A DNA stretch of 64,000 nucleotides from Rhodocaloribacter litoris (GTDB lineage: Bacteria > Bacteroidota > Rhodothermia > Rhodothermales > ISCAR-4553): assembly GCF_011682235.2 (NCBI RefSeq), contig NZ_CP076718.1, forward strand, positions 1,254,693 through 1,318,692, given 5' to 3'. The position numbers were made by a program, and so were the translations under genes. Below, piece after piece: positions 1 to 64,000 of this stretch. The notes under the pieces were generated by a model, which worked only from the letters and a program-made list of their open reading frames with translations, was not told the origin of the DNA and did not search any database. Numbering within the stretch: the first letter of the stretch is position 1; each line of letters begins with the position of its first letter.

Positions 1-1
1 G

Positions 2-358
2 CGTCTCTCCCGCCAGCGCCGGAACGTGTTGCGGCATGCGGATCACCCCTCGATCGGGCGCGGGCTCTATACGGCGGCCCTCGACGGCGGCGCCCGTGCC
101 CTCGGACGGCCCATCGGCCGCATCGCTCCCGGCTACCGGGCCGACCTCGTCGTACTCAACGCCGAAGACCCGCTCCTCTTCGGAAAAAGCGATGACGCCA
201 TCCTGGACACGTACCTCTTCTCCGGCGGCCCGGCCCTCGTCCACGACGTCATCGTCGGCGGGCGTCATCTCGTGCAGGCCGGGCATCATCCCGACGAGGA
301 AGCCATCGCCGCACGCTACCGCCGGACGATGGAACGGCTGCTCCGCCAGGTCGTGTGA
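2..358 (+). CDS. hutF: Formimidoylglutamate deiminase (HutF-like), C-terminal part
   Basis: This is the 3' end of a gene that starts before the window; the open frame runs from base 2 to the TGA at 356-358. The visible 118 residues are the C-terminal part of an amidohydrolase: a GLYTAALDGGARALGRPIG segment, then ADLVVLNAEDP, then a DTYLFSGGPALVHDVIVGGRHL segment. Spacing and wording match the tail of HutF, which deaminates N-formimidoyl-L-glutamate in histidine degradation. The metal-binding HxH and catalytic residues lie upstream and cannot be checked, so another subgroup of cytosine-deaminase-like amidohydrolases remains possible. No other hut gene is visible here. An internal GTG at 26 is in frame but is not a credible start, because coding continues upstream of it. 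Confidence 0.75.
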   Translation, partial: RLSRQRRNVLRHADHPSIGRGLYTAALDGGARALGRPIGRIAPGYRADLVVLNAEDPLLFGKSDDAILDTYLFSGGPALVHDVIVGGRHLVQAGHHPDEEAIAARYRRTMERLLRQVV

Positions 359-419
359 TGCTCGCATGACGGACGCCCCGGTCAACTCCAGCATGGCGTC
401 CCGTCCCGCGCCAGGCCCG

Positions 420-1667
420 TCAGCGGGAAGCCACCTCGGCCTGCATCTCACGGGCGACGCGCTCGACCTCGCGCCAGACGCGCAGCAGGTTGCCGCCCCA
501 TAGCTGCGCAATCTGCGCCTCGGTGTAGCCCCGGCGGACGAGCTCCAGCGTCACGTTGAACGTCTCCGAGGCGTCCTGCCAGCCCTCGAGGCCGCCTCCG
601 CCGTCGAAGTCGGACGCGATGCCGACGTGGTCGATGCCGATCAGCTCCACGGCATAGTCGATGTGGTCGACGAAGTCGCGGACGTCGGGGCCGGGCCAGC
701 GGGCGTCGATCTCGTCCATACGGGCGCGGTAGACGGCGCGGGCCGAGTCCGAAAGGGCCTGCCAGGCCGCATAGCCGGTGATGCCCATCTCCTCCCGCAA
801 CGCCGCCACGGCCGCCTCTTTTTCGGGCGGGTCGGCCTTCACGAAGGCCTCGAGCGCCACGATCTGGATGACGCCGCCGTTCTCCTTCAGGGCCCGGAGT
901 TGTTCGTCGTCCATGTTGCGCGGGTGGTCGGCCAGCGCCCGCACGCTCGAATGGGAGGCGATGACGGGCGCCCTCGAGACCCGCACCGCATCGAGCATGG
1001 CGGCCTTCGAGATGTGCGAGACGTCCACCATGATGCCGAGGCGATTCATCTCCCGGACGACTTCCTCGCCGAAGGGACTGAGGCCGTCGTGCTCGGCCTC
1101 GACGTCGCCCAGCTCCGGCTGCGGCTGCGCCGAGTCCGCGATGTCGTTGTGGCCGTTGTGCGCCAGCGTCATGTACCGGGCACCGAGGTCATGGTATTGT
1201 TTCAGGAGCGCGAGGTCCTTTCCGATGACGTAGCCGTTCTCGATGCCGATGGCGGCCACCAGCTTGCCCGCACGGTGGATGCGCTCGACGTCGTCCGCCG
1301 TGTAGGCCAGCTCGATCAGGTCCGGGTACAGCTCCTCGGTCATGCGATGGATGGCGTCGAACTTGACCAGGGCGTCGGCCTTCGCCTTCTCGTAGTTCTC
1401 CGGCGTGCGCTCGGTCTGCCCGACGTAGACGATGAAGAAGGCCGCATCCAGCCCGCCTTCCTGCATCTTCTGCAGGTTGACCTGGCGGTCGGCGTCGAGG
1501 GGGTCCACCTCCTCGGTGGCGAAGTTGAAGGGAATGTCGGCGTGCGTGTCGATGGTGAGCACGCGCTCGTGGATGGCACGGGCCGTTTCGACGAGGGCCT
1601 CCTCGCCCCGGTCGCACGCAGGGAGAACGAGCATCGAGAGAATCAGGCAGAAGAAAAGGGGGCGCAT
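420..1667 (-). CDS. Membrane dipeptidase (peptidase family M19), lipoprotein
   Basis: A 415-residue zinc dipeptidase of the renal dipeptidase family, which cleaves dipeptides, often L-D or D-D. The N-terminus is a short hydrophobic signal ending in LPAC, so Cys18 should be lipidated and the enzyme anchored in the envelope. Metal-site motifs are visible: the HxD pair H42/D44 (DTHADIPF), the bridging Glu in AIGIENGY, the His residues in VDVSHIS and IASHSSV, and the Asp in GIASDFDGGGG. Length is normal for M19 enzymes. It is transcribed away from the HutF gene and towards it at the 3' end (62-nt gap). The TIM-barrel gene next to it lies 48 nt upstream on the same strand, so the two may be co-transcribed. 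The physiological substrate cannot be told from sequence. Confidence 0.93.
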   Translation of the reverse strand: MRPLFFCLILSMLVLPACDRGEEALVETARAIHERVLTIDTHADIPFNFATEEVDPLDADRQVNLQKMQEGGLDAAFFIVYVGQTERTPENYEKAKADALVKFDAIHRMTEELYPDLIELAYTADDVERIHRAGKLVAAIGIENGYVIGKDLALLKQYHDLGARYMTLAHNGHNDIADSAQPQPELGDVEAEHDGLSPFGEEVVREMNRLGIMVDVSHISKAAMLDAVRVSRAPVIASHSSVRALADHPRNMDDEQLRALKENGGVIQIVALEAFVKADPPEKEAAVAALREEMGITGYAAWQALSDSARAVYRARMDEIDARWPGPDVRDFVDHIDYAVELIGIDHVGIASDFDGGGGLEGWQDASETFNVTLELVRRGYTEAQIAQLWGGNLLRVWREVERVAREMQAEVASR

Positions 1668-1715
1668 GGTGCTTGTTCGTGTCTGGAATCGGTTGAGGCA
1701 GGCCCAATATAAGCT

Positions 1716-2531
1716 TCAGGCTCGTGCGGCGAAACGGTCGGCCTGTCGCCGGGCCATCCAGTCGCAGACCTCCCACAGGTCGGCCAGGGGTTCCCCGGTC
1801 TGCGGGTGGATGTGCAGATACGGTGGCGGGCCGAACTCGGGCGTCAGCGTGGTCGTGGCCAGGCCCTGGCGCTCCTGGGCATCCCAGACCCGATCCCACC
1901 AGTGTTCGTGGGCCGCCAGGGCATCCCGGTAGCGGGGCAGCCGGGGGTCGGGCACCTGCGGCCCCTGGGCGTACCCGACACGGGCATGCAGGTGCAGCGT
2001 CCGCGCCGCACACCGCTCCAGCAGGGGGGCCTGATCTTCCAGCAAGCGCTCGCAGACACACACCCAGTGACTGAAGTCGCCGCAGAGCATGAGCCCCTCG
2101 AAACGCTCGATCAGCCGGCCCGTGATCCACGGATGAAAGAGGATGCGCCCCCGCTGCGTCTCGTGGGCCACACGCACGCCGTGGTTGGCCTCGATGCTCA
2201 GTACATCCTGGAAATACCGGATGCTCTGCTCCTCCGTCCACGCATCGACCCCGTCGCGGCTGGTGATGACCACGGGTTCGAAGTCCTTCAGGGCGGCCTC
2301 GAGCTGCCGCCAGAACGAAGTGATGTGCTCGGCGACGGTCCGGCCCCGGGTGAAAAGCACCGGGATGAACTGCAGCTCATACGCCGCCAGCAGGTCCTTG
2401 AAGTGGGAGCGCCGGTTCACCGGGGGCAACGCGGCCTCGACGCCGTCGTAGCCGGCCGCCTTGATCCGGGGAAAAGCCTCCTCCAGTCCAAGGTCGATGC
2501 CCCAGAGATGACGAAAAAGTGCAAGCTTCAT
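1716..2531 (-). CDS. Sugar phosphate isomerase/epimerase-like TIM-barrel protein
   Basis: About 271 residues beginning MKLALFRHLWG. The fold signature is that of the xylose-isomerase-like TIM barrel (AP endonuclease family 2): an early hydrophobic strand, then FPRIKAAGYDGVEAALP, a mid-protein VAHETQRGR segment and LMLCGDFSHWVCV, all of which usually carry metal or substrate ligands. I chose the ATG at 2531 rather than an upstream GTG at 2555, because it gives the usual family N-terminus and the extra eight residues look non-coding. It is transcribed toward the dipeptidase gene with a 48-nt gap. The family includes sugar isomerases, epimerases, myo-inosose enzymes and endonuclease IV-like proteins, so no substrate is assigned. 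Confidence 0.85.
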   Translation of the reverse strand: MKLALFRHLWGIDLGLEEAFPRIKAAGYDGVEAALPPVNRRSHFKDLLAAYELQFIPVLFTRGRTVAEHITSFWRQLEAALKDFEPVVITSRDGVDAWTEEQSIRYFQDVLSIEANHGVRVAHETQRGRILFHPWITGRLIERFEGLMLCGDFSHWVCVCERLLEDQAPLLERCAARTLHLHARVGYAQGPQVPDPRLPRYRDALAAHEHWWDRVWDAQERQGLATTTLTPEFGPPPYLHIHPQTGEPLADLWEVCDWMARRQADRFAARA

Positions 2532-2728
2532 GACGGGAAGGCCCTTGATGTGCACGTCGCCGGGAGAGCGTCAAGGTAGAAAACGAATGCCAGAGGCGAA
2601 AGGGATCGTCCCCCGCGGACCGCCGCGGAAAGAAAACGGCCGGGACGATGCCGGGCCACGGCATGCCGGAACCGGAGACCGGTGCGATGGCGTCAGAAGA
2701 CGCCCGTCCCATCCCACCCAGCGATCCC

Positions 2729-4525
2729 ATGCCGGCACGATCGACTTCGACCCGCCGCTGCCGGAGGTCTCCGGCGCCGGCGTTGCTGCTGGCGGCGGTG
2801 TTCCTGGCCGCCGGCGGCGCCGGATGCGGTGCCCCGGGTTCTTCGGAACCCTCCCGCCCCCCGGCCACCGCCCCGGCCGCCCGTCCCGCCTTTACCGACC
2901 TCACCACCGCAGCCGGCCTCGGCGACTTCCGCCACGAGAACGGCGCCCGCGGCGACACCTGGTTTCCCGAAACCATGGGCTCGGGCGGCGGCTTCCTCGA
3001 CGCCAACGGAGACGGCCACCCGGACATCGTCCTCGTCGGCGGCGGCGCCTGGACGCCCGAGGAGGACCGCGCCGTCCGCAAGCTCTGGCTCTACCTCAAC
3101 AACGGCGACGGCACCTTCACCCTCGCCCCCGCGGGGACCCTCCCCGACGACCTCCCCGGCTACGGCATGGGCCTGGCCGTGGCCGACTACGACAACGACG
3201 GCGACGACGACCTCTTCTTCACCACCCTCGGCCCCGATCACCTGCTCCGCAACGACGGCGGCGTCTTCACCGACGTGACCCGCTCCGCCGGCCTCCCCCA
3301 CGACCCCACCTGGAGCACCGCCGCCCTCTTCTTCGACGCCGACCGCGACGGCCACCTCGACCTCTACGTCGCCGGCTACGTGAAATGGTCCCCCGAAACC
3401 GACCTCTTCTGCTCGCAGGACGGGGAAAACAAGGGCTATTGTACCCCCGAACTCTATGAAGGCGTGCCGGGACGCTTCTACCACAACCGGGGGGACGGCA
3501 CCTTCGAAGACCGCACCGCGGCCGCCGGCTTCGACACCGCCACCGGCAAAACGCTCGGTGTCATCGACCTGGACTTCAACCGCGACGGCTGGCCCGACCT
3601 CGCCTTCGCCAACGATACCGACCCCGACCAGCTCTACCGGAACAACGGGGACGGCACCTTCACCGAAACCGGCGTCGCCAGCGGCATCGCCTTCGACGAG
3701 CAGGGCCGGGCACGGGCCGGCATGGGCATCGACGCCGGCGTCGTGGACCCCTCGGGCGAGGAAACCCTTTTCGTGGGCAACTTCTCCAACGAGATGATCA
3801 GCGTCTACCGCCACCTCGGCCACGGCGTCTTCCTCGACCGGGCCGCCGCCTCCCAGATCGGCCGTACCAGCCTCCTCACCCTCACCTTCAGCGTCTTCCT
3901 CTTCGACGCAGACCTCGACGGCGACCTCGACCTCTTCGCCGCCAACGGGCACGTGCAACCGCACATCGAGCGCGTCTCGGACCAGATCCGCTTTCGCCAG
4001 CCCCCCCACCTCTTCCTCAACGACGGCAACGGTACCTTCACCGACATCGCCCCGGAACTGGGCGGTGTGATGACCCGCCCCCTGGTGGCCCGCGCCGCCG
4101 CCACGGCCGACATCGACCGCGACGGCGACCTGGACGTACTCCTGACCGAAAACGCCGGACCGGCCCACCTCTGGCGCAATGACCTCGACGCCCCCCGGCA
4201 CTGGCTCCGCGTCGACCTCGAGGGCCGCGTGAGCAACCGGGACGGCCTCGGCGCCCGCATCGAGATCCTCGCCGGCGGCCAGCGGCAGGTACGACGGGTC
4301 CGGCGCAACGCCGGCTTCCTCTCGACCTTCGAGAAAACCGCCACGTTCGGCCTCGGCAACGCGACCCGCGTCGACTCGCTCGTCGTCTACTGGCCCGGCG
4401 GCCACGTGGACCGCTTTGCCGGCATCGAGACCAACCAGACGGTGCGCGTGATCGAAGGCGAAGCGTTGCTCCGGCCGCAGGCCCCTCCGAAACCCGAAAC
4501 ACGAACGCGCCGACCCACATCTTGA
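2729..4525 (+). CDS. FG-GAP repeat lipoprotein with ASPIC/UnbV C-terminal domain (CRTAC1-like)
   Basis: A 598-residue exported protein. The start is placed at the ATG at 2729, which yields a basic n-region, a hydrophobic run (PALLLAAVFLAAGG) and a lipobox ending AGC; in-frame upstream ATGs would put a long polar tail before the signal. The body consists of FG-GAP/VCBS repeats with calcium-loop motifs such as DANGDGHPD, DYDNDGDDD, DADRDGHLD, DFNRDGWPD, DADLDGDLD and DIDRDGDLD, expected to fold as a beta-propeller. The C-terminus (NRDGLGARIEI to the YWPGGHVDRF segment) is the ASPIC/UnbV domain found in CRTAC1-family proteins. It probably sits on the cell surface in adhesion or carbohydrate binding; that is inference. 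Its stop codon overlaps the start of the next gene. Confidence 0.9.
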   Translation: MPARSTSTRRCRRSPAPALLLAAVFLAAGGAGCGAPGSSEPSRPPATAPAARPAFTDLTTAAGLGDFRHENGARGDTWFPETMGSGGGFLDANGDGHPDIVLVGGGAWTPEEDRAVRKLWLYLNNGDGTFTLAPAGTLPDDLPGYGMGLAVADYDNDGDDDLFFTTLGPDHLLRNDGGVFTDVTRSAGLPHDPTWSTAALFFDADRDGHLDLYVAGYVKWSPETDLFCSQDGENKGYCTPELYEGVPGRFYHNRGDGTFEDRTAAAGFDTATGKTLGVIDLDFNRDGWPDLAFANDTDPDQLYRNNGDGTFTETGVASGIAFDEQGRARAGMGIDAGVVDPSGEETLFVGNFSNEMISVYRHLGHGVFLDRAAASQIGRTSLLTLTFSVFLFDADLDGDLDLFAANGHVQPHIERVSDQIRFRQPPHLFLNDGNGTFTDIAPELGGVMTRPLVARAAATADIDRDGDLDVLLTENAGPAHLWRNDLDAPRHWLRVDLEGRVSNRDGLGARIEILAGGQRQVRRVRRNAGFLSTFEKTATFGLGNATRVDSLVVYWPGGHVDRFAGIETNQTVRVIEGEALLRPQAPPKPETRTRRPTS

Positions 4526-5982
4526 AACCGGAAACGATCGACCTCGACGCCCTGGAAACCGCCGCCCGGCAGCTCGACCCGGACGCACGCGAGCGGGCAC
4601 GGCTCATGAAGGCCGTCTTCGCCTACGCCGACCGCTACCTCGAAAGCCTGCCCGACCAACCGGCCTACTTCGACCGGCCCGACAACGGCCGGGCCCTGCG
4701 GGAGACCCCCATCCCGGAGGAAGGCATCGGCCTCGACGCCGCCCTCGAACTCCTGCGCCAGCACGTCGACACGGTGGGCATCAACCCCACCTCCGGCCGG
4801 TTTCTCGGCTATATCCCCGGCGGGGGGCTGTTCCATGCGGCCCTGGGCGACTTCCTCGCCGCCGTCACCAACCGGTATGCCGGCGTCTTCTTTGCCGGAC
4901 CCGGCGCCGTGCGCATCGAAAACCTGCTCATCCGGTGGATGGCCCGCCTGGCAGGCTACCCGGAAACGGCGGCGGGCTACCTGGCTGCCGGCGGTAGCCT
5001 CGCCAACCTGACGGCCATCGTCACCGCCCGCGACGACCGGGGGCTCGAAGGAGACGCCATCGCCCGGGCCGTCGTCTACTTCACCGAACACGTCCACCAC
5101 TCCGTGAACAAGGCGCTCCGGCTGGCCGGGCTGCGACGGCTCGCACGGCGCCGCATCCCCGTGGACACCCGCTACCGCATGGACGCCGCCGCCCTCGAAC
5201 GGGCCATCGAGGCCGACCGGCGCGCCGGGCTGGCGCCGTGGATGGTCATCGCCTCGGCAGGCACCACGAACACTGGCTCCGTGGACCCGCTCGACACCAT
5301 CGGCCAGATCGCCGCCGCGCACGGGCTCTGGTACCACATCGACGCGGCCTACGGCGGCTTCTTCGCCCTCTGCGAAGACGGAGCCGCCCTCCTTCGCGGC
5401 ATGAACCGCTCGGACTCGCTCGTGATGGACCCGCACAAGACGCTCTTCCTGCCCTACGGCACGGGAGCCCTCCTCGTCCGCGACGGCCAGAAGCTCCATG
5501 CGGCCCATGCCGCCGAGGCAGACTACCTGCAGGACACGTACGCCGACGGCGGGGATGAAACGGAGCTCTCCCCCGCCGACCTCTCACCGGAGCTGACGAA
5601 GCACTTCCGCGGGCTGCGGCTGTGGCTGCCGCTGCAGGTCGTCGGGCTGGCGCCGTTCCGGGCCGCCCTGGCCGAGAAACTGCTGCTGGCGCGGTATTTC
5701 CACGAGCGGATGCGGTCCGTCGACGGCTTCGAGGTGGGGCCGGCGCCGGACCTGTCGGTGGTCATCTACCGGTACGTGCCGCCGCGCGGCGACGCCGACG
5801 CCTTCAATGAACGCCTGGCCGAAGCCCTGCGCCGGGACGGCCGCATCTTCGTCAGCTCCACCCGCCTGAACGGGCAGTTCTGGCTGCGCATGGCCGCCGT
5901 CGGCTTCCGCACCCACCGCGAGGACATCGACACGGCCATCGAAGTGCTGGAACGAACCGCCCGCCGGCTGGCCGCGCTATAA
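4522..5982 (+). CDS. PLP-dependent decarboxylase (group II, aromatic-amino-acid/glutamate decarboxylase family)
   Basis: A 486-residue type I-fold pyridoxal-phosphate enzyme. The signature DPHKTLFLPYGTG carries the Schiff-base lysine, K306. The substrate-side motif NPTSGRFLGYIPGGGLFHAALGD, the GGSLANLTAI cofactor loop, HHSVNKAL and the DAAYGG Asp that pairs with the PLP ring nitrogen are all present, so the enzyme should be active. The start is a TTG overlapping the previous stop as TTGA, which points to translational coupling. The substrate (tyrosine, DOPA, tryptophan, glutamate, aspartate or another) cannot be read from these motifs. Its 3' end overlaps the convergent Omp85 gene by 6 nt. 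Pairing a cytosolic decarboxylase with a surface lipoprotein in one transcript is unusual. Confidence 0.92.
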   Translation: MKPETIDLDALETAARQLDPDARERARLMKAVFAYADRYLESLPDQPAYFDRPDNGRALRETPIPEEGIGLDAALELLRQHVDTVGINPTSGRFLGYIPGGGLFHAALGDFLAAVTNRYAGVFFAGPGAVRIENLLIRWMARLAGYPETAAGYLAAGGSLANLTAIVTARDDRGLEGDAIARAVVYFTEHVHHSVNKALRLAGLRRLARRRIPVDTRYRMDAAALERAIEADRRAGLAPWMVIASAGTTNTGSVDPLDTIGQIAAAHGLWYHIDAAYGGFFALCEDGAALLRGMNRSDSLVMDPHKTLFLPYGTGALLVRDGQKLHAAHAAEADYLQDTYADGGDETELSPADLSPELTKHFRGLRLWLPLQVVGLAPFRAALAEKLLLARYFHERMRSVDGFEVGPAPDLSVVIYRYVPPRGDADAFNERLAEALRRDGRIFVSSTRLNGQFWLRMAAVGFRTHREDIDTAIEVLERTARRLAAL

Positions 5983-7767
5983 GCCGAACGAGAGGCCGAC
6001 GTGCACACGCCCGTCGGTGGGACCGTCCTCGCTGTTGATCGCATAGCTGGCGTTGACGAGCCCGAGCGCGGTGCTGAACTGGATGCCGAGCCCGTACCCG
6101 GGATGAACCCCCCGCGAGGCCGCCAGCCCGATCACGGCCGGCGTGTCGACGTAGCCCAGGTCGAAGAACAGGTAGGCATAGGAGAGCCGGTCGATCTGAT
6201 AACGGTATTCGACGAACGTGCGGGCCACGAAGCGCCCCCGGAAGCGTTCCTCGTCGTATCCCCGGAGCGAGGTGGCCCCGCCGAAGCGGAACAGGTCACT
6301 CTCGTCGAAGCGGTTGCTGACGAGCACGGCCGCCTCGCCTCCGAAGGCGAGCACCTGGCGCCGGAACGTCGGCAAGTAGAAGCGGGTGTGCAGCCGGAGG
6401 CGCTCCTGGCGGAGCGAGGTACCCTCGCGCGTGGTATCGCCTTCGGCCGTCAACACCGTGGCGGTGCGTTGCTTCCGCCCCCGTTCGAAGTTGGTCTCCA
6501 CGACGAGCCCCCGCCGCGGGTTGACGGGCCGGTCGACCCGCTGGAACCGCACGCCGAAGCCGGCAAAGAGGGCTTCCGCACGGGGAATGCGCTGGCGCCC
6601 GTCACGCAACCGCAGGCCCGCCTGCCCCGGGCTGGTGTTCTCCCGGCTGACGGTGACGAAGGCCGTCAGCCCGGCACCGAAGCGGTAGCCGAGTTCGAGC
6701 TGGTACCGCTGCTTGCCGTAGGTGGAGTCTTGTTGCAATCCTTCGAAGCGCCCTTCGCCGCTGAACGGCAGCCCGAAGAGGAAGGGATCGGCCATCCGCA
6801 CGTCGACGCTGCTGACCTGTCCCGGCAGGCGGTTGAGCCGGAGCGAGAGCACCCGTCCGGCGCCGAAGAGGTTGCGCAGGAGCAAGTGCCCGTTGCCGAC
6901 GAGGCTACCGCGCCCGCCCGTGCCCGTGGCGGGCAGGTAGCCAAGCACGAGGTCGAACGCCCCCGGTGCCGCCTCTTTCACGGGCAGGCGAAGCACCATC
7001 TGACCGCCGGGCTCCATGACGAGCTCCGGCGGGCCCACCTCTTCGAAGAAGCCCGTCTCGAGCAGCCGTTGCCGTATGAGTTCGGGGTCGTAGGCCACCA
7101 GCGGGGCACCGGGCGCGACGCCGGCCACCCGCGCCGCATAACCGGGCCGGGTACGCTCGGCGCCCGGCAGTTCCACCCGGTCGAGCACGAGCGTCTTGCC
7201 CTCATCGACCTGGAGCGTCAGTCCCAGCCGGGGCGGGTCGCCGGGCAACAGGGTCACCTCCCGAACGTGAATCTGGGCCAGCGGGAAGCCCTCGGCTTCG
7301 TAGCGCCGGAGGATCACCTGCAGGTCGGCTTCGAGGCGGGCCGGGTCGAGCGGGCGACCGGGGCGCGTGTCCATCCGGTCGCGCACGTCGAGCGAGTCGA
7401 ACACGGTCATGCCGAGGAGCCGCACCCGTCCCACGACGACCCGGGGGCCCGGGCGGACATGCACGTGCACCGCCGGCGGGTGGGTCGTCGTATCCACCCG
7501 TACCGTGTCGAGGTCGGCGAAGTAGTGGCCGTCACGGCGGAGATGTCCCAGCACCCGTGCCGTCACCGCGTCCAGGCTGTCGAGCGGCGGCGTCTCGGCC
7601 AGCGGCCACGGCCATACCTCCTCCCCGGCATGAAGAACCCACACGGCTCCGGCAGCTGGCACGGAGGCCGAGGCCTGCTGCCCGTGTGCCCGCCCCGCCC
7701 CCCCCGACGCGAACGCCAGCCCCACCCAGAGCCAGCACCAGCCGCGTATGGACTTCGACGAGAGCAC
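5977..7767 (-). CDS. Omp85/BamA-TamA family outer membrane protein
   Basis: About 597 residues. The start is set at the GTG at 7767 because AAGGTG lies six bases upstream and a signal peptide follows (WCWLWVGLAFASGGAGRAHGQ). The N-terminal half contains POTRA-like segments, e.g. VRVDTTTHPPAVHVHVRPGPRVVVGRVRLLG and a following VDEGKTLVLDRVELPG stretch. The C-terminal half is a 16-strand-barrel-type surface-antigen domain, including RGSLVGNGHLLLRNLFGAGR, RVDRPVNPRRGL and SLRGYDEERFRGR (an RGY/F motif, the hallmark of Omp85 loop 6). Family members insert or export proteins at the outer membrane. With two or three POTRA-like repeats it is more like TamA or a BamA paralogue than the essential BamA, which usually has five. 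An open frame extends upstream to 7884 but looks non-coding. Confidence 0.88.
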   Translation of the reverse strand: MLSSKSIRGWCWLWVGLAFASGGAGRAHGQQASASVPAAGAVWVLHAGEEVWPWPLAETPPLDSLDAVTARVLGHLRRDGHYFADLDTVRVDTTTHPPAVHVHVRPGPRVVVGRVRLLGMTVFDSLDVRDRMDTRPGRPLDPARLEADLQVILRRYEAEGFPLAQIHVREVTLLPGDPPRLGLTLQVDEGKTLVLDRVELPGAERTRPGYAARVAGVAPGAPLVAYDPELIRQRLLETGFFEEVGPPELVMEPGGQMVLRLPVKEAAPGAFDLVLGYLPATGTGGRGSLVGNGHLLLRNLFGAGRVLSLRLNRLPGQVSSVDVRMADPFLFGLPFSGEGRFEGLQQDSTYGKQRYQLELGYRFGAGLTAFVTVSRENTSPGQAGLRLRDGRQRIPRAEALFAGFGVRFQRVDRPVNPRRGLVVETNFERGRKQRTATVLTAEGDTTREGTSLRQERLRLHTRFYLPTFRRQVLAFGGEAAVLVSNRFDESDLFRFGGATSLRGYDEERFRGRFVARTFVEYRYQIDRLSYAYLFFDLGYVDTPAVIGLAASRGVHPGYGLGIQFSTALGLVNASYAINSEDGPTDGRVHVGLSFGL

Positions 7768-7985
7768 GGCGTTCACCTTCGGCCGCGTGACAGATTTACG
7801 ATTTAAGGGTGAGGTGGGGAGCGGGATAGCGGCCCGTACCACGTAGCCGCGGGCTTCGGCCCGGGCCTGCCGGCGGCGAGGCACCCCGTCAGGGGTGCGG
7901 CTATAACGGGTTTCCCTTCATGACGGCGGTCTCAAAGACACGGACCGCCGCCCTCTCCCCCGCCTCCCCACGTCCACACCTGAAA

Positions 7986-9308
7986 CTACCGGGCATAGGC
8001 GGCGGCGATCCGTGCCAGCCGTTCCTGGATGGTTTCGCGGGGCAGCCAGGTACCGCGCACCATCACGCCGGCGGGGCGCCTGAGGTGGTCGAGGCTTTCA
8101 AGGGGGTTGCCCTCGAGCAGGATCAGGTCGGCGCGGCGCCCGACGGCCACCGTACCGAACGTGTCTTTGCCGTTGAAGTACGCCCCGACGTTGTACGTGC
8201 CGGTGCGGAGCACGTCGTAGGGCGTCATGCCGGCCGCCGTCATGCGTTCGAGCTCGCGGTGCAGGGAAAAGCCGGGCACGCTGAAGAGCTGCGGGGAATC
8301 GGTGCCCATGAGGATGCCGGCACCGCCCTCATGCAGGGCGCGCAGGATGCGCATCCGGTTGCGTATGACGCGCTGTGCCGCCGCCGCATCCCGGTCCGGG
8401 CTCGCCAGGCGACGGCGGTAGTTCTCCACCCAGGCCTCGACCTGGCCAGGCGGCATGTATTGCAGCTCCGGATAGGCCTGCAGCGTCTCCGGCTCGACCA
8501 CGCCGAAGAGGTATTCCCAGAGGGCCATCGTCGGCACCACCCAGGCACCGGCCTCGCGGGTGAGGCGCACGACCTCGGCAAGCTGCGCGTCATCGATCTC
8601 ACCCCGGTCGCCGCCCAGGTACTCGACGTAGCCGTCGAGGTGGTCGAAGGTGTCCTGTCCCATTTCGAGGGCGTGGCGCAGCCCGACGTCGGCCGGGACG
8701 TGGCCGGCGAACCGGATACCGACCTCGTGGGCCGTACGGGCCATCGCGTCGTACTCTTCGCGGGTGAGGCCCGGAAAGACCTTGAGCAGATCCCAGCCCG
8801 CGGCCTTCTGGCTGCGCACCCGGGCTTCGGCCTCCTCGGGCGAGTTGATGGTGCTGCCGCTGAAACCCGGTCCGGCCATGTAGAACGTCGGCCCGAGGAG
8901 CTCACCCCGGCTGGTTTTTGCCCGCAGTTCGAGCGAGTTCTCGAAGCCGAGCATCACCCGCACGGTCGTGATGCCGTTGGCCAGGTAGAGAAACAGGAGG
9001 TTCTCGACGTCGGCGGGGTCGGCGCCGGGCGGCAGCAGGTGCCCGTGCATTTCGGCCAGGCCGGGCATGAGATACCGGCCCTGTCCGTCGATGCGCACCG
9101 CATCCGCCGGCACCCTGACGGCTCCGGCCTCCCCGACGGCGACGATGCGGGTGCCGCGCACCAGCACAGTCTGGTTCTCGAGCACGCGCTCGCTGTCCAT
9201 GGGCACGACGTGGACGCCCACGAAGGCCGTCACCGTCTCCGGCGGCGGGAGGGGGTTCGAGCCGGTGAGGGCGAAAAGCAGCGGCAGAAGGGCAAGCAGG
9301 CGGGTCAT
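7986..9308 (-). CDS. Secreted amidohydrolase (imidazolonepropionase-like family)
   Basis: A 440-residue metal-dependent hydrolase. The ATG at 9308 begins a signal peptide (MTRLLALLPLLFALTGS). Motifs run in the order expected for the family: AEMHGHLLPPG (metal-binding HxH), the Lys in LLKVFPG, the His residues in AGHVPAD and FDHLDG, and the Asp in LMGTDSPQ. A final GRRADLILLEGNPLESLDHLRRP stretch closes the composite beta-domain. It is therefore likely to be an active periplasmic or extracellular peptidase- or amidase-like hydrolase. Related proteins include prolidase-like and imidazolonepropionase-like enzymes, and the substrate is unknown. An upstream open frame continues to 9572, but that part overlaps the neighbouring kinase gene and has no export signal, so I reject the longer start. 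Confidence 0.9.
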   Translation of the reverse strand: MTRLLALLPLLFALTGSNPLPPPETVTAFVGVHVVPMDSERVLENQTVLVRGTRIVAVGEAGAVRVPADAVRIDGQGRYLMPGLAEMHGHLLPPGADPADVENLLFLYLANGITTVRVMLGFENSLELRAKTSRGELLGPTFYMAGPGFSGSTINSPEEAEARVRSQKAAGWDLLKVFPGLTREEYDAMARTAHEVGIRFAGHVPADVGLRHALEMGQDTFDHLDGYVEYLGGDRGEIDDAQLAEVVRLTREAGAWVVPTMALWEYLFGVVEPETLQAYPELQYMPPGQVEAWVENYRRRLASPDRDAAAAQRVIRNRMRILRALHEGGAGILMGTDSPQLFSVPGFSLHRELERMTAAGMTPYDVLRTGTYNVGAYFNGKDTFGTVAVGRRADLILLEGNPLESLDHLRRPAGVMVRGTWLPRETIQERLARIAAAYAR

Positions 9309-9466
9309 GGTGCAGGGGGGCTGGGTCGGAGAAGAGAAACGGCACACACCGCGACGACGGGCGACCGCGAAGCCCCCGGACCGCTCGACCCGGCACGCCG
9401 GCTCCGAGGCCGTCCCGGCATGTCTGGAGCCTACGCCCGGCGGGGCCTCCTGGATCCGCGCCTGCT

Positions 9467-13540
<4,074 letters not shown>

Positions 13541-13825
13541 GATCTCCACGAAAAACGTCTACATCGTGCGGCCGGCACATGCCGCGGAGAGGCGCTTAAC
13601 AAAACCCGGGCCGTTCTCTCGATCCCGCCTCCGTACCGCCGAGGAGACCCGTCCGGCTTCCTTCCCCCGCCCCCGGCCCCTCCCCGAGCCCACCGCACCC
13701 TCCCGGTCCCCCGGCCGGACCTGCATTCTTTTCCCGGATCACCGGAAAAAAATCCGGAACGCCGCCCGGGACCTGCTCGTTCGTCTGTGCATCCGGCCCG
13801 TTTCCGCTTCCGTTGCACCCACCTC

Positions 13826-15502
13826 ATGAAGATCGCGCTGGCCCAGATCAACCCGACCGTCGGCGACCTGCCGGGCAACAGCCGTAAGATCATCGACTTT
13901 GCCCGCCGGGCCCGTCGTGAGGGCGCCGACCTCGTCGTTTTTCCCGAACTCTGCGTCACCGGCTACCCGCCGCTCGATCTGCTCGAGAACGTCTATTTTA
14001 TCGAGGCCGCGCAGCAGGCCGTCTCCTGGATCGCCCGGGAGGCCCCGCCGGAGACGGGCCTGATCGTCGGCGCCCCCGTTCCCAATCCCCACCGGGTCGG
14101 GAAGCGGCTCTTCAACGCGGCCCTCCTCCTCGAAAACGGCGAGACGGTCGCGTGCATCCACAAGACGCTCCTGCCCACCTACGACGTCTTCGACGAATAC
14201 CGGTACTTCGAACCGGCACCCGGGCGTCAGGCGGTCGCCTGGCGCGGGCTCCGGCTGGGCCTCCACATCTGCGAGGACATGTGGAATAACGAGGAATACG
14301 CGGACTACCACCTCTACGACGTCAACCCGATCGACGAGCTCGCCGCGCAGGACCTCGACCTTTTCGTCAACATCAGCGCCTCCCCGTTCTCACAGGGCAA
14401 ACACGCCCTGCGCAACGCCGTCATCGAGGGCATCTGCCGCGAGCACGGCGTCCCGTTCGTGCTCGTCAACCAGGTGGGCGCCAACACCGAGGTGCTCTTC
14501 GACGGGGACAGCCGCGTGCACGCCGCCGACGGCACCCGGCTCGTCTGTGCCCCGTCGTTCCGGGAAGCACTCCTCCTCTGGGACACCGAAACCCGCACCG
14601 GCCCCTGCTCCCTGCGCCACGACGACCTGGCCGACCTGCACGACGCCCTCACCATGGGCATCCGCGACTACTTCGAAAAGACGCGGGCGTTCACGAAGGC
14701 CATCGTCAGCCTCTCGGGCGGTATCGACTCGGCCGTGACGTGTGCCCTGGCCGTGGAGGCCCTCGGCCCGGACCGGGTCACCAGCGTGACGATGCCTTCG
14801 GCCTTCTCCTCGAAAGGATCCGTGGACGACTCGCTCGCCCTGGCCGAGAACCTGGGCATCCCCTGCCGGGTGATCCCCATCCATCCGGCCGTGGAGGCCT
14901 TCGGCAGGATGCTCGAAGACGCCTTCCGGGGCACCGAGCCCGGCATCGCGGAGGAAAACATCCAGGCGCGGGTGCGGGGCACCACGCTCATGGCCCTCTC
15001 GAACAAGTTCAACTACCTGGTCCTCTCCACCGGCAACAAGAGCGAGCTCTCGGTGGGCTACGCCACGCTCTACGGCGACATGAGCGGGGGCCTGGCCGTC
15101 CTGGCCGACGTGTTCAAGACCCAGGTGTATGCGCTGGCCCACCACATCAACGAACGGGCCGGACGGACGGTGATCCCGGAAAACACGATCCGCAAGCCTC
15201 CCTCGGCCGAACTGCGCCCCGGCCAGCTCGACACGGATTCGCTGCCCCCCTACCCCGTCCTCGACGAGATCCTCCGCCTCTACATCGAACAGCGTCTCGA
15301 CCTCGACGCCATCGTCGCCGCTACGGGCCACGAACCCGCCTTCGTGCACCAGATCCTGCGCATGGTGGACCGCAACGAATACAAACGGCGACAGGCCCCG
15401 CCGGGCCTGCGCGTCAGTGCCAAGGCCTTCGGCATCGGCCGCCGCCTGCCCATCGTGATGCGGTGGAACCGCGACCAGGTCGCCTTCGCCGTGCAACGTT
15501 GA
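13826..15502 (+). CDS. nadE: Glutamine-dependent NAD+ synthetase
   Basis: A 558-residue two-domain enzyme that makes NAD+ from deamido-NAD, ATP and glutamine-derived ammonia. The N-terminal nitrilase-like glutaminase domain has the complete catalytic triad: E41 (VFPELCVTGYPP), K113 (IHKTLLPTYDVFDE) and C149 (LHICEDMWN). The C-terminal synthetase domain has the ATP-pyrophosphatase P-loop SGGIDSA near residues 298-304 and the later STGNKSEL motif. I chose the ATG at 13826 because the family N-terminus MKIALAQINPTVGDL follows directly; an in-frame ATG 39 bases upstream adds a basic, non-homologous stretch. Length is typical of the glutamine-using form. mutY follows 55 nt downstream on the same strand. 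Confidence 0.96.
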   Translation: MKIALAQINPTVGDLPGNSRKIIDFARRARREGADLVVFPELCVTGYPPLDLLENVYFIEAAQQAVSWIAREAPPETGLIVGAPVPNPHRVGKRLFNAALLLENGETVACIHKTLLPTYDVFDEYRYFEPAPGRQAVAWRGLRLGLHICEDMWNNEEYADYHLYDVNPIDELAAQDLDLFVNISASPFSQGKHALRNAVIEGICREHGVPFVLVNQVGANTEVLFDGDSRVHAADGTRLVCAPSFREALLLWDTETRTGPCSLRHDDLADLHDALTMGIRDYFEKTRAFTKAIVSLSGGIDSAVTCALAVEALGPDRVTSVTMPSAFSSKGSVDDSLALAENLGIPCRVIPIHPAVEAFGRMLEDAFRGTEPGIAEENIQARVRGTTLMALSNKFNYLVLSTGNKSELSVGYATLYGDMSGGLAVLADVFKTQVYALAHHINERAGRTVIPENTIRKPPSAELRPGQLDTDSLPPYPVLDEILRLYIEQRLDLDAIVAATGHEPAFVHQILRMVDRNEYKRRQAPPGLRVSAKAFGIGRRLPIVMRWNRDQVAFAVQR

Positions 15503-15557
15503 ACGCGCCCGGCAAGGCGATGGACCACCGCCCCGTGAAACCTGTCATCGGAAAAGC

Positions 15558-16673
15558 TTGCAACCCGTAACCGAGGCCCATCGCACCGCGTTTCGCCGCG
15601 ACCTGATCGGCTGGTTTGCCGCTGCCGCGCGGGATCTGCCCTGGCGGCACACGCACGATCCGTACCGCATCTGGCTGTCCGAGGTCATGCTGCAACAGAC
15701 CCGGGTGGATCAGGCCGTGCCCTATTATCAGCGTTTCCTGGACGCCTTTCCGACCGTGGAAGCCCTGGCCGCGGCCGACCTCGACGAGGTGCTCCGGCTC
15801 TGGGAGGGACTGGGCTACTATGCGCGGGCCCGGAGCCTGCACCGGGCCGCCCGCATGATCGTCGACGACTTCGGCGGTCGCTTCCCGGCAACCTACGCCG
15901 AGGCCCGGCGGCTGCCCGGCGTCGGGCCCTACACGGCGGCGGCCGTCCTCTCGCTCGCCTACGAGAAGCCGCACGCCGTGCTCGACGGCAACGTCGCCCG
16001 GGTGCTGGCCCGCGTCTTCACCGTCGGCGACGACGTGAAAGCCGCCGCCACCCGCCGGCGGCTCCAGGCAAGGGCCGACGACCTCCTCGACCCCGAACGC
16101 CCCGGCCCGTTCAACGAGGCGATGATGGAGCTCGGCGCCACGGTCTGCACGCCCGCCGGTCCCCGGTGCCCGGCCTGCCCGCTCCGCCCGGTGTGCGGCG
16201 CCTTCGCCGAAGACCGGCCCGAAGCGTATCCCGTCACGACCAAAAAAGCCCCGTTGCCGCACCACGACGTCGCCGTCGGGCTGGTGTTCGACGAGCAGGG
16301 ACGCGTCCTTATCCAGCGACGCCCCCCCGACGGGCTACTCGGCGGGCTGTGGGAGTTTCCGGGTGGCAAACGCCGGCCGGGTGAGCCTCTGGAAGCAACC
16401 TGCCGGCGCGAGCTGTACGAAGAACTGGGCATCGAGGTCGAAGTCGAGGCACCCTTTCACCGGCTCTCGCACGCCTACACCCACTTTCGCATCACCCTGC
16501 ACGCCTTCCGGTGCCGCCTCGGCACGGGCACGCCGGCCTCGCAGAACGGGGAGCCGGTCCGGTGGGTGCCCGTCGCGGAGCTGAAAGACTATGCCTTCCC
16601 CCGCGCCAATCGCCGCCTGATCGAGCGGCTGCTGGAAACAAAACACACCCCCTCTCTCTTTGACACAGGGTGA
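15558..16673 (+). CDS. mutY: A/G-specific adenine DNA glycosylase MutY
   Basis: A 371-residue base-excision repair enzyme that removes adenine mispaired with 8-oxoguanine. Visible features are the SEVMLQQTRVDQ helix with the catalytic Glu, the helix-hairpin-helix LPGVGPYTAAA followed by the catalytic Asp in VLDGNVARVL, a [4Fe-4S] motif with C-x6-C-x2-C-x5-C spacing (CTPAGPRCPACPLRPVC), and a C-terminal NUDIX-like 8-oxoG recognition domain (GLVFDEQGRVLIQRRP, GGLWEFPGGKRRPGE). The start is a TTG with GGAAA about five bases upstream; no nearer ATG fits the family N-terminus. It lies 55 nt after nadE and may be co-transcribed with it. Confidence 0.95.
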   Translation: MQPVTEAHRTAFRRDLIGWFAAAARDLPWRHTHDPYRIWLSEVMLQQTRVDQAVPYYQRFLDAFPTVEALAAADLDEVLRLWEGLGYYARARSLHRAARMIVDDFGGRFPATYAEARRLPGVGPYTAAAVLSLAYEKPHAVLDGNVARVLARVFTVGDDVKAAATRRRLQARADDLLDPERPGPFNEAMMELGATVCTPAGPRCPACPLRPVCGAFAEDRPEAYPVTTKKAPLPHHDVAVGLVFDEQGRVLIQRRPPDGLLGGLWEFPGGKRRPGEPLEATCRRELYEELGIEVEVEAPFHRLSHAYTHFRITLHAFRCRLGTGTPASQNGEPVRWVPVAELKDYAFPRANRRLIERLLETKHTPSLFDTG

Positions 16674-16892
16674 ACCCCGGGTGGAATACCGTTGCCCTTT
16701 TACGGGCGTCGGGGCAGGCGCCTGCGTGGTGCGTACGGGCACGCATCTGCGGGCGAGGGCGATCGCCTCGTGCAGGCCGCCAGCCAAGGTTCTCTCTGCC
16801 ACGAAAACCCGAGAAGAAGGCAAACCCGGGGCCATAGACCGGATCGCCTCCCGGAGCGTCACCCCCGCAACCCGTACCAACCCGCCGAACGC

Positions 16893-17390
16893 ATGGACTT
16901 CGAAACCCTGTTCTGGTTGATCCTGCTGGGTCTCTATGTGCTGTACCAGCTGGTGGGCGGCAAAAAGCCGCGTCCGCGGCCGGCGCCTGCCCCGGACGCC
17001 GACGCGCCGGCCGAAGCCGGGGACGACCTCGACCGCAACCTGCAGGAGGCCCTGCGTGAAATCCGTGAGGCGCTGGGGGTTGAGGCACCGCCCGCTCCGG
17101 AACCTCCCCCTGCCCGTGAGCCGTCGTCGCGGCCGGAGTGGGTTCCCGTCGAGCAGGAAGCATGGGGGGCCCCCCGGGTGCCCACCCGCCCACGTGAACC
17201 CGCCGCACCGCCGTCAGACCGCCTCCCCGACACGCGGGACGCCGTCCCGGCGGAGTCGGCAGCCGCCGGCGGCCCGACACCGGCCCAGCGACTTCGCCAC
17301 CGCCTGCGTGAGCGGGACACCCTCCGCGAGGCGGTTCTGCTCAAGGAAATCCTCGACCCGCCGCTGTCCCTGCGACGGCCCGGAAGGTAG
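16893..17390 (+). CDS. Small membrane-anchored proline-rich protein, unknown function
   Basis: A 165-residue protein I do not recognise. The first 21 residues (MDFETLFWLILLGLYVLYQLV) form one membrane helix with the N-terminus probably outside. A KKPRPRP stretch, an acidic helix (DDLDRNLQEALREIREALG), a long Pro/Ala/Glu-rich disordered linker and a C-terminal amphipathic helix ending LKEILDPPLSLRR follow. A short conserved-looking C-terminal motif after a disordered linker suggests a docking peptide at the membrane; that is inference. The open frame continues upstream to 16692, but that part is Arg/Gly-rich and lacks the membrane segment at its start, so I begin at the ATG at 16893. It converges with the next gene. 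Confidence 0.75.
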   Translation: MDFETLFWLILLGLYVLYQLVGGKKPRPRPAPAPDADAPAEAGDDLDRNLQEALREIREALGVEAPPAPEPPPAREPSSRPEWVPVEQEAWGAPRVPTRPREPAAPPSDRLPDTRDAVPAESAAAGGPTPAQRLRHRLRERDTLREAVLLKEILDPPLSLRRPGR

Positions 17391-17422
17391 CCGGGCGACA
17401 GAACGGACCACGGCCGCCCGGC

Positions 17423-17917
17423 CTACATCGCCGCCCCCTCCGGCGCTTCCCCCCCTTTCTTGAACAGCACGGCGCCGAGCACCCCGCCGATTGCACCAAA
17501 GATGGCCGTGACGATGAGCACGGCACCGTACCACGCCTGCTTGAGGTACGAGCCGAGTGTGACGGGCTGGCTCATCTGCTCCCGGATCTGCTCGTACTGC
17601 TCGGGCGGCATCCCCTCTCCAAAGCGCTCCAGCATGAACTGCGAAATGACCAGATCGTGCCGGATCCCGATCTTCATCAGCACGAAGTTCAGCACCAGCG
17701 AGATGAGTCCCCCTATGAGGGCCGCCAGCGCGCCGATCGTGGCGCCTTCGCCGGCCGGTATGGTCAGTTCGTACGTGCTCGTGTAATGCCATACGGCCAC
17801 GACCGCCCCGATGAGCACGCCGGCACAGCAGAGCATGTTGATGAGTCCCAGGTATGAGGTGCTGAGCAGCCCCACGACCAGCCCACCCAGCAAAATCGAC
17901 TGGTTTTTACTTGGCAT
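17423..17917 (-). CDS. Four-helix membrane protein, unknown function
   Basis: A 164-residue integral membrane protein starting at the ATG at 17917, with a strong GGAGG four bases upstream that decides this start over an in-frame ATG at 17971. Hydrophobic segments are at about residues 8-27 and 28-43 (LLGGLVVGLLSTSYLGLINM, then LCCAGVLIGAVVAVWHY), 56-80 and 135-155. A polar stretch with EQYEQIREQM lies between helices 3 and 4. The layout resembles DUF4199-type Bacteroidota membrane proteins, but I cannot claim membership. A dyad (17387-17397 with 17415-17426, one bulge) spans the two convergent stop codons of this and the previous gene. Confidence 0.8.
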   Translation of the reverse strand: MPSKNQSILLGGLVVGLLSTSYLGLINMLCCAGVLIGAVVAVWHYTSTYELTIPAGEGATIGALAALIGGLISLVLNFVLMKIGIRHDLVISQFMLERFGEGMPPEQYEQIREQMSQPVTLGSYLKQAWYGAVLIVTAIFGAIGGVLGAVLFKKGGEAPEGAAM

Positions 17918-18124
17918 GGTTCCTCCGTAGCATAAACTCTCTGGTGATGAAAACGGCGCGGGCAGGCACACGAAACGTCCTGCGGCGTAGCCTTTCGCCC
18001 CGGCGCGCAGCGGTCACGCACACCCCCCGTACCCTCGCCTCCCTCGACGGTCCCCTGCCTCTTCGGGTTGCGAAATTAGAACCTACAGGGCGAAAAGGAA
18101 AGGAACGACACACACGGCCCGCTG

Positions 18125-18679
18125 CTATTCGGCGGCCTTCCCCGTTGCGGCGGCCGATCCCACCCGCCGGCCCGACACCGCGACGGCTCCGCGCGTCACG
18201 TAGTAACCCGCCACGATCCCGAACAGCAACCCGGTTGCCAGGCGACTGACGGGGGTGTTCTGCCAGACTCCCAGCACCCCGGCAAGCCAGTCCATCCCGG
18301 CAGGAACCAGCGCGACGGCCAGCACCGGCAGGGCGTGCCTGTAGAGCAACGAATCCCACCGCCGGAACAGGAAAAAGCCCGGTGCAGCCAGCAGCATACC
18401 CCACAGGATCCCGTAACAGCGGTGACACACGGCCAGCGCCACCCCATCCACATGCGGCGAACGACCGGGCAGCTGGTGGCAGACGGCGGAAAAAGCCGTC
18501 ATCAGCAGCGAGCGGGTTTCCGGCCCCACAAACGGCGGCAGCGTCGCCAGCAGGACGAGCCCCCCGGTGACGCCCAGGGCCAGCATCCAGCCCCCCCGGG
18601 ACACCGGCATGCCGGCAGCGAAAGTCCCATCGTTCCGGGGTGTGGAGAAAGACATGGGTGTTCGATGCACTCCGTTCAT
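18125..18679 (-). CDS. DUF2085 family membrane protein
   Basis: A 184-residue predicted membrane protein with four or five hydrophobic segments. The diagnostic stretch is AVCHQLPGRSPHVDG followed by LAVCHRCYGILWGMLL: two CH pairs and a CxxC-like cluster near the membrane, which identify the DUF2085 family of unknown function. These Cys/His residues could bind a metal or heme, but that has not been shown here. The first ATG (18679) is used; an ATG eight codons later, at 18655, is equally possible because neither has a clear ribosome binding site. It is divergent from groES, with a 218-bp spacer that holds the CIRCE element. Confidence 0.85.
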   Translation of the reverse strand: MNGVHRTPMSFSTPRNDGTFAAGMPVSRGGWMLALGVTGGLVLLATLPPFVGPETRSLLMTAFSAVCHQLPGRSPHVDGVALAVCHRCYGILWGMLLAAPGFFLFRRWDSLLYRHALPVLAVALVPAGMDWLAGVLGVWQNTPVSRLATGLLFGIVAGYYVTRGAVAVSGRRVGSAAATGKAAE

Positions 18680-18818
18680 CTAAAATTAATCACAGGCTGG
18701 CCCCGGGCAGTACGTAAACGGCAGTTCGGGACCTTGCCGGGCGGAACAGCCGCCCGCCATGGCCGGTTATACGCGGCGGCGTCTCCTTCGGTGCACGCCG
18801 CTTTTTTTCGCATGCATT

Positions 18819-18845
18819 TTAGCACTCTCCGCATCAGAGTGCTAA
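18819..18845 (+). promoter_or_regulatory. CIRCE operator upstream of groES
   Basis: A perfect copy of the HrcA-binding inverted repeat: TTAGCACTC, nine bases, GAGTGCTAA. It ends 52 bases before the groES start. HrcA repressor bound here should hold the chaperone operon down until heat or misfolded protein inactivates HrcA. hrcA itself is not in the window. The AT-rich tract just upstream (18801-18820) probably contains the promoter, but I cannot assign its hexamers with confidence. Confidence 0.97.
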
Positions 18846-18897
18846 CAGTTTTCCTTTCTGCCTTACGCGTCAATCCCATTCAAGAGGAGGTAACCCT

Positions 18898-19185
18898 ATG
18901 TCCATCAAACCGCTGGGCGACCGCGTGGTCGTCAAACCCGAACCGGCCGAGGAGAAAACCTCCAGCGGGCTCTACATCCCCGACACCGCCAAGGAGAAAC
19001 CCCAGCGCGGCACCGTCGTCGCCGTCGGCCCCGGACGCGTCGAAAACGGCACCAAGATCGACATGACCGTCAAGGAAGGCGACACGGTCCTCTACGGCAA
19101 GTACGCCGGCACCGAAGTCCGCCTCGGCGACGAAGAGTACCTCATCATGCGCGAGACCGACATCCTCGGTGTCATCGAAGAATAA
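18898..19185 (+). CDS. groES: Co-chaperonin GroES
   Basis: A 95-residue heptameric lid of the GroEL folding chamber. The N-terminus [21 protein letters not shown], the mobile-loop region around [18 protein letters not shown] and the C-terminal YGKYAGTEV to LGVIEE segments are all typical, and length is standard. Translation starts at the ATG at 18898 behind a near-consensus AGGAGGTAA (18885-18893), the best ribosome binding site in the window. Expression should be controlled by the CIRCE element upstream. groEL follows after 96 bases. Confidence 0.98.
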
Positions 19186-19193
19186 GTAGCATC

Positions 19194-20913
<1,720 letters not shown>

Positions 20914-20938
20914 TCCTGCCCGTCGTGCACGTAGAAAA

Positions 20939-20970
20939 GGGGCCGGAGGTCAAACTCCGGCCCCTTTTTG
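20939..20970 (+). terminator. Bidirectional intrinsic terminator between groEL and the SIMPL gene
   Basis: GGGGCCGGAG (20939-20948) pairs perfectly with CTCCGGCCCC (20955-20964) around a six-base loop, and TTTTTG follows. On the opposite strand the same stem is followed by TTTTCT, so it can also stop transcription of the convergent SIMPL gene that ends at 21005. Confidence 0.92.
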
Positions 20971-21004
20971 TTTCAGGTGCCTCTCTGCGCCACGGCACGG
21001 TCCC

Positions 21005-21739
21005 CTATTTCAGGGCAAACGCAACCTGCACCATCGCCCGCACCTCGATCTCGCCGGAGGCATAGGCTTCCGGCACCGCCTCGCCCGCATCCTTGGCCAT
21101 TGCCGCGGCTTCCATGCGAAAGACCGGGCGCGGGATCTCAAGGCTCTGCTCGTTGATGTGCAGCACCTCCCCCAGTTCCGCGCCGAGGGCGCTGGCCATC
21201 AGCGCGGCCTTTTCGCGGGCGTTCATCACGGCCATCCGCAGCGCCTCGTTCCGCACGGCCGCGCGGTCGCGCAGGTCGTAGGTCACCCCGTTGAGCCGGT
21301 TGGCCCCCTGCCGGACGACGTCGGCGATCAACGCCGGCAGCCGGTCCAGGTCTTCCAGTTCCACCACGACCTCCCGGACGGCCTCGAACCCTTTCTCCTC
21401 GTAGCGCCGGGTCTCCGGGTTGAATTCACGATACGGCTGGATGCTGAGCGTCTCCAGGCGGAGCTTCCGCTCGTCGACGCCCAGGGCCCGGACGGCGTTC
21501 ATGGCCGCAGCGGCCGCCTCCGCATTGCGCCGCCGTGCCTCCTCGGGATCCATGTCGCGCGTGACCACCCCGAAGCGGACGATGGCCTTGTCGGGTTGTA
21601 CATGCAGCACGCCTTCCCCGCTGACGTTCACGGTGCGGCGGCTCTGATTTTCCTGTGCCATAGCGGGCGGCGTGACCAGTACGGCCAGCATGAGGAAGAA
21701 AAGAAAAAAGCAACGTCCCGGCGAAAGAAACGAGTCCAT
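21005..21739 (-). CDS. SIMPL domain (DUF541) periplasmic protein
   Basis: A 244-residue exported protein. The signal peptide (CFFLFFLMLAVLVTPPAMAQ) is followed by the SIMPL-domain pattern: VNVSGEGVLHVQPDKAIVRFGVVTRD, then AMNAVRALGVDERKLRLETLSIQP, and a late NAREKAALMASALGAELGEVLHINE. SIMPL proteins (for example E. coli YggE) are periplasmic, form ring oligomers in some species and are linked to oxidative stress, but no reaction is established. Length and domain order are normal. It is convergent with groEL, with a shared terminator, and its start lies about 128 bp from the asnS stop. Confidence 0.93.
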   Translation of the reverse strand: MDSFLSPGRCFFLFFLMLAVLVTPPAMAQENQSRRTVNVSGEGVLHVQPDKAIVRFGVVTRDMDPEEARRRNAEAAAAAMNAVRALGVDERKLRLETLSIQPYREFNPETRRYEEKGFEAVREVVVELEDLDRLPALIADVVRQGANRLNGVTYDLRDRAAVRNEALRMAVMNAREKAALMASALGAELGEVLHINEQSLEIPRPVFRMEAAAMAKDAGEAVPEAYASGEIEVRAMVQVAFALK

Positions 21740-21866
21740 CGGGTTTACCTCAATATAAGGATGATGACAGGGGTATGACCGGCGGGATCCATGCCGGTCT
21801 CGCCGGTACCGCTTTAACGTCCGGCGTCGCCGGTATATTATCCGGGCCGGTGGTCGTCCTCCGGCC

Positions 21867-23372
21867 TCAGGGCGTGAGGCGATCGATGAGGCGCGGGAAG
21901 GGGATGGCCTCGCGCAGGTGCGCCAGCCCGCAGATCCAGGCCACCGTGCGTTCGAGTCCTAGGCCGAACCCGCTGTGCGGCACCGAGCCGTAGCGGCGCA
22001 GGTCGAAGTACCAGTCGAACACCTCGGGCGGGAGGTTGTGTTCCTGCACCTGTCGTTCGAGGAAGGCCAGGTCGGTGGCCCGCTCGCCGCCCCCGATGAT
22101 CTCGCCGTAGCCCTCCGGCGCGAGCACATCCATGCCAAGGGCCAGGCGGTCGTCCTCCGGATCGCGCTTCATGTAGAACGCCTTGACGGCGGCGGGGAAG
22201 CGATGCACGATGATGGGCCGGTCGAAGTGCCAGGTGAGCACCGTCTCGTCGCTGCCGCCGAAGTCGTTGCCCCAGGCAAAGTTGCGGGCACTCTCGGCCC
22301 ACTGCGGGAGGTTGCGCAGATCCTCCTCGATCTCGGCCAGACGGCGGTGGATCTCGATCTCGCGGGCATCGATGCGGCGCTTCTCGGCCTTTTTCGCCTG
22401 ACCGTACCGCTTGCGGTTGGCCTCCATCTCGGCCTTCAGCGCGGTCTCTTCCTCCTTGAGTGCCTCGATCTTCTCTTCGATCATGCGGGCCGTCTCGTCG
22501 CTGCGAAGGATCTCGACGGCCTCGTCGTAGGCGACGCGCGGGAAGGGCGGGCGCACGCGCTCGAGCGGCGCCGTGTCGCGGCCGAGCACCTCCAGTTCCA
22601 TCCGGGCCTCCCGCAGCACCGTCTGCACGATGTGGACGATCAGGTCCTCGGCCAGCTGCATGTTCATGTCGAGGTCGTAGAAGGCCATCTCCGGCTCGAT
22701 CATCCAGAACTCGGTCAGGTGCCGCCGCGTCTTCGACTTCTCGGCGCGGAAGGTGGGGCCGAACGTGTAGATCTTGCCGAAGGCCATCGCCATGGCCTCG
22801 CCGTGGAGCTGCCCGCTCTGCGTCAGGTAGGCCTTGCGGTCGAAGTAGTCGATCTCGAACAGCGTGGAGGTGCCTTCGACAGCGTTGCCCGTGAGGATGG
22901 GGGCGTCCATCTGCAGGAAGCCGCGCTCCTGGAAGAAGCGGTGGATCGCCATGATGATCCGGTTGCGGATGCGGAGCGTGGCCCAGGGGCGGCGGCTGCG
23001 GAGCCAGAGGTGCCGGTGGTTCATCAGAAACTCGATGCCGTGCTCCTTCGGCGTGATGGGATAGTCCTCCGCCCGGTGGAGCAGGCGGACCGTCGTGGCC
23101 TGCACCTCATAGCCGCCGACCTGCCGCTCGTCCCGGCGGACGGTCCCCGTCACTTCGAGGGCGCTCTCCTGCGTGGCCTCGTCGGCGGCCTGCCAGGTGG
23201 CCTCGTCCACGGCATCCTGCGTCACCACACACTGCACCAGCCCGGTGCCATCCCGCAGGATCAGGAAAAAGATGCCCTTCGACGCCCTTTTATTATACAG
23301 CCAGCCCTTCAGGGTGACGGTCTCGCCCTCGTGCCGGTTCAGGTGTTCGATGTAGGTCGGCTCACGCTCCAT
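21867..23372 (-). CDS. asnS: Asparaginyl-tRNA synthetase with a charged coiled-coil insertion
   Basis: A 501-residue class IIb synthetase that charges tRNA-Asn. The N-terminal OB fold ([32 protein letters not shown]) is followed by the catalytic core: motif 2 region [23 protein letters not shown] and motif 3 [16 protein letters not shown]. The ATG at 23372 matches the family start; the longer upstream frame does not. The oddity is a highly charged helical insert at about residues 295-352 ([18 protein letters not shown] and on to [13 protein letters not shown]), which makes the protein longer than the common length of about 430-470. AspRS is also encoded in this window, so both amino acids have their own enzyme. 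Confidence 0.96.
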
Positions 23373-23525
23373 GATGCGAAGTCCTCGGATGGATGACAGG
23401 ACGGACAACCGGAGCGGGAAAATCCGAAATCGTCCCGGACGATACAAACGGTGCAGGCCGGGACCCCCGCGGCGACCCGTGAAAAAACGAGCGAAATCAC
23501 AGCGGCACCGGGTATCGAATCGGGA

Positions 23526-24965
23526 TCATTGCCGCCGGAGTTCCTCCTGCCAGTTGGCCAGCCGGCGTTCCCCGGCGACCGTCGAATGAATCAGCTCGAA
23601 CTGCCCGAAGCCGTTCCGGTCGGCAAAGATGAACTGCGCCTGTCCTTCGCCGGGGATGTTGTTATAGACCCAGATCTCGTGCGGGGCGACGCCCCGGTCG
23701 AACAGGTGGGGTTCGATGTTGGTGGGGAGGCCGTATTTGATCAGGATGCGCCCGCGGTCCGTTTCCCAGCCTTCGGCCAGGCTGGAGGTGTAGCGGTCGT
23801 TGGCGTACTGGAGGCGCTGGTAGAACTCGTCCTTGAACTCGTTGACCGTGGTGTTCGGGTTGGGATCGCGTTTGTCCCAGAACTCCATCAAAAAGCGCTG
23901 GCGGGCTTCCAGTGTTCGGAGGCCCTTCATACGCCGGCGCTCCTGCTCGGTCGCGATGAGGTCGATGTGTGCGAAGGCACGGCTGACCTCCTCTTCGCTC
24001 ATGGCCGCGTACTGGCTGTTCTCGAAATCCGTCTCCACCAGGGTGGGGCCGGCCCGCTCCACGCCCGGATTGTAGACGAAAAACTTGCGGGCCTGCTCGG
24101 CGAGGGCTTCATTGGCCTCGTTGAGCAGGGCAATGCGGAGGAAGTACGAGCCGCTGGGCAGCCGGCTGATGTCGAAGGAGCCGGCGAGCACGTCCGGATG
24201 GCGCACCGGGCGCTGTGTGCGCTGCTGGTAGTCCGGCAGCGGCTGCGGCAGGTTGGCCTCGGCGATGTAGGCCAGCACCGTGTACGAGGCGTCGTCGCCG
24301 AGGACGGCCGGCAGGTTATAGACCTCGCCGTAATAGAAGAGCCGGCGGAGGTTGCTGCCGAAGAGTTGATTGGCATTGGGCCGGATGACGAGGCCGTTCT
24401 TGTAGAAGGGGTTTTCCCGGTCCCGGCTGGGTTCGATGGCGGTAGCGAGGGTCAGGTCCGAGAGGCCGACCAGGCCGGGGTTCGAGAAGTCGGGGATGAA
24501 GACGTCCCGTTGCAGCGTGAGTTCGGCGCGCTGCCGGGCGGGGTCGCCGGGGATGATGACGCGCAGGGTGTATTCGCCGGGTGGGACCGCCGTGCGGAGC
24601 TGGTGCACGAAGCGCTGGCCGGTGAGGAGGGCGCTCGTATCCGGCACGACGAACTGCAGGGTCAGAGAATCCTGCCACACGGGCGCTTCCGGTGCGGCGG
24701 GCAGGCCGGGCAGGGTACTGTGCAGCAAGGCGAGGTCCACCGGAAGCCGGGCGCTGTAGCCGGCCTCCGCCCTCTGATACGTCAGGTCGCGTGCCGCAAA
24801 GGCCAGGTAAACTTCCATCAGCGCATGGCGGTCGTCGTAGGCAAAGGCCGCGTGGTCGACGTCCACCTGCACGGGCCGCCGCTCCTGCGCCAGGGTCGTG
24901 GCAGGTTGCCAGCTCAGGCAGCCGACCAGGATGCCACACCGGAGTATCGTAGCAAGGTATCTCAT
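23526..24965 (-). CDS. GWxTD domain-containing exported protein
   Basis: A 479-residue protein with a signal peptide (RYLATILRCGILVGCLSWQPATTLAQ). The C-terminal third holds the GWxTD domain: FLMEFWDKRDPNPNTTVNEFKDEF, ANDRYTSSLAEGWETDRGRILIKYG, then EIWVYNN. The N-terminal part looks like two beta-sandwich domains with a Tyr-rich centre (LRRLFYYGEVYNLPA). The GWxTD family is widespread in Bacteroidota, Chlorobi and acidobacteria and has no established role, although genes often sit near cell-envelope functions. It is transcribed towards asnS with a 153-nt gap, and divergently from the giant adhesin-like gene across 226 bp. Confidence 0.92.
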   Translation of the reverse strand: MRYLATILRCGILVGCLSWQPATTLAQERRPVQVDVDHAAFAYDDRHALMEVYLAFAARDLTYQRAEAGYSARLPVDLALLHSTLPGLPAAPEAPVWQDSLTLQFVVPDTSALLTGQRFVHQLRTAVPPGEYTLRVIIPGDPARQRAELTLQRDVFIPDFSNPGLVGLSDLTLATAIEPSRDRENPFYKNGLVIRPNANQLFGSNLRRLFYYGEVYNLPAVLGDDASYTVLAYIAEANLPQPLPDYQQRTQRPVRHPDVLAGSFDISRLPSGSYFLRIALLNEANEALAEQARKFFVYNPGVERAGPTLVETDFENSQYAAMSEEEVSRAFAHIDLIATEQERRRMKGLRTLEARQRFLMEFWDKRDPNPNTTVNEFKDEFYQRLQYANDRYTSSLAEGWETDRGRILIKYGLPTNIEPHLFDRGVAPHEIWVYNNIPGEGQAQFIFADRNGFGQFELIHSTVAGERRLANWQEELRRQ

Positions 24966-25191
24966 CTCGGATAGGGGAATAGCCCGCGGGAATCGTTCCT
25001 CATACGACCCGGGACTTTCTCACGTTTCCGCACGAACGCAGTCCTGACCGGATACGGCGGCTTGGGTATGGCCGTTCGCGCTGGTGTAGTCATCCCGTAT
25101 GGGAACCTGGCGTGCCGTCGGGGCAAAAAAATGGGTTACCTCAAAATCCGGGGGGGCGCACCGCCCCCGCCTCCTGTCCGGCGTACCGTTT

Positions 25192-28100
25192 ATGAGATTG
25201 CTGTCCTGCATGGCCCGGTCCGGTCTGGTGCTCCTGCTCACCATGTTTGCCGGCACGGCATCCTACGGACAGGCCTGCGTGCGCTGGCTCAACGTCACCG
25301 ACGGCTCGGACCTCAACGACGGCCTCACCTCAACGACGGCATGGCAATCCTTCGAGTTCGCCTATAAAAATGCACCCGATGGGTGCGTCGTCCGAACGGC
25401 CGCCGGCGAATACTTCCAGGGAGACGACAACGACGGCATCCAGCTCTCGGGGTCGAAGAACCTGATCTTCGAGATCAACACCTTCGGGGGCAGCGACGAG
25501 CTGCGTTTCCCGGAAGACGTTTTTACCCTCAACCTGAGTGCCGGCAAAACCGTCGTCATTCGGGGCGGCACGGCCACCAATCCCACGGTATACTTTGGCG
25601 ACGGGGTGATCAACGACCCGGTCAACTTTCCGAGCAACCGGGGCTTTCTCGACACGATCACCATCACCTCGGGCACGCTGGACATCCAGGTGCCGGTGAC
25701 GATCGACGCCTTCGTGACGACGATCAACCGCAACACGGCCGGCAGCTTCATCGCCGGCAACGTCACCTATGCCCCGCTCAACCGGGCGATCAACATCACG
25801 GGCAGTGTATCGGCCACAGCCGGCGCCGAACTGCCGCCGGCCCTGGCGGCCGGCACGGTCACGATCAGCACCACGGCCGGCACTTACACTTCGAACAAGA
25901 GCCATACCCTGAGCGATGGCGGCACGCTACAACTGACCGGTGCCGGCCATGTCGTCTTCGCGTCGGTCTTCACCGTGACTTCGGGCGGGACGGCGGCCAT
26001 CCTCAACACCGGCCCGGGGACCCTGGCCTTCAACGGTGGCCTCGTCGTCAATGCCACCGGCAGCGTCGGTAACCTCATTGCCAACCTGTCGACGGGTTCC
26101 ATCTCGATGGCAAGCACGACGTTCAACCACCAGGGCGCCGCCAACGGCACCGGCGGAGACCACTTTACGGCGACGATCCTGAACGGCGGCACCGGCACGA
26201 TCACGACGGGCCGGCTGACCGACAACCCCAATACCGATCCCGGCGAGGGAGACCGGGTGCTGGTCACGACGAACAACGTCGCCGCGGGCACCTTCAACGT
26301 CGGCGGGGGGCCTTCGGTCATCCGCGGCGATCTGCTCAACGCCGGCACCTTCAACCTGCTGGGCGACGTGCTCCTGACCGGCAACCTGGTCAACCCCCCC
26401 GGCGCCACGATCAACACCAACACGTTCACCCTCTCGCTGGCGGGGGGGCGGCTCTACGACAACGACGGGGACATCACCGGCAACGGCACGGTGGAGCTCC
26501 AGGCAACCGCAACACTCGGGGCCAACCCCGGCACGGGCGGCAGGCTGCCGAACGTGTACGTCTCCGGCGGCCATGCCACCCTCGACGCGCTGGAGATCAC
26601 CGGCAGCCTGACCATCGACAGTGCCGGCAGCAACAACACCGTCAAGACGACCAGCGGCATCACCGGTGACCTCACGATCACGAACGCCGGCTCGGTGACC
26701 GTCAGCGGGCCCTCCATCGGCGGCAACACCAGCGTGGCCGCCGGCACGGTCACCATCGAGGCCACCACCTTTGGAGGCAACGTCTCGACCAGCGGCAGCG
26801 GCACGCTCACCCTGAACGCCGGCGCGCCCCTCACCATCGCCGGCAACCTGACAGCCGGAAGCAGCGGCCAGTTGACGCACACCCCCGGAACGGCGACGAC
26901 CATCAGCGGCAACCTGAACCTGCACAGCGGCACGCTGCTGATGAACGACAGCATCACCGTCAACGGCAACCTCACCCAGACCGGCGGCACGCTCAACTTC
27001 AACACCACGGCCCATACCCTGACCCTGAAGGGGCACTTCACCCGCACCGGGGGCACCGTCCTCCGCGGCAACGGCACGCTGCGCTTCACCGGAGGACAAA
27101 CCCAGACCCTTCAGGGCGGTCCGAACCTCATCCTCTGGACCGTCGAAGTCCTGGAGCCGGGCACCCGGGTCGTTCTCCAGGACGGCTCGCTCGACATCGA
27201 GCAGGGCTTCACCATCGGCTCCGGAGCCAGCGTGGACCTCGGCACCCGGGCCGTCCGCCTCGCCGGCCAGAACGCGGTGATGACCAACGACGGCTCGTAC
27301 ACGGCCGCTCCCGACGGGGCGGTGGTCTTCGGCTGTACGGAAACGGTGGCCGGTGCCGGCAACTGCGCAGCGACCCTGCTCAACCAGCGCCTGCGGGGCA
27401 ACGGGCTCTATGGCAACCTCAAGATCCTTCAGGTCGAGGATGCCGCCAACGTGCGGATCGATCCGGACCCCGGCCACGCCGTGGTGATGTCCGGGATCCT
27501 GACGTTTCAGGTGGGCGGCATCGACCTCAATGGCCGGCACTTCGACCTCTCCAGCGCCGGCGGCACGCCCCTGATCCGCCGGAATCTGGGGAATGCCGTC
27601 GGGCCCGATGCCCGGCCCGACGGCAGCGACGGCGGCTGGTTCACCGACCCGACCGGACAGGGAACCTTCAACGCATCGGGCATCGCCTACGACATCGAGT
27701 ACTTCGGCACGCTCACTGCCGACGTCACCGTGAGCGCCATCCCTTTCGGTATCTGGGCGGGCACGAACGTCCGTAACGTCTCCGTCATAACGACGGGCCC
27801 CTTCTCGGTCCTGCTCAATGCGAACCATTCGTTTGCCGGCTCCCTCACCGTTGCCGCCACCGCCACCCTCGACCTGAACGGATTCACCCTGACCTCGACG
27901 GGCACGAACGTAACCCACCTGGTCGCCGGCACCATCACGGGCGACCAGGGAATGACCATCTCCGGTTCGGGCTCGCTCGGCGGCGGCGGCACCATCAGTT
28001 CCCTGACCATCAACACACCGCCGGGCTCCACCTTTACGGTCAAAACCCTGCGCCATCTCCACCACCTGAACGTGAACTCGGGCCGGGTGAGCCTCGGCTT

Positions 28101-31100
28101 CGACCCCGAGACGGACAACCCGGCCAGCCCCGGAAACATCGACCGATACAACCAGACCGGCGGAGACGTCACGCTGACGACAGCGGTCGACATCGGTGAA
28201 AAGGTATCATCCGGTGTGTTCAACCTTACCGGCGGTACCTTCAACAATGCCAGCTTCGACGTCAACCTGTACAACACGGCCCTGACTTCGGACGACCCGG
28301 CTTCTTTCGTGGATGGCGGCACGGGGGCTTTCATCTACCGCAACGCAGGAACCCTCAACAACAACCTCGACGGCGACGTCCTGATGACCCTGCCCCCCCG
28401 CCTGGTCATTCAGGCCGGGGCCGGGGCGGTTACGCTCACGGGCAACGCCGGCGTCACGAACGCCCTCATCCACACCACGGGCAACCTGGACCTCAACGGC
28501 CACAGCTTCTTCCACCGGGGAACCACCTGGCACTACGAAGCTTCCGCCGACAACTACGGGACGGCCGGCACGTTCGTCATCAACGGAGCCGTCACGGCCC
28601 TCCTCAACAAGGACGTCACCCTCCCCGGCCTGACAAAGAACAGCACGGAAACCTTCACCCTGACCGGACCGGCCGGCCGGCTTACGGTCGCCACGCGATT
28701 GACCCTCAACAACGGCACGATCAACCAGGGGAACATCGACCTGGTGCTTTCCGGCTCCGGAACCGTGTTCGACTACAACGGCGGCACCCTGGCTTCGACC
28801 GGCGGGCGGCTCGTCTTCGATGCCGGTACGGCCCAGACGATGACCTTTGCCGCCGGGCTCGACATCCCTCACCTCCACCTGAAAAACGACCTGACGGCCG
28901 ACGGCGACCGGGGCAGTGAGGTCTTCAACGTGTCCGGAACCTTCACCTTCGGGGAAAACGACAGCGACCTCCTCTTTGCCGACGCCAATACCAACATCTC
29001 GTTCTCGGAGGGTGCCGTCATCAAGCGCAACGGGCCGGGAACGATCGTGGACAACACCGGGCCCCGCCCCAGGATTCCCCGTTTCCCCGATACCGGCCTC
29101 GTCGACGTGTGGTACCTCGCTCCCGTCACCACGGACACCGAACTGCCGTCCGAGAGGCTCGGAACGCTCCGCATCGACCCCGGAACCGGCCATGTGCTGC
29201 TCGACAAGGCCGTCACGGTGGGCGTCGCCCTCGAACTGCTTTCGGGCAACCTGAACACGAACGACAGCAACACCATCACCATGGCAGAAGGTGGTACGGT
29301 GCTGCGAGCCCGGGGTACGCTCAACGACGACAACGGCAACGGCCTCTCCGACGCCGAAGACGGCTCCGGAAACGGCACCAACATTCAGGGGACGAGCTAC
29401 ACGCTGGTCTACGACGTCAGCGGTGGGGATATCGTCACCCAGTCGGGTGAATATCCGGAGGGTCCCGCCATTGCCCTGCAGGTCGTCGGGGCGGGGCACA
29501 CGTTGACGCTGCACGCCGGCCGGCGTGCGGCCTCGCTCGAGGTGACGTGGTCCGAAACGATGACCGGCACCGCCCCCCTCTTCGATCTGAACGGCTTCGA
29601 CCTGACCGTAACCGGCGCAGCGACTGTCACAGGACCGGCCGGTGCCGGCTCGTCCGGGACCCTGGTCAACACGCGCAACGACCGCACCTCCACCCTCCAT
29701 GTCGGCGGAAACCTGACCGTCGGCGCCGGCACCGCCATCGGTTCACCCGACGACCCGGAGCCGAACGGCATCGTGTCGGTAAATGCGACCGGAGACGTGA
29801 TCCTCCAGGGGGACTACCATGGCGGCACGATCAGCGTGGCCGGCAAACTCATCCTCGGCGGCAGGCTCCACGGCGCGCTCGTCGCCGCCGGGGACGTAGA
29901 GCTGACCACGGGCGTGCTCAACGCCACCTCGATCACGTTCAACGGCTTCCGCCAGCAACTCACCCTCAACGGCGACGTGACCGCGGATACGATCACGCTG
30001 GCCCAGTCGCCGGATGCGGAGGGCAACCAGCCGTACGTCATGCTGGCCACGCACCGTGCCGACGTCATCGCGGTCGGCACCGTGCTCAATCTGAACGGCG
30101 GTCTGTTCATCACGGGCCCGAACAACCGCATCCTGTTGCCGACGCCCACCAGCGCCCAGGGCTTCACGCGCAACCCGCCTGCGGGTGTGCAGAGCCACGT
30201 CGTGGGTAATGTGAGCATCTTCGTTCCGGCCGGCACGCCGGGATCGGCTACCGCGGGCAATGGCCGCTTCGAGTACCCGGTCGGCAGCATGGCGGCTTAC
30301 CGGATGGCCGCCATCACGTTCGAGGACGACGACCCGGCCATCACGGGCGCCACCATCACGGTGCGTCACGTGGATCAGCGCCCGGAGGGGCTCGTCGGCT
30401 TCCCGATCCACACGAACGGGCAGGTGATCTCCGGCACGGCCGACTTCTACTGGCTGATCACGTCTTCGGTGGGCTTCGGCACCACCCAGGCATTCAACCT
30501 CGAGTTCCTGGCGGAAGGATTCACCGGCTACGACGACGTCCGCACGCTCCGGATCGTGCGTCGCCTCGCCCGCGACGTGGTCAACCCGTGGACGTTGCAA
30601 GAGGGCACCTACGACAACTTCAACACGGGCCCGTCGGATACGGACCCGCTCGTGCGGGTAACCGGTACGCAGGGGGGCCTCGTGCCACAGGGGGCGCTCT
30701 TCAGCTTCGGGATCGAAGAGGTTCCCGGCCTGGCGTTTCTCCAGGTCATCCACGCCGCCGCTCACCCCGACCTCGCCGAGATCGACATCTACCTCGGCGA
30801 CGACCTGGCCCTGAACGACTTCGCCTATCGCCATGCCACACCGGTCTTCGCACTCGACGTCTCGAACAGAAGCACCGGCCCCCTGGCCACGTTCCACATC
30901 GGCGTGGCACCGGGCAACAGCACCGGCGCGGCCGACACCCTCCTGACCCGGCGCGTCGAACTGGCCGAAGGCCAGACCAGCCCCCTGCTCCTCCTCGACG
31001 ACGGTGGCGGGAGCATCCGGCTGCTCCAGGCCGATGCCGTGCGGACGCGCGCCGCCGACCCGACGAGCGTCGACCTGCTCCTGGTGCACGGGGTCTCCGA

Positions 31101-31728
31101 TGCACCGGCCGTCGACGTACGCCTCTTTCAGGGCTCGTCCGGACAGGGCCCGCTCGTGCTCGCCGGCCTTGACTTCACCGAGGATCTCGTCCATTATCGC
31201 TCGCTCGACCCCCAGGTGTACACGCTCGAATTCCTGGAAACCGGTACCACGGAACAGGTCTTCGCCTCCCGAATCGATCTGAGCGGCCTCGATGGCGAAG
31301 CCGTCCTGGCCATCGCCCACGGGCTGCTCGACCCGCCGGTCGGGCGTGAAGGCTCCCGGGGTGCCAACGTGATGGTCGTCACCCTCGCGGGGGAGGTCCG
31401 CGTCGGCACGGTCGTCACGGCCGGCGAAAGGGAAACGACCGACATCCCGGCCCGCTTCAGCCTCAAGGGCAACTTCCCGAACCCCTTCAACACCGGCACC
31501 ACGATCCTGTTTGACCTGCCCGAGACGGCCGAAGTCTCCATCCAGGTCTTCGACGTGCTGGGTCGCCAGGTGCTGGCACTGCCCGGGCAAACGGTTGAGG
31601 CGGGGGCCAGGCGTTCGATCCAGCTCCAGGCGACGAACCTCGCCTCGGGCACCTACCTCTACCGGCTGCAGGCCGTCAGCCCGAACAACACCTGGGTCCG
31701 CGCCGGCAAGATGACGCTACTCAAGTAA
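25192..31728 (+). CDS. Giant beta-solenoid surface protein with DUF4397 repeats and T9SS C-terminal sorting domain
   Basis: About 2,178 residues from the ATG at 25192. The signal peptide (CMARSGLVLLLTMFAGTASYGQ) decides this start over an upstream ATG at 25099. Residues of about 80-1,650 are Gly/Thr/Asn/Ser-rich short beta repeats (SGTLTLNAGAPLTIAGNL, GNLTQTGGTLNFNT and similar), typical of a parallel beta-helix in filamentous adhesins. Two DUF4397-like units follow (FLQVIHAAAHPDLAEIDIYLGDD and LLLVHGVSDAPAVDVRLFQG). The end (GNFPNPFNTGTTILFDLP through GRQVLALP to WVRAGKMTLLK) is a T9SS type A sorting domain. It is expected to be exported and anchored on the cell surface; ligand unknown. No clear ribosome binding site precedes the ATG, and a GC hairpin (25152-25168) sits in the leader. 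Confidence 0.92.
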   Translation: MRLLSCMARSGLVLLLTMFAGTASYGQACVRWLNVTDGSDLNDGLTSTTAWQSFEFAYKNAPDGCVVRTAAGEYFQGDDNDGIQLSGSKNLIFEINTFGGSDELRFPEDVFTLNLSAGKTVVIRGGTATNPTVYFGDGVINDPVNFPSNRGFLDTITITSGTLDIQVPVTIDAFVTTINRNTAGSFIAGNVTYAPLNRAINITGSVSATAGAELPPALAAGTVTISTTAGTYTSNKSHTLSDGGTLQLTGAGHVVFASVFTVTSGGTAAILNTGPGTLAFNGGLVVNATGSVGNLIANLSTGSISMASTTFNHQGAANGTGGDHFTATILNGGTGTITTGRLTDNPNTDPGEGDRVLVTTNNVAAGTFNVGGGPSVIRGDLLNAGTFNLLGDVLLTGNLVNPPGATINTNTFTLSLAGGRLYDNDGDITGNGTVELQATATLGANPGTGGRLPNVYVSGGHATLDALEITGSLTIDSAGSNNTVKTTSGITGDLTITNAGSVTVSGPSIGGNTSVAAGTVTIEATTFGGNVSTSGSGTLTLNAGAPLTIAGNLTAGSSGQLTHTPGTATTISGNLNLHSGTLLMNDSITVNGNLTQTGGTLNFNTTAHTLTLKGHFTRTGGTVLRGNGTLRFTGGQTQTLQGGPNLILWTVEVLEPGTRVVLQDGSLDIEQGFTIGSGASVDLGTRAVRLAGQNAVMTNDGSYTAAPDGAVVFGCTETVAGAGNCAATLLNQRLRGNGLYGNLKILQVEDAANVRIDPDPGHAVVMSGILTFQVGGIDLNGRHFDLSSAGGTPLIRRNLGNAVGPDARPDGSDGGWFTDPTGQGTFNASGIAYDIEYFGTLTADVTVSAIPFGIWAGTNVRNVSVITTGPFSVLLNANHSFAGSLTVAATATLDLNGFTLTSTGTNVTHLVAGTITGDQGMTISGSGSLGGGGTISSLTINTPPGSTFTVKTLRHLHHLNVNSGRVSLGFDPETDNPASPGNIDRYNQTGGDVTLTTAVDIGEKVSSGVFNLTGGTFNNASFDVNLYNTALTSDDPASFVDGGTGAFIYRNAGTLNNNLDGDVLMTLPPRLVIQAGAGAVTLTGNAGVTNALIHTTGNLDLNGHSFFHRGTTWHYEASADNYGTAGTFVINGAVTALLNKDVTLPGLTKNSTETFTLTGPAGRLTVATRLTLNNGTINQGNIDLVLSGSGTVFDYNGGTLASTGGRLVFDAGTAQTMTFAAGLDIPHLHLKNDLTADGDRGSEVFNVSGTFTFGENDSDLLFADANTNISFSEGAVIKRNGPGTIVDNTGPRPRIPRFPDTGLVDVWYLAPVTTDTELPSERLGTLRIDPGTGHVLLDKAVTVGVALELLSGNLNTNDSNTITMAEGGTVLRARGTLNDDNGNGLSDAEDGSGNGTNIQGTSYTLVYDVSGGDIVTQSGEYPEGPAIALQVVGAGHTLTLHAGRRAASLEVTWSETMTGTAPLFDLNGFDLTVTGAATVTGPAGAGSSGTLVNTRNDRTSTLHVGGNLTVGAGTAIGSPDDPEPNGIVSVNATGDVILQGDYHGGTISVAGKLILGGRLHGALVAAGDVELTTGVLNATSITFNGFRQQLTLNGDVTADTITLAQSPDAEGNQPYVMLATHRADVIAVGTVLNLNGGLFITGPNNRILLPTPTSAQGFTRNPPAGVQSHVVGNVSIFVPAGTPGSATAGNGRFEYPVGSMAAYRMAAITFEDDDPAITGATITVRHVDQRPEGLVGFPIHTNGQVISGTADFYWLITSSVGFGTTQAFNLEFLAEGFTGYDDVRTLRIVRRLARDVVNPWTLQEGTYDNFNTGPSDTDPLVRVTGTQGGLVPQGALFSFGIEEVPGLAFLQVIHAAAHPDLAEIDIYLGDDLALNDFAYRHATPVFALDVSNRSTGPLATFHIGVAPGNSTGAADTLLTRRVELAEGQTSPLLLLDDGGGSIRLLQADAVRTRAADPTSVDLLLVHGVSDAPAVDVRLFQGSSGQGPLVLAGLDFTEDLVHYRSLDPQVYTLEFLETGTTEQVFASRIDLSGLDGEAVLAIAHGLLDPPVGREGSRGANVMVVTLAGEVRVGTVVTAGERETTDIPARFSLKGNFPNPFNTGTTILFDLPETAEVSIQVFDVLGRQVLALPGQTVEAGARRSIQLQATNLASGTYLYRLQAVSPNNTWVRAGKMTLLK

Positions 31729-31804
31729 TACCTCTGCGCTTTGAACCTCACCGTAGCGTCGACCGGCCGCTCGACGTTACCAGCGGTCCGTCGGTGCGTT
31801 CGAT

Positions 31805-31835
31805 GGCCCGGCGTCGTGCCAGGCCGGGGCCTTTT
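31805..31835 (+). terminator. Intrinsic terminator after the giant surface protein
   Basis: GGCCCGGC (31805-31812) pairs with GCCGGGGCC (31823-31831) with one bulged base across a ten-base loop, and four Ts follow (31832-31835). It lies 76 bases after the stop codon at 31726-31728 and just before the convergent phosphoesterase gene ends at 31841. Confidence 0.7.
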
Positions 31836-31840
31836 GCACT

Positions 31841-32680
31841 TCAGGGTTCCGGGCCCGCCGCCGCCACGGGGTCCCCTCCTCCCCCCGCCCGCTCGAACCG
31901 TACCGTGCCGTCCGTCACAAACCGCCGCCGTTCCGGTACGTAGCGCCGTTCCTCGATCACGAACGCCTCCGGCGTCACGGAGACGAGGTTGTAAAAGTTC
32001 GTATCGCGGTGCCCACGGCGTCCCCGGTTGCTCGTAGCCGTGCCGGCGCTGGCAATGACGATCCGGTGCTTTCCGGGGACGATATCCAGCGGTTCGATGT
32101 GCGAGATGTGCAGGTGACCACAGAGAATCAGATCGACGCCGGCCTCGGCCGACGCCGCCAGCGTGCGCCGTGCGCGGCGGGCCACGTCGTGCGGCCCGAG
32201 GGCCTGCAGCTTCGTCAGGTGATGATGCACGACCAGCACCTTGAAGATCCCGGGGGGCTGCCCGCCAAAAAACGTGCGGATGGCCTTCAGGGCCTCCCCT
32301 GTAATCCGCCCGCCCTTGATGGTCAACCCGTAGGCCGAGTTGATGCCCAGCACCGCCAGGCCGTCTTTGACGAACGACGGGTTCAGGTCGTCCGAGATGA
32401 AGGTGCGGTAGCGATGGAGCGGGTCGAAGATCCGGGTCCAGGGCCGGTGCCACCAGGCAACGACATCGTGGTTGCCGGGTACCACCAGCGTGGGCGCCTC
32501 GAAGGCCTCCAGCATGGCCCGGGCCGCCTCGAACTGCGCGCGACGGGCCCGCTGGGTCAGGTCTCCGCTGACCGCGACCAGGTCCACCCCTTCCGTGTTG
32601 ACCTCCCGGACGAGATCCTCCACGATGAACGGATGGGCGATGCGACCGAAGTGGATGTCGGAGAGATGCGCAACCTTCAT
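31841..32680 (-). CDS. Metallophosphoesterase (calcineurin-like)
   Basis: A 279-residue soluble phosphoesterase. The five calcineurin-like metal motifs are in order: HLSDIHFGR (DxH), AVSGDLTQRAR (GDxxxR), VVPGNHDVV (GNHD), VVHHHLTKL and CGHLHISHI (GHxH). It begins at the ATG at 32680, immediately before MKVAHLSDIHFG; the longer upstream frame crosses the pdhC terminator and is rejected. The family includes 3',5'-cAMP phosphodiesterase (CpdA), and motif content is compatible with that or with another cyclic-nucleotide or phosphodiester hydrolase. It lies downstream of the pdh operon on the same strand, separated by a strong terminator. Confidence 0.92.
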   Translation of the reverse strand: MKVAHLSDIHFGRIAHPFIVEDLVREVNTEGVDLVAVSGDLTQRARRAQFEAARAMLEAFEAPTLVVPGNHDVVAWWHRPWTRIFDPLHRYRTFISDDLNPSFVKDGLAVLGINSAYGLTIKGGRITGEALKAIRTFFGGQPPGIFKVLVVHHHLTKLQALGPHDVARRARRTLAASAEAGVDLILCGHLHISHIEPLDIVPGKHRIVIASAGTATSNRGRRGHRDTNFYNLVSVTPEAFVIEERRYVPERRRFVTDGTVRFERAGGGGDPVAAAGPEP

Positions 32681-32743
32681 GACCTCATGCAGCAGGGGTT
32701 CGCCGGCTTGATACCCCGAAGCGGGTCCATGCGATCCGCACAC

Positions 32744-32773
32744 AAAAGGGCGGCTCCCCGCAGGGGGCCGCCC
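32744..32773 (-). terminator. Intrinsic terminator of the pdh operon
   Basis: On the minus strand, GGGCGGC followed by CCCC pairs through GGGG with GCCGCCC (stem 32748-32754 with 32767-32773, inner stem 32756-32759 with 32763-32766), and TTTT follows the stem. It starts 26 bases past the pdhC stop and separates the operon from the phosphoesterase gene. Confidence 0.9.
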
Positions 32774-32798
32774 TCGTGCGCCCGGAACGGTCATCGAT

Positions 32799-34103
32799 TC
32801 AAAGCAGCAGGTTCAACGGCTCTTCGAGGTACTGGCGGACCGTCGTCAGGAAGCGGGCCCCTACGGCCCCGTCGACGATGCGATGATCGCACGAGAGGGT
32901 CAGCCGCATGCGCCGGCCCGGCACGACCTCGCCGTCGCGCACCACGGGCACGTCGCGGATCGCCCCGATGGCCAGGATGCAGGCGTTCGGCGGGTTGATG
33001 ATGGCGGTGAACTCGTCGATGCCGAACATGCCGAGGTTGCTCGTCGTGAACGTGGAGCCCGTGTATTCCTCCGGCTGGAGTTCCCGGTTCCGGGCTTTCT
33101 CGGCCAGGCGCCGGGTCTCTTCGGCAATCTGCCCCAGCCCTTTCCGGTCGGCGTGGCGGATGACCGGCGTGATCAGGCCCTCGTCGATGGCGACGGCCAC
33201 GGCCACGTGGATCTCCCGGTGCAGGCGAATCTCGCCTTCCGCCTCGAGATAGGAGGCGTTGACGTACGGGTGTTGCCGCAGAGCCAGCGCACACGCCTTC
33301 GTGACGAGGTCGTTGAACGACACCTTGCCGCGCCCCTGGGCCTCGGCCAGTTCGTTGAGCTGCTCCCGGAACGCCGTCGCCTTCTCCATGTCGACGTCGA
33401 CCGTCAGGTAGAAGTGCGGGGCCGTGAACTTGCTCTGCGCCAGGCGCCGGGCAATGGTCTTGCGCATCTGCGAGATACGCTCCACGTCGTAGGCCGCCGG
33501 CATGGCCGGCGCCTCGGCCGGGGCCTCTGCCGGGGCCGGCTTCGGAGCGGCCTCCGGCACCTCGACCGGCGCACCGGCCAGCAACGCCTCGATGTCGCGT
33601 TTGATGATGCGCCCTTCGGGGCCGCTGCCCCGCACCGTACGCAGGTCAATGCCGTGCTCGCGCGCCATCTTCCGCGCCAGCGGCGAAGCCTTGATGCGTG
33701 CCCCTTCCTCCGGCCCGGCGGCCACGGCCGCCTCCTCCGCCGCACCGTCGCCCGAAGGCGCCTGCCCGGCTTCCGCCTCCACCGCTTCGGCCTTCGTTTC
33801 CGGCTCGGGCGCCGCAGAACCGTCGCCTCCGCCGTATTTCGCCAGCACCTCGGAAATGTCCTCGCCTTCCTCCCCCAGCACGGCGATGAGGCCGCCGATG
33901 GGCACGGCCTCCCCCTCCTGAATCACCTTCTTGAGCAACACCCCGTCGTCATAGACTTCGAGGTCCATCGTCGCCTTGTCGGTCTCCACCTGGGCAATCA
34001 CGTCGCCCGCCGAAACCGACGCGCCTTCTTCGACCAGCCAGCTGACGAGCACCCCCTCTTCCATGGTGTCGCTCATCTTCGGCATCTCAACAGGAATAGC
34101 CAT
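32799..34103 (-). CDS. pdhC: Pyruvate dehydrogenase E2, dihydrolipoyl acetyltransferase
   Basis: A 434-residue E2 core subunit. It has one N-terminal lipoyl domain with the modified lysine K43 (VETDKATMDLEVYD), a flexible Ala/Pro/Glu linker, a peripheral-subunit-binding domain (IKASPLARKMAREHGIDLRTVRGSG), a second Ala/Pro linker, and a catalytic domain with the active-site histidine in SCDHRIVDG near the C-terminus. The final LEEPLNLLL is typical. It is the last gene of the pdhA-pdhB-pdhC operon (56-nt gap after pdhB). No E3 gene is in the window, so lipoamide dehydrogenase must be encoded elsewhere. A branched-chain 2-oxoacid complex cannot be fully excluded from sequence. Confidence 0.94.
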   Translation of the reverse strand: MAIPVEMPKMSDTMEEGVLVSWLVEEGASVSAGDVIAQVETDKATMDLEVYDDGVLLKKVIQEGEAVPIGGLIAVLGEEGEDISEVLAKYGGGDGSAAPEPETKAEAVEAEAGQAPSGDGAAEEAAVAAGPEEGARIKASPLARKMAREHGIDLRTVRGSGPEGRIIKRDIEALLAGAPVEVPEAAPKPAPAEAPAEAPAMPAAYDVERISQMRKTIARRLAQSKFTAPHFYLTVDVDMEKATAFREQLNELAEAQGRGKVSFNDLVTKACALALRQHPYVNASYLEAEGEIRLHREIHVAVAVAIDEGLITPVIRHADRKGLGQIAEETRRLAEKARNRELQPEEYTGSTFTTSNLGMFGIDEFTAIINPPNACILAIGAIRDVPVVRDGEVVPGRRMRLTLSCDHRIVDGAVGARFLTTVRQYLEEPLNLLL

Positions 34104-34159
34104 ATCTCGATCTTCGATGCTAAAGGTTCGATCCCGGATTGCACACGGCGTGCCGCCGG

Positions 34160-35143
34160 TCAGCCGGCGTACATCACCTGCTTGCAGGCCTCGTACGCGT
34201 CGTCCTCCTGCGGCATGTAGTACTCCATCAGGTTCTTGGCATACGGAGCGGGCACGTCCTTCGCCGTGATGCGCCGGATGGGTGCGTCGAGGTAGTCGAA
34301 GGCACGGTCCTGGATCTGATAGGCGATTTCCGAAGAGATACTCGCATAGGGGTTGCTCTCGTCGATGATCACGCAGCGGTTCGTCTTCTTGATCGAGGCG
34401 ACGATGGTGTCGATGTCGAGCGGGCGGAGCGTGCGCGGGTCGATGACCTCGGCGCTGTAGCCTTCTTCGGCCAGGCGGTCGGCCACACGCAGGGCGATCC
34501 AGTAGCTCTTGCTGTGTGCCACGATCGTCACGTCCTCCCCTTCCCGGGCGATGCGCGCCTTGCCGAGCGGGATGAGGTAGTCCGGCTCGTCAGACACCTC
34601 CCCGCGCAGGCCATACATGACCTCACTCTCGAGAAAGATGACCGGGTCATCGTCCCGGATGGCCGACTTGAGCAGCCCCTTCGCGTCGTCCGGGTTCGAG
34701 GGGGCCACGACCTTCAGGCCCGGAATCGTCGCATAGATCGACTCGGTGGAGGTGCTGTGTGTGGCGCCGAGTTGCCCGGCGGCCCCGTTGGGCCCCCGGA
34801 AGACGATGGGGAGCTTGAACTGCCCGCCGGACATGTACCGGATCTTCGCCGCGTTGTTGATGAGCTGGTCGAAGGCGACGAACGAGAAGTTGAACGTCAT
34901 GAACTCGATGATCGGGCGCAGGCCGTTCAGGGCCGCGCCGATGCCCAGCCCGGCAAAGCCGTTCTCGCTGATGGGCGTGTCGATGACCCGCTTCGGCCCG
35001 AACCGGTCGAGCATGCCCTCGCTCACCTTGTAGGCCCCGTTGTACTGGGCCACTTCCTCCCCCATGAGGAAGATGTTTTCGTCGCGCTCCATCTCCTCGA
35101 CCATGGCCGCGCGGATCGCTTCACGAAACTGCAGTTCTGCCAT
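34160..35143 (-). CDS. pdhB: Pyruvate dehydrogenase E1 component, beta subunit
   Basis: A 327-residue transketolase-like subunit that pairs with E1-alpha for thiamine-diphosphate-dependent pyruvate decarboxylation. Landmarks include MGEEVAQYNGAYKVSEGML (with the conserved Glu of the TPP site), DTPISENGFAGLGIGAALNGLRPIIEFMT, SGGQFKLPIVFRGPNG and VAPSNPDDAKGLLKSAIR. The ATG at 35143 gives the standard MAELQFREAIR start; an in-frame codon four residues upstream is possible but unusual. It lies 54 nt after pdhA and 56 nt before pdhC, so the three genes form one operon. Confidence 0.95.
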   Translation of the reverse strand: MAELQFREAIRAAMVEEMERDENIFLMGEEVAQYNGAYKVSEGMLDRFGPKRVIDTPISENGFAGLGIGAALNGLRPIIEFMTFNFSFVAFDQLINNAAKIRYMSGGQFKLPIVFRGPNGAAGQLGATHSTSTESIYATIPGLKVVAPSNPDDAKGLLKSAIRDDDPVIFLESEVMYGLRGEVSDEPDYLIPLGKARIAREGEDVTIVAHSKSYWIALRVADRLAEEGYSAEVIDPRTLRPLDIDTIVASIKKTNRCVIIDESNPYASISSEIAYQIQDRAFDYLDAPIRRITAKDVPAPYAKNLMEYYMPQEDDAYEACKQVMYAG

Positions 35144-35197
35144 ATCGCTGTGCAAAGGTTGTTCGTTCAGGAACGGGGGATCTCCGATCCGCCCGGC

Positions 35198-36349
35198 TTA
35201 CGCGAGAAAAGGATAATCCTCCTGCGTGTACACGTCCTCGTAGATCGTCTCCAGCGGCGGGAGGGGGCTGTTCTCGGCGAACTCGACCGCCCGCATCACC
35301 TCCTCCTTCACCTCCTCGTCGATCCGGTCGAGGTCTTCGTTGCTGGCGATCTCGTGCTGGCGGATGTAGGCCTTGAGGCGGATGATCGGGTCCTCCTGCT
35401 TCTTTCGCTCGAGCTCCTCTTTCGTGCGATACTTGCCGGGGTCACTCATGGAGTGGCCGCGGTACCGGTAGGTGCGGATCTCGAGGATCGACGGCTTGAA
35501 GCGACGCGCCAGCTCGGCGTGATCCTGGATCGCCTTGCACACGGCAAAGACGTCCATGCCGTTGACCATCGCCGCCTCCATGTTGTTGCTGATGGCGTGC
35601 TTGATGAAGACCGTCTCGGCAAAGGCCCGGTCGATGGCCGTGCCCATGGCGTACTGGTTGTTCTCGATGATGAAGATCACGGGAAGTTCGTAGAGCGCCG
35701 CCAGGTTGAAGGCTTCGTGCACGGCGCCCTGCCCCATGGCCCCGTCGCCCAGGAACGTCAGGCAGACACCGCCGTCCTCGCGGTACTTGTGGGCAAACGC
35801 GATGCCGGTACCCACCGGCACGTGGGCCCCCACGATGCCGTGCCCGCCGAAGAAGCGTTTCTCGGCCTTGAAGTAGTGCATCGAGCCGCCCTTGCCGCGC
35901 GAACAGCCGTCGATCTTGCCGAAAAGCTCGGCCATGCACTCATCGGCCGTCATCCCCAGCGCCAGGCCGATCCCGTGATCGCGGTAGGCGGTGATGACCG
36001 AGTCATGCCCGATGCGGATCGCCTGCGCGGCCCCGGTCGAGACCGCCTCCTGCCCGATGTACAGGTGCAGGAAACCGGCGATCTTTTGCTTGCCGTACAT
36101 CTGTGCCGCCCGCTCCTCGAAGCGACGCTGCAGGAGCATGTTGCGGTACATGCCGAGGACCTGTTCCTCCGAAAGGCCGACGTCCTTGTGGCCGTACTTG
36201 CCGGCCTGGTAGTTGGTAAAGACGTGCTTGACCTCGATCCGGGGCGGAATCTCCAGATCCTGCCCGTTGACCACGGCCCCCTCGGCCGGTACACCCTGCT
36301 CCTCTACCTGGTCACGCTGGCGCGTGCGCTTTTTCGTCTCGCTGGCCAT
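35198..36349 (-). CDS. pdhA: Pyruvate dehydrogenase E1 component, alpha subunit
   Basis: A 383-residue subunit. The thiamine-diphosphate motif is GDGAMGQGAVHEAFNLAAL through to the ENNQ segment (GDG-x-NN). The regulatory-loop region is YRYRGHSMSDPGKYR, which in eukaryotes carries phosphorylation sites; phosphorylation here is not implied. The first 40 residues are a Lys/Arg/Glu-rich extension not shared by all homologues. It is the first gene of the operon, with a candidate sigma-70-type promoter at 36478-36506 and a leader of about 120 nt. Confidence 0.95.
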   Translation of the reverse strand: MASETKKRTRQRDQVEEQGVPAEGAVVNGQDLEIPPRIEVKHVFTNYQAGKYGHKDVGLSEEQVLGMYRNMLLQRRFEERAAQMYGKQKIAGFLHLYIGQEAVSTGAAQAIRIGHDSVITAYRDHGIGLALGMTADECMAELFGKIDGCSRGKGGSMHYFKAEKRFFGGHGIVGAHVPVGTGIAFAHKYREDGGVCLTFLGDGAMGQGAVHEAFNLAALYELPVIFIIENNQYAMGTAIDRAFAETVFIKHAISNNMEAAMVNGMDVFAVCKAIQDHAELARRFKPSILEIRTYRYRGHSMSDPGKYRTKEELERKKQEDPIIRLKAYIRQHEIASNEDLDRIDEEVKEEVMRAVEFAENSPLPPLETIYEDVYTQEDYPFLA

Positions 36350-36683
36350 AACGTTTTCGTCTTAAGAGGTTAAAGGGAGATGATCTCCCCGAACTACGTT
36401 GTGCAATATAGGACAAACCGCCCTGCACCCGGCACCGATCCCGACCGGCGCAGCGCATCTTTTCACGGAAAGCGAGCTTTATAAAATAAGACTTTTGCGC
36501 CCCCAAACCCAGCGTTAATCCGATCTTAACGAGCGGAACCCCTTTTCCCCCCGCCCGTAGATCCCGGCGGTCGTGCCTGTAGCTTTTCCGCCCTGCCGAA
36601 CACGAAGGTGCCGGCAGCTTCCCGGGTGCCGCGCGGCGCAGGTTGTGCGGACCCGTTTCCCCACCCCAGCTCCCTCGTGTAAC
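36350..36683. other. Divergent intergenic region between pdhA and the ECF sigma gene (334 bp)
   Basis: No gene is visible. It holds the pdh promoter and the two palindromes named in the promoter entry, all in the pdhA-proximal half. The sigma-proximal half (36540-36683) is GC-rich, with no recognisable promoter hexamers and no good ribosome binding site. Confidence 0.7.
36478..36506 (-). promoter_or_regulatory. Candidate promoter of the pdh operon
   Basis: Read on the minus strand, TTGGGG (36501-36506) and TATAAA (36478-36483) are separated by exactly 17 bases, close to a sigma-70 consensus and unusually AT-rich for this genome. Transcription would start near 36470, leaving a leader of about 120 nt before pdhA. 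A CGTTAA-N7-TTAACG palindrome (36513-36531) touches the upstream edge, and a GGGAGAT-N-ATCTCCC palindrome (36375-36389) lies in the leader. Confidence 0.55.
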
Positions 36684-37313
36684 GTGCCCGAGCCCAAGCC
36701 TACCCAAGGACACGCATCGCCTTCGAAGCCCCCGGCACCCGGCGACCCGATCGACCTGGAGGCACTGCTGCAGGGCGACCCGGCCGTCTTCGAACAGCTC
36801 GTGCGCCAGGAAAGCCCCCGGCTCTACCGGGTGATCCTCCGCATCGTCCACGACGAGGACGAGGCGGCGAGCCTCCTGCAGGAGACCTTCCTCCAGGCCT
36901 ACCAGCGCCTGCATACGTTCCGCCGCGAATCGAAGGTGACCACCTGGCTCTATGCCATCGGCATCAACCTGGCGCGCGCCTCGCTGCGCAAATCGCGCCG
37001 CTACGACACGCTCTCCGACGAAGACCTCGAACGGCTGCAACCACGCTTTACCGGCTTCGGCACCCATGCCGGCGACTATGAACCGTGGAACCCACAGCGT
37101 GTGGCGGAGCAGGCCGAACGCAAACGCCTGGTCCACGAAGCCATCCGGCAACTTCCACCGGACTACCGGCTCGTCGTCACGCTGCGCGACATCGAAGAGC
37201 TCTCGACGGCCGAAACGGCCGAGATCCTCGAGATCAGCGAGGGGGCCGTCCGCGTGCGCCTGCACCGTGCCCGCCGGGCCCTCCGCAGCCTGCTGGACCG
37301 CTACTTCCATTGA
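36684..37313 (+). CDS. ECF-type RNA polymerase sigma factor
   Basis: About 209 residues if translation starts at the GTG at 36684; no start is well supported by a ribosome binding site, and an ATG at 36573 gives a longer, Arg/Cys-rich tail I consider non-coding. Region 2 is visible as VFEQLVRQESPRLYRVILRIVHDEDEAASLLQETFLQAYQRLHTFRRESKVTTWLYAIGINLARASLRKSRRYDTLSDED. Region 4 is AIRQLPPDYRLVVTLRDIEELSTAETAEILEISEGAVRVRLHRARRALRSLL, a clear helix-turn-helix that reads the -35 element. No region 3 is present, so it belongs to the extracytoplasmic-function group. The following gene encodes a candidate anti-sigma partner. Its targets are unknown. Confidence 0.9.
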   Translation: MPEPKPTQGHASPSKPPAPGDPIDLEALLQGDPAVFEQLVRQESPRLYRVILRIVHDEDEAASLLQETFLQAYQRLHTFRRESKVTTWLYAIGINLARASLRKSRRYDTLSDEDLERLQPRFTGFGTHAGDYEPWNPQRVAEQAERKRLVHEAIRQLPPDYRLVVTLRDIEELSTAETAEILEISEGAVRVRLHRARRALRSLLDRYFH

Positions 37314-37336
37314 ATGAATGCACGCCCTGATCCTAC

Positions 37337-37618
37337 ATGCGCAAGGTTCTCCATCTCCTCCAGCAAATGATCGGCCGCACCCCCTCCTGCAGGAAGGTCA
37401 ACGAGTTCCTGGCCGATTACCTCGACGGCACGCTCGACCCGCAGACCAAGGCCCGCTTCGACGCCCACCTGGATGCCTGCCCGAAGTGCAAGCGTTACCT
37501 CGAACAGTACCTCCAGACCGTCGAACTCGTCAAGACGAACGGCACCGTCGAGCCGCCGCCCGAACTCGTCGAGCATACCCTCGCCTTCCTGCGCCGGCAA
37601 CTCGAACGGCCGTCCTGA
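37337..37618 (+). CDS. Soluble zinc-finger anti-sigma factor (ZAS-like)
   Basis: A 93-residue protein with the zf-HC2 pattern: C18, then H44-x3-C48-x2-C51 (HLDACPKCKRYL), preceded by the conserved FLADYLDGTLD turn. This is the ZAS fold that binds and inhibits ECF sigma factors. No membrane segment is present, so unlike many anti-sigma proteins it should act in the cytoplasm; some soluble members respond to redox through their zinc-binding cysteines. It begins 23 bases after the sigma gene, which fits a sigma/anti-sigma pair. Whether it senses oxidation here is inference. Confidence 0.82.
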   Translation: MRKVLHLLQQMIGRTPSCRKVNEFLADYLDGTLDPQTKARFDAHLDACPKCKRYLEQYLQTVELVKTNGTVEPPPELVEHTLAFLRRQLERPS

Positions 37619-37757
37619 CATCCCGGTCCCCGGCCACAGATTCAACGATTCCTCGCCTGCAAAAGCCGCCGGACCGGGAACGCATCGCCCCTCCCGCTCG
37701 TCATTGGCGGCAATTTTTTGGATATTCCGGGACCCTCAACCGGATGCAGCCTGCCCT

Positions 37758-38534
37758 GTGGAACCCAGACCCTCCGCCCTTCCCTTCCGAGACGATGCAC
37801 CCGGCACCGGCAAACGGGCCCTGGTGATCATCCCCACCTACAACGAAGCCCGCAACATCCAAACGGTTCTCGAGCAGGCGCTCGCCCAGCCCGGCACCCT
37901 CCACGTCCTCGTCGTCGACGACGCCTCCCCGGACCGGACCGCCGACCTGGTCCGGGCCATGCAGCCTCAGTACCCGGAGCGGCTGCACCTCATCGAGCGC
38001 TCCGGCAAACAGGGCCTGGGGACGGCCTACCTCACCGGCTTCCGTTTCGCCCTGGACCGCGGCTATACCTACATCTGCGAAATGGACGCCGACCTCTCCC
38101 ACAACCCCGAAGACCTGCCCCGGCTGATCGCCCCCGTCTGCCGGGGCGAGGCGGACCTGGTCATCGGATCCCGCTATGCGGGCGGCGTCCGCGTGATGAA
38201 CTGGCCCCTCTCCCGCCTCATCCTCTCCTATGCCGCCGGGGTCTACACCCGCCTGATCACCCGGTTGCCCGTGCACGACGTGACGGCCGGCTTCAAGTGC
38301 TTCCACCGGCGCGTGCTCGAAGCCATCGACCTCGACCGGGTCAAATCCAACGGCTACTCCTTCCAGATCGAGATGACCTACCGGGCATGGCGCAAAGGAT
38401 TTCGCATCCTCGAGGTGCCCATCATCTTCACCGAACGCACCGAGGGACACTCGAAGATGAGCCGGGCCATCGTGCGCGAAGCGGCCTGGAAGGTCTGGGA
38501 ACTGCGCCTGCGCGCGCTGATCGGACGACTCTGA
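37758..38534 (+). CDS. Polyprenol monophosphomannose synthase-like glycosyltransferase (GT2, DPM1-like)
   Basis: About 258 residues, starting at a GTG at 37758 because no ATG in frame precedes the first beta strand. The GT2 fold is clear: VIIPTYNEARNIQTVLEQAL, VVDDASPDRTADLVR, GKQGLGTAYLTGFRFALDRGY, EMDADLSHNPEDLPRL (DxD metal site), IGSRYAGG and DVTAGFKCF. The sequence follows DPM1, which makes dolichyl/polyprenyl-phosphate mannose from GDP-mannose. No C-terminal membrane helices are present, as in the soluble DPM1 type. It could supply a lipid-linked sugar for glycoprotein or glycolipid synthesis; the exact sugar is unproven. Confidence 0.88.
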   Translation: MEPRPSALPFRDDAPGTGKRALVIIPTYNEARNIQTVLEQALAQPGTLHVLVVDDASPDRTADLVRAMQPQYPERLHLIERSGKQGLGTAYLTGFRFALDRGYTYICEMDADLSHNPEDLPRLIAPVCRGEADLVIGSRYAGGVRVMNWPLSRLILSYAAGVYTRLITRLPVHDVTAGFKCFHRRVLEAIDLDRVKSNGYSFQIEMTYRAWRKGFRILEVPIIFTERTEGHSKMSRAIVREAAWKVWELRLRALIGRL

Positions 38535-38716
38535 AACCGGCGAAAAGCGCTTCCCCGTTTCGTTTTTGATTAAATCGACAAACGTGGCACCCGATCCGGC
38601 GCCGGCACCGCACTTCGATCCCGTGCATCCAGTATTTTCACCGGCAGACCGGACCCGGTCCGCCGCGGCGAGGATCCATCGCCGTTGCTTCCCAGAACCT
38701 GATCCGTCGATAGCCC

Positions 38717-39979
38717 ATGCCTGACTACGCTCACCTGACGCCGCCTGCCGAAGGCGACCTGATCACGATGGAAGGCGGGCGCCTGCGCGTGCCCGACCAC
38801 CCGATCATCCCCTTCATTGAAGGAGACGGCACCGGCCCCGACATCTGGCGCGCCGCCCGGCGCGTCTTCGACGCCGCCGTGGCCCGGGCCTACGGCGACG
38901 CCCGCCGGATCGTCTGGTTCGAGGTCTTCGCCGGTGAAAAGGCCTACAACCTCCAGGGCACGTGGTTGCCGGAAGACACGCTGAAGGCCATCGAGCACCA
39001 CCTCGTCGCCATCAAGGGCCCGCTCACGACGCCCGTCGGCGGCGGCATCCGCTCGCTCAACGTGGCCCTGCGCCAGAAGCTCGACCTCTATGCCTGCGTG
39101 CGGCCCGTCCGCTACTTCGAGGGCGTCCCCTCCCCCGTCCGGCAACCCGAGGCCGTGGACATGGTCATCTTCCGGGAAAACACGGAAGACATCTACGCCG
39201 GCATCGAGTTCAAGGCGGGCACGGAAGAAGTGGAACGCTTCAAACAGGTCTTCCGCGAAGCCTTTCCCGAGCAGTACGCCAAGATCCGCTTTCCCGACAC
39301 GAGCGGCATCGGCATCAAGCCCGTCTCACAGGAAGGAACGGCCCGCCTGGTCCGCGCCGCCATCCGGTACGCCATCGCCCAGGGACGCTCGAGCGTGACG
39401 CTCGTCCACAAGGGCAACATCATGAAGTTCACCGAGGGCGCCTTCCGCGACTGGGGCTACCAGGTGGCCCGCGACGAGTTCGGCGCACGTGACCTCGACG
39501 GCGGCCCCTGGCAGGTCCTCCCCCTCGACGACGGCCGCGAGCTCGTCATCAAGGACGTCATCGCCGACGCCTTCCTGCAGCAGATCCTGACCCGCCCGGC
39601 CGAGTACGACGTCATCGCCACGATGAACCTCAACGGCGACTACGTCTCCGACGCGCTGGCCGCGCAGGTGGGCGGCATCGGCATCGCACCGGGGGCCAAC
39701 ATCAACTACGACACCGGCGCCGCCATCTTCGAGGCCACCCACGGCACCGCACCCAAGTATGCCGGGCAGGACAAGGTCAACCCCAGTTCGGTCATCCTCT
39801 CCGGCGAGATGATGTTCCGCTACCTGGGCTGGAACGAGGCGGCCGACCTCATCATCCACGCCATGGAAAAGACCATCGCGCAGAAACGCGTGACCTACGA
39901 CTTCCACCGGCTCATGGATGGCGCGACGCTCCTGAGCACGAGCGCCTTCGGCGAAGCCCTCGTGGAAAACATGGGCTGA
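38717..39979 (+). CDS. icd: Isocitrate dehydrogenase (NADP+-type)
   Basis: A 420-residue TCA-cycle enzyme that oxidises isocitrate to 2-oxoglutarate. It follows the E. coli enzyme closely: [97 protein letters not shown] and a metal-binding [12 protein letters not shown]. The segment [17 protein letters not shown] fits NADP+-dependent forms, but cofactor preference cannot be proven by eye. The start at the ATG at 38717 gives the normal length. It stands alone and is followed by a strong terminator. Confidence 0.96.
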
Positions 39980-40336
39980 GCCCGCCCCCCTCCGCATCCT
40001 TCCGGGCGCACGGAGCACCGCCACCGTGCGCCCTTTTTTCGTTCTCCTTCACAACCCGGTCCGGGCCGGCCCATTAAAAATCGCCGCCTCGATCCGATAC
40101 TCACTCAAAACGAAATTCAACCCGGATACGCATCCGAAGCGAAGGCCCGGCCTCCGATCGCGCTGCCCCTCTCTTGAAACCCCTGCTCCTCAGGCGACCG
40201 GACCCTTCGTGACGGGACGATGCGCACGACCGGCCCGCAGGCCGGTGCGACGTCGAAAAACGTGTCGTACGCTTGATCGTCGCGGGATACGCCGGGGCGA
40301 GGTGCCCTGTGTGTCTCCCGGCCAGTAGTTCGTCCC
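39980..40336 (+). other. Intergenic region between icd and the PAS histidine kinase (357 bp)
   Basis: It contains the icd terminator in its first 60 bases. The rest holds an AT-richer patch (about 40072-40120) that may include the kinase promoter, and no recognisable gene, riboswitch or repeat. Confidence 0.6.
40004..40039 (+). terminator. Intrinsic terminator after icd
   Basis: A perfect 10-bp stem, GGGCGCACGG (40004-40013) with CCGTGCGCCC (40024-40033), a ten-base loop and six Ts (40034-40039). This is the strongest simple terminator in the window besides the one after groEL. Confidence 0.95.
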
Positions 40337-42499
<2,163 letters not shown>

Positions 42500-43006
42500 G
42501 CGAACGCTTCTGTGTGTCGATGATGAGGAAGGAGTGCTGCGCTCGCTCCGGCGCGTGCTCCGGAAGGAGCCGTACCGGGTGCTGACGGCCACGAGCGGCA
42601 CCGGAGCGCTGGCGATCCTGGAGCGGCACCCCGTACAGGTGGTGCTCGCCGACCAGCGCATGCCGGACATGACGGGCACGGACCTCCTGCGCGAGGTCCG
42701 GAGCCGCTATCCGGCGACCATACGGATCATCCTCTCCGGCTATGCCGAGCCGCATGCCATCGTGGCGGCCATCAACGAGGCCGAGGTGTTTCGCTTCCTG
42801 CCCAAACCCTGGAACGACGACGACCTCCGGGCCACCCTCCGGGCCGGCTTCGCCCGCTGGGAGAGCCGGCAGGCCACGCTCCGTCTGACCGAACTCTTCA
42901 GGACCGAACTGGAGCGGATGCGCCGGGACCGCGAGGCGCTCGCCGAGCGGCTGGCCGCCCACGACCAGGCCCCCTGCCGTCCAACCCACAAACCCGACCC
43001 TGCACC

Positions 43007-44392
43007 ATGACGGCTTCCCCGGCTGCCCGGCGGGACGAGACGGCCGAACGGCCCCGGCTGCTGCTCGTCGACGACGAGGAAAACATCCTGCATGCCCTGC
43101 ACCGGCTGCTGCGCAAGCAGTACGAGGTCCATACCACCACCTCGCCGGAGGAAGCCCTCGACCGGGTGCGCGAGCAGTCCTACGCGGTGCTCCTCTCGGA
43201 CCAGCGCATGCCGGGTATGGACGGCACCGAGCTGATGGCCCGCGCCCGCGAACACGCCCCCGACACCATACGGATCATCCTGACCGGCTACGCCGACATC
43301 CACGCCGTCATCCGGGCCATCAACGAAGGCGCCATCTACCGCTTCCTCACCAAACCCTGGAACGACGACGAGCTGCAGGCCACGCTGCGCCAGGCCGTGG
43401 CCCAGTACGAACTCGTCCAGGAAAACCAGCGGCTGCTGTCCCTGACGGAAGAACAGAACCAGAAGCTGGAAGCCTTCAACAGGACGCTGCGCCAGAAGGT
43501 CATGGAGCGCACCCGCCAGGTGACCGAGTTGAACCAGTCCCTGACGAAGAGCTTCCGCGGCACGATCGAGGTGCTGTCCCAGCTGGCGGACATGCACAGC
43601 CCGGCCCTGAGCAAGCACGCCAAGCGCGTGACGGCCCTGGCCTGCATGATCGGCGAACGGCTCCGGCTCGGCAGCGAGCAGCTCTTCCAGCTGGAGGTGG
43701 CCGCCACGCTGCACGACATCGGCAAAATCACGATGGACCCGAACCTGCTCAAGCAGCCCTATGCCCAGATGAAGGCCCACGACCGGGCCGTCCTGATGAC
43801 GCACGCCACCCGGGGCGCCGCGCTCGTCCAGATGATTCCGAACCTGGAGGAAGCCGCCCGCTACGTCCGCCACCACCACGAGCACTACGGCGGCGGCGGG
43901 TTCCCCAAACGCCTCGAAGGCAACCAGATCCCCCTGGGCTCCCGCATCATCGCCGTCGCCGATGCGTTCGACAACGCCCTCAACGGGCGCAGCTCGTTCC
44001 AGAAAACCACCCCCGAACAGGCCCTGAAGTACGTCCGGGACAACACCCCGACGCTGTTCGACCCCTACCTCGTCGATATCCTCATCACGTGTATCCTGCA
44101 GGAGAACCGCCCCATCAACCACGCCATGGAGGTGGAGGTGGGCCTGTTCGACCTGAAGCCCGGCATGGTACTGGCCCGCGACGTGCGCTCGATCCGCGGC
44201 ATCCTGCTCCTGGAGAAGCACCAGGTCCTCGACGAAGGGTTCATCAACCGGCTGCACGCCTACCACGAAACGGAACCGATCATCGACGGCATCCTGGTCT
44301 ACCGCAACCAGACGGCGGCCACCGACGCACGACCGGCTCCGGCCGACGTGCCGCCCGCCGCCGGTCCTCCCCCGGTGCTCCTTTCACGCTGA
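43007..44392 (+). CDS. Receiver-HD-GYP protein (RpfG-like)
   Basis: A 461-residue response regulator fused to an HD-GYP domain. The receiver has its phospho-acceptor at D65 (LLSDQRMPGMDG). A coiled coil (about 130-175) leads to the HD-GYP domain with H236-D237 (LHDIGK) and a signature at 290-300, HHEHYGGGGFP. The canonical form is HHExxDGxGYP, so the Asp before the second Gly and the Tyr are changed to Gly and Phe. HD-GYP proteins hydrolyse c-di-GMP or cGAMP; activity here is uncertain. A C-terminal module follows (LKPGMVLARDVRS to DGILVYRN). ATGA overlap with the upstream regulator shows a kinase-regulator-effector operon. Confidence 0.93.
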   Translation: MTASPAARRDETAERPRLLLVDDEENILHALHRLLRKQYEVHTTTSPEEALDRVREQSYAVLLSDQRMPGMDGTELMARAREHAPDTIRIILTGYADIHAVIRAINEGAIYRFLTKPWNDDELQATLRQAVAQYELVQENQRLLSLTEEQNQKLEAFNRTLRQKVMERTRQVTELNQSLTKSFRGTIEVLSQLADMHSPALSKHAKRVTALACMIGERLRLGSEQLFQLEVAATLHDIGKITMDPNLLKQPYAQMKAHDRAVLMTHATRGAALVQMIPNLEEAARYVRHHHEHYGGGGFPKRLEGNQIPLGSRIIAVADAFDNALNGRSSFQKTTPEQALKYVRDNTPTLFDPYLVDILITCILQENRPINHAMEVEVGLFDLKPGMVLARDVRSIRGILLLEKHQVLDEGFINRLHAYHETEPIIDGILVYRNQTAATDARPAPADVPPAAGPPPVLLSR

Positions 44393-44402
44393 CCGGCGCA
44401 GC

Positions 44403-45557
44403 CTAGACCGTAGCCGCCGGAACGGCCGCGACCTCTTCGAGCAGGCTGTCGTAGGCCGCCACGTGCGTGCGCCAGTCGAGTCGCTCGGGTATGCTCCGCA
44501 GCGTGGAAACGGGCAGCGGGCGTTCCTCTCCCCGCAGGATGGCGGACAGGATCCGGTAGAGCTCCTCCTCGTCCTCGTAGAGGATGGGGGCGTGCAGCAG
44601 CGGCCGGTGCAGCGACGCGGGAATGAGTTCGGGATAGCTGAGCCGGTTGGGCAAAAGCGGGTGACAGCCGCAGTAGATGGCTTCCAGGATGGCGATGCCG
44701 AAGAACTCGTGCAGGGAGGTGGAAACGACCAGGTCGGCGCGGTGCAACAGCCGGCTGTACTCCTCGAAGTCCTCGGCGTACCCGTAGTGGAGGATCCGTT
44801 CCGCATACCGCTCGAAGGCCTGCTCGAACTCGTAGGGCTGCTCTTCGAAGCGCTCCCCGGCCAGGATGAGTTGAAACCGGTGGCCGGTGTCGTCGAGCCG
44901 GTTCATCAGGCGGAAGAAGGCCTCCGGGTTCTTGTCGTACTCCCAGCGCTGGTTCCACAGCACGATGGGCGGCTTCATCCCGGGACCCCAGGTATGAGGC
45001 GGGTATTCGGCCCGGAAACGATCATGCGCCGCCAGGTCCATGCCCAGATGCAGGACGGTGCTTTTCTCCCGGATCTCCTGCACCGTGTGCAGGTGCGTAT
45101 AATCCGGAAAGCGCCGGAGCAGAACCGGCAACGCCTCCATAAACTCCTCGTAGTGAAAGTGGGAGTTGAAGACGACGCGGTCGGCGGCCAGGCACGAGAG
45201 GTAGTTGATGTAGCCGTAGGTTTCGTCGCGTTCCTGGCCGGGCGGCAGCGGATAGGTGAGCTGGTTTTCGTGGAGAAAGAAAACGACGGGCACGCCGTCG
45301 AAATGGGAGCGGGTCAGCGCCAGGAAGGCCGGCAGGTTGACCATGTCCGTGGCGAAGATGACGTCCGGGTGGAACCCCTGCTCGGCGGCCTGGACGGCCT
45401 TGCGGGCCATCGTGACGGCCCCACCGTGCATCCGCCACTTCCAGAAGCGGGGCGCCATCGTGATGGGCAGGATCTCATGACGGCTGTGCTTGCAGAAACC
45501 GTCCAGAAAGTTACGGTGGGACCCTCCGTACCAGGGTTCCAGGGCAAGGACCTTCAT
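44403..45557 (-). CDS. tRNA-queuosine alpha-mannosyltransferase family protein (QTMAN/GTDC1-like, DUF3524)
   Basis: A 384-residue GT4-type glycosyltransferase. The N-terminus MKVLALEPWYGGSHRNFLDGF plus MAPRFWKWRMHGGAVTMA is the DUF3524 signature shared with human GTDC1, the enzyme that adds mannose to queuosine in tRNA-Asp. The C-terminal GT4 half has VVLWNQRWEYDKNPEAFF, LHYGYAEDFEEYSRLLHRADLVVSTSLHEFFGIAILEAIYCGC, with the donor-site Glu residues. Nothing in the sequence proves tRNA as the substrate. I chose the ATG at 45557 because it gives the family start; the longer frame begins with unrelated sequence. It converges with the HD-GYP gene after a ten-base gap. Confidence 0.88.
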   Translation of the reverse strand: MKVLALEPWYGGSHRNFLDGFCKHSRHEILPITMAPRFWKWRMHGGAVTMARKAVQAAEQGFHPDVIFATDMVNLPAFLALTRSHFDGVPVVFFLHENQLTYPLPPGQERDETYGYINYLSCLAADRVVFNSHFHYEEFMEALPVLLRRFPDYTHLHTVQEIREKSTVLHLGMDLAAHDRFRAEYPPHTWGPGMKPPIVLWNQRWEYDKNPEAFFRLMNRLDDTGHRFQLILAGERFEEQPYEFEQAFERYAERILHYGYAEDFEEYSRLLHRADLVVSTSLHEFFGIAILEAIYCGCHPLLPNRLSYPELIPASLHRPLLHAPILYEDEEELYRILSAILRGEERPLPVSTLRSIPERLDWRTHVAAYDSLLEEVAAVPAATV

Positions 45558-45608
45558 CGGCTCGTTACGATCTGGGAGCGTTCCGAAAAAAGGACGTGGG
45601 GGCTGCAC

Positions 45609-45911
45609 CTACCGTCCGGGCGTCTGCTCCGGCCTGGGCTCGGCCTCGTCGTTCGCTTCGGCGTCTTTCAGGCGGGCGGCCTCGGCCAGTTCCCGGAGCA
45701 GCGCCTCTTCCTCCTGCGGCTCGGCCGGCCGTACGATGGAAACGGCCCGCACCTGGAGCTTCTCCCGCAGTTCCGCGTCTCGCACCTCCTCGGCCGTGAT
45801 CAGCTTCTCCTCTCCCGGCCCAAGCCGGAGCGTGCGCGTGGCCATCTCGATCACCACCGGCCGCGGGTTCGTGTTCTTGATCAGCATACCTTTGCGCTTC
45901 CGGGTAGCCAT
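45609..45911 (-). CDS. Small acidic protein of unknown function
   Basis: A 100-residue protein I do not recognise. It begins MATRKRKGMLIKNTNPRPVVIEMATRTLRLGPGEEKLITAEEV, which reads as a short beta-barrel-like core, and ends in a Glu/Ala-rich helix and a disordered acidic tail. An AGGAA motif lies eight bases upstream of the ATG at 45911, supporting this start. The N-terminal core resembles small structural or head-to-tail-type phage proteins in style only. It is transcribed towards the queuosine mannosyltransferase-like gene (51-nt gap), and the two may be co-transcribed. Confidence 0.7.
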   Translation of the reverse strand: MATRKRKGMLIKNTNPRPVVIEMATRTLRLGPGEEKLITAEEVRDAELREKLQVRAVSIVRPAEPQEEEALLRELAEAARLKDAEANDEAEPRPEQTPGR

Positions 45912-46077
45912 GCGAATTCCTGTCTGATGTCGTAGCTTATGCGCTGCCGGACCCTGCCGAAGTATACGAATTTTACGTGCCTCCCGGGAAGGACGGGCGT
46001 GCAGGGGGGCGTTTTCATCCTTTTTCCTCCATTGCCGGAGGAGCGCCCGGCAAGCTGAACAACGACCGGCCTCCGTC

Positions 46078-46815
46078 ATGTTTTCCGGGCTGCATGCGCT
46101 GCTGCGATCCGTGGGCGACGGCCTGCTGGAGGTCGTCATGCCGGCGTGCTGCATCGGTTGCGGGGACCGGCTCCGGTCGGCGGGCGGCCCGGTCTGCCCG
46201 TCCTGCCTGCGGAGCCTGGAGCGGGCCGATCCCGCGGAGGTGGCCGCCCGCCTGGCGGCCCTTACGGCGAGCCGGGACGTCTTCGAGGCGGCCTTTTCGC
46301 TGTGGCTTTTCGACAAGGGGGGCACCCTGCAACGGATCCAGCACATCCTCAAGTACGGCAACCGGCCGGCCCATGCACGCGCCCTCGGCAACCTGGTCGG
46401 GCAGGCCTTCGACGAGGCGTTGCGCACCGGGTCGCTGCGCGGGACGGCCCCACCGGAGCTGGTCGTCCCCGTGCCGTTGCACCCCAGGCGGCTCTACGAA
46501 CGGGGGTACAACCAGAGCGCCCTGCTGGCCGAGGGGGTCGCGGCGGTGCTGGACCTGCCGTGCCGGCCGGAGATGCTGCACCGCACCCGCGCCACCCGCT
46601 CGCAGACCCGGCTCACCCGCCCGGAGCGGTGGGCCAACGTCCACGGAGCCTTTGCTGCGCCCGCCTCCCCTGCGGCCGGCGTCGCCGGGCACCGGGTGCT
46701 GCTGGTGGACGACGTGCTGACGACCGGTGCCACCGTGGTGGCCGCGGCCCGGGCGCTCCGGGCGGGCGGCGCGGCTGCCGTCCTCCTGGCCACGCTGGCC
46801 CTGGCCCGCGATTGA
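46078..46815 (+). CDS. comF: ComF family phosphoribosyltransferase-like protein
   Basis: A 245-residue protein with an N-terminal zinc ribbon (CCIGCGDRL then CPSCLRSL) and a C-terminal phosphoribosyltransferase fold. The PRPP-binding motif is VLLVDDVLTTGATVVAAARAL; upstream are LVVPVPLHPRRLYERGYNQSALLA and the RTRATRSQTRLTRPERWANV segment. ComF/GntX-like proteins are linked to natural transformation in some bacteria, although their reaction is unclear. Length and motif order are normal. It stands alone between the orphan small protein and a convergent ABC ATPase gene. Confidence 0.92.
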   Translation: MFSGLHALLRSVGDGLLEVVMPACCIGCGDRLRSAGGPVCPSCLRSLERADPAEVAARLAALTASRDVFEAAFSLWLFDKGGTLQRIQHILKYGNRPAHARALGNLVGQAFDEALRTGSLRGTAPPELVVPVPLHPRRLYERGYNQSALLAEGVAAVLDLPCRPEMLHRTRATRSQTRLTRPERWANVHGAFAAPASPAAGVAGHRVLLVDDVLTTGATVVAAARALRAGGAAAVLLATLALARD

Positions 46816-46828
46816 CCCGCGCCGCCCC

Positions 46829-47473
46829 TCAACGGTAGTCCTCGACGCACAGAATCCGGGAGCACCCCGCCGCTTCCCCGGCATCGTTCGTGGCGATGAC
46901 GACGAGCCGCCCCGCCGCCAGGGCCCCGGCCACGATCCGGGACACCATGGCCCGGCCCGGGGCATCCAGGTTGGCGGTCGGCTCGTCGAGCAGGAGCAGC
47001 GGCGGATCGGCCAGGAGCGCGGCCGCGAAGCGCATCCGCTGTTTCATCCCCGACGAGTAGGTGGCCACCAGGTCGTCGGCACGGGCGGTAAGCTCCACCG
47101 CCTCGAGCACCGCCTCGATGCGACGCGGCGCCTCCGGAAGCCGCCGCGCCCGCGCCAGAAAAGCCAGGTTCTCCCGGGCGGAGAACCCTTCATACACGTT
47201 CAGGTAGGGAGCCACCAGGCCCACGTGCAGCGGCCGCTGCGCCGGCGGTATCGCCCGGCCGCCGGCCGTCAGCGTCACCGTGCCCCGGGACGGCACCAGC
47301 ACCCCCGCCAGGATCCGCACGAGCGTCGACTTGCCGGACCCGTTCGCACCCGTCACGGCAAGCGCCTGCCCGCCCTCCAGGGTAAAACCGAGCCTCCGGA
47401 AAAGGATGCGGCGGCCGAACCGGTGACCCAGGTCTTCGGCCACAAGGCATGCTATCGAAGGCGAGGTCGGCAC
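46829..47473 (-). CDS. ABC transporter ATP-binding protein, CcmA-like
   Basis: About 214 residues. Walker A is TGANGSGKSTLVRILAG, the signature motif is YSSGMKQRMRFAAALLADP, Walker B is LLLLDEPTANLD, and a switch-like ATNDAGEAAG follows instead of the usual H-loop. The compact size and the ALAVTGANGSGKSTL wording resemble CcmA, the ATPase of the heme exporter CcmAB, but no ccmB or other ccm gene is adjacent, so its partner is unknown. The start is uncertain: a GTG at 47473 or one at 47443; no ATG fits. The region 47474-47642 between this gene and the divergent DUF4399 gene probably holds both promoters. Confidence 0.85.
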   Translation of the reverse strand: MPTSPSIACLVAEDLGHRFGRRILFRRLGFTLEGGQALAVTGANGSGKSTLVRILAGVLVPSRGTVTLTAGGRAIPPAQRPLHVGLVAPYLNVYEGFSARENLAFLARARRLPEAPRRIEAVLEAVELTARADDLVATYSSGMKQRMRFAAALLADPPLLLLDEPTANLDAPGRAMVSRIVAGALAAGRLVVIATNDAGEAAGCSRILCVEDYR

Positions 47474-47642
47474 CAATCCCGGAAACAACGACGGGCAAAA
47501 CGGGTTGCTGGGGGCGTGTTGAAGATAGGATGCCCGCCCCCGTGCCGCCATGAAGATTGTGCGAGGCAACCTGCGCCCGCGGGCACGGCCGGCCCACCTG
47601 CTTCAGCGCTCCTTCGTTCCTCCCACCCACCACCACACCACG

Positions 47643-48104
47643 ATGAAACACCTTGCACTACCCGCCTCCTGCTTCCTCCTGCTCCTGTTTGCCGCGGCCT
47701 GCGGCGGTTCGGAGACCCCCTCCCCGGAAAACACCGAGGTGACGACCACCGAGACGGACACGACCGCCGTACAGGTCTTCTTCGTCACCCCGGCCGACGG
47801 CGACACGGTCACCTCGCCCGTGCGCGTCGTCATGGGGGCCGAGGGCGTCCGGATCGTCCCCGCCGGCACCATGGAGGAAGGCACCGGGCACCTGCACATC
47901 CTCATCGACACGGACTTCGTGCCGGCCGGCCAGGTGATCCCGACCGATTCCCTGCACCTCCACTTCGGCCAGGGACAGCTCGAAGCCGAGCTCGAGCTTG
48001 CACCGGGCACCCACACGCTCCGCCTGCAACTGGCCGACGGTGCCCACATCGCCCTCGACGGCCCGCAGTACCGGGACGAGATCCGGATCACCGTGCAGCA
48101 GTAG
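47643..48104 (+). CDS. DUF4399 domain lipoprotein
   Basis: A 153-residue exported protein. The signal (KHLALPASCFLLLLFAAAC) ends in a lipobox, giving a lipidated Cys20 followed by GGSETPSPENTEVTT, a flexible linker. The rest is the DUF4399 domain, recognised by VFFVTPADGDTVTSPVRVVMG and GHLHILIDTDFVPAGQVIPTD with a Ser/His-rich LHLHFGQGQ segment, and ALDGPQYRDEI near the end. The His-rich motif could bind a metal, but no function is established. The start is the ATG at 47643; an in-frame ATG 93 bases upstream would add a tail before the signal. Confidence 0.9.
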   Translation: MKHLALPASCFLLLLFAAACGGSETPSPENTEVTTTETDTTAVQVFFVTPADGDTVTSPVRVVMGAEGVRIVPAGTMEEGTGHLHILIDTDFVPAGQVIPTDSLHLHFGQGQLEAELELAPGTHTLRLQLADGAHIALDGPQYRDEIRITVQQ

Positions 48105-48590
48105 ACAACCGGCCCGAAACCGAATCCCACACGGGCGACGCGCGTCCGGGTTCCCCGTTCCGGGTCGCTTTCCCTTCAACCGGAACGGGGAACCCTGCGC
48201 GTTTCGCGCCTTCGCGGCAACCGGGGCGGGCGCGTCCGGGTATCCGTCCTCCTGAAAATGGGTCCGGTTCTTGCGAACCCCTGTCGCCGGGACTCGACCT
48301 TGCACCGGAGATTCCGGATATTGCCTCCGTTGAGCCTCCCCCGGATAAATCCGGGAGATTCCTGCTTCACCGACAGTAGCCTCGCTGACCGAAATCAGCG
48401 CTGGTCTTACACCGTCTCCACAGGCTGTCACGGTCGCTCCGACCGCCGGACCAAAGCACGAGACGATTCTGCCAAAGTTCTCGGCTGGCCATTCATCCCT
48501 GGTTTAAGAACCGGGGATCTGGACGTTCGGCCGCGTCTGGACGCGGAACGCGTCCATTTTGCCTGTGCCACACCCCAACGTTTCTTATGT
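48105..48590. other. Non-coding stretch before the MITE-like element
   Basis: No credible gene lies here. Short open frames occur on both strands (for example 48258-48608) but lack codon bias and recognisable domains, and one runs into the repeat. It has a CCCGGAT-AA-ATCCGGG palindrome (48340-48355) and a GGACGCG-GAA-CGCGTCC hairpin followed by ATTTT (48539-48560), which might terminate a transcript from the DUF4399 gene. Part of this tract may be an old decayed sequence. Confidence 0.5.
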
Positions 48591-48850
48591 ACTGATGTTA
48601 CGCAGTAGGCGACGAAGCCGTCCCGTTGCTTCCCTTTCGCTTCGTGGCGGGCCCCTCGACCAGGGAGAGGGCGACCCCCATCCCCCCTTCGGGGACCTTC
48701 CCCCTGCAGGGCCGCCGGGTGCGGCCAGGGGGAAGGGCCTGGGCCGAGACGATGCGGCCATGCAGCCCCTCCCCTTGCGAAGGGGAGGTGTCGCGAAGCG
48801 ACGGAGGGGTAGTCCTGCTATCCCACAGGTTTCAACTGCGTAACATCAGT
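48591..48850. mobile_element. MITE-like element with 16-bp terminal inverted repeats and 5-bp target duplication
   Basis: A 260-bp non-coding unit. The left end ACTGATGTTACGCAGT (48591-48606) is repeated exactly in inverse at 48835-48850, and TATGT flanks it on both sides (48586-48590 and 48851-48855), the usual sign of transposition. Inside are long hairpins: CCTTCCCCCTG with CAGGGGGAAGG (48696-48706 with 48726-48736), plus a smaller GCCGC/GCGGC stem, and CCTCCCCTT-GCG-AAGGGGAGG. No transposase is encoded, so it would need a helper element elsewhere. Its right end is 38 bases from the start of the next gene. Confidence 0.85.
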
Positions 48851-48853
48851 TAT

Positions 48854-48873
48854 GTAAACAGCTGTAAACAGCT
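48854..48873. repeat. Tandem duplication of a 10-bp unit next to the MITE-like element
   Basis: GTAAACAGCT occurs twice in a row (48854-48863 and 48864-48873), overlapping the last two bases of the right TATGT target duplication. It sits in the putative promoter/leader of the DUF5687 gene and may be a repair scar or a protein-binding pair. Confidence 0.8.
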
Positions 48874-48888
48874 TCGTTTTTCGCCCGG

Positions 48889-50418
48889 ATGCCTGCCTTC
48901 GCGACGTATCGCCTGCTGACCCGAAACCAGTGGCGGATCTTTCTCCGCTCGCTGCGGGCACGCCAGAACCTCTTCGTCTGGAGCGTTTTTGGCATTATGG
49001 GGCTCTATCTGGGACTCACCCTGATCACGCTCGGGCTGTACTTCGAACGGTTTGCCGGGTTGCTCGCCCCTTCAGGGGATCCCGTGACGGTGGTCAACAC
49101 CTACCTGCTGCCGGTGTTCATCGGCCTCTTCGGCCTTCGCTTTCTCTTCCAGCAGACGCCGGCGCTCCGGTTTCAGCCGTACCTGCACCTGCCCATCGAG
49201 CGGGCGCGGCTCGTGCGCTTCTTTCAGGCCACATCGCTGCTGAGCCTGCACAACGTCTACCCCCTGCTGTTCTTCGTGCCGTTCTGGAGCCGGCACGTTG
49301 CAGGGCACTACCCGGCAGGCGGGGCGGCCGCATGGCTCCTGGGGGTATTGCTGGCCCTCGCCGCCTCCAACTTCGCCAACCTGCTCGTTCGCTCGGTTCT
49401 TACCCGGCACGAAGGGCGTTTCCTGCTGGGCTTCGGCGTGTTGCTCTCGCTCATCTACCTCGACGAGCTGCTCGGAACCCGGTACGTGCAGGTCTTCTCC
49501 GCCTACCTCTTCGGCGGGCTGCTCGCCGGCGAGACGACCGTCCTGCTCCTGGTGACGGCTCTCCCGGTGTGGATGGTGCTGGCCTCGAACCTGATGCTGC
49601 TCCAGCGGCTGCACGGCGGCCTGTACCTGCCGCGGTCCGGGACCGCGGTTCCGGCCCGCCGGACGCGGCGCCTCCCGCTGCTCGAGCGGGCCGGTCTCAC
49701 CGGCCGGCTCATCCTGCTCGAACTGCGGCTGATCTGGCGCAACCGCCGTCCCCGCCACTACCTGCTCCTTTCGCTGCTGTTCTCCACGCTCTACCTCGTC
49801 TTCCTGCTCGCCAACCCCTCGCCCGGAGGAGACGTCATCCTCGGCGGCATCATCGGGCTGTTTGCCTCCGGCGGGTTCGTGCTCAACCACGGCCAGCTCA
49901 TGTTCAGCTGGGAAAGCAGCCACTTCGACGGGCTCCTGGTCCGGCCGCTTCCGGCGCGGGCGCTGATCCGGGCCAAGCTGCTGCTGCTGCAGGCTTCCTG
50001 TCTCCTGCTCTTCGTCGCCAGCCTGCCCCTGTTCCTCTGGCTGAAACCGGCCCTGGTGAAGCTCCACCTCGCTTTCCTCTTCTACAATGCCGGCATCACG
50101 ACGGTGCTGGTGATGCTGCTGGCGCTGCGCAACCGGCAGCCCGTCGACCTCGCCCGCAGCGGTGCCTTCTTCAACTACGAAGGGTTCTCCACCGCCCACT
50201 GGCTCTGGTTCTTCCCGACCGCCCTGCCCCCCTCGATCGCGCTGTTCGCCCTGCGCGACACCCCCGACACGGGGCTGCTCCTGCTCGGCGGCCTGGGCCT
50301 GATCGGCCTGCTGGCCACCCCGCTCTGGATCTCCTACTTCGCCTCCCGCTTCGAACAATGCCGCCTGCGCATGGCCGAGGGCTTCCGCCGGCGGCGCACC
50401 TGGACCCCATGCACGTAG
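48889..50418 (+). CDS. DUF5687 family ABC transporter permease-like protein
   Basis: A 509-residue polytopic membrane protein with about ten to twelve hydrophobic segments. The wording FLRSLRARQNLFVWSVFGIMGLYLGLTL, TPALRFQPYLHLPIERARLVRFFQATSLLSLHNVYPLLFFVPFW and NHGQLMFSWESSHFDGLLVRP is characteristic of DUF5687, the permease of a Bacteroidota-type ABC system. The ATPase gene follows with a ten-base overlap, so they act together as an exporter; the cargo is unknown. No clear ribosome binding site precedes the ATG, and the promoter must lie in or after the MITE-like element. Confidence 0.88.
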   Translation: MPAFATYRLLTRNQWRIFLRSLRARQNLFVWSVFGIMGLYLGLTLITLGLYFERFAGLLAPSGDPVTVVNTYLLPVFIGLFGLRFLFQQTPALRFQPYLHLPIERARLVRFFQATSLLSLHNVYPLLFFVPFWSRHVAGHYPAGGAAAWLLGVLLALAASNFANLLVRSVLTRHEGRFLLGFGVLLSLIYLDELLGTRYVQVFSAYLFGGLLAGETTVLLLVTALPVWMVLASNLMLLQRLHGGLYLPRSGTAVPARRTRRLPLLERAGLTGRLILLELRLIWRNRRPRHYLLLSLLFSTLYLVFLLANPSPGGDVILGGIIGLFASGGFVLNHGQLMFSWESSHFDGLLVRPLPARALIRAKLLLLQASCLLLFVASLPLFLWLKPALVKLHLAFLFYNAGITTVLVMLLALRNRQPVDLARSGAFFNYEGFSTAHWLWFFPTALPPSIALFALRDTPDTGLLLLGGLGLIGLLATPLWISYFASRFEQCRLRMAEGFRRRRTWTPCT

Positions 50419-51110
50419 ACGTACACGGCCTGAAGAAGACCTTCGGCACCACCACCGCGCTCGACATCCCCGAGCTCCACATCGCCCCGGGCGAGATCGT
50501 GGGCCTCGTCGGCAGCAACGGGGCCGGCAAAACCACGTTCCTCCGCCTCGTGCTCAACCTGATCGAGCCCAGCGCGGGCGCCGTCTACCTCGACGGGCGC
50601 AACGTGGCCGAACACGAAGACTGGAAACGCCACACCGGCTCGTACCTCGACCGCACCTACCTCATCGACTACCTGACCGCCGACGAGTACTTCGACTTCA
50701 TCGGAAGCCTGTACGGGCTCTCGCCCCAAGAAACACGCGCCGCCCTGCAACCCCTTCAGGCCTTCTATCCCGACGAACCCCTCGGCCGGACGACCCGGTT
50801 CATCCGCGACCTCTCGATGGGCAATGCCAAAAAGATCGGCATCATGGCCGCCCTGTTCGTCCGCCCGCGCCTGCTCCTGCTCGACGAACCGTTCGCCAAC
50901 CTGGACCCCCCTTCCCAGATCCGCCTCAAGCAGCTCCTGCGCGTGCTGCACGCCGCGCACGGCACCACGATGATCATCTCCAGCCACGACCTCCTGCACG
51001 TGACGGAGGTGTGCCACCGCATCACCCTCCTCGAACGGGGACGCATCGTGCGCGACAAGGCCACCTCTCCGGACACCCTGCACGAGCTGGAAAAATATTT
51101 CACCTCCTGA
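50409..51110 (+). CDS. ABC transporter ATP-binding protein, partner of the DUF5687 permease
   Basis: A 233-residue ATPase that starts at the ATG at 50409, ten bases inside the permease gene. Walker A is VGSNGAGKTTFLRLVLNL, the signature motif RDLSMGNAKKIGIMAALF, Walker B LLLLDEPFANLDPP, and the H-loop lies in ISSHDLLHV. The overlap and joint reading order give a two-component exporter of the ABC-2-like class. Substrate and direction are inferred from the family only. Confidence 0.93.
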   Translation: MHVDVHGLKKTFGTTTALDIPELHIAPGEIVGLVGSNGAGKTTFLRLVLNLIEPSAGAVYLDGRNVAEHEDWKRHTGSYLDRTYLIDYLTADEYFDFIGSLYGLSPQETRAALQPLQAFYPDEPLGRTTRFIRDLSMGNAKKIGIMAALFVRPRLLLLDEPFANLDPPSQIRLKQLLRVLHAAHGTTMIISSHDLLHVTEVCHRITLLERGRIVRDKATSPDTLHELEKYFTS

Positions 51111-51171
51111 ACAGGGGCGACGGTCCCGTCTCGCCGCGCCCCGGCATGCCCCTCACAACCGCACCCGACGC

Positions 51172-52395
51172 ATGCCCCCGCCCTGGCTCAGCCTGCTCGT
51201 CATCGCCCTGACGTTCGCCGGGATTGCCGCCGGGCACGTACCCGGCCTGCGGATGAACCGGGCAAGTATCGCACTCGTCGGCGCCGCAGCGCTCCTGGCC
51301 CTGGGCCTCCTCTCGCTGGAAGAAGCCTACGCCGTCCTCGACCTCGACACGCTCACGCTGCTGTTCGGCATGATGGTGCTGAACGCCAACCTGCGCATGG
51401 CCGGCTTCTTCAGCCTGGTGGCCGGGCGGCTGCTGCACCGCACCCGCTCGCCCCGGCAGCTCCTATTCCTGCTGATGATCGCCGCCGGACTCCTCTCGGC
51501 GCTCTTTTTGAACGACACCATCGTGCTCATCTTCACGCCGCTGGTCGCCGAGGTCACCCTGTCCCTGCGACGCAACCCGATCCCGTACCTGATGGGGCTG
51601 GCACTGGCGGCCAACATCGGGTCGGTGGCGACCATCACGGGCAACCCGCAGAACATGTTGATCGGGGTGGCCTCGGGCCTCCGCTACACGACGTTCTCGG
51701 CCTATCTGCTGCCGGTCGCGCTCATCGGGCTGGTGCTGGCATGGATCGTGGTGGTACGTACCTACCGGTCCGAGTTCGGGCAGCCGTTCGAAAAGGACGC
51801 GCCCCCGGCCACGCTGCGATACCACCGCCCGCTCCTGCGCAAAAGCCTGCTGGCGACCGGGCTGCTGCTCGGGGCCCTGCTCGCCGGTGTATCGCCTCCT
51901 CTGGCCGCGCTGACCTCGGCCGCCCTCCTGCTCGTCACCCGCCGGCTGAAGCCCGAACGCGTCTTCCGCGAGATCGACTGGTCGCTGCTCGTCTTCTTCG
52001 CCGGGCTGTTCGTGGTGACCGGCGCCCTGGAGACGACCGGCTGGCGCGACCGCCTCTTCACCGTCATGCTGCCGCTGGCCGAGGGAGGCGTCGTACCGCT
52101 GAGCCTCGTCTCGGCCACGCTGAGCAACCTGATCTCGAACGTGCCGGCCGTGATGCTCTTCCGCCCGTTCGTGCCGCAATTCCCCGACCCCACCCAGGCC
52201 TGGCTGACGCTCGCGATGGCCACCACGCTGGCCGGCAACCTGACCCTGCTCGGCTCCGTCGCCAACCTGATCGTCGCCGAGACGGCCCGTCACCGCGGCA
52301 TACGCCTGACGTTCACCGAATACCTCCGGGCCGGTCTGCCCACCACGTTCCTCACCCTGGGCGCCGGCATGGTCTGGCTGCTCCTGGTGACCTGA
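51172..52395 (+). CDS. SLC13/ArsB-like anion permease
   Basis: A 407-residue membrane protein with about ten helices. The ion-transporter superfamily motifs are visible: LLFGMMVLNANLRMAGFF, LSALFLNDTIVLIFTPLVAEV, NIGSVATITGNPQNMLIGVASGL and, near the end, TLSNLISNVPAVMLF followed by NLTLLGSVANLIV. These are the paired re-entrant helix-turn repeats of the CitMHS/ArsB/NhaD superfamily. It probably carries an inorganic or carboxylate anion with sodium or proton coupling; the ion cannot be fixed. It begins 61 nt after the ABC ATPase, so it could share that operon. Confidence 0.9.
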   Translation: MPPPWLSLLVIALTFAGIAAGHVPGLRMNRASIALVGAAALLALGLLSLEEAYAVLDLDTLTLLFGMMVLNANLRMAGFFSLVAGRLLHRTRSPRQLLFLLMIAAGLLSALFLNDTIVLIFTPLVAEVTLSLRRNPIPYLMGLALAANIGSVATITGNPQNMLIGVASGLRYTTFSAYLLPVALIGLVLAWIVVVRTYRSEFGQPFEKDAPPATLRYHRPLLRKSLLATGLLLGALLAGVSPPLAALTSAALLLVTRRLKPERVFREIDWSLLVFFAGLFVVTGALETTGWRDRLFTVMLPLAEGGVVPLSLVSATLSNLISNVPAVMLFRPFVPQFPDPTQAWLTLAMATTLAGNLTLLGSVANLIVAETARHRGIRLTFTEYLRAGLPTTFLTLGAGMVWLLLVT

Positions 52396-52405
52396 GCGCC
52401 GCCGG

Positions 52406-53683
52406 CTAGTGCCGCGGCCGGTCCACCGGTGCCGGCAGGCCGGTGTCGTGCTCCCAGCGCATCGCCTCGGCCAGGGCCGGGCACCGGGCACACCGCGTCA
52501 TCCGCTCCGACGGGGCAAACGACGCCCGGCGCCCGAGCGGGCACAGGGCATAGGACGGCACCCCGTCGCCGCTGAAGCCGGCAAAGGCCGTGTCCCCGCA
52601 GACGAGCTGCGCGACGGCGATTTCGGCCAGCGCCTCGATGAAGAGGGGATGGCAGTTCAACCCGGACGTGACCTCGTAATGAAAGACCCCGAGTGCCTCG
52701 GCCCGCTCGCGCAGCTTCACGTCGAGCCGGTAGACCGTCTCCAGGCGATCCGAAACGAAAGAGACCGGGACCATCAGCACAGCCCGTGCCCCGTCCCGGG
52801 CGAGGGCTTCCAGCTTCTCCTCCGTCTCCGGCGAAAGCCATTCGGCCACCCCCAGCACGCTCTGAAACGTGACGTGGAACGGCAGGTCGTGCCCGCGACA
52901 GGCCATGACCCGGTCGACCGTGGCGTGTACCAGGCAGCAGTACGGGTCCCGCCGCTCGGTCATCTCGCGCAGGGGAGTCCCCCGGGCGACGAAAACCAGG
53001 TGCACGTCCTTCCGCACCGCGCGCGGGAAGCGTTGCAGGGCCTCGTCGATCCGCTCGCTGATGGCCTGAACGTATTTGGGATGGGCCGCATACTCATAGA
53101 CGAAGGTCGTCGGCCAGCGCGGGATCTCACCCGACTGCTCGAGCACCCACCATTGAAACAGGGAAGAGCCGGTCGTCAGCTTCGAGTACTGGGGGTAGAG
53201 CGGCAGAAGCACCACGCAATCCACCCCATCGGCTTCCATCTGGAGGGCTGCCGCCTCGGCGGACGGGTGGCCGTAGCGCGCGGCGATGTAGGTGCGGAAC
53301 TCGATCCCGGCGGCCTGCCCGAACTTATGATTCAGGGCCGCCTCCAGCGCCTGTGCCTGCTCCCGCGTCAGCCGGTTGATCGGCGAGCGCCCCCCGATCA
53401 TCTCGTATTCCCGGTTGATCGGTTTGGCCAGGAGCGACGCCAGCAGGCGGCAAACCACCGGCCGCAAGCGCTTCCCGAGCGGCACCTCGAGCAGCGCCGG
53501 GTCCATGAGCACGTTGTAGAGAAAAGAAGGGGTATCCTCGGCACGACGGGGACCGCCGGGATGCAAGAGCACGACGCCGACACACGCCCCACGCCGAACA
53601 GGCAACGGATCGGAAGCGTAAAACGCCCCCGTCACGAAACGTCCGTCGTCCCTGTACTTGCCTAGCAATTCCCGTGGCGTCAT
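52406..53683 (-). CDS. Ferrochelatase family protein lacking the usual catalytic His, with a Cys-rich C-terminal extension
   Basis: A 425-residue protein that follows HemH throughout: VVLLHPGGPRRAEDTPSFLYN, YEMIGGRSPINRLTREQA, VLLPLYPQYSKLTTGSS and a GLNCHPLFIEAL end. Ferrochelatases insert iron into porphyrin using a conserved His in a SxHG motif; here that motif is FVARG, placing Arg at 234. A second motif normally reading DHLET is DRLET, with Arg at 313, while the Glu at 315 remains. A tail of about 75 residues carries C362, C381, C398 and C401 (RCARC), suggestive of an iron-sulfur site. I chose the ATG at 53683. Whether it is active is open; it could be a variant or a regulator. Confidence 0.82.
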   Translation of the reverse strand: MTPRELLGKYRDDGRFVTGAFYASDPLPVRRGACVGVVLLHPGGPRRAEDTPSFLYNVLMDPALLEVPLGKRLRPVVCRLLASLLAKPINREYEMIGGRSPINRLTREQAQALEAALNHKFGQAAGIEFRTYIAARYGHPSAEAAALQMEADGVDCVVLLPLYPQYSKLTTGSSLFQWWVLEQSGEIPRWPTTFVYEYAAHPKYVQAISERIDEALQRFPRAVRKDVHLVFVARGTPLREMTERRDPYCCLVHATVDRVMACRGHDLPFHVTFQSVLGVAEWLSPETEEKLEALARDGARAVLMVPVSFVSDRLETVYRLDVKLRERAEALGVFHYEVTSGLNCHPLFIEALAEIAVAQLVCGDTAFAGFSGDGVPSYALCPLGRRASFAPSERMTRCARCPALAEAMRWEHDTGLPAPVDRPRH

Positions 53684-53861
53684 AACGGCTTCAACCCGAT
53701 GATGCACCCACCGCCTTCGACGCGAAGCGCACGCTGCTGGTACCGGTGCACCGGTCTGCGCTGTTCCGCGCCGTCATTGAACTTTCAGGTAATCCCCACC
53801 TCCCCTTTCCTCCCTTAATCGACCGTCTCTGGCCCGGCATAACCCCCGAAAACGCTACACC

Positions 53862-54155
53862 ATGACGATCCTCGAGCATACCCCCACGCAGGACGAGATC
53901 CTGGATTTCATCGACGACAGCGTCCGGCAGCTCCAGGAGGCCGGCGCCGAGGCCCGGTTCATCCTGATGGGCCGGGAGGCGTACCACACGTTCCGCCATG
54001 CACTGGCCGAGCGGCTCCACCGCAAGCCCAAATACTTCGAGACATACAACTACCTGCCCGTGGTGCTCGACCCGTTCCGGCAAGCCGCCGTCTGCGTCGT
54101 TCCCGGGGCAGGCGCCTGTGCCGAGGGGGTTCAGGCCTACCGGATCGACGCCTGA
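53862..54155 (+). CDS. Small protein of unknown function
   Basis: A 97-residue soluble protein I do not recognise. It opens with an amphipathic acidic helix (MTILEHTPTQDEILDFIDDSVRQLQEAG), then a central RFILMGREAYHTFRHALAERLHRKPKYFETYNYLPVVLDPFR and a Cys/Gly-containing end (VCVVPGAGACAEG). It is divergent from the ferrochelatase-like gene (178-bp gap), so the two may share a control region. A distant likeness to small phage or encapsulin-like proteins cannot be established by eye. Confidence 0.65.
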   Translation: MTILEHTPTQDEILDFIDDSVRQLQEAGAEARFILMGREAYHTFRHALAERLHRKPKYFETYNYLPVVLDPFRQAAVCVVPGAGACAEGVQAYRIDA

Positions 54156-54163
54156 AGCGGCCT

Positions 54164-54859
54164 TCATTCACGGGCGAGCCGCTCCCGGATGGCCTCCCGG
54201 AAACGCGTACCCCAGGCCGCCGGCGGCGGGGCCACCCAGTGCATCGGAACGCGGCGGGTCGGGTGTTCGATACCGAGCCGGTAGGCATGCAGGGCCAGGT
54301 TGCGCCCGTCGAGCGGGCGGGAGGCGCCGTACCGGAAGTCGCCGAGCAGGGGGTGTCCCCGGTGGGCCAGTTGCACGCGGACCTGGTGGGGGCGTCCCGT
54401 CTCCAGCCGCACCTCGACGAGGCTGAGGCGCTCCGCTTCGTCGGTGGCCAGCACCCGCCAGGCGAGTTCGGCCCGCCGTGCCCCCGGATGGGTGGCCGGC
54501 ACCACCCGTACGGTGCGCCCGGCCTTCACGAGGTGGTCTACCGCCGTGCCCGCCCCCGTCCACACCCCCTCGACGAGCGCCAGGTAGCGCTTCTCGGGCA
54601 GGCGACGGCGAAACTGGTCACTCAGGCGGGCGGCCGCCTTCGACGTCCGGGCCAGCACCATCACCCCGGAAGCCGGCCGGTCGAGCCGGTGCACGAGGCC
54701 GAGGAACACCCGGCCGGGTTTGCCGAAGCGCGCCTTCAGCCACGCCTTGCCGAGGGTGAGCACATCCGGGTCGCCGGTATGGTCGGCCTGTGCCAGCAAG
54801 CCCGGCGGCTTGTTGACGACGAGCAGGTGGTTGTCCAAATACAGGACGTCGAGCGTCAT
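54164..54859 (-). CDS. RluA family pseudouridine synthase
   Basis: A 231-residue enzyme that isomerises uridine in rRNA or tRNA. The catalytic motif is VHRLDRPASGVMVLARTSKAA, with the essential Asp D60; YLDNHLLVVNKPPGLLAQ and GRPHQVRVQLAHRGHPLLGDFRYG (motif III) frame the active site. No N-terminal S4 domain is present, so it belongs to the short RluA/RluC-like group, and the target base is unknown. Its start overlaps the MmcQ stop as ATGA (54856-54859), so the two are translationally coupled. Confidence 0.93.
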   Translation of the reverse strand: MTLDVLYLDNHLLVVNKPPGLLAQADHTGDPDVLTLGKAWLKARFGKPGRVFLGLVHRLDRPASGVMVLARTSKAAARLSDQFRRRLPEKRYLALVEGVWTGAGTAVDHLVKAGRTVRVVPATHPGARRAELAWRVLATDEAERLSLVEVRLETGRPHQVRVQLAHRGHPLLGDFRYGASRPLDGRNLALHAYRLGIEHPTRRVPMHWVAPPPAAWGTRFREAIRERLARE

Positions 54860-55212
54860 GACCGTGCCAGCACCTCCCGATCCCGCTTCGGCAGCCCGCG
54901 CACGACCAGGTCATACGCGTGGTCGATCAGCGCCTTCACCTCGGCAATGGGGATTTCACCGTCCAGCACGACCGTGTTCCAGTGCCGCTTGTTCATGTGG
55001 TAGCCGGGTTGCACCGCAGCATACCGCGCCCGGAGTTCGAGCGCCCGCGCCGGATCGCATTTAAGGTTGAGGCGCAACGGCCGCTCCTCCAGAAAAAGGA
55101 GGGCAAACATTTTTCCCATCACCTTGAAAACGAGCACGTCCTCGCCGAAGGGTGTGTCTTCGGTGGCGCCTTTCTTGGCCAGACAGTACCGATACAGGGT
55201 TTCGATGTCCAT
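54856..55212 (-). CDS. MmcQ/YjbR family protein
   Basis: A 118-residue protein of the double-wing MmcQ/YjbR type. Signature parts are MDIETLYRYCLAKKGATEDTPFGEDVLVFKVMGKMFALLF, RPLRLNLKCDPARALELRARYAAVQPGYHMNKRHWNTVVLDG and DHAYDLVVRGLPKRDR. The family is annotated as DNA-binding, but its function is not proven. The ATG at 55212 matches family length; the upstream frame is low-complexity Ala/Arg-rich and not credible. The four-base overlap with the pseudouridine synthase shows a two-gene operon. Confidence 0.9.
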   Translation of the reverse strand: MDIETLYRYCLAKKGATEDTPFGEDVLVFKVMGKMFALLFLEERPLRLNLKCDPARALELRARYAAVQPGYHMNKRHWNTVVLDGEIPIAEVKALIDHAYDLVVRGLPKRDREVLARS

Positions 55213-55713
55213 GCCGGGAGCCCGTCGGGGGCAGGAGACGGAATCTTTTCCAAAGTACCGGATTCGCGACCGGGGTGCGAGCCGCTCCCCTTCGAAAAAC
55301 GCAGGGGGAGGAGCCGCGGCCGCAGCCCCTCCCCCGTCGCGGATGTATGTTCGGCCGGGCGCCCGGCGGAACCGAACGCCCTGCACCACTAGCGTTCCTG
55401 GCTTTGAACCCACAGGGGCGCACGCCGGCCGGCCAGTCCCAGCACGATGCGACTGAAAGGACGCTCGCGCATGAGGACCGGGTGCGGGCTCCGCATCTGA
55501 CTCAGCAAGTATATACGCATAGGATTATCCGAAAAAAAGTATCATGATGAAAAGGTCATGAGGGCCTGCGTCGAGGCTTCACATGACACAACCCCGGACC
55601 AGCTCGCTTCGCACGAGCAGCCTGCCCGGAAGCCGAATCACTCCGGCTCGGTGGCTGCATACGCCGCATCCCCACGCCGGTTACCCAAAGAACAGGTGAA
55701 TATTTTCACCACA
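55213..55713. other. Intergenic region upstream of mmcQ (501 bp)
   Basis: No gene is visible. An AT-rich patch at about 55505-55560 stands out in a GC-rich genome and may hold a promoter for the minus-strand mmcQ-rluA pair, although no hexamers fit well. A perfect GGTGAA-TATT-TTCACC palindrome (55695-55710) ends three bases before the flavin reductase stop. Confidence 0.55.
55695..55710. promoter_or_regulatory. Perfect 16-bp palindrome downstream of the flavin reductase gene
   Basis: GGTGAA and TTCACC flank TATT, a form typical of dimeric repressor operators. It lies immediately after the flavin reductase stop and about 480 bp from the next minus-strand gene. No U-tract follows, so it is a weak terminator at best. 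Confidence 0.4.
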
Positions 55714-56346
55714 TCATCTAACCATTTCTTCATTCCATTTTTCAAACGGGATGCGGTCCATGCGAAAGAGGTCGCGGGTGCGGGTATACCAGCCGCCACC
55801 GTGCATGCGACCGACGGCGTGCAGCTTTTCGGTATGCACGTACATCAGCCCGGGATCGACGAGCTCGTCCCGGACGTGCAGGTAGAGCACCTCCCCGACG
55901 ACGAGGCGCGTGCGGCCCACGTTCAGGGTCGCGACCTCGCGGCATTCGAGGGCGGCCGGTGCCTCGGCCAGGCGGGGCACGGCCACGCGCACCGACGGCA
56001 CGGGCGTCAGGCCGGCGGCGGTCACCTCGCTCTGCCCTCGCGGGAAGTCGATGGCCGTCACGTTCATCCGTTCGGCCAGCGTCTCATCGACCACATGCAC
56101 CACGAAGGCACGGGTGCGGCGAACGTTCTCGGCCGTATCCTTCGGTGTGCCGTCGGGGCGGTCTCCCGGCCCGAAGACCACCACCGGCGGATCGCTGCCC
56201 ATCATGTTGAAGAAGCTGAAGGGCGCCGCATTCAGGTTGCCGGCCTCGTCCAGCGTGGTGACCCAGGCAATGGGGCGCGGTACGATGAGCCCGCTCAGCA
56301 GCTTGTGACGGTCGCGGGGAAGCAGCTCACTCAGGTCGAACTCCAT
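55714..56346 (-). CDS. Flavin reductase family protein (RutF/DIM6-like)
   Basis: A 210-residue FMN-binding split-barrel protein. The family wording is RHKLLSGLIVPRPIAWVTTLDEAGNLNAAPFSFFNMMGSDPPVVVFG, then DTAENVRRTRAFVVHVVDETLAERMNVTAIDFPRG and a central SVRVAVPRLAEAPAALECRE segment. Members bind FMN and reduce it with NAD(P)H or act as domains of other flavoproteins; the partner is not visible. The ATG at 56346 is 32 bases from the YceI stop, so the YceI gene and this one may be co-transcribed. Confidence 0.9.
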   Translation of the reverse strand: MEFDLSELLPRDRHKLLSGLIVPRPIAWVTTLDEAGNLNAAPFSFFNMMGSDPPVVVFGPGDRPDGTPKDTAENVRRTRAFVVHVVDETLAERMNVTAIDFPRGQSEVTAAGLTPVPSVRVAVPRLAEAPAALECREVATLNVGRTRLVVGEVLYLHVRDELVDPGLMYVHTEKLHAVGRMHGGGWYTRTRDLFRMDRIPFEKWNEEMVR

Positions 56347-56378
56347 GGGTGCCTTGTCGAAGGGTTGGTCGCAGGAGT

Positions 56379-56945
56379 TTAGCCGGCGGTGCGTACGGCC
56401 TGCACCGCCAGCATGACCTCCACGTCTTCACCGACGAGCAGGCCGCCGGTTTCGAGCACGCTGTTCCAGGTGAGGCCGAAGTCCTTCCGGTTGATGCGCG
56501 TATGAGCCTCGAAGGCGATGCGTTCCCGTCCGTCGAGGTCGCGCGCCTCGCCAAGATACGTCACGGCGAGCTCGACCGGACGGGTGATGCCGTGCAGGGT
56601 CAGCCGGCCGCAGAGCACGAGCGCATCGACCCGCACGTCGCGGGTGCGGGTGCTTTTGAAGAGGATCTCCGGGTAACGATCGGCTTCGAAAAAGTCCGCC
56701 GAGCGCAGGTGAGCGTCCCGCACCGCATCGCCGGTATTGACCGACGCGGCGTCGATCCGGGCCTCGACGGCCAGGCTGCCGAGCGAGACCGGGTTCATCC
56801 GCAACACGGCGGAAAAGGTGTCGAAGCGGCCGGTGATCCGGCTGAAGCCCAGGTGCCGTACCCGGAACTGCACGCAGGAATGAACCGGATCGACCACATA
56901 GGTGTTCAGGCTGGTCACACGCGAGGCTCCGGCGGAAGTAATCAT
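56379..56945 (-). CDS. YceI family protein
   Basis: A 188-residue lipocalin-like barrel that binds polyprenyl-type lipids in characterised members. The pattern is visible in YVVDPVHSCVQFRVRHLGFSRITGRFDTFSAVL, VNTGDAVRDAHLRSADFFEADRYPEILFKST, LTLHGITRPVELAVTYLG and RINRKDFGLTWNSVLETGGLLVGEDVEVMLAVQ. No signal peptide is present, which marks the cytoplasmic subgroup and contrasts with the periplasmic E. coli protein. It probably precedes the flavin reductase in one transcript. Confidence 0.93.
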   Translation of the reverse strand: MITSAGASRVTSLNTYVVDPVHSCVQFRVRHLGFSRITGRFDTFSAVLRMNPVSLGSLAVEARIDAASVNTGDAVRDAHLRSADFFEADRYPEILFKSTRTRDVRVDALVLCGRLTLHGITRPVELAVTYLGEARDLDGRERIAFEAHTRINRKDFGLTWNSVLETGGLLVGEDVEVMLAVQAVRTAG

Positions 56946-57061
56946 GAACGTCCCGTTCTTTATGTTTTGAGAAGCACAGGGGTCGTACAGGTTACGCCGC
57001 CGCCCGAAGCCTGCGCGTCACCGGAGCACGGCAAGGTTATCATGAAACAACCGGACCGGCC

Positions 57062-57946
57062 TCAGCCCCAGAGGTGCCGTTCCAGAAACGCCAGGGTGCG
57101 GGCCCAGGCGTCTTCGGCGGCAGCCGCGTCGTAGCGCGTGCCCGACGGGTTGGCGAAGGCATGGTCGGCCGCTTCGTAGACGTGAACGGTGACGTTCTTG
57201 CCCAGGGCGTTCATCGTCTCCTCGAAGGTGCGGACCGTTTCGACGGGGATGCCCTGATCCTGCCCGCCGAAGAAGCCGATGACCGGCATCTGCAGCGCGG
57301 CCAGGCGATCCCGGTCGGTGACGAGGCGGCCGTAGTAGATGACCACGGCATCGAGCTCGGCGGGCAGCGCCAGTGCCGCGTTGAGGGCCATCCCGCCCCC
57401 GAAGCACCAGCCGATGGCGGCCACGCGCGGCGCCCGCTCCGTCCCGGTCAGGTAGGCATAGGCCGCCTTGAGGTTCGCCGTCGCCGTCTCGGGTTGCGCC
57501 ATGGCGGCCTGCACGAGCTCCCGTGCCTCGGCCGGATCCGCCGTCACCCGACCGCCGTAGAGATCCACGGCCAGCGCCCGGTATCCCTGCCCGGCCAGCT
57601 GCGCCGTCATCTGCCGGATGTTGTCGTTCAGACCCCACCACTCGTGGATGACGATGAGGCCCGGCAGGCCCGCACCGGCGGCCGCACCCCGCGCCCGGAG
57701 GACGGAGTCCGGGTTTGCCGGTTCGGCCAGATAGCCGGTAACCGGCCGGCCCTCCACCACCCCGTACTCGACCTCGCGCGTGACGACGGGGATGTCCGGC
57801 GGCCGTACGATGCCGGTCGGATCGGGCGTGTCGCCGGCGTGCTCGCGGGCCATGCGCCCGGCATAGTCGTCGGCCGCCCGGTCGGTCTCTCCGGCACAGG
57901 CTGCCATCAGCAACGACAGAAGCGGAATCAGGATGTTGCGTCGCAT
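57062..57946 (-). CDS. Dienelactone hydrolase family lipoprotein
   Basis: A 294-residue alpha/beta hydrolase. A short signal (RRNILIPLLSLLMAAC) ends in a lipobox, so the enzyme should be anchored in the envelope. The catalytic triad is C181 (GWCFGGGMA), D230 (GGQDQGIP) and H262 (AADHAFANPSG). GLIVIHEWWGLNDNIRQM carries the oxyanion region and helps place it in the dienelactone hydrolase family, whose members open lactone rings; the envelope location makes another ester or carboxylic substrate likely. Upstream and downstream genes run in other directions or lie far enough away that no operon is suggested. Confidence 0.92.
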   Translation of the reverse strand: MRRNILIPLLSLLMAACAGETDRAADDYAGRMAREHAGDTPDPTGIVRPPDIPVVTREVEYGVVEGRPVTGYLAEPANPDSVLRARGAAAGAGLPGLIVIHEWWGLNDNIRQMTAQLAGQGYRALAVDLYGGRVTADPAEARELVQAAMAQPETATANLKAAYAYLTGTERAPRVAAIGWCFGGGMALNAALALPAELDAVVIYYGRLVTDRDRLAALQMPVIGFFGGQDQGIPVETVRTFEETMNALGKNVTVHVYEAADHAFANPSGTRYDAAAAEDAWARTLAFLERHLWG

Positions 57947-58073
57947 CGGGAAATCCTCCTTTGACAGGTGTTCCGGAAGCTCATAATATAGAAACGGCGG
58001 GGCGTTCGTATACTTGCCGTCGTTCGGCCTGCCGGCAGGCGGCAGGCATCCGCCCGCTTTTTACGGCTTCCTC

Positions 58074-58736
58074 ATGACGGAGACGAGCACACGCCCCGGG
58101 CGTTCCGCGGACGATCTGGATTTTACCGGCGAGTTGTGGCGCAAGGGGCTGCACCTGCTGGCGCTCGTCGTGCCGCTCGGGATGGCCTTGCTGGGCAAAC
58201 CGGCGGCGCTCGCCCTCCTGGTGCCGCTGGCCCTGCTGGCTGCCGGCGCCGACGTGTTGCGGGCGTATGCACCGTGGTTCAACCGGCTCGTCGACCGGTG
58301 CTTCGGGGCCATGATGCGGCGGAGCGAGCGGCCACCGCCGGGCACCGTCGTCCTCAACGGGGCCACCTGGGTGCTCGTGACGGCGGCGCTGCTGACCTGG
58401 CTCTTTCCGGTGCGGATCGCCGCCCCGGCCTTTGCGGCCTTCATGGTGGCCGACGCCGCGGCCGCCCTGGTCGGCCGGCGCCTCGGGCGGCACCCCTGGC
58501 CCGGCGGCACCCGCACCGTCGAGGGGTCGCTGGCCTTCCTGCTGACCGGGCTCGCGACCCTCGCCCTGACGCCGGGTGTGACGCTCTGGACCGGCGCGGT
58601 TGCCGTCCTGCTGGGCACCGCCACCGAGGCCCTGCCGGGACCGCTCAACGACAACCTCCGCGTCCCCCTGGTGATGGCCACGGTGCTTTTTGCGCTCGAA
58701 CGCTTCGTCCTCGGCCACCCGGTTCCCCTCTTCTGA
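58074..58736 (+). CDS. Polyprenol/dolichol kinase-like membrane protein
   Basis: A 220-residue membrane protein with six or seven hydrophobic segments, from the ATG at 58074; the frame before it is low-complexity. Landmarks are ELWRKGLHLLALVVPLGMALLG, FAAFMVADAAAALVGRRLGRHPWPGGTRTVEGSLAFLLTG and ALPGPLNDNLRVPLVMATVLF. This matches the SEC59/DGK1/VTE5-like family of CTP-dependent lipid kinases, which phosphorylate dolichol, phytol or diacylglycerol. A DPM1-like enzyme at 37.8 kb would need polyprenyl phosphate, so a link is possible but unproven. Confidence 0.82.
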   Translation: MTETSTRPGRSADDLDFTGELWRKGLHLLALVVPLGMALLGKPAALALLVPLALLAAGADVLRAYAPWFNRLVDRCFGAMMRRSERPPPGTVVLNGATWVLVTAALLTWLFPVRIAAPAFAAFMVADAAAALVGRRLGRHPWPGGTRTVEGSLAFLLTGLATLALTPGVTLWTGAVAVLLGTATEALPGPLNDNLRVPLVMATVLFALERFVLGHPVPLF

Positions 58737-58801
58737 ACCGGACGCCCCACTGGAACGGCGCCCGAACAACCCGAACGCACACCGTTCAACGCCCGAACGC
58801 G

Positions 58802-59659
58802 ATGAACCGGCGAAGCGAAAAGGCCTCGAAACACCGGGCTGCGCTGGCACCTTTTCCCGAGCCGCCGCTTATCCGGCTGCGCTATCCCGTCATGCTGATG
58901 CACGGCTTCGGCATGCTGGCGGCCGTCTGCCGGGGCGGGATGCTGCACCCGATGGCGATGCGGCTGCGGGCACACGGCATCCGGGCCTACGCGCCGAACG
59001 TGGCACCGTACGAGACCGTGCCCGTGCGGGCCGCGATGTGGCAGGCGCGCCTCCGCCACGTGCTCGACGAGACGGGGGCGGACCGCGTCCACCTCATCGC
59101 CCACTCGATGGGTGGCCTCGACGCCCGCTACCTCATCACGGTGCTCGGCGCACACGACCGGGTCGCCTCGCTGACGACGATCGCGACGCCGCACCACGGG
59201 ACGGCCCTGGCGGACCTCGTCCTCGAACAGCCGGAACGGGTCCGCACCTGGATGGCCGGGCTGACAGGCCGGATGAGCGCCGCCGCCATGAAGGAGGCCT
59301 CCACCGACTTCGTCCGGGCCGTCGCCGAACTGACCCCCGCCTACGTCGAGGAGACGTTCAACCCCGCCGTACCCGACCACCCCGCCGTACGTTACCGCTC
59401 CTATGCCGGCCGGGCCGGCCGGGGCACCGGCGTGCCGATGAGCCCGCTGCTGCGCCCGCTCAACCACCTCCTCTTTGCCCGCGACGGCGTCAACGACGGC
59501 TTCGTCGCCGTGGAGCGGGCCCGCTGGGGCACCTGCCTCGGCATCCTCGACGCCGACCACCTCCAGCAGGTTGGCCTCAAGCTCGCCCTCCGCAGCCGCT
59601 TCGACGCCGCCACCTTCTACCTCGACCTGGTCCGGCAACTGGCCGCCGAAGAGCCCTGA
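58802..59659 (+). CDS. Lipase-like alpha/beta hydrolase
   Basis: A 285-residue hydrolase starting at the ATG at 58802. The oxyanion-region motif is YPVMLMHGFGM, and the nucleophile lies in LIAHSMGGLDARYL (S102). Later Asp and His candidates occur in ARDGVNDGFVAVERARW and LDADHLQQVG. The family resembles triacylglycerol lipases (LipA-like), which cleave acylglycerols, but no signal peptide or lid domain is obvious, so a cytosolic ester substrate is equally possible. It follows the polyprenol-kinase-like gene by 65 bases on the same strand. Confidence 0.88.
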   Translation: MNRRSEKASKHRAALAPFPEPPLIRLRYPVMLMHGFGMLAAVCRGGMLHPMAMRLRAHGIRAYAPNVAPYETVPVRAAMWQARLRHVLDETGADRVHLIAHSMGGLDARYLITVLGAHDRVASLTTIATPHHGTALADLVLEQPERVRTWMAGLTGRMSAAAMKEASTDFVRAVAELTPAYVEETFNPAVPDHPAVRYRSYAGRAGRGTGVPMSPLLRPLNHLLFARDGVNDGFVAVERARWGTCLGILDADHLQQVGLKLALRSRFDAATFYLDLVRQLAAEEP

Positions 59660-59675
59660 CCTCCCGCCGGGAACG

Positions 59676-61199
59676 TCATTCGACGTTCCCCATGAGCTTT
59701 CGCACGGCCGGGCTGACTAGGAGGGCAACCATTCCGGCCCCGCCCACGATCATCCCCACATTGAGGAAGAGGGCCGCCGGCGCCAGGTTCTCGAGCTGAC
59801 CGGCCACGAGACCGGCAATCAGGTTGCCCAGCGCCGACGCGATGAACCAGACGCCCATCATCTGGCCCACCCGGTTTTCCGGGGCCAGCTTCGTGATCGA
59901 GGACAGGCCCACCGGGGACAGGCACAGCTCCCCGCTGGTATGGAGCGCGTACGTCACGACCAGCCAGGCCGGAGAAACGGGATTCTCCGGCGTGGCGTGC
60001 GCGGCCCCCCAGGCCAGCACGAAGAAACCGGCCGCCAGCCCCAGCAACCCGAGCGCAAACTTCACCGGGATCGACGGGTTGGCGTTCCGGCGCGCCAGCG
60101 ACACCCACAGCATCCCGAACAACGGTGCCCCGATGATGATAAAGATGGGATTGACCGACTGCAACCACGAGGCCGGGGCTTCCCAGCCGAAAAGGACCCG
60201 GTCGGTGAGTCGCTCGGCGAACAGGTTCAGCGAAGACCCGGCCTGCTCGAAGCCGGACCAGAACATGGCGGCCAGGATGAAAAGCCAGAAGATGACGCCC
60301 AGCCTTTTCTTCTCCTCCCGCGTGTGCCCGGCCAGCAAGATGAGATAGGCGAAGTAGAGGACCGCCAGCACGACCACGACCACCCCCAGCGTCCTGGCCA
60401 CGGTCTCGATCGAGACCGCGAGCATACCGCTGGCGATCATCCAGGCGAGCAGGCCCAGCGTCCCCAGCACCGCCGCCGAAATCGCATAGAAACGCCGGCT
60501 CCGGGCGGCGAGCACCTCGGCCCCCTCGCCCGTTTTGAGATGGCCTGCCGCGCCGAGCATGCGTTCACCCAGCTTGTACTGGACCAGTCCCAGCACCATG
60601 CCGAAGCCCGCCGCCGAGAAGCCATAGTGCCAGTTGATGTTCTCACCGAGGTAACCACAGATGAGCGGCCCGATGAAAGCCCCCAGGTTGATGCCCATGT
60701 AGAAGATCGAGAAGCCGGCATCGCGCCGTGCCCCTCCCTCCGGATACAGCTCCCCCACGATGGTGCTCACGTTGGGTTTGAGCAAGCCCGTCCCGATGAC
60801 GATCAGGAGCAGCCCGCCGAAGAACGTCGGCAGGTCCGGCAGGCCGACGAGCGGGCCGGCCATTGTGAAGTGTCCCAGGGCAATGATGCACCCGCCCACG
60901 AAAACGGCTTTGCGCTGGCCCCACAGGTTGTCCGCAACCCAGCCGCCGGGCAGGGACAGCACGTACACGAAGAACGTGTAGAGCCCGTAGACGGCCGCGG
61001 CCGTTCCGTCCGAAAACCCCAGTCCCGGGTTGGCCCCGGCTGCGGCCGCCGTCATGAACAGCACCAGAAGCGCCCGCATCCCGTAGTAGCTGAACCGTTC
61101 CCACATCTCCGTGAAGAAAAGCGTGGCCAGCCCACCGGGATGCCCGAAAAAGGTTTTGCCCCTGGCCGAAGCGGCCCTCGGATCATTGGAAGAAGCCAT
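59676..61199 (-). CDS. POT/PTR family peptide transporter
   Basis: A 507-residue proton-coupled oligopeptide symporter with about 12-14 helices. The ExxERF motif is visible in FFTEMWERFSYYGMRALLVLF, the signature GGWVADNLWGQRK follows helix 2, and GINLGAFIGPLICGYLGENINWHYGF marks the PTR2 signature region. Conserved Lys/Glu residues in later helices are present by position. It is convergent with the lipase gene (16-base gap) and divergent from aspS across 279 bp. Di- or tripeptide uptake would complement the dipeptidase at 1 kb. Confidence 0.94.
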   Translation of the reverse strand: MASSNDPRAASARGKTFFGHPGGLATLFFTEMWERFSYYGMRALLVLFMTAAAAGANPGLGFSDGTAAAVYGLYTFFVYVLSLPGGWVADNLWGQRKAVFVGGCIIALGHFTMAGPLVGLPDLPTFFGGLLLIVIGTGLLKPNVSTIVGELYPEGGARRDAGFSIFYMGINLGAFIGPLICGYLGENINWHYGFSAAGFGMVLGLVQYKLGERMLGAAGHLKTGEGAEVLAARSRRFYAISAAVLGTLGLLAWMIASGMLAVSIETVARTLGVVVVVLAVLYFAYLILLAGHTREEKKRLGVIFWLFILAAMFWSGFEQAGSSLNLFAERLTDRVLFGWEAPASWLQSVNPIFIIIGAPLFGMLWVSLARRNANPSIPVKFALGLLGLAAGFFVLAWGAAHATPENPVSPAWLVVTYALHTSGELCLSPVGLSSITKLAPENRVGQMMGVWFIASALGNLIAGLVAGQLENLAPAALFLNVGMIVGGAGMVALLVSPAVRKLMGNVE

Positions 61200-61382
61200 G
61201 GTGTCACCGATCTCGTTTAACGGAAAAAAGCGCTACCGGCAAGGCCCCGGCAGGCGCGTCCTGCTCCGCAGCACCGGAACCCCCAAAGATAGAAAACCGC
61301 CAGGTCGGCGTCTAAACCAATTTTTCAGGATAATCTCGCCATTCGCCCGCGCCATTAAACGTATATTTATCGCCTCTTATGC

Positions 61383-61403
61383 GGGCCCTGGCGGCCCTTT
61401 TTT
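61383..61403 (+). terminator. Hairpin and U-tract in the aspS leader
   Basis: GGGCC (61383-61387) and GGCCC (61393-61397) pair around CTGGC, followed by six Ts (61398-61403). It lies about 75 bases before aspS, after an AT-rich patch (61355-61375) that looks like the promoter. It could be a leader attenuator, or a terminator of a short upstream transcript. Confidence 0.45.
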
Positions 61404-61478
61404 GTAGGTCACCGGCCGGATCGAGGGAACCGGTGCGTATCCGGCCTTTCCCCTTTCGTCGTCGAACACGCTGTTTTT

Positions 61479-63332
61479 ATGTCGATACAACCCCGCGCCC
61501 GTCTTCATATTCCACAGGACACCCACGGCCCCCGGACGCACACCTGTGGCGCGCTGCGTCGCGAGCACGTGGGGCAGGAGGTCGTGCTCAAAGGCTGGGT
61601 GGACACGCGCCGCGACCTCGGCGGCGTCATCTTCATCGACCTGCGCGACCGCTACGGGCTGACGCAGATCGTCTTCTCTCCCCAGGACGATCCGGAGGCG
61701 CATGCCCGGGCCGCCCCGCTGCGGAGCGAGTACGTCGTCTCCATCCGGGGCACGGTGGCCCTGCGGGCGGAGGAAACCATCAACCCGAAGCTGCCCACCG
61801 GCGACGTGGAGGTGCGGGTGCACGACCTCGTGGTGCTCAACCCGTCCGACCCGCCTCCTTTCACGGTCTCGGCCCACGAGGAAAAGCAGCAAAAGACGAG
61901 CGAGGACCTGCGCCTGCGGTACCGCTACCTGGACCTGCGGCGCCCCGAACTGCAGCGTAACCTGACGCTGCGCCACCGGCTCTACCAGGCCACCCGCCGC
62001 TACTTCGACCGGCACGGCTTCATCGAGATCGAAACGCCGGTGCTCATGAAGTCCACCCCGGAAGGCGCCCGGGACTACCTGGTGCCCAGCCGCCTGCATC
62101 CGGGCAAGTTCTACGCCCTGCCGCAGTCGCCCCAGACCTACAAGCAGATCCTCATGGTGGCCGGCTTCGACCGCTACTTCCAGATCGTCAAGTGCTTCCG
62201 GGACGAGGACCTGCGGGCCGACCGCCAGCCCGAGTTCACCCAGATCGACGTCGAGGTCTCCTTCGCCACCGAGGAGATGATCTATGCGCTGATGGAAGGG
62301 CTGATGCAGGCCATCTGGAAGGAGACGCGCGGGATCGACATCGCCACCCCCTTCCCGCGCCTGCGCTACGACGAAGCCCTGCGCACCTACGGCACCGACA
62401 AGCCGGACACCCGCTTCGGCCTCGAGATCCACGACCTGAGCGACGTCTTCCGGGGCTCCGGCTTCCGCGTCTTCGACGACATCCTGGCACGCGGCGGCCA
62501 CGTCGTCGCCCTCAACGTACCGGGCTACGGCGACCAGGGGCGCGGCTACATGGACCGGCTCGACAAGGACGTCGTGCGGCGCCGCATCGGGGCCGGCGGG
62601 CTGATCTACTTCCGCCTGCCCTCGGACGGCTCGCCCACGCTTTCCTCCGTCAAAGAGCACGTCCTGCCCACCCCGTACGTCGACGCCGCCGTGCAGGCCG
62701 TCGGCGCCCGGCCCGGAGACCTGGTGCTCGTGCTCGCCGGCCCCGCCCCCACCGTCTTCGAGCAGATGGGCGCGCTGCGCCTGCACATGGGGCAGGAACT
62801 CGCCCTCATCCCTCCCCCCGGCGAAGGCCCCTGGCACTTCGTCTGGATCACCGACTTTCCCCTGCTCGAATGGGACGAGGAGGAACGCCGCTTCGTGGCC
62901 CGGCACCATCCCTTCACCTCGCCCCATCCCGAGGACCTGGACAGCCTCTTCGACGACCCGGCCCGCACCCGGGCCCGGGCCTACGACCTCGTCCTCAACG
63001 GCTATGAGATCGGCGGCGGCTCCATCCGGATCCACCAGCCCGAACTCCAGCGCCAGATGTTCCACCTGCTGGGCATCGACGAGGCCGAAGCCCGCCAGCG
63101 CTTCGGCTTCCTCCTGGACGCCTTCCGCTACGGCGCCCCGCCGCACGGCGGCATCGCCTTCGGCGTCGACCGTATCGCCATGCTGCTCGCCGGCGGCACG
63201 TCGCTGCGCGACGTCATCGCCTTCCCCAAAACCCAGCGCGCCCAGGAACTGATGGTGCAATCGCCCGACACGGTAGACCCGCGCCAGCTCGAAGAACTCC
63301 ACATCCGCATCGTCCTGCCCGAAGAGGACTGA
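61479..63332 (+). CDS. aspS: Aspartyl-tRNA synthetase
   Basis: A 617-residue bacterial-type class IIb synthetase with a GAD insertion domain. The OB fold is HVGQEVVLKGWVDTRRDLGGVIFIDLRDRYGLTQIVF; the catalytic motif 1-2 region is LRLRYRYLDLRRPELQ, SPEGARDYLVPSR-type wording and QIVKCFRDEDLRADRQPEFTQIDVEVSF; motif 3 is GIAFGVDRIAMLLAGG. A distinct AsnRS is encoded in the window, consistent with a discriminating AspRS, although specificity cannot be read directly. The ATG at 61479 gives the standard start. Confidence 0.97.
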   Translation: MSIQPRARLHIPQDTHGPRTHTCGALRREHVGQEVVLKGWVDTRRDLGGVIFIDLRDRYGLTQIVFSPQDDPEAHARAAPLRSEYVVSIRGTVALRAEETINPKLPTGDVEVRVHDLVVLNPSDPPPFTVSAHEEKQQKTSEDLRLRYRYLDLRRPELQRNLTLRHRLYQATRRYFDRHGFIEIETPVLMKSTPEGARDYLVPSRLHPGKFYALPQSPQTYKQILMVAGFDRYFQIVKCFRDEDLRADRQPEFTQIDVEVSFATEEMIYALMEGLMQAIWKETRGIDIATPFPRLRYDEALRTYGTDKPDTRFGLEIHDLSDVFRGSGFRVFDDILARGGHVVALNVPGYGDQGRGYMDRLDKDVVRRRIGAGGLIYFRLPSDGSPTLSSVKEHVLPTPYVDAAVQAVGARPGDLVLVLAGPAPTVFEQMGALRLHMGQELALIPPPGEGPWHFVWITDFPLLEWDEEERRFVARHHPFTSPHPEDLDSLFDDPARTRARAYDLVLNGYEIGGGSIRIHQPELQRQMFHLLGIDEAEARQRFGFLLDAFRYGAPPHGGIAFGVDRIAMLLAGGTSLRDVIAFPKTQRAQELMVQSPDTVDPRQLEELHIRIVLPEED

Positions 63333-63498
63333 CCCGCAAACGGGAGGACGGGGGCGTCCGGTGCACCCGCCCTACCGGCAACGCGTCTTTCCACAGATAT
63401 TTCGTCTGATTTTACATATGAAACATTAAGTCGGCCGGCCCGGGAAGCGATACCCTACCTCGAACCCCCGACATCCGACAACGAAATCGCTCCCCTTC

Positions 63499-64000
63499 GT
63501 GATACGACCGCCGCTCATACGAGGTGTGTGCGGGCTGCTCGGACTCCTGATGGTCCTTCCCGCCCCCTCGCTCCTGGCGCAGCGGAGCCGGTACGACGTG
63601 CCCGTTCCGATCGCCGAAGCCCGGCGCGACGCGGACGGCGACTTCGTGCCGGATCGCCTCGGCGACACGCTGACCGTCGCCGGTTATGCCACCGTCGGCA
63701 CGGGGATCCTGCACGGCAGGCGGCTCCAGCTCTTCGTGCAGGATGCCTCGGCCGGCATCGCCGTCTTCGATGAAGCGATGCCGCAGCCCGTCCGGCAGGG
63801 CGACAGCCTGGTGGTCATCGGAGTGCTGGAGATGGACCGGGGCCTGACGGTGCTGCGCCCCCTCTACTACCACGCCCGCCCGGCGCGGGGAACGCCGCCG
63901 GCTCCCCTCGCGCTGTCGCTCGACGAAGCCGGGGAAGCCCACGAGGGCCGGCTGGTGCAGGTCACGGGACGGGTGCTCGTCTCCGACCGCACCCGCAGCG
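63499..64000 (+). CDS. Exported protein with an OB-fold-like domain, N-terminal part
   Basis: The open frame begins at a GTG at 63499 and runs off the end of the window, giving about 167 visible residues. A signal peptide (IRGVCGLLGLLMVLPAPSLLAQ) leads into a calcium-loop-like DADGDFVPD segment, then LTVAGYATVGTG, LQLFVQDASAGIAVFDEAM, QGDSLVVIGVLEMDRGLTVLRPLYY and, after a linker, a second unit starting LVQVTGRVLVSDR. The two units look like OB-fold nucleic-acid- or ligand-binding-style repeats found before other domains in exported proteins. The rest is not in the window, so no function is given. Confidence 0.72.
   Translation, partial: MIRPPLIRGVCGLLGLLMVLPAPSLLAQRSRYDVPVPIAEARRDADGDFVPDRLGDTLTVAGYATVGTGILHGRRLQLFVQDASAGIAVFDEAMPQPVRQGDSLVVIGVLEMDRGLTVLRPLYYHARPARGTPPAPLALSLDEAGEAHEGRLVQVTGRVLVSDRTRS

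Follow-up and report, generated by a model that had tools for sequence, protein, structure and literature searches.

The stretch of DNA analyzed here (the window) comprises 64,000 nucleotides, i.e., bases 1254693-1318692, of the closed 4.50 Mb genome of Rhodocaloribacter litoris (G000, contig C1). Its forward strand carries an exporter operon in which the end of a DUF5687 permease gene (48889-50418; PF18940, E-value 9.2e-93; start codon assigned by reading frame) is overlapped by the gene of an ABC ATPase (50412-51110, forward strand; PF00005, E-value 3.3e-23). Upstream of the permease gene lies a unit of 260 bp (48591-48850, forward strand) that leaves 38 bases between its end and the start at 48889. 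The left terminal inverted repeat (TIR) of this unit, ACTGATGTTACGCAGT (48591-48606, forward strand; the next bases are AGGC), is 16 nt long and 100% complementary to the right TIR (48835-48850, reverse strand), which together with adjoining bases forms the 19-mer ACTGATGTTACGCAGTTGA. Even when three mismatches are allowed, the 16-mer arm is found only at these two sites of the 64-kb window (0.13 expected). The TIRs are directly flanked by TATGT on both sides (48586-48590 and 48851-48855), an exact 5-bp identity with a chance probability of 0.0016 at such spacing as computed in the window, and comparison of flanks across copies of the unit (see below) marks it as a target site duplication (TSD). 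Because the small open reading frames across 48591-48850 show no support for coding, we regard the unit as non-coding. The right TATGT shares three bases with a tandem 10-bp duplication, TGTAAACAGC at 48853-48862 and again at 48863-48872 (forward strand), which belongs to the host flank and not to the unit itself.

The interior of the unit is dominated by two hairpins. Following a left shell (48607-48672, forward strand) that is common to the two-ended copies when compared by eye, hairpin P (ACCCCCATCCCCCCTTCGGGG..CTTCCCCCTG..CAGGGGGAAGGG; 48673-48739, forward strand) has a stem of 14 nt that is 93% paired (48693-48706 with 48726-48739), and hairpin Q (CCCTCCCC..AAGGGGAGGTGTCGCGAAGCGACGGAGGGGTAG; 48767-48812, forward strand) has a stem of 9 nt that is 100% paired (48768-48776 with 48780-48788). 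The predicted RNA fold of the whole unit reaches -150 kcal/mol (z = -6.2 versus dinucleotide shuffles), to which the 16-bp ends contribute a part, while an Rfam search of the window gave no match. A preliminary description of this DNA had portrayed a non-coding 260-bp unit with exact 16-bp TIRs, a TATGT duplication, strongly folding internal hairpins, a tandem 10-bp duplication straight after it, and the permease gene 38 bases further on, and our analysis bears out this anatomy.

The same description had proposed that the unit resembles a miniature inverted-repeat transposable element (MITE), which could be checked by looking for several copies that share their ends but differ in their flanks and for a full-length insertion sequence (IS) with matching ends. 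Both were found. The genome of R. litoris contains 44 full or partial matches to the unit, including ca. 12 two-ended copies in both orientations, and simple full copies measure 242-262 bp. A search for the 14-bp end with up to two mismatches gave 28 matches in the genome compared to 3 for a reversed control pattern. At eight copies, we detected exact and mutually different TSDs, six of them 5 bp long (aactg, tcata, gaatc, tatgt, tacgg, and cttta) and two 6 bp long (cgtttc and tttttg); by a rough binomial count, the probability that all eight are coincidental is around 4e-20. These different, exact duplications of 5 or 6 bp define a true MITE family. They also refute the idea that the unit is ancestral intergenic sequence or a palindrome that arose by chance, for which exact 16-bp arms would not be expected either and to which we assign a negligible probability. 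There is no sign of current activity, with the closest copies being 96% and 93% identical, and no DNA similar to the unit was found in plasmid and phage collections.

Some copies deviate from this simple architecture. Two larger ones, near 4300 kb and 1743 kb, contain the inner module twice, and some others are enlarged by nested elements. In two MITE copies, the Q hairpin is interrupted by a different IS of ca. 1.5 kb that has ends CTTACCTTTACCCACAA and a 481-aa reading frame (L226 at ca. 2558643-2560160 and L022 inside 4060921-4061442), with the 9-bp duplications TTGCCAAGG and CCTTCGCAT; the second insertion is a shortened one and includes a few N. Furthermore, the MITE copies at 944710-945436, 4091576-4092123, and 2328891-2329292 of the R. 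litoris contig and at locus L225 of genome G164 harbor a nested, non-coding element with ends TTGACAGGGGTAGG, which in three of them sits at ATGCGAAGG of one and the same hairpin. Two types of transposon have therefore targeted the same hairpin. The one MITE copy of G164 with a nested TTGACAGGGG element carries it at the same hairpin position as its counterparts in R. litoris (944.7 kb and 4091.6 kb). Since these are likewise nested but have different outer duplications, the simplest reading is that the MITE and its nested TTGACAGGGG element moved as a composite in one unit. The sharing of this composite between families of one order suggests horizontal transfer.

The MITE ends lead to a particular group of IS elements. 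We scanned 84,980 species genomes (257 Gb, both strands) for the 19-bp right end and obtained 64 stretches against an estimated ca. 2 expected, mostly from Psychromonas and from Anaerolineales/Chloroflexi, with further matches in Colwellia, Methylobacter, another Methylococcales genome, Tsuneonella, and a Saprospiraceae metagenome-assembled genome (MAG). Psychromonas sp. CD1 has an IS of 1131 bp (L173:5860-6990) in which both ends are exact, with one of them identical to the entire 19-mer, and which encodes an intact 355-aa transposase of the IS701 family (NCBIfam NF049921, transpos_IS701_2; 346.7 bits with a cut-off of 250). The identity between the MITE and this IS covers the first 17 bases at the left end and the first 20 at the right end. 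Beyond the 16-mer, the IS continues with AGTAAGAC at the transposase start (MITE: AGTAGGCG) and with AGTTGAGAC at the opposite end (MITE: AGTTGAAAC), so that its two ends diverge from each other much like those of the MITE. The left MITE end is similar to the transposase-start ends of IS copies in Psychromonas CD1 and Colwellia (..AGTAAGAC and ..AGTAGCAC, respectively), in both of which ACTGATGTTACGCAGT(TGA) is identical. No exact target duplication flanks the CD1 copy, and the Colwellia copy (L207), which has the same length, is flanked by TAAATA. The target duplications are thus of comparable length, with 5-6 bp for the MITE, the TAAATA of Colwellia, and 4-6 bp for five IS701 copies in genome G167. 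The latter have ends of the type TAGGA(C/G)TTACGCAGTTGA and match a second type of MITE end in R. litoris, CAGGAGTTACGCAGT, as seen, e.g., in the copy at 2177493-2177698 with the duplication TTCCT.

The full-length IS with matching ends resides in other genomes and not in R. litoris itself, where the NF049921 model had 0 matches (7 of 114 members of the order do match) and where the closest protein match had an E-value of 0.03. Another member of the order (G237) has a frameshifted transposase adjoining this very end that scores 226.9 bits, just below the NF049921 cut-off of 250. As a candidate mobilizer encoded by R. litoris, we considered the sole PF13546 type of transposase in the genome (three copies) and rejected it because its ends, AGCTCGACTTTGTCC, are unrelated to those of the MITE. 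The MITE family may hence be stranded or have been mobilized by a lost or visiting IS. With NF049921 absent and the PF13546 copies ending differently, its direct mobilizer in this lineage is inferred; an intact IS that has precisely these ends was encountered in distant phyla, and the direct source was not observed in the lineage itself.

Short elements with these ends occur elsewhere, too. In Psychromonas sp. Urea-02u-13 (L165), the transposase start is fused to the C-terminal part in an element of 287 bp that is an internal-deletion derivative of such an IS. Genomes of Chloroflexi/Anaerolineales contain non-coding elements of 87-269 bp with these ends and duplications of 5-6 bp. Among them, those of the Chloroflexi genome Dive96_bin10.145 (L167, L177, L203, L216, and L219) share the same IS701 ends, measure 269 bp where complete, and contain C-rich hairpins including CCCCATCCCCCC as found in the cargo of the window copy. 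The two kinds of interior share a 13-mer, CCCCATCCCCCCT, but homology between those of the Chloroflexi MITEs and the window unit was not supported, since 26 of 500 shuffles reach this level of similarity. Many 19-bp matches in the Psychromonas MAG SW_4_36 (L157, L164, L169, L184, and L200) are located close to the ends of contigs, at most a few hundred bases away, which is what a multicopy IS701 element that breaks the assembly would produce.

The MITE shell encloses a separate module. No recognizable IS sequence or transposase remnant was detected in the interior, most of which is the two-hairpin module with P followed by Q (around query positions 83-225). The left shell is absent from free-standing modules of relatives, with most matches beginning at query position 83, and matches in a genome of the same family that lacks the TIRs (G001) as well as the majority in G164 are confined to the module. 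Hairpin Q alone reaches up to 94% identity in the former genome, and G164 has a tandem array (L149, 1244-2387) of 6.9 units of 167 bp that are 97% alike. The flanks of this array contain minisatellites of 7 and 14 bp. The module is therefore composed of multicopy palindromes that are paired and clustered independently of the MITE shell, and its presence outside of shells and in an array indicates that the inner hairpins represent a REP/BIME-like repeat in its own right rather than decay products of an IS. Stem Q is bordered by GGAG, CGTC, and GTAG strings (as judged by eye) and varies in form. Across copies, it occurs in two well-paired versions (TCGC/GCGA and GCCC/GGGC), which is no proof of compensatory change because mispaired intermediates are common. 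We considered a RAYT transposase (PF01797) as the driver of the module in R. litoris and rejected it, as PF01797 had no match in this genome while the control search was positive in 6 of 14 genomes.

Given that both G001 and G164 contain the P/Q module in the absence of the ends, in G164 even as the 6.9-unit array with its 167-bp period, the whole unit could primarily be a REP/BIME cluster in which the ends are just one more palindrome. We consider this very unlikely because ends, spacing, and exact 5- or 6-bp duplications co-occur in eight copies, the ends are common to IS701 elements, and the genome has no RAYT. Instead, the ends, the copies with their duplications, the matching IS elsewhere, and the free-standing module together make us highly confident that the unit is a MITE with ends of the IS701 family (NF049921 subgroup) that carries a REP/BIME-like cargo. 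An IS701-type transposase would recognize ends of ca. 16-19 bp in trans and insert the unit, with a 5-6-bp duplication of the target, into gaps that are relatively AT-rich and in many cases close to promoters. The two-hairpin module, which exists on its own, was presumably captured between IS701 ends, and the mobilizing transposase would since have been lost from R. litoris.

This family belongs to a known kind of MITE and is connected here to a specific IS701 subgroup; its independent hairpin cargo is unusual. Like other bacterial MITEs (reviewed in PMC10969869; see also MITEAba12, PMC6382973), it is short, non-coding, multicopy, and intergenic, with TIRs, TSDs, and a related IS elsewhere. 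The text of that review does not mention IS701, a full-text search of the literature revealed a single paper pairing MITEs with IS701, and the 15-mer end sequence was not found in the literature text searched. The likeness to IS701 elements of the NF049921 subgroup extends to the ends and the 5-6-bp duplications, whereas the MITE lacks a transposase remnant, has the hairpin module as its interior, and is not accompanied by such an IS in its own genome. A repeated module between MITE ends in intergenic regions is also known from BrickBuilt of Porphyromonas gingivalis (PMC4596501), though its unit is an internal minisatellite of 23 nt compared to the two-hairpin unit of ca. 140 bp described here, which is present once or twice per element and exists outside of the MITE as well. 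Similarly, the GTAG and CGTC superfamilies of REP/BIME sequences (PMC3733652) resemble our module as GC-rich palindromes that form alternating pairs and tandem arrays and serve as IS targets, but the module is larger, lies inside an IS701-ended shell, and occurs in a genome without RAYT. CGTC REPs likewise have no dedicated RAYT, and how they spread is a question left open by the same study (PMC3733652); travelling as MITE cargo is a possible route for REP-like modules without a transposase of their own. Our results connect the MITE family of this lineage to an IS701 subgroup with its intact form in Psychromonas (Gammaproteobacteria), and the same ends on Chloroflexi MITEs suggest that these ends have been transferred widely. 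It is a much bolder and rather improbable proposition that IS701-type ends are a general cross-phylum vehicle that brings REP-like modules to the 5' leaders of housekeeping genes and that the hairpins influence expression there.

For the host, the window copy may now be part of the leader of the DUF5687 gene or the source of its promoter. This role is in line with the preliminary description, according to which the element supplies or replaces part of the promoter or leader, and it is plausible in view of the position of this copy and of others. Since 38 bp are less than a usual promoter plus leader, transcripts of this gene must either start inside the unit or extend across it. Other copies are similarly close to apparent start codons, i.e., of genes encoding a nagZ-like GH3 protein (ca. 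20 bp), dnaJ (ca. 21 bp), Gcw_chp (ca. 30 bp), comEC (ca. 37 bp), panC (ca. 53 bp), and adenosine deaminase (ca. 108 bp), and in Porphyromonas, the BrickBuilt MITE contains promoter elements and is transcribed bidirectionally (PMC4596501). However, these distances were read by eye and only copies with clear genes, supported by flanking frames and Pfam, are named, so the proximity amounts to a trend rather than a test; further copies are located at the 3' ends of genes or well away from starts. Proximity may moreover require nothing but a choice of AT-rich targets because the GC content of the site flanks is 51-63% compared to 67% for the window, and a scan of 48105-48950 for sigma-70-like promoters, which does not cover promoters of the Bacteroidota type, found none. 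That the window copy is functional for the host and controls the exporter operon through a promoter or structured 5' leader is thus a tentative idea to which we give somewhat less than even chances. A search for an empty site at orthologous loci gave none that could be read, with the contig of the closest DUF5687 ortholog (in G001) ending inside the gene and more distant orthologs having ca. 50% protein identity. If the leader-proximal copies matter, a single transposon family would have altered the leaders of dnaJ, the nagZ-like gene, panC, comEC, and the exporter operon in one genome.

The tandem TGTAAACAGC flank forms a weak hairpin with a T-run (AGCTGTAAACAGCT TCGTTTTTCG), but terminator-like sites are no evidence of function here because two were found and 1.2 are expected. 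Just upstream of the MITE, the palindrome TGGACGCGGAACGCGTCCA (48538-48556) is terminator-like by pattern and similar to the inner repeat GGACGCGTTGCGCGTCC of the nested TTGACAGGGG element.
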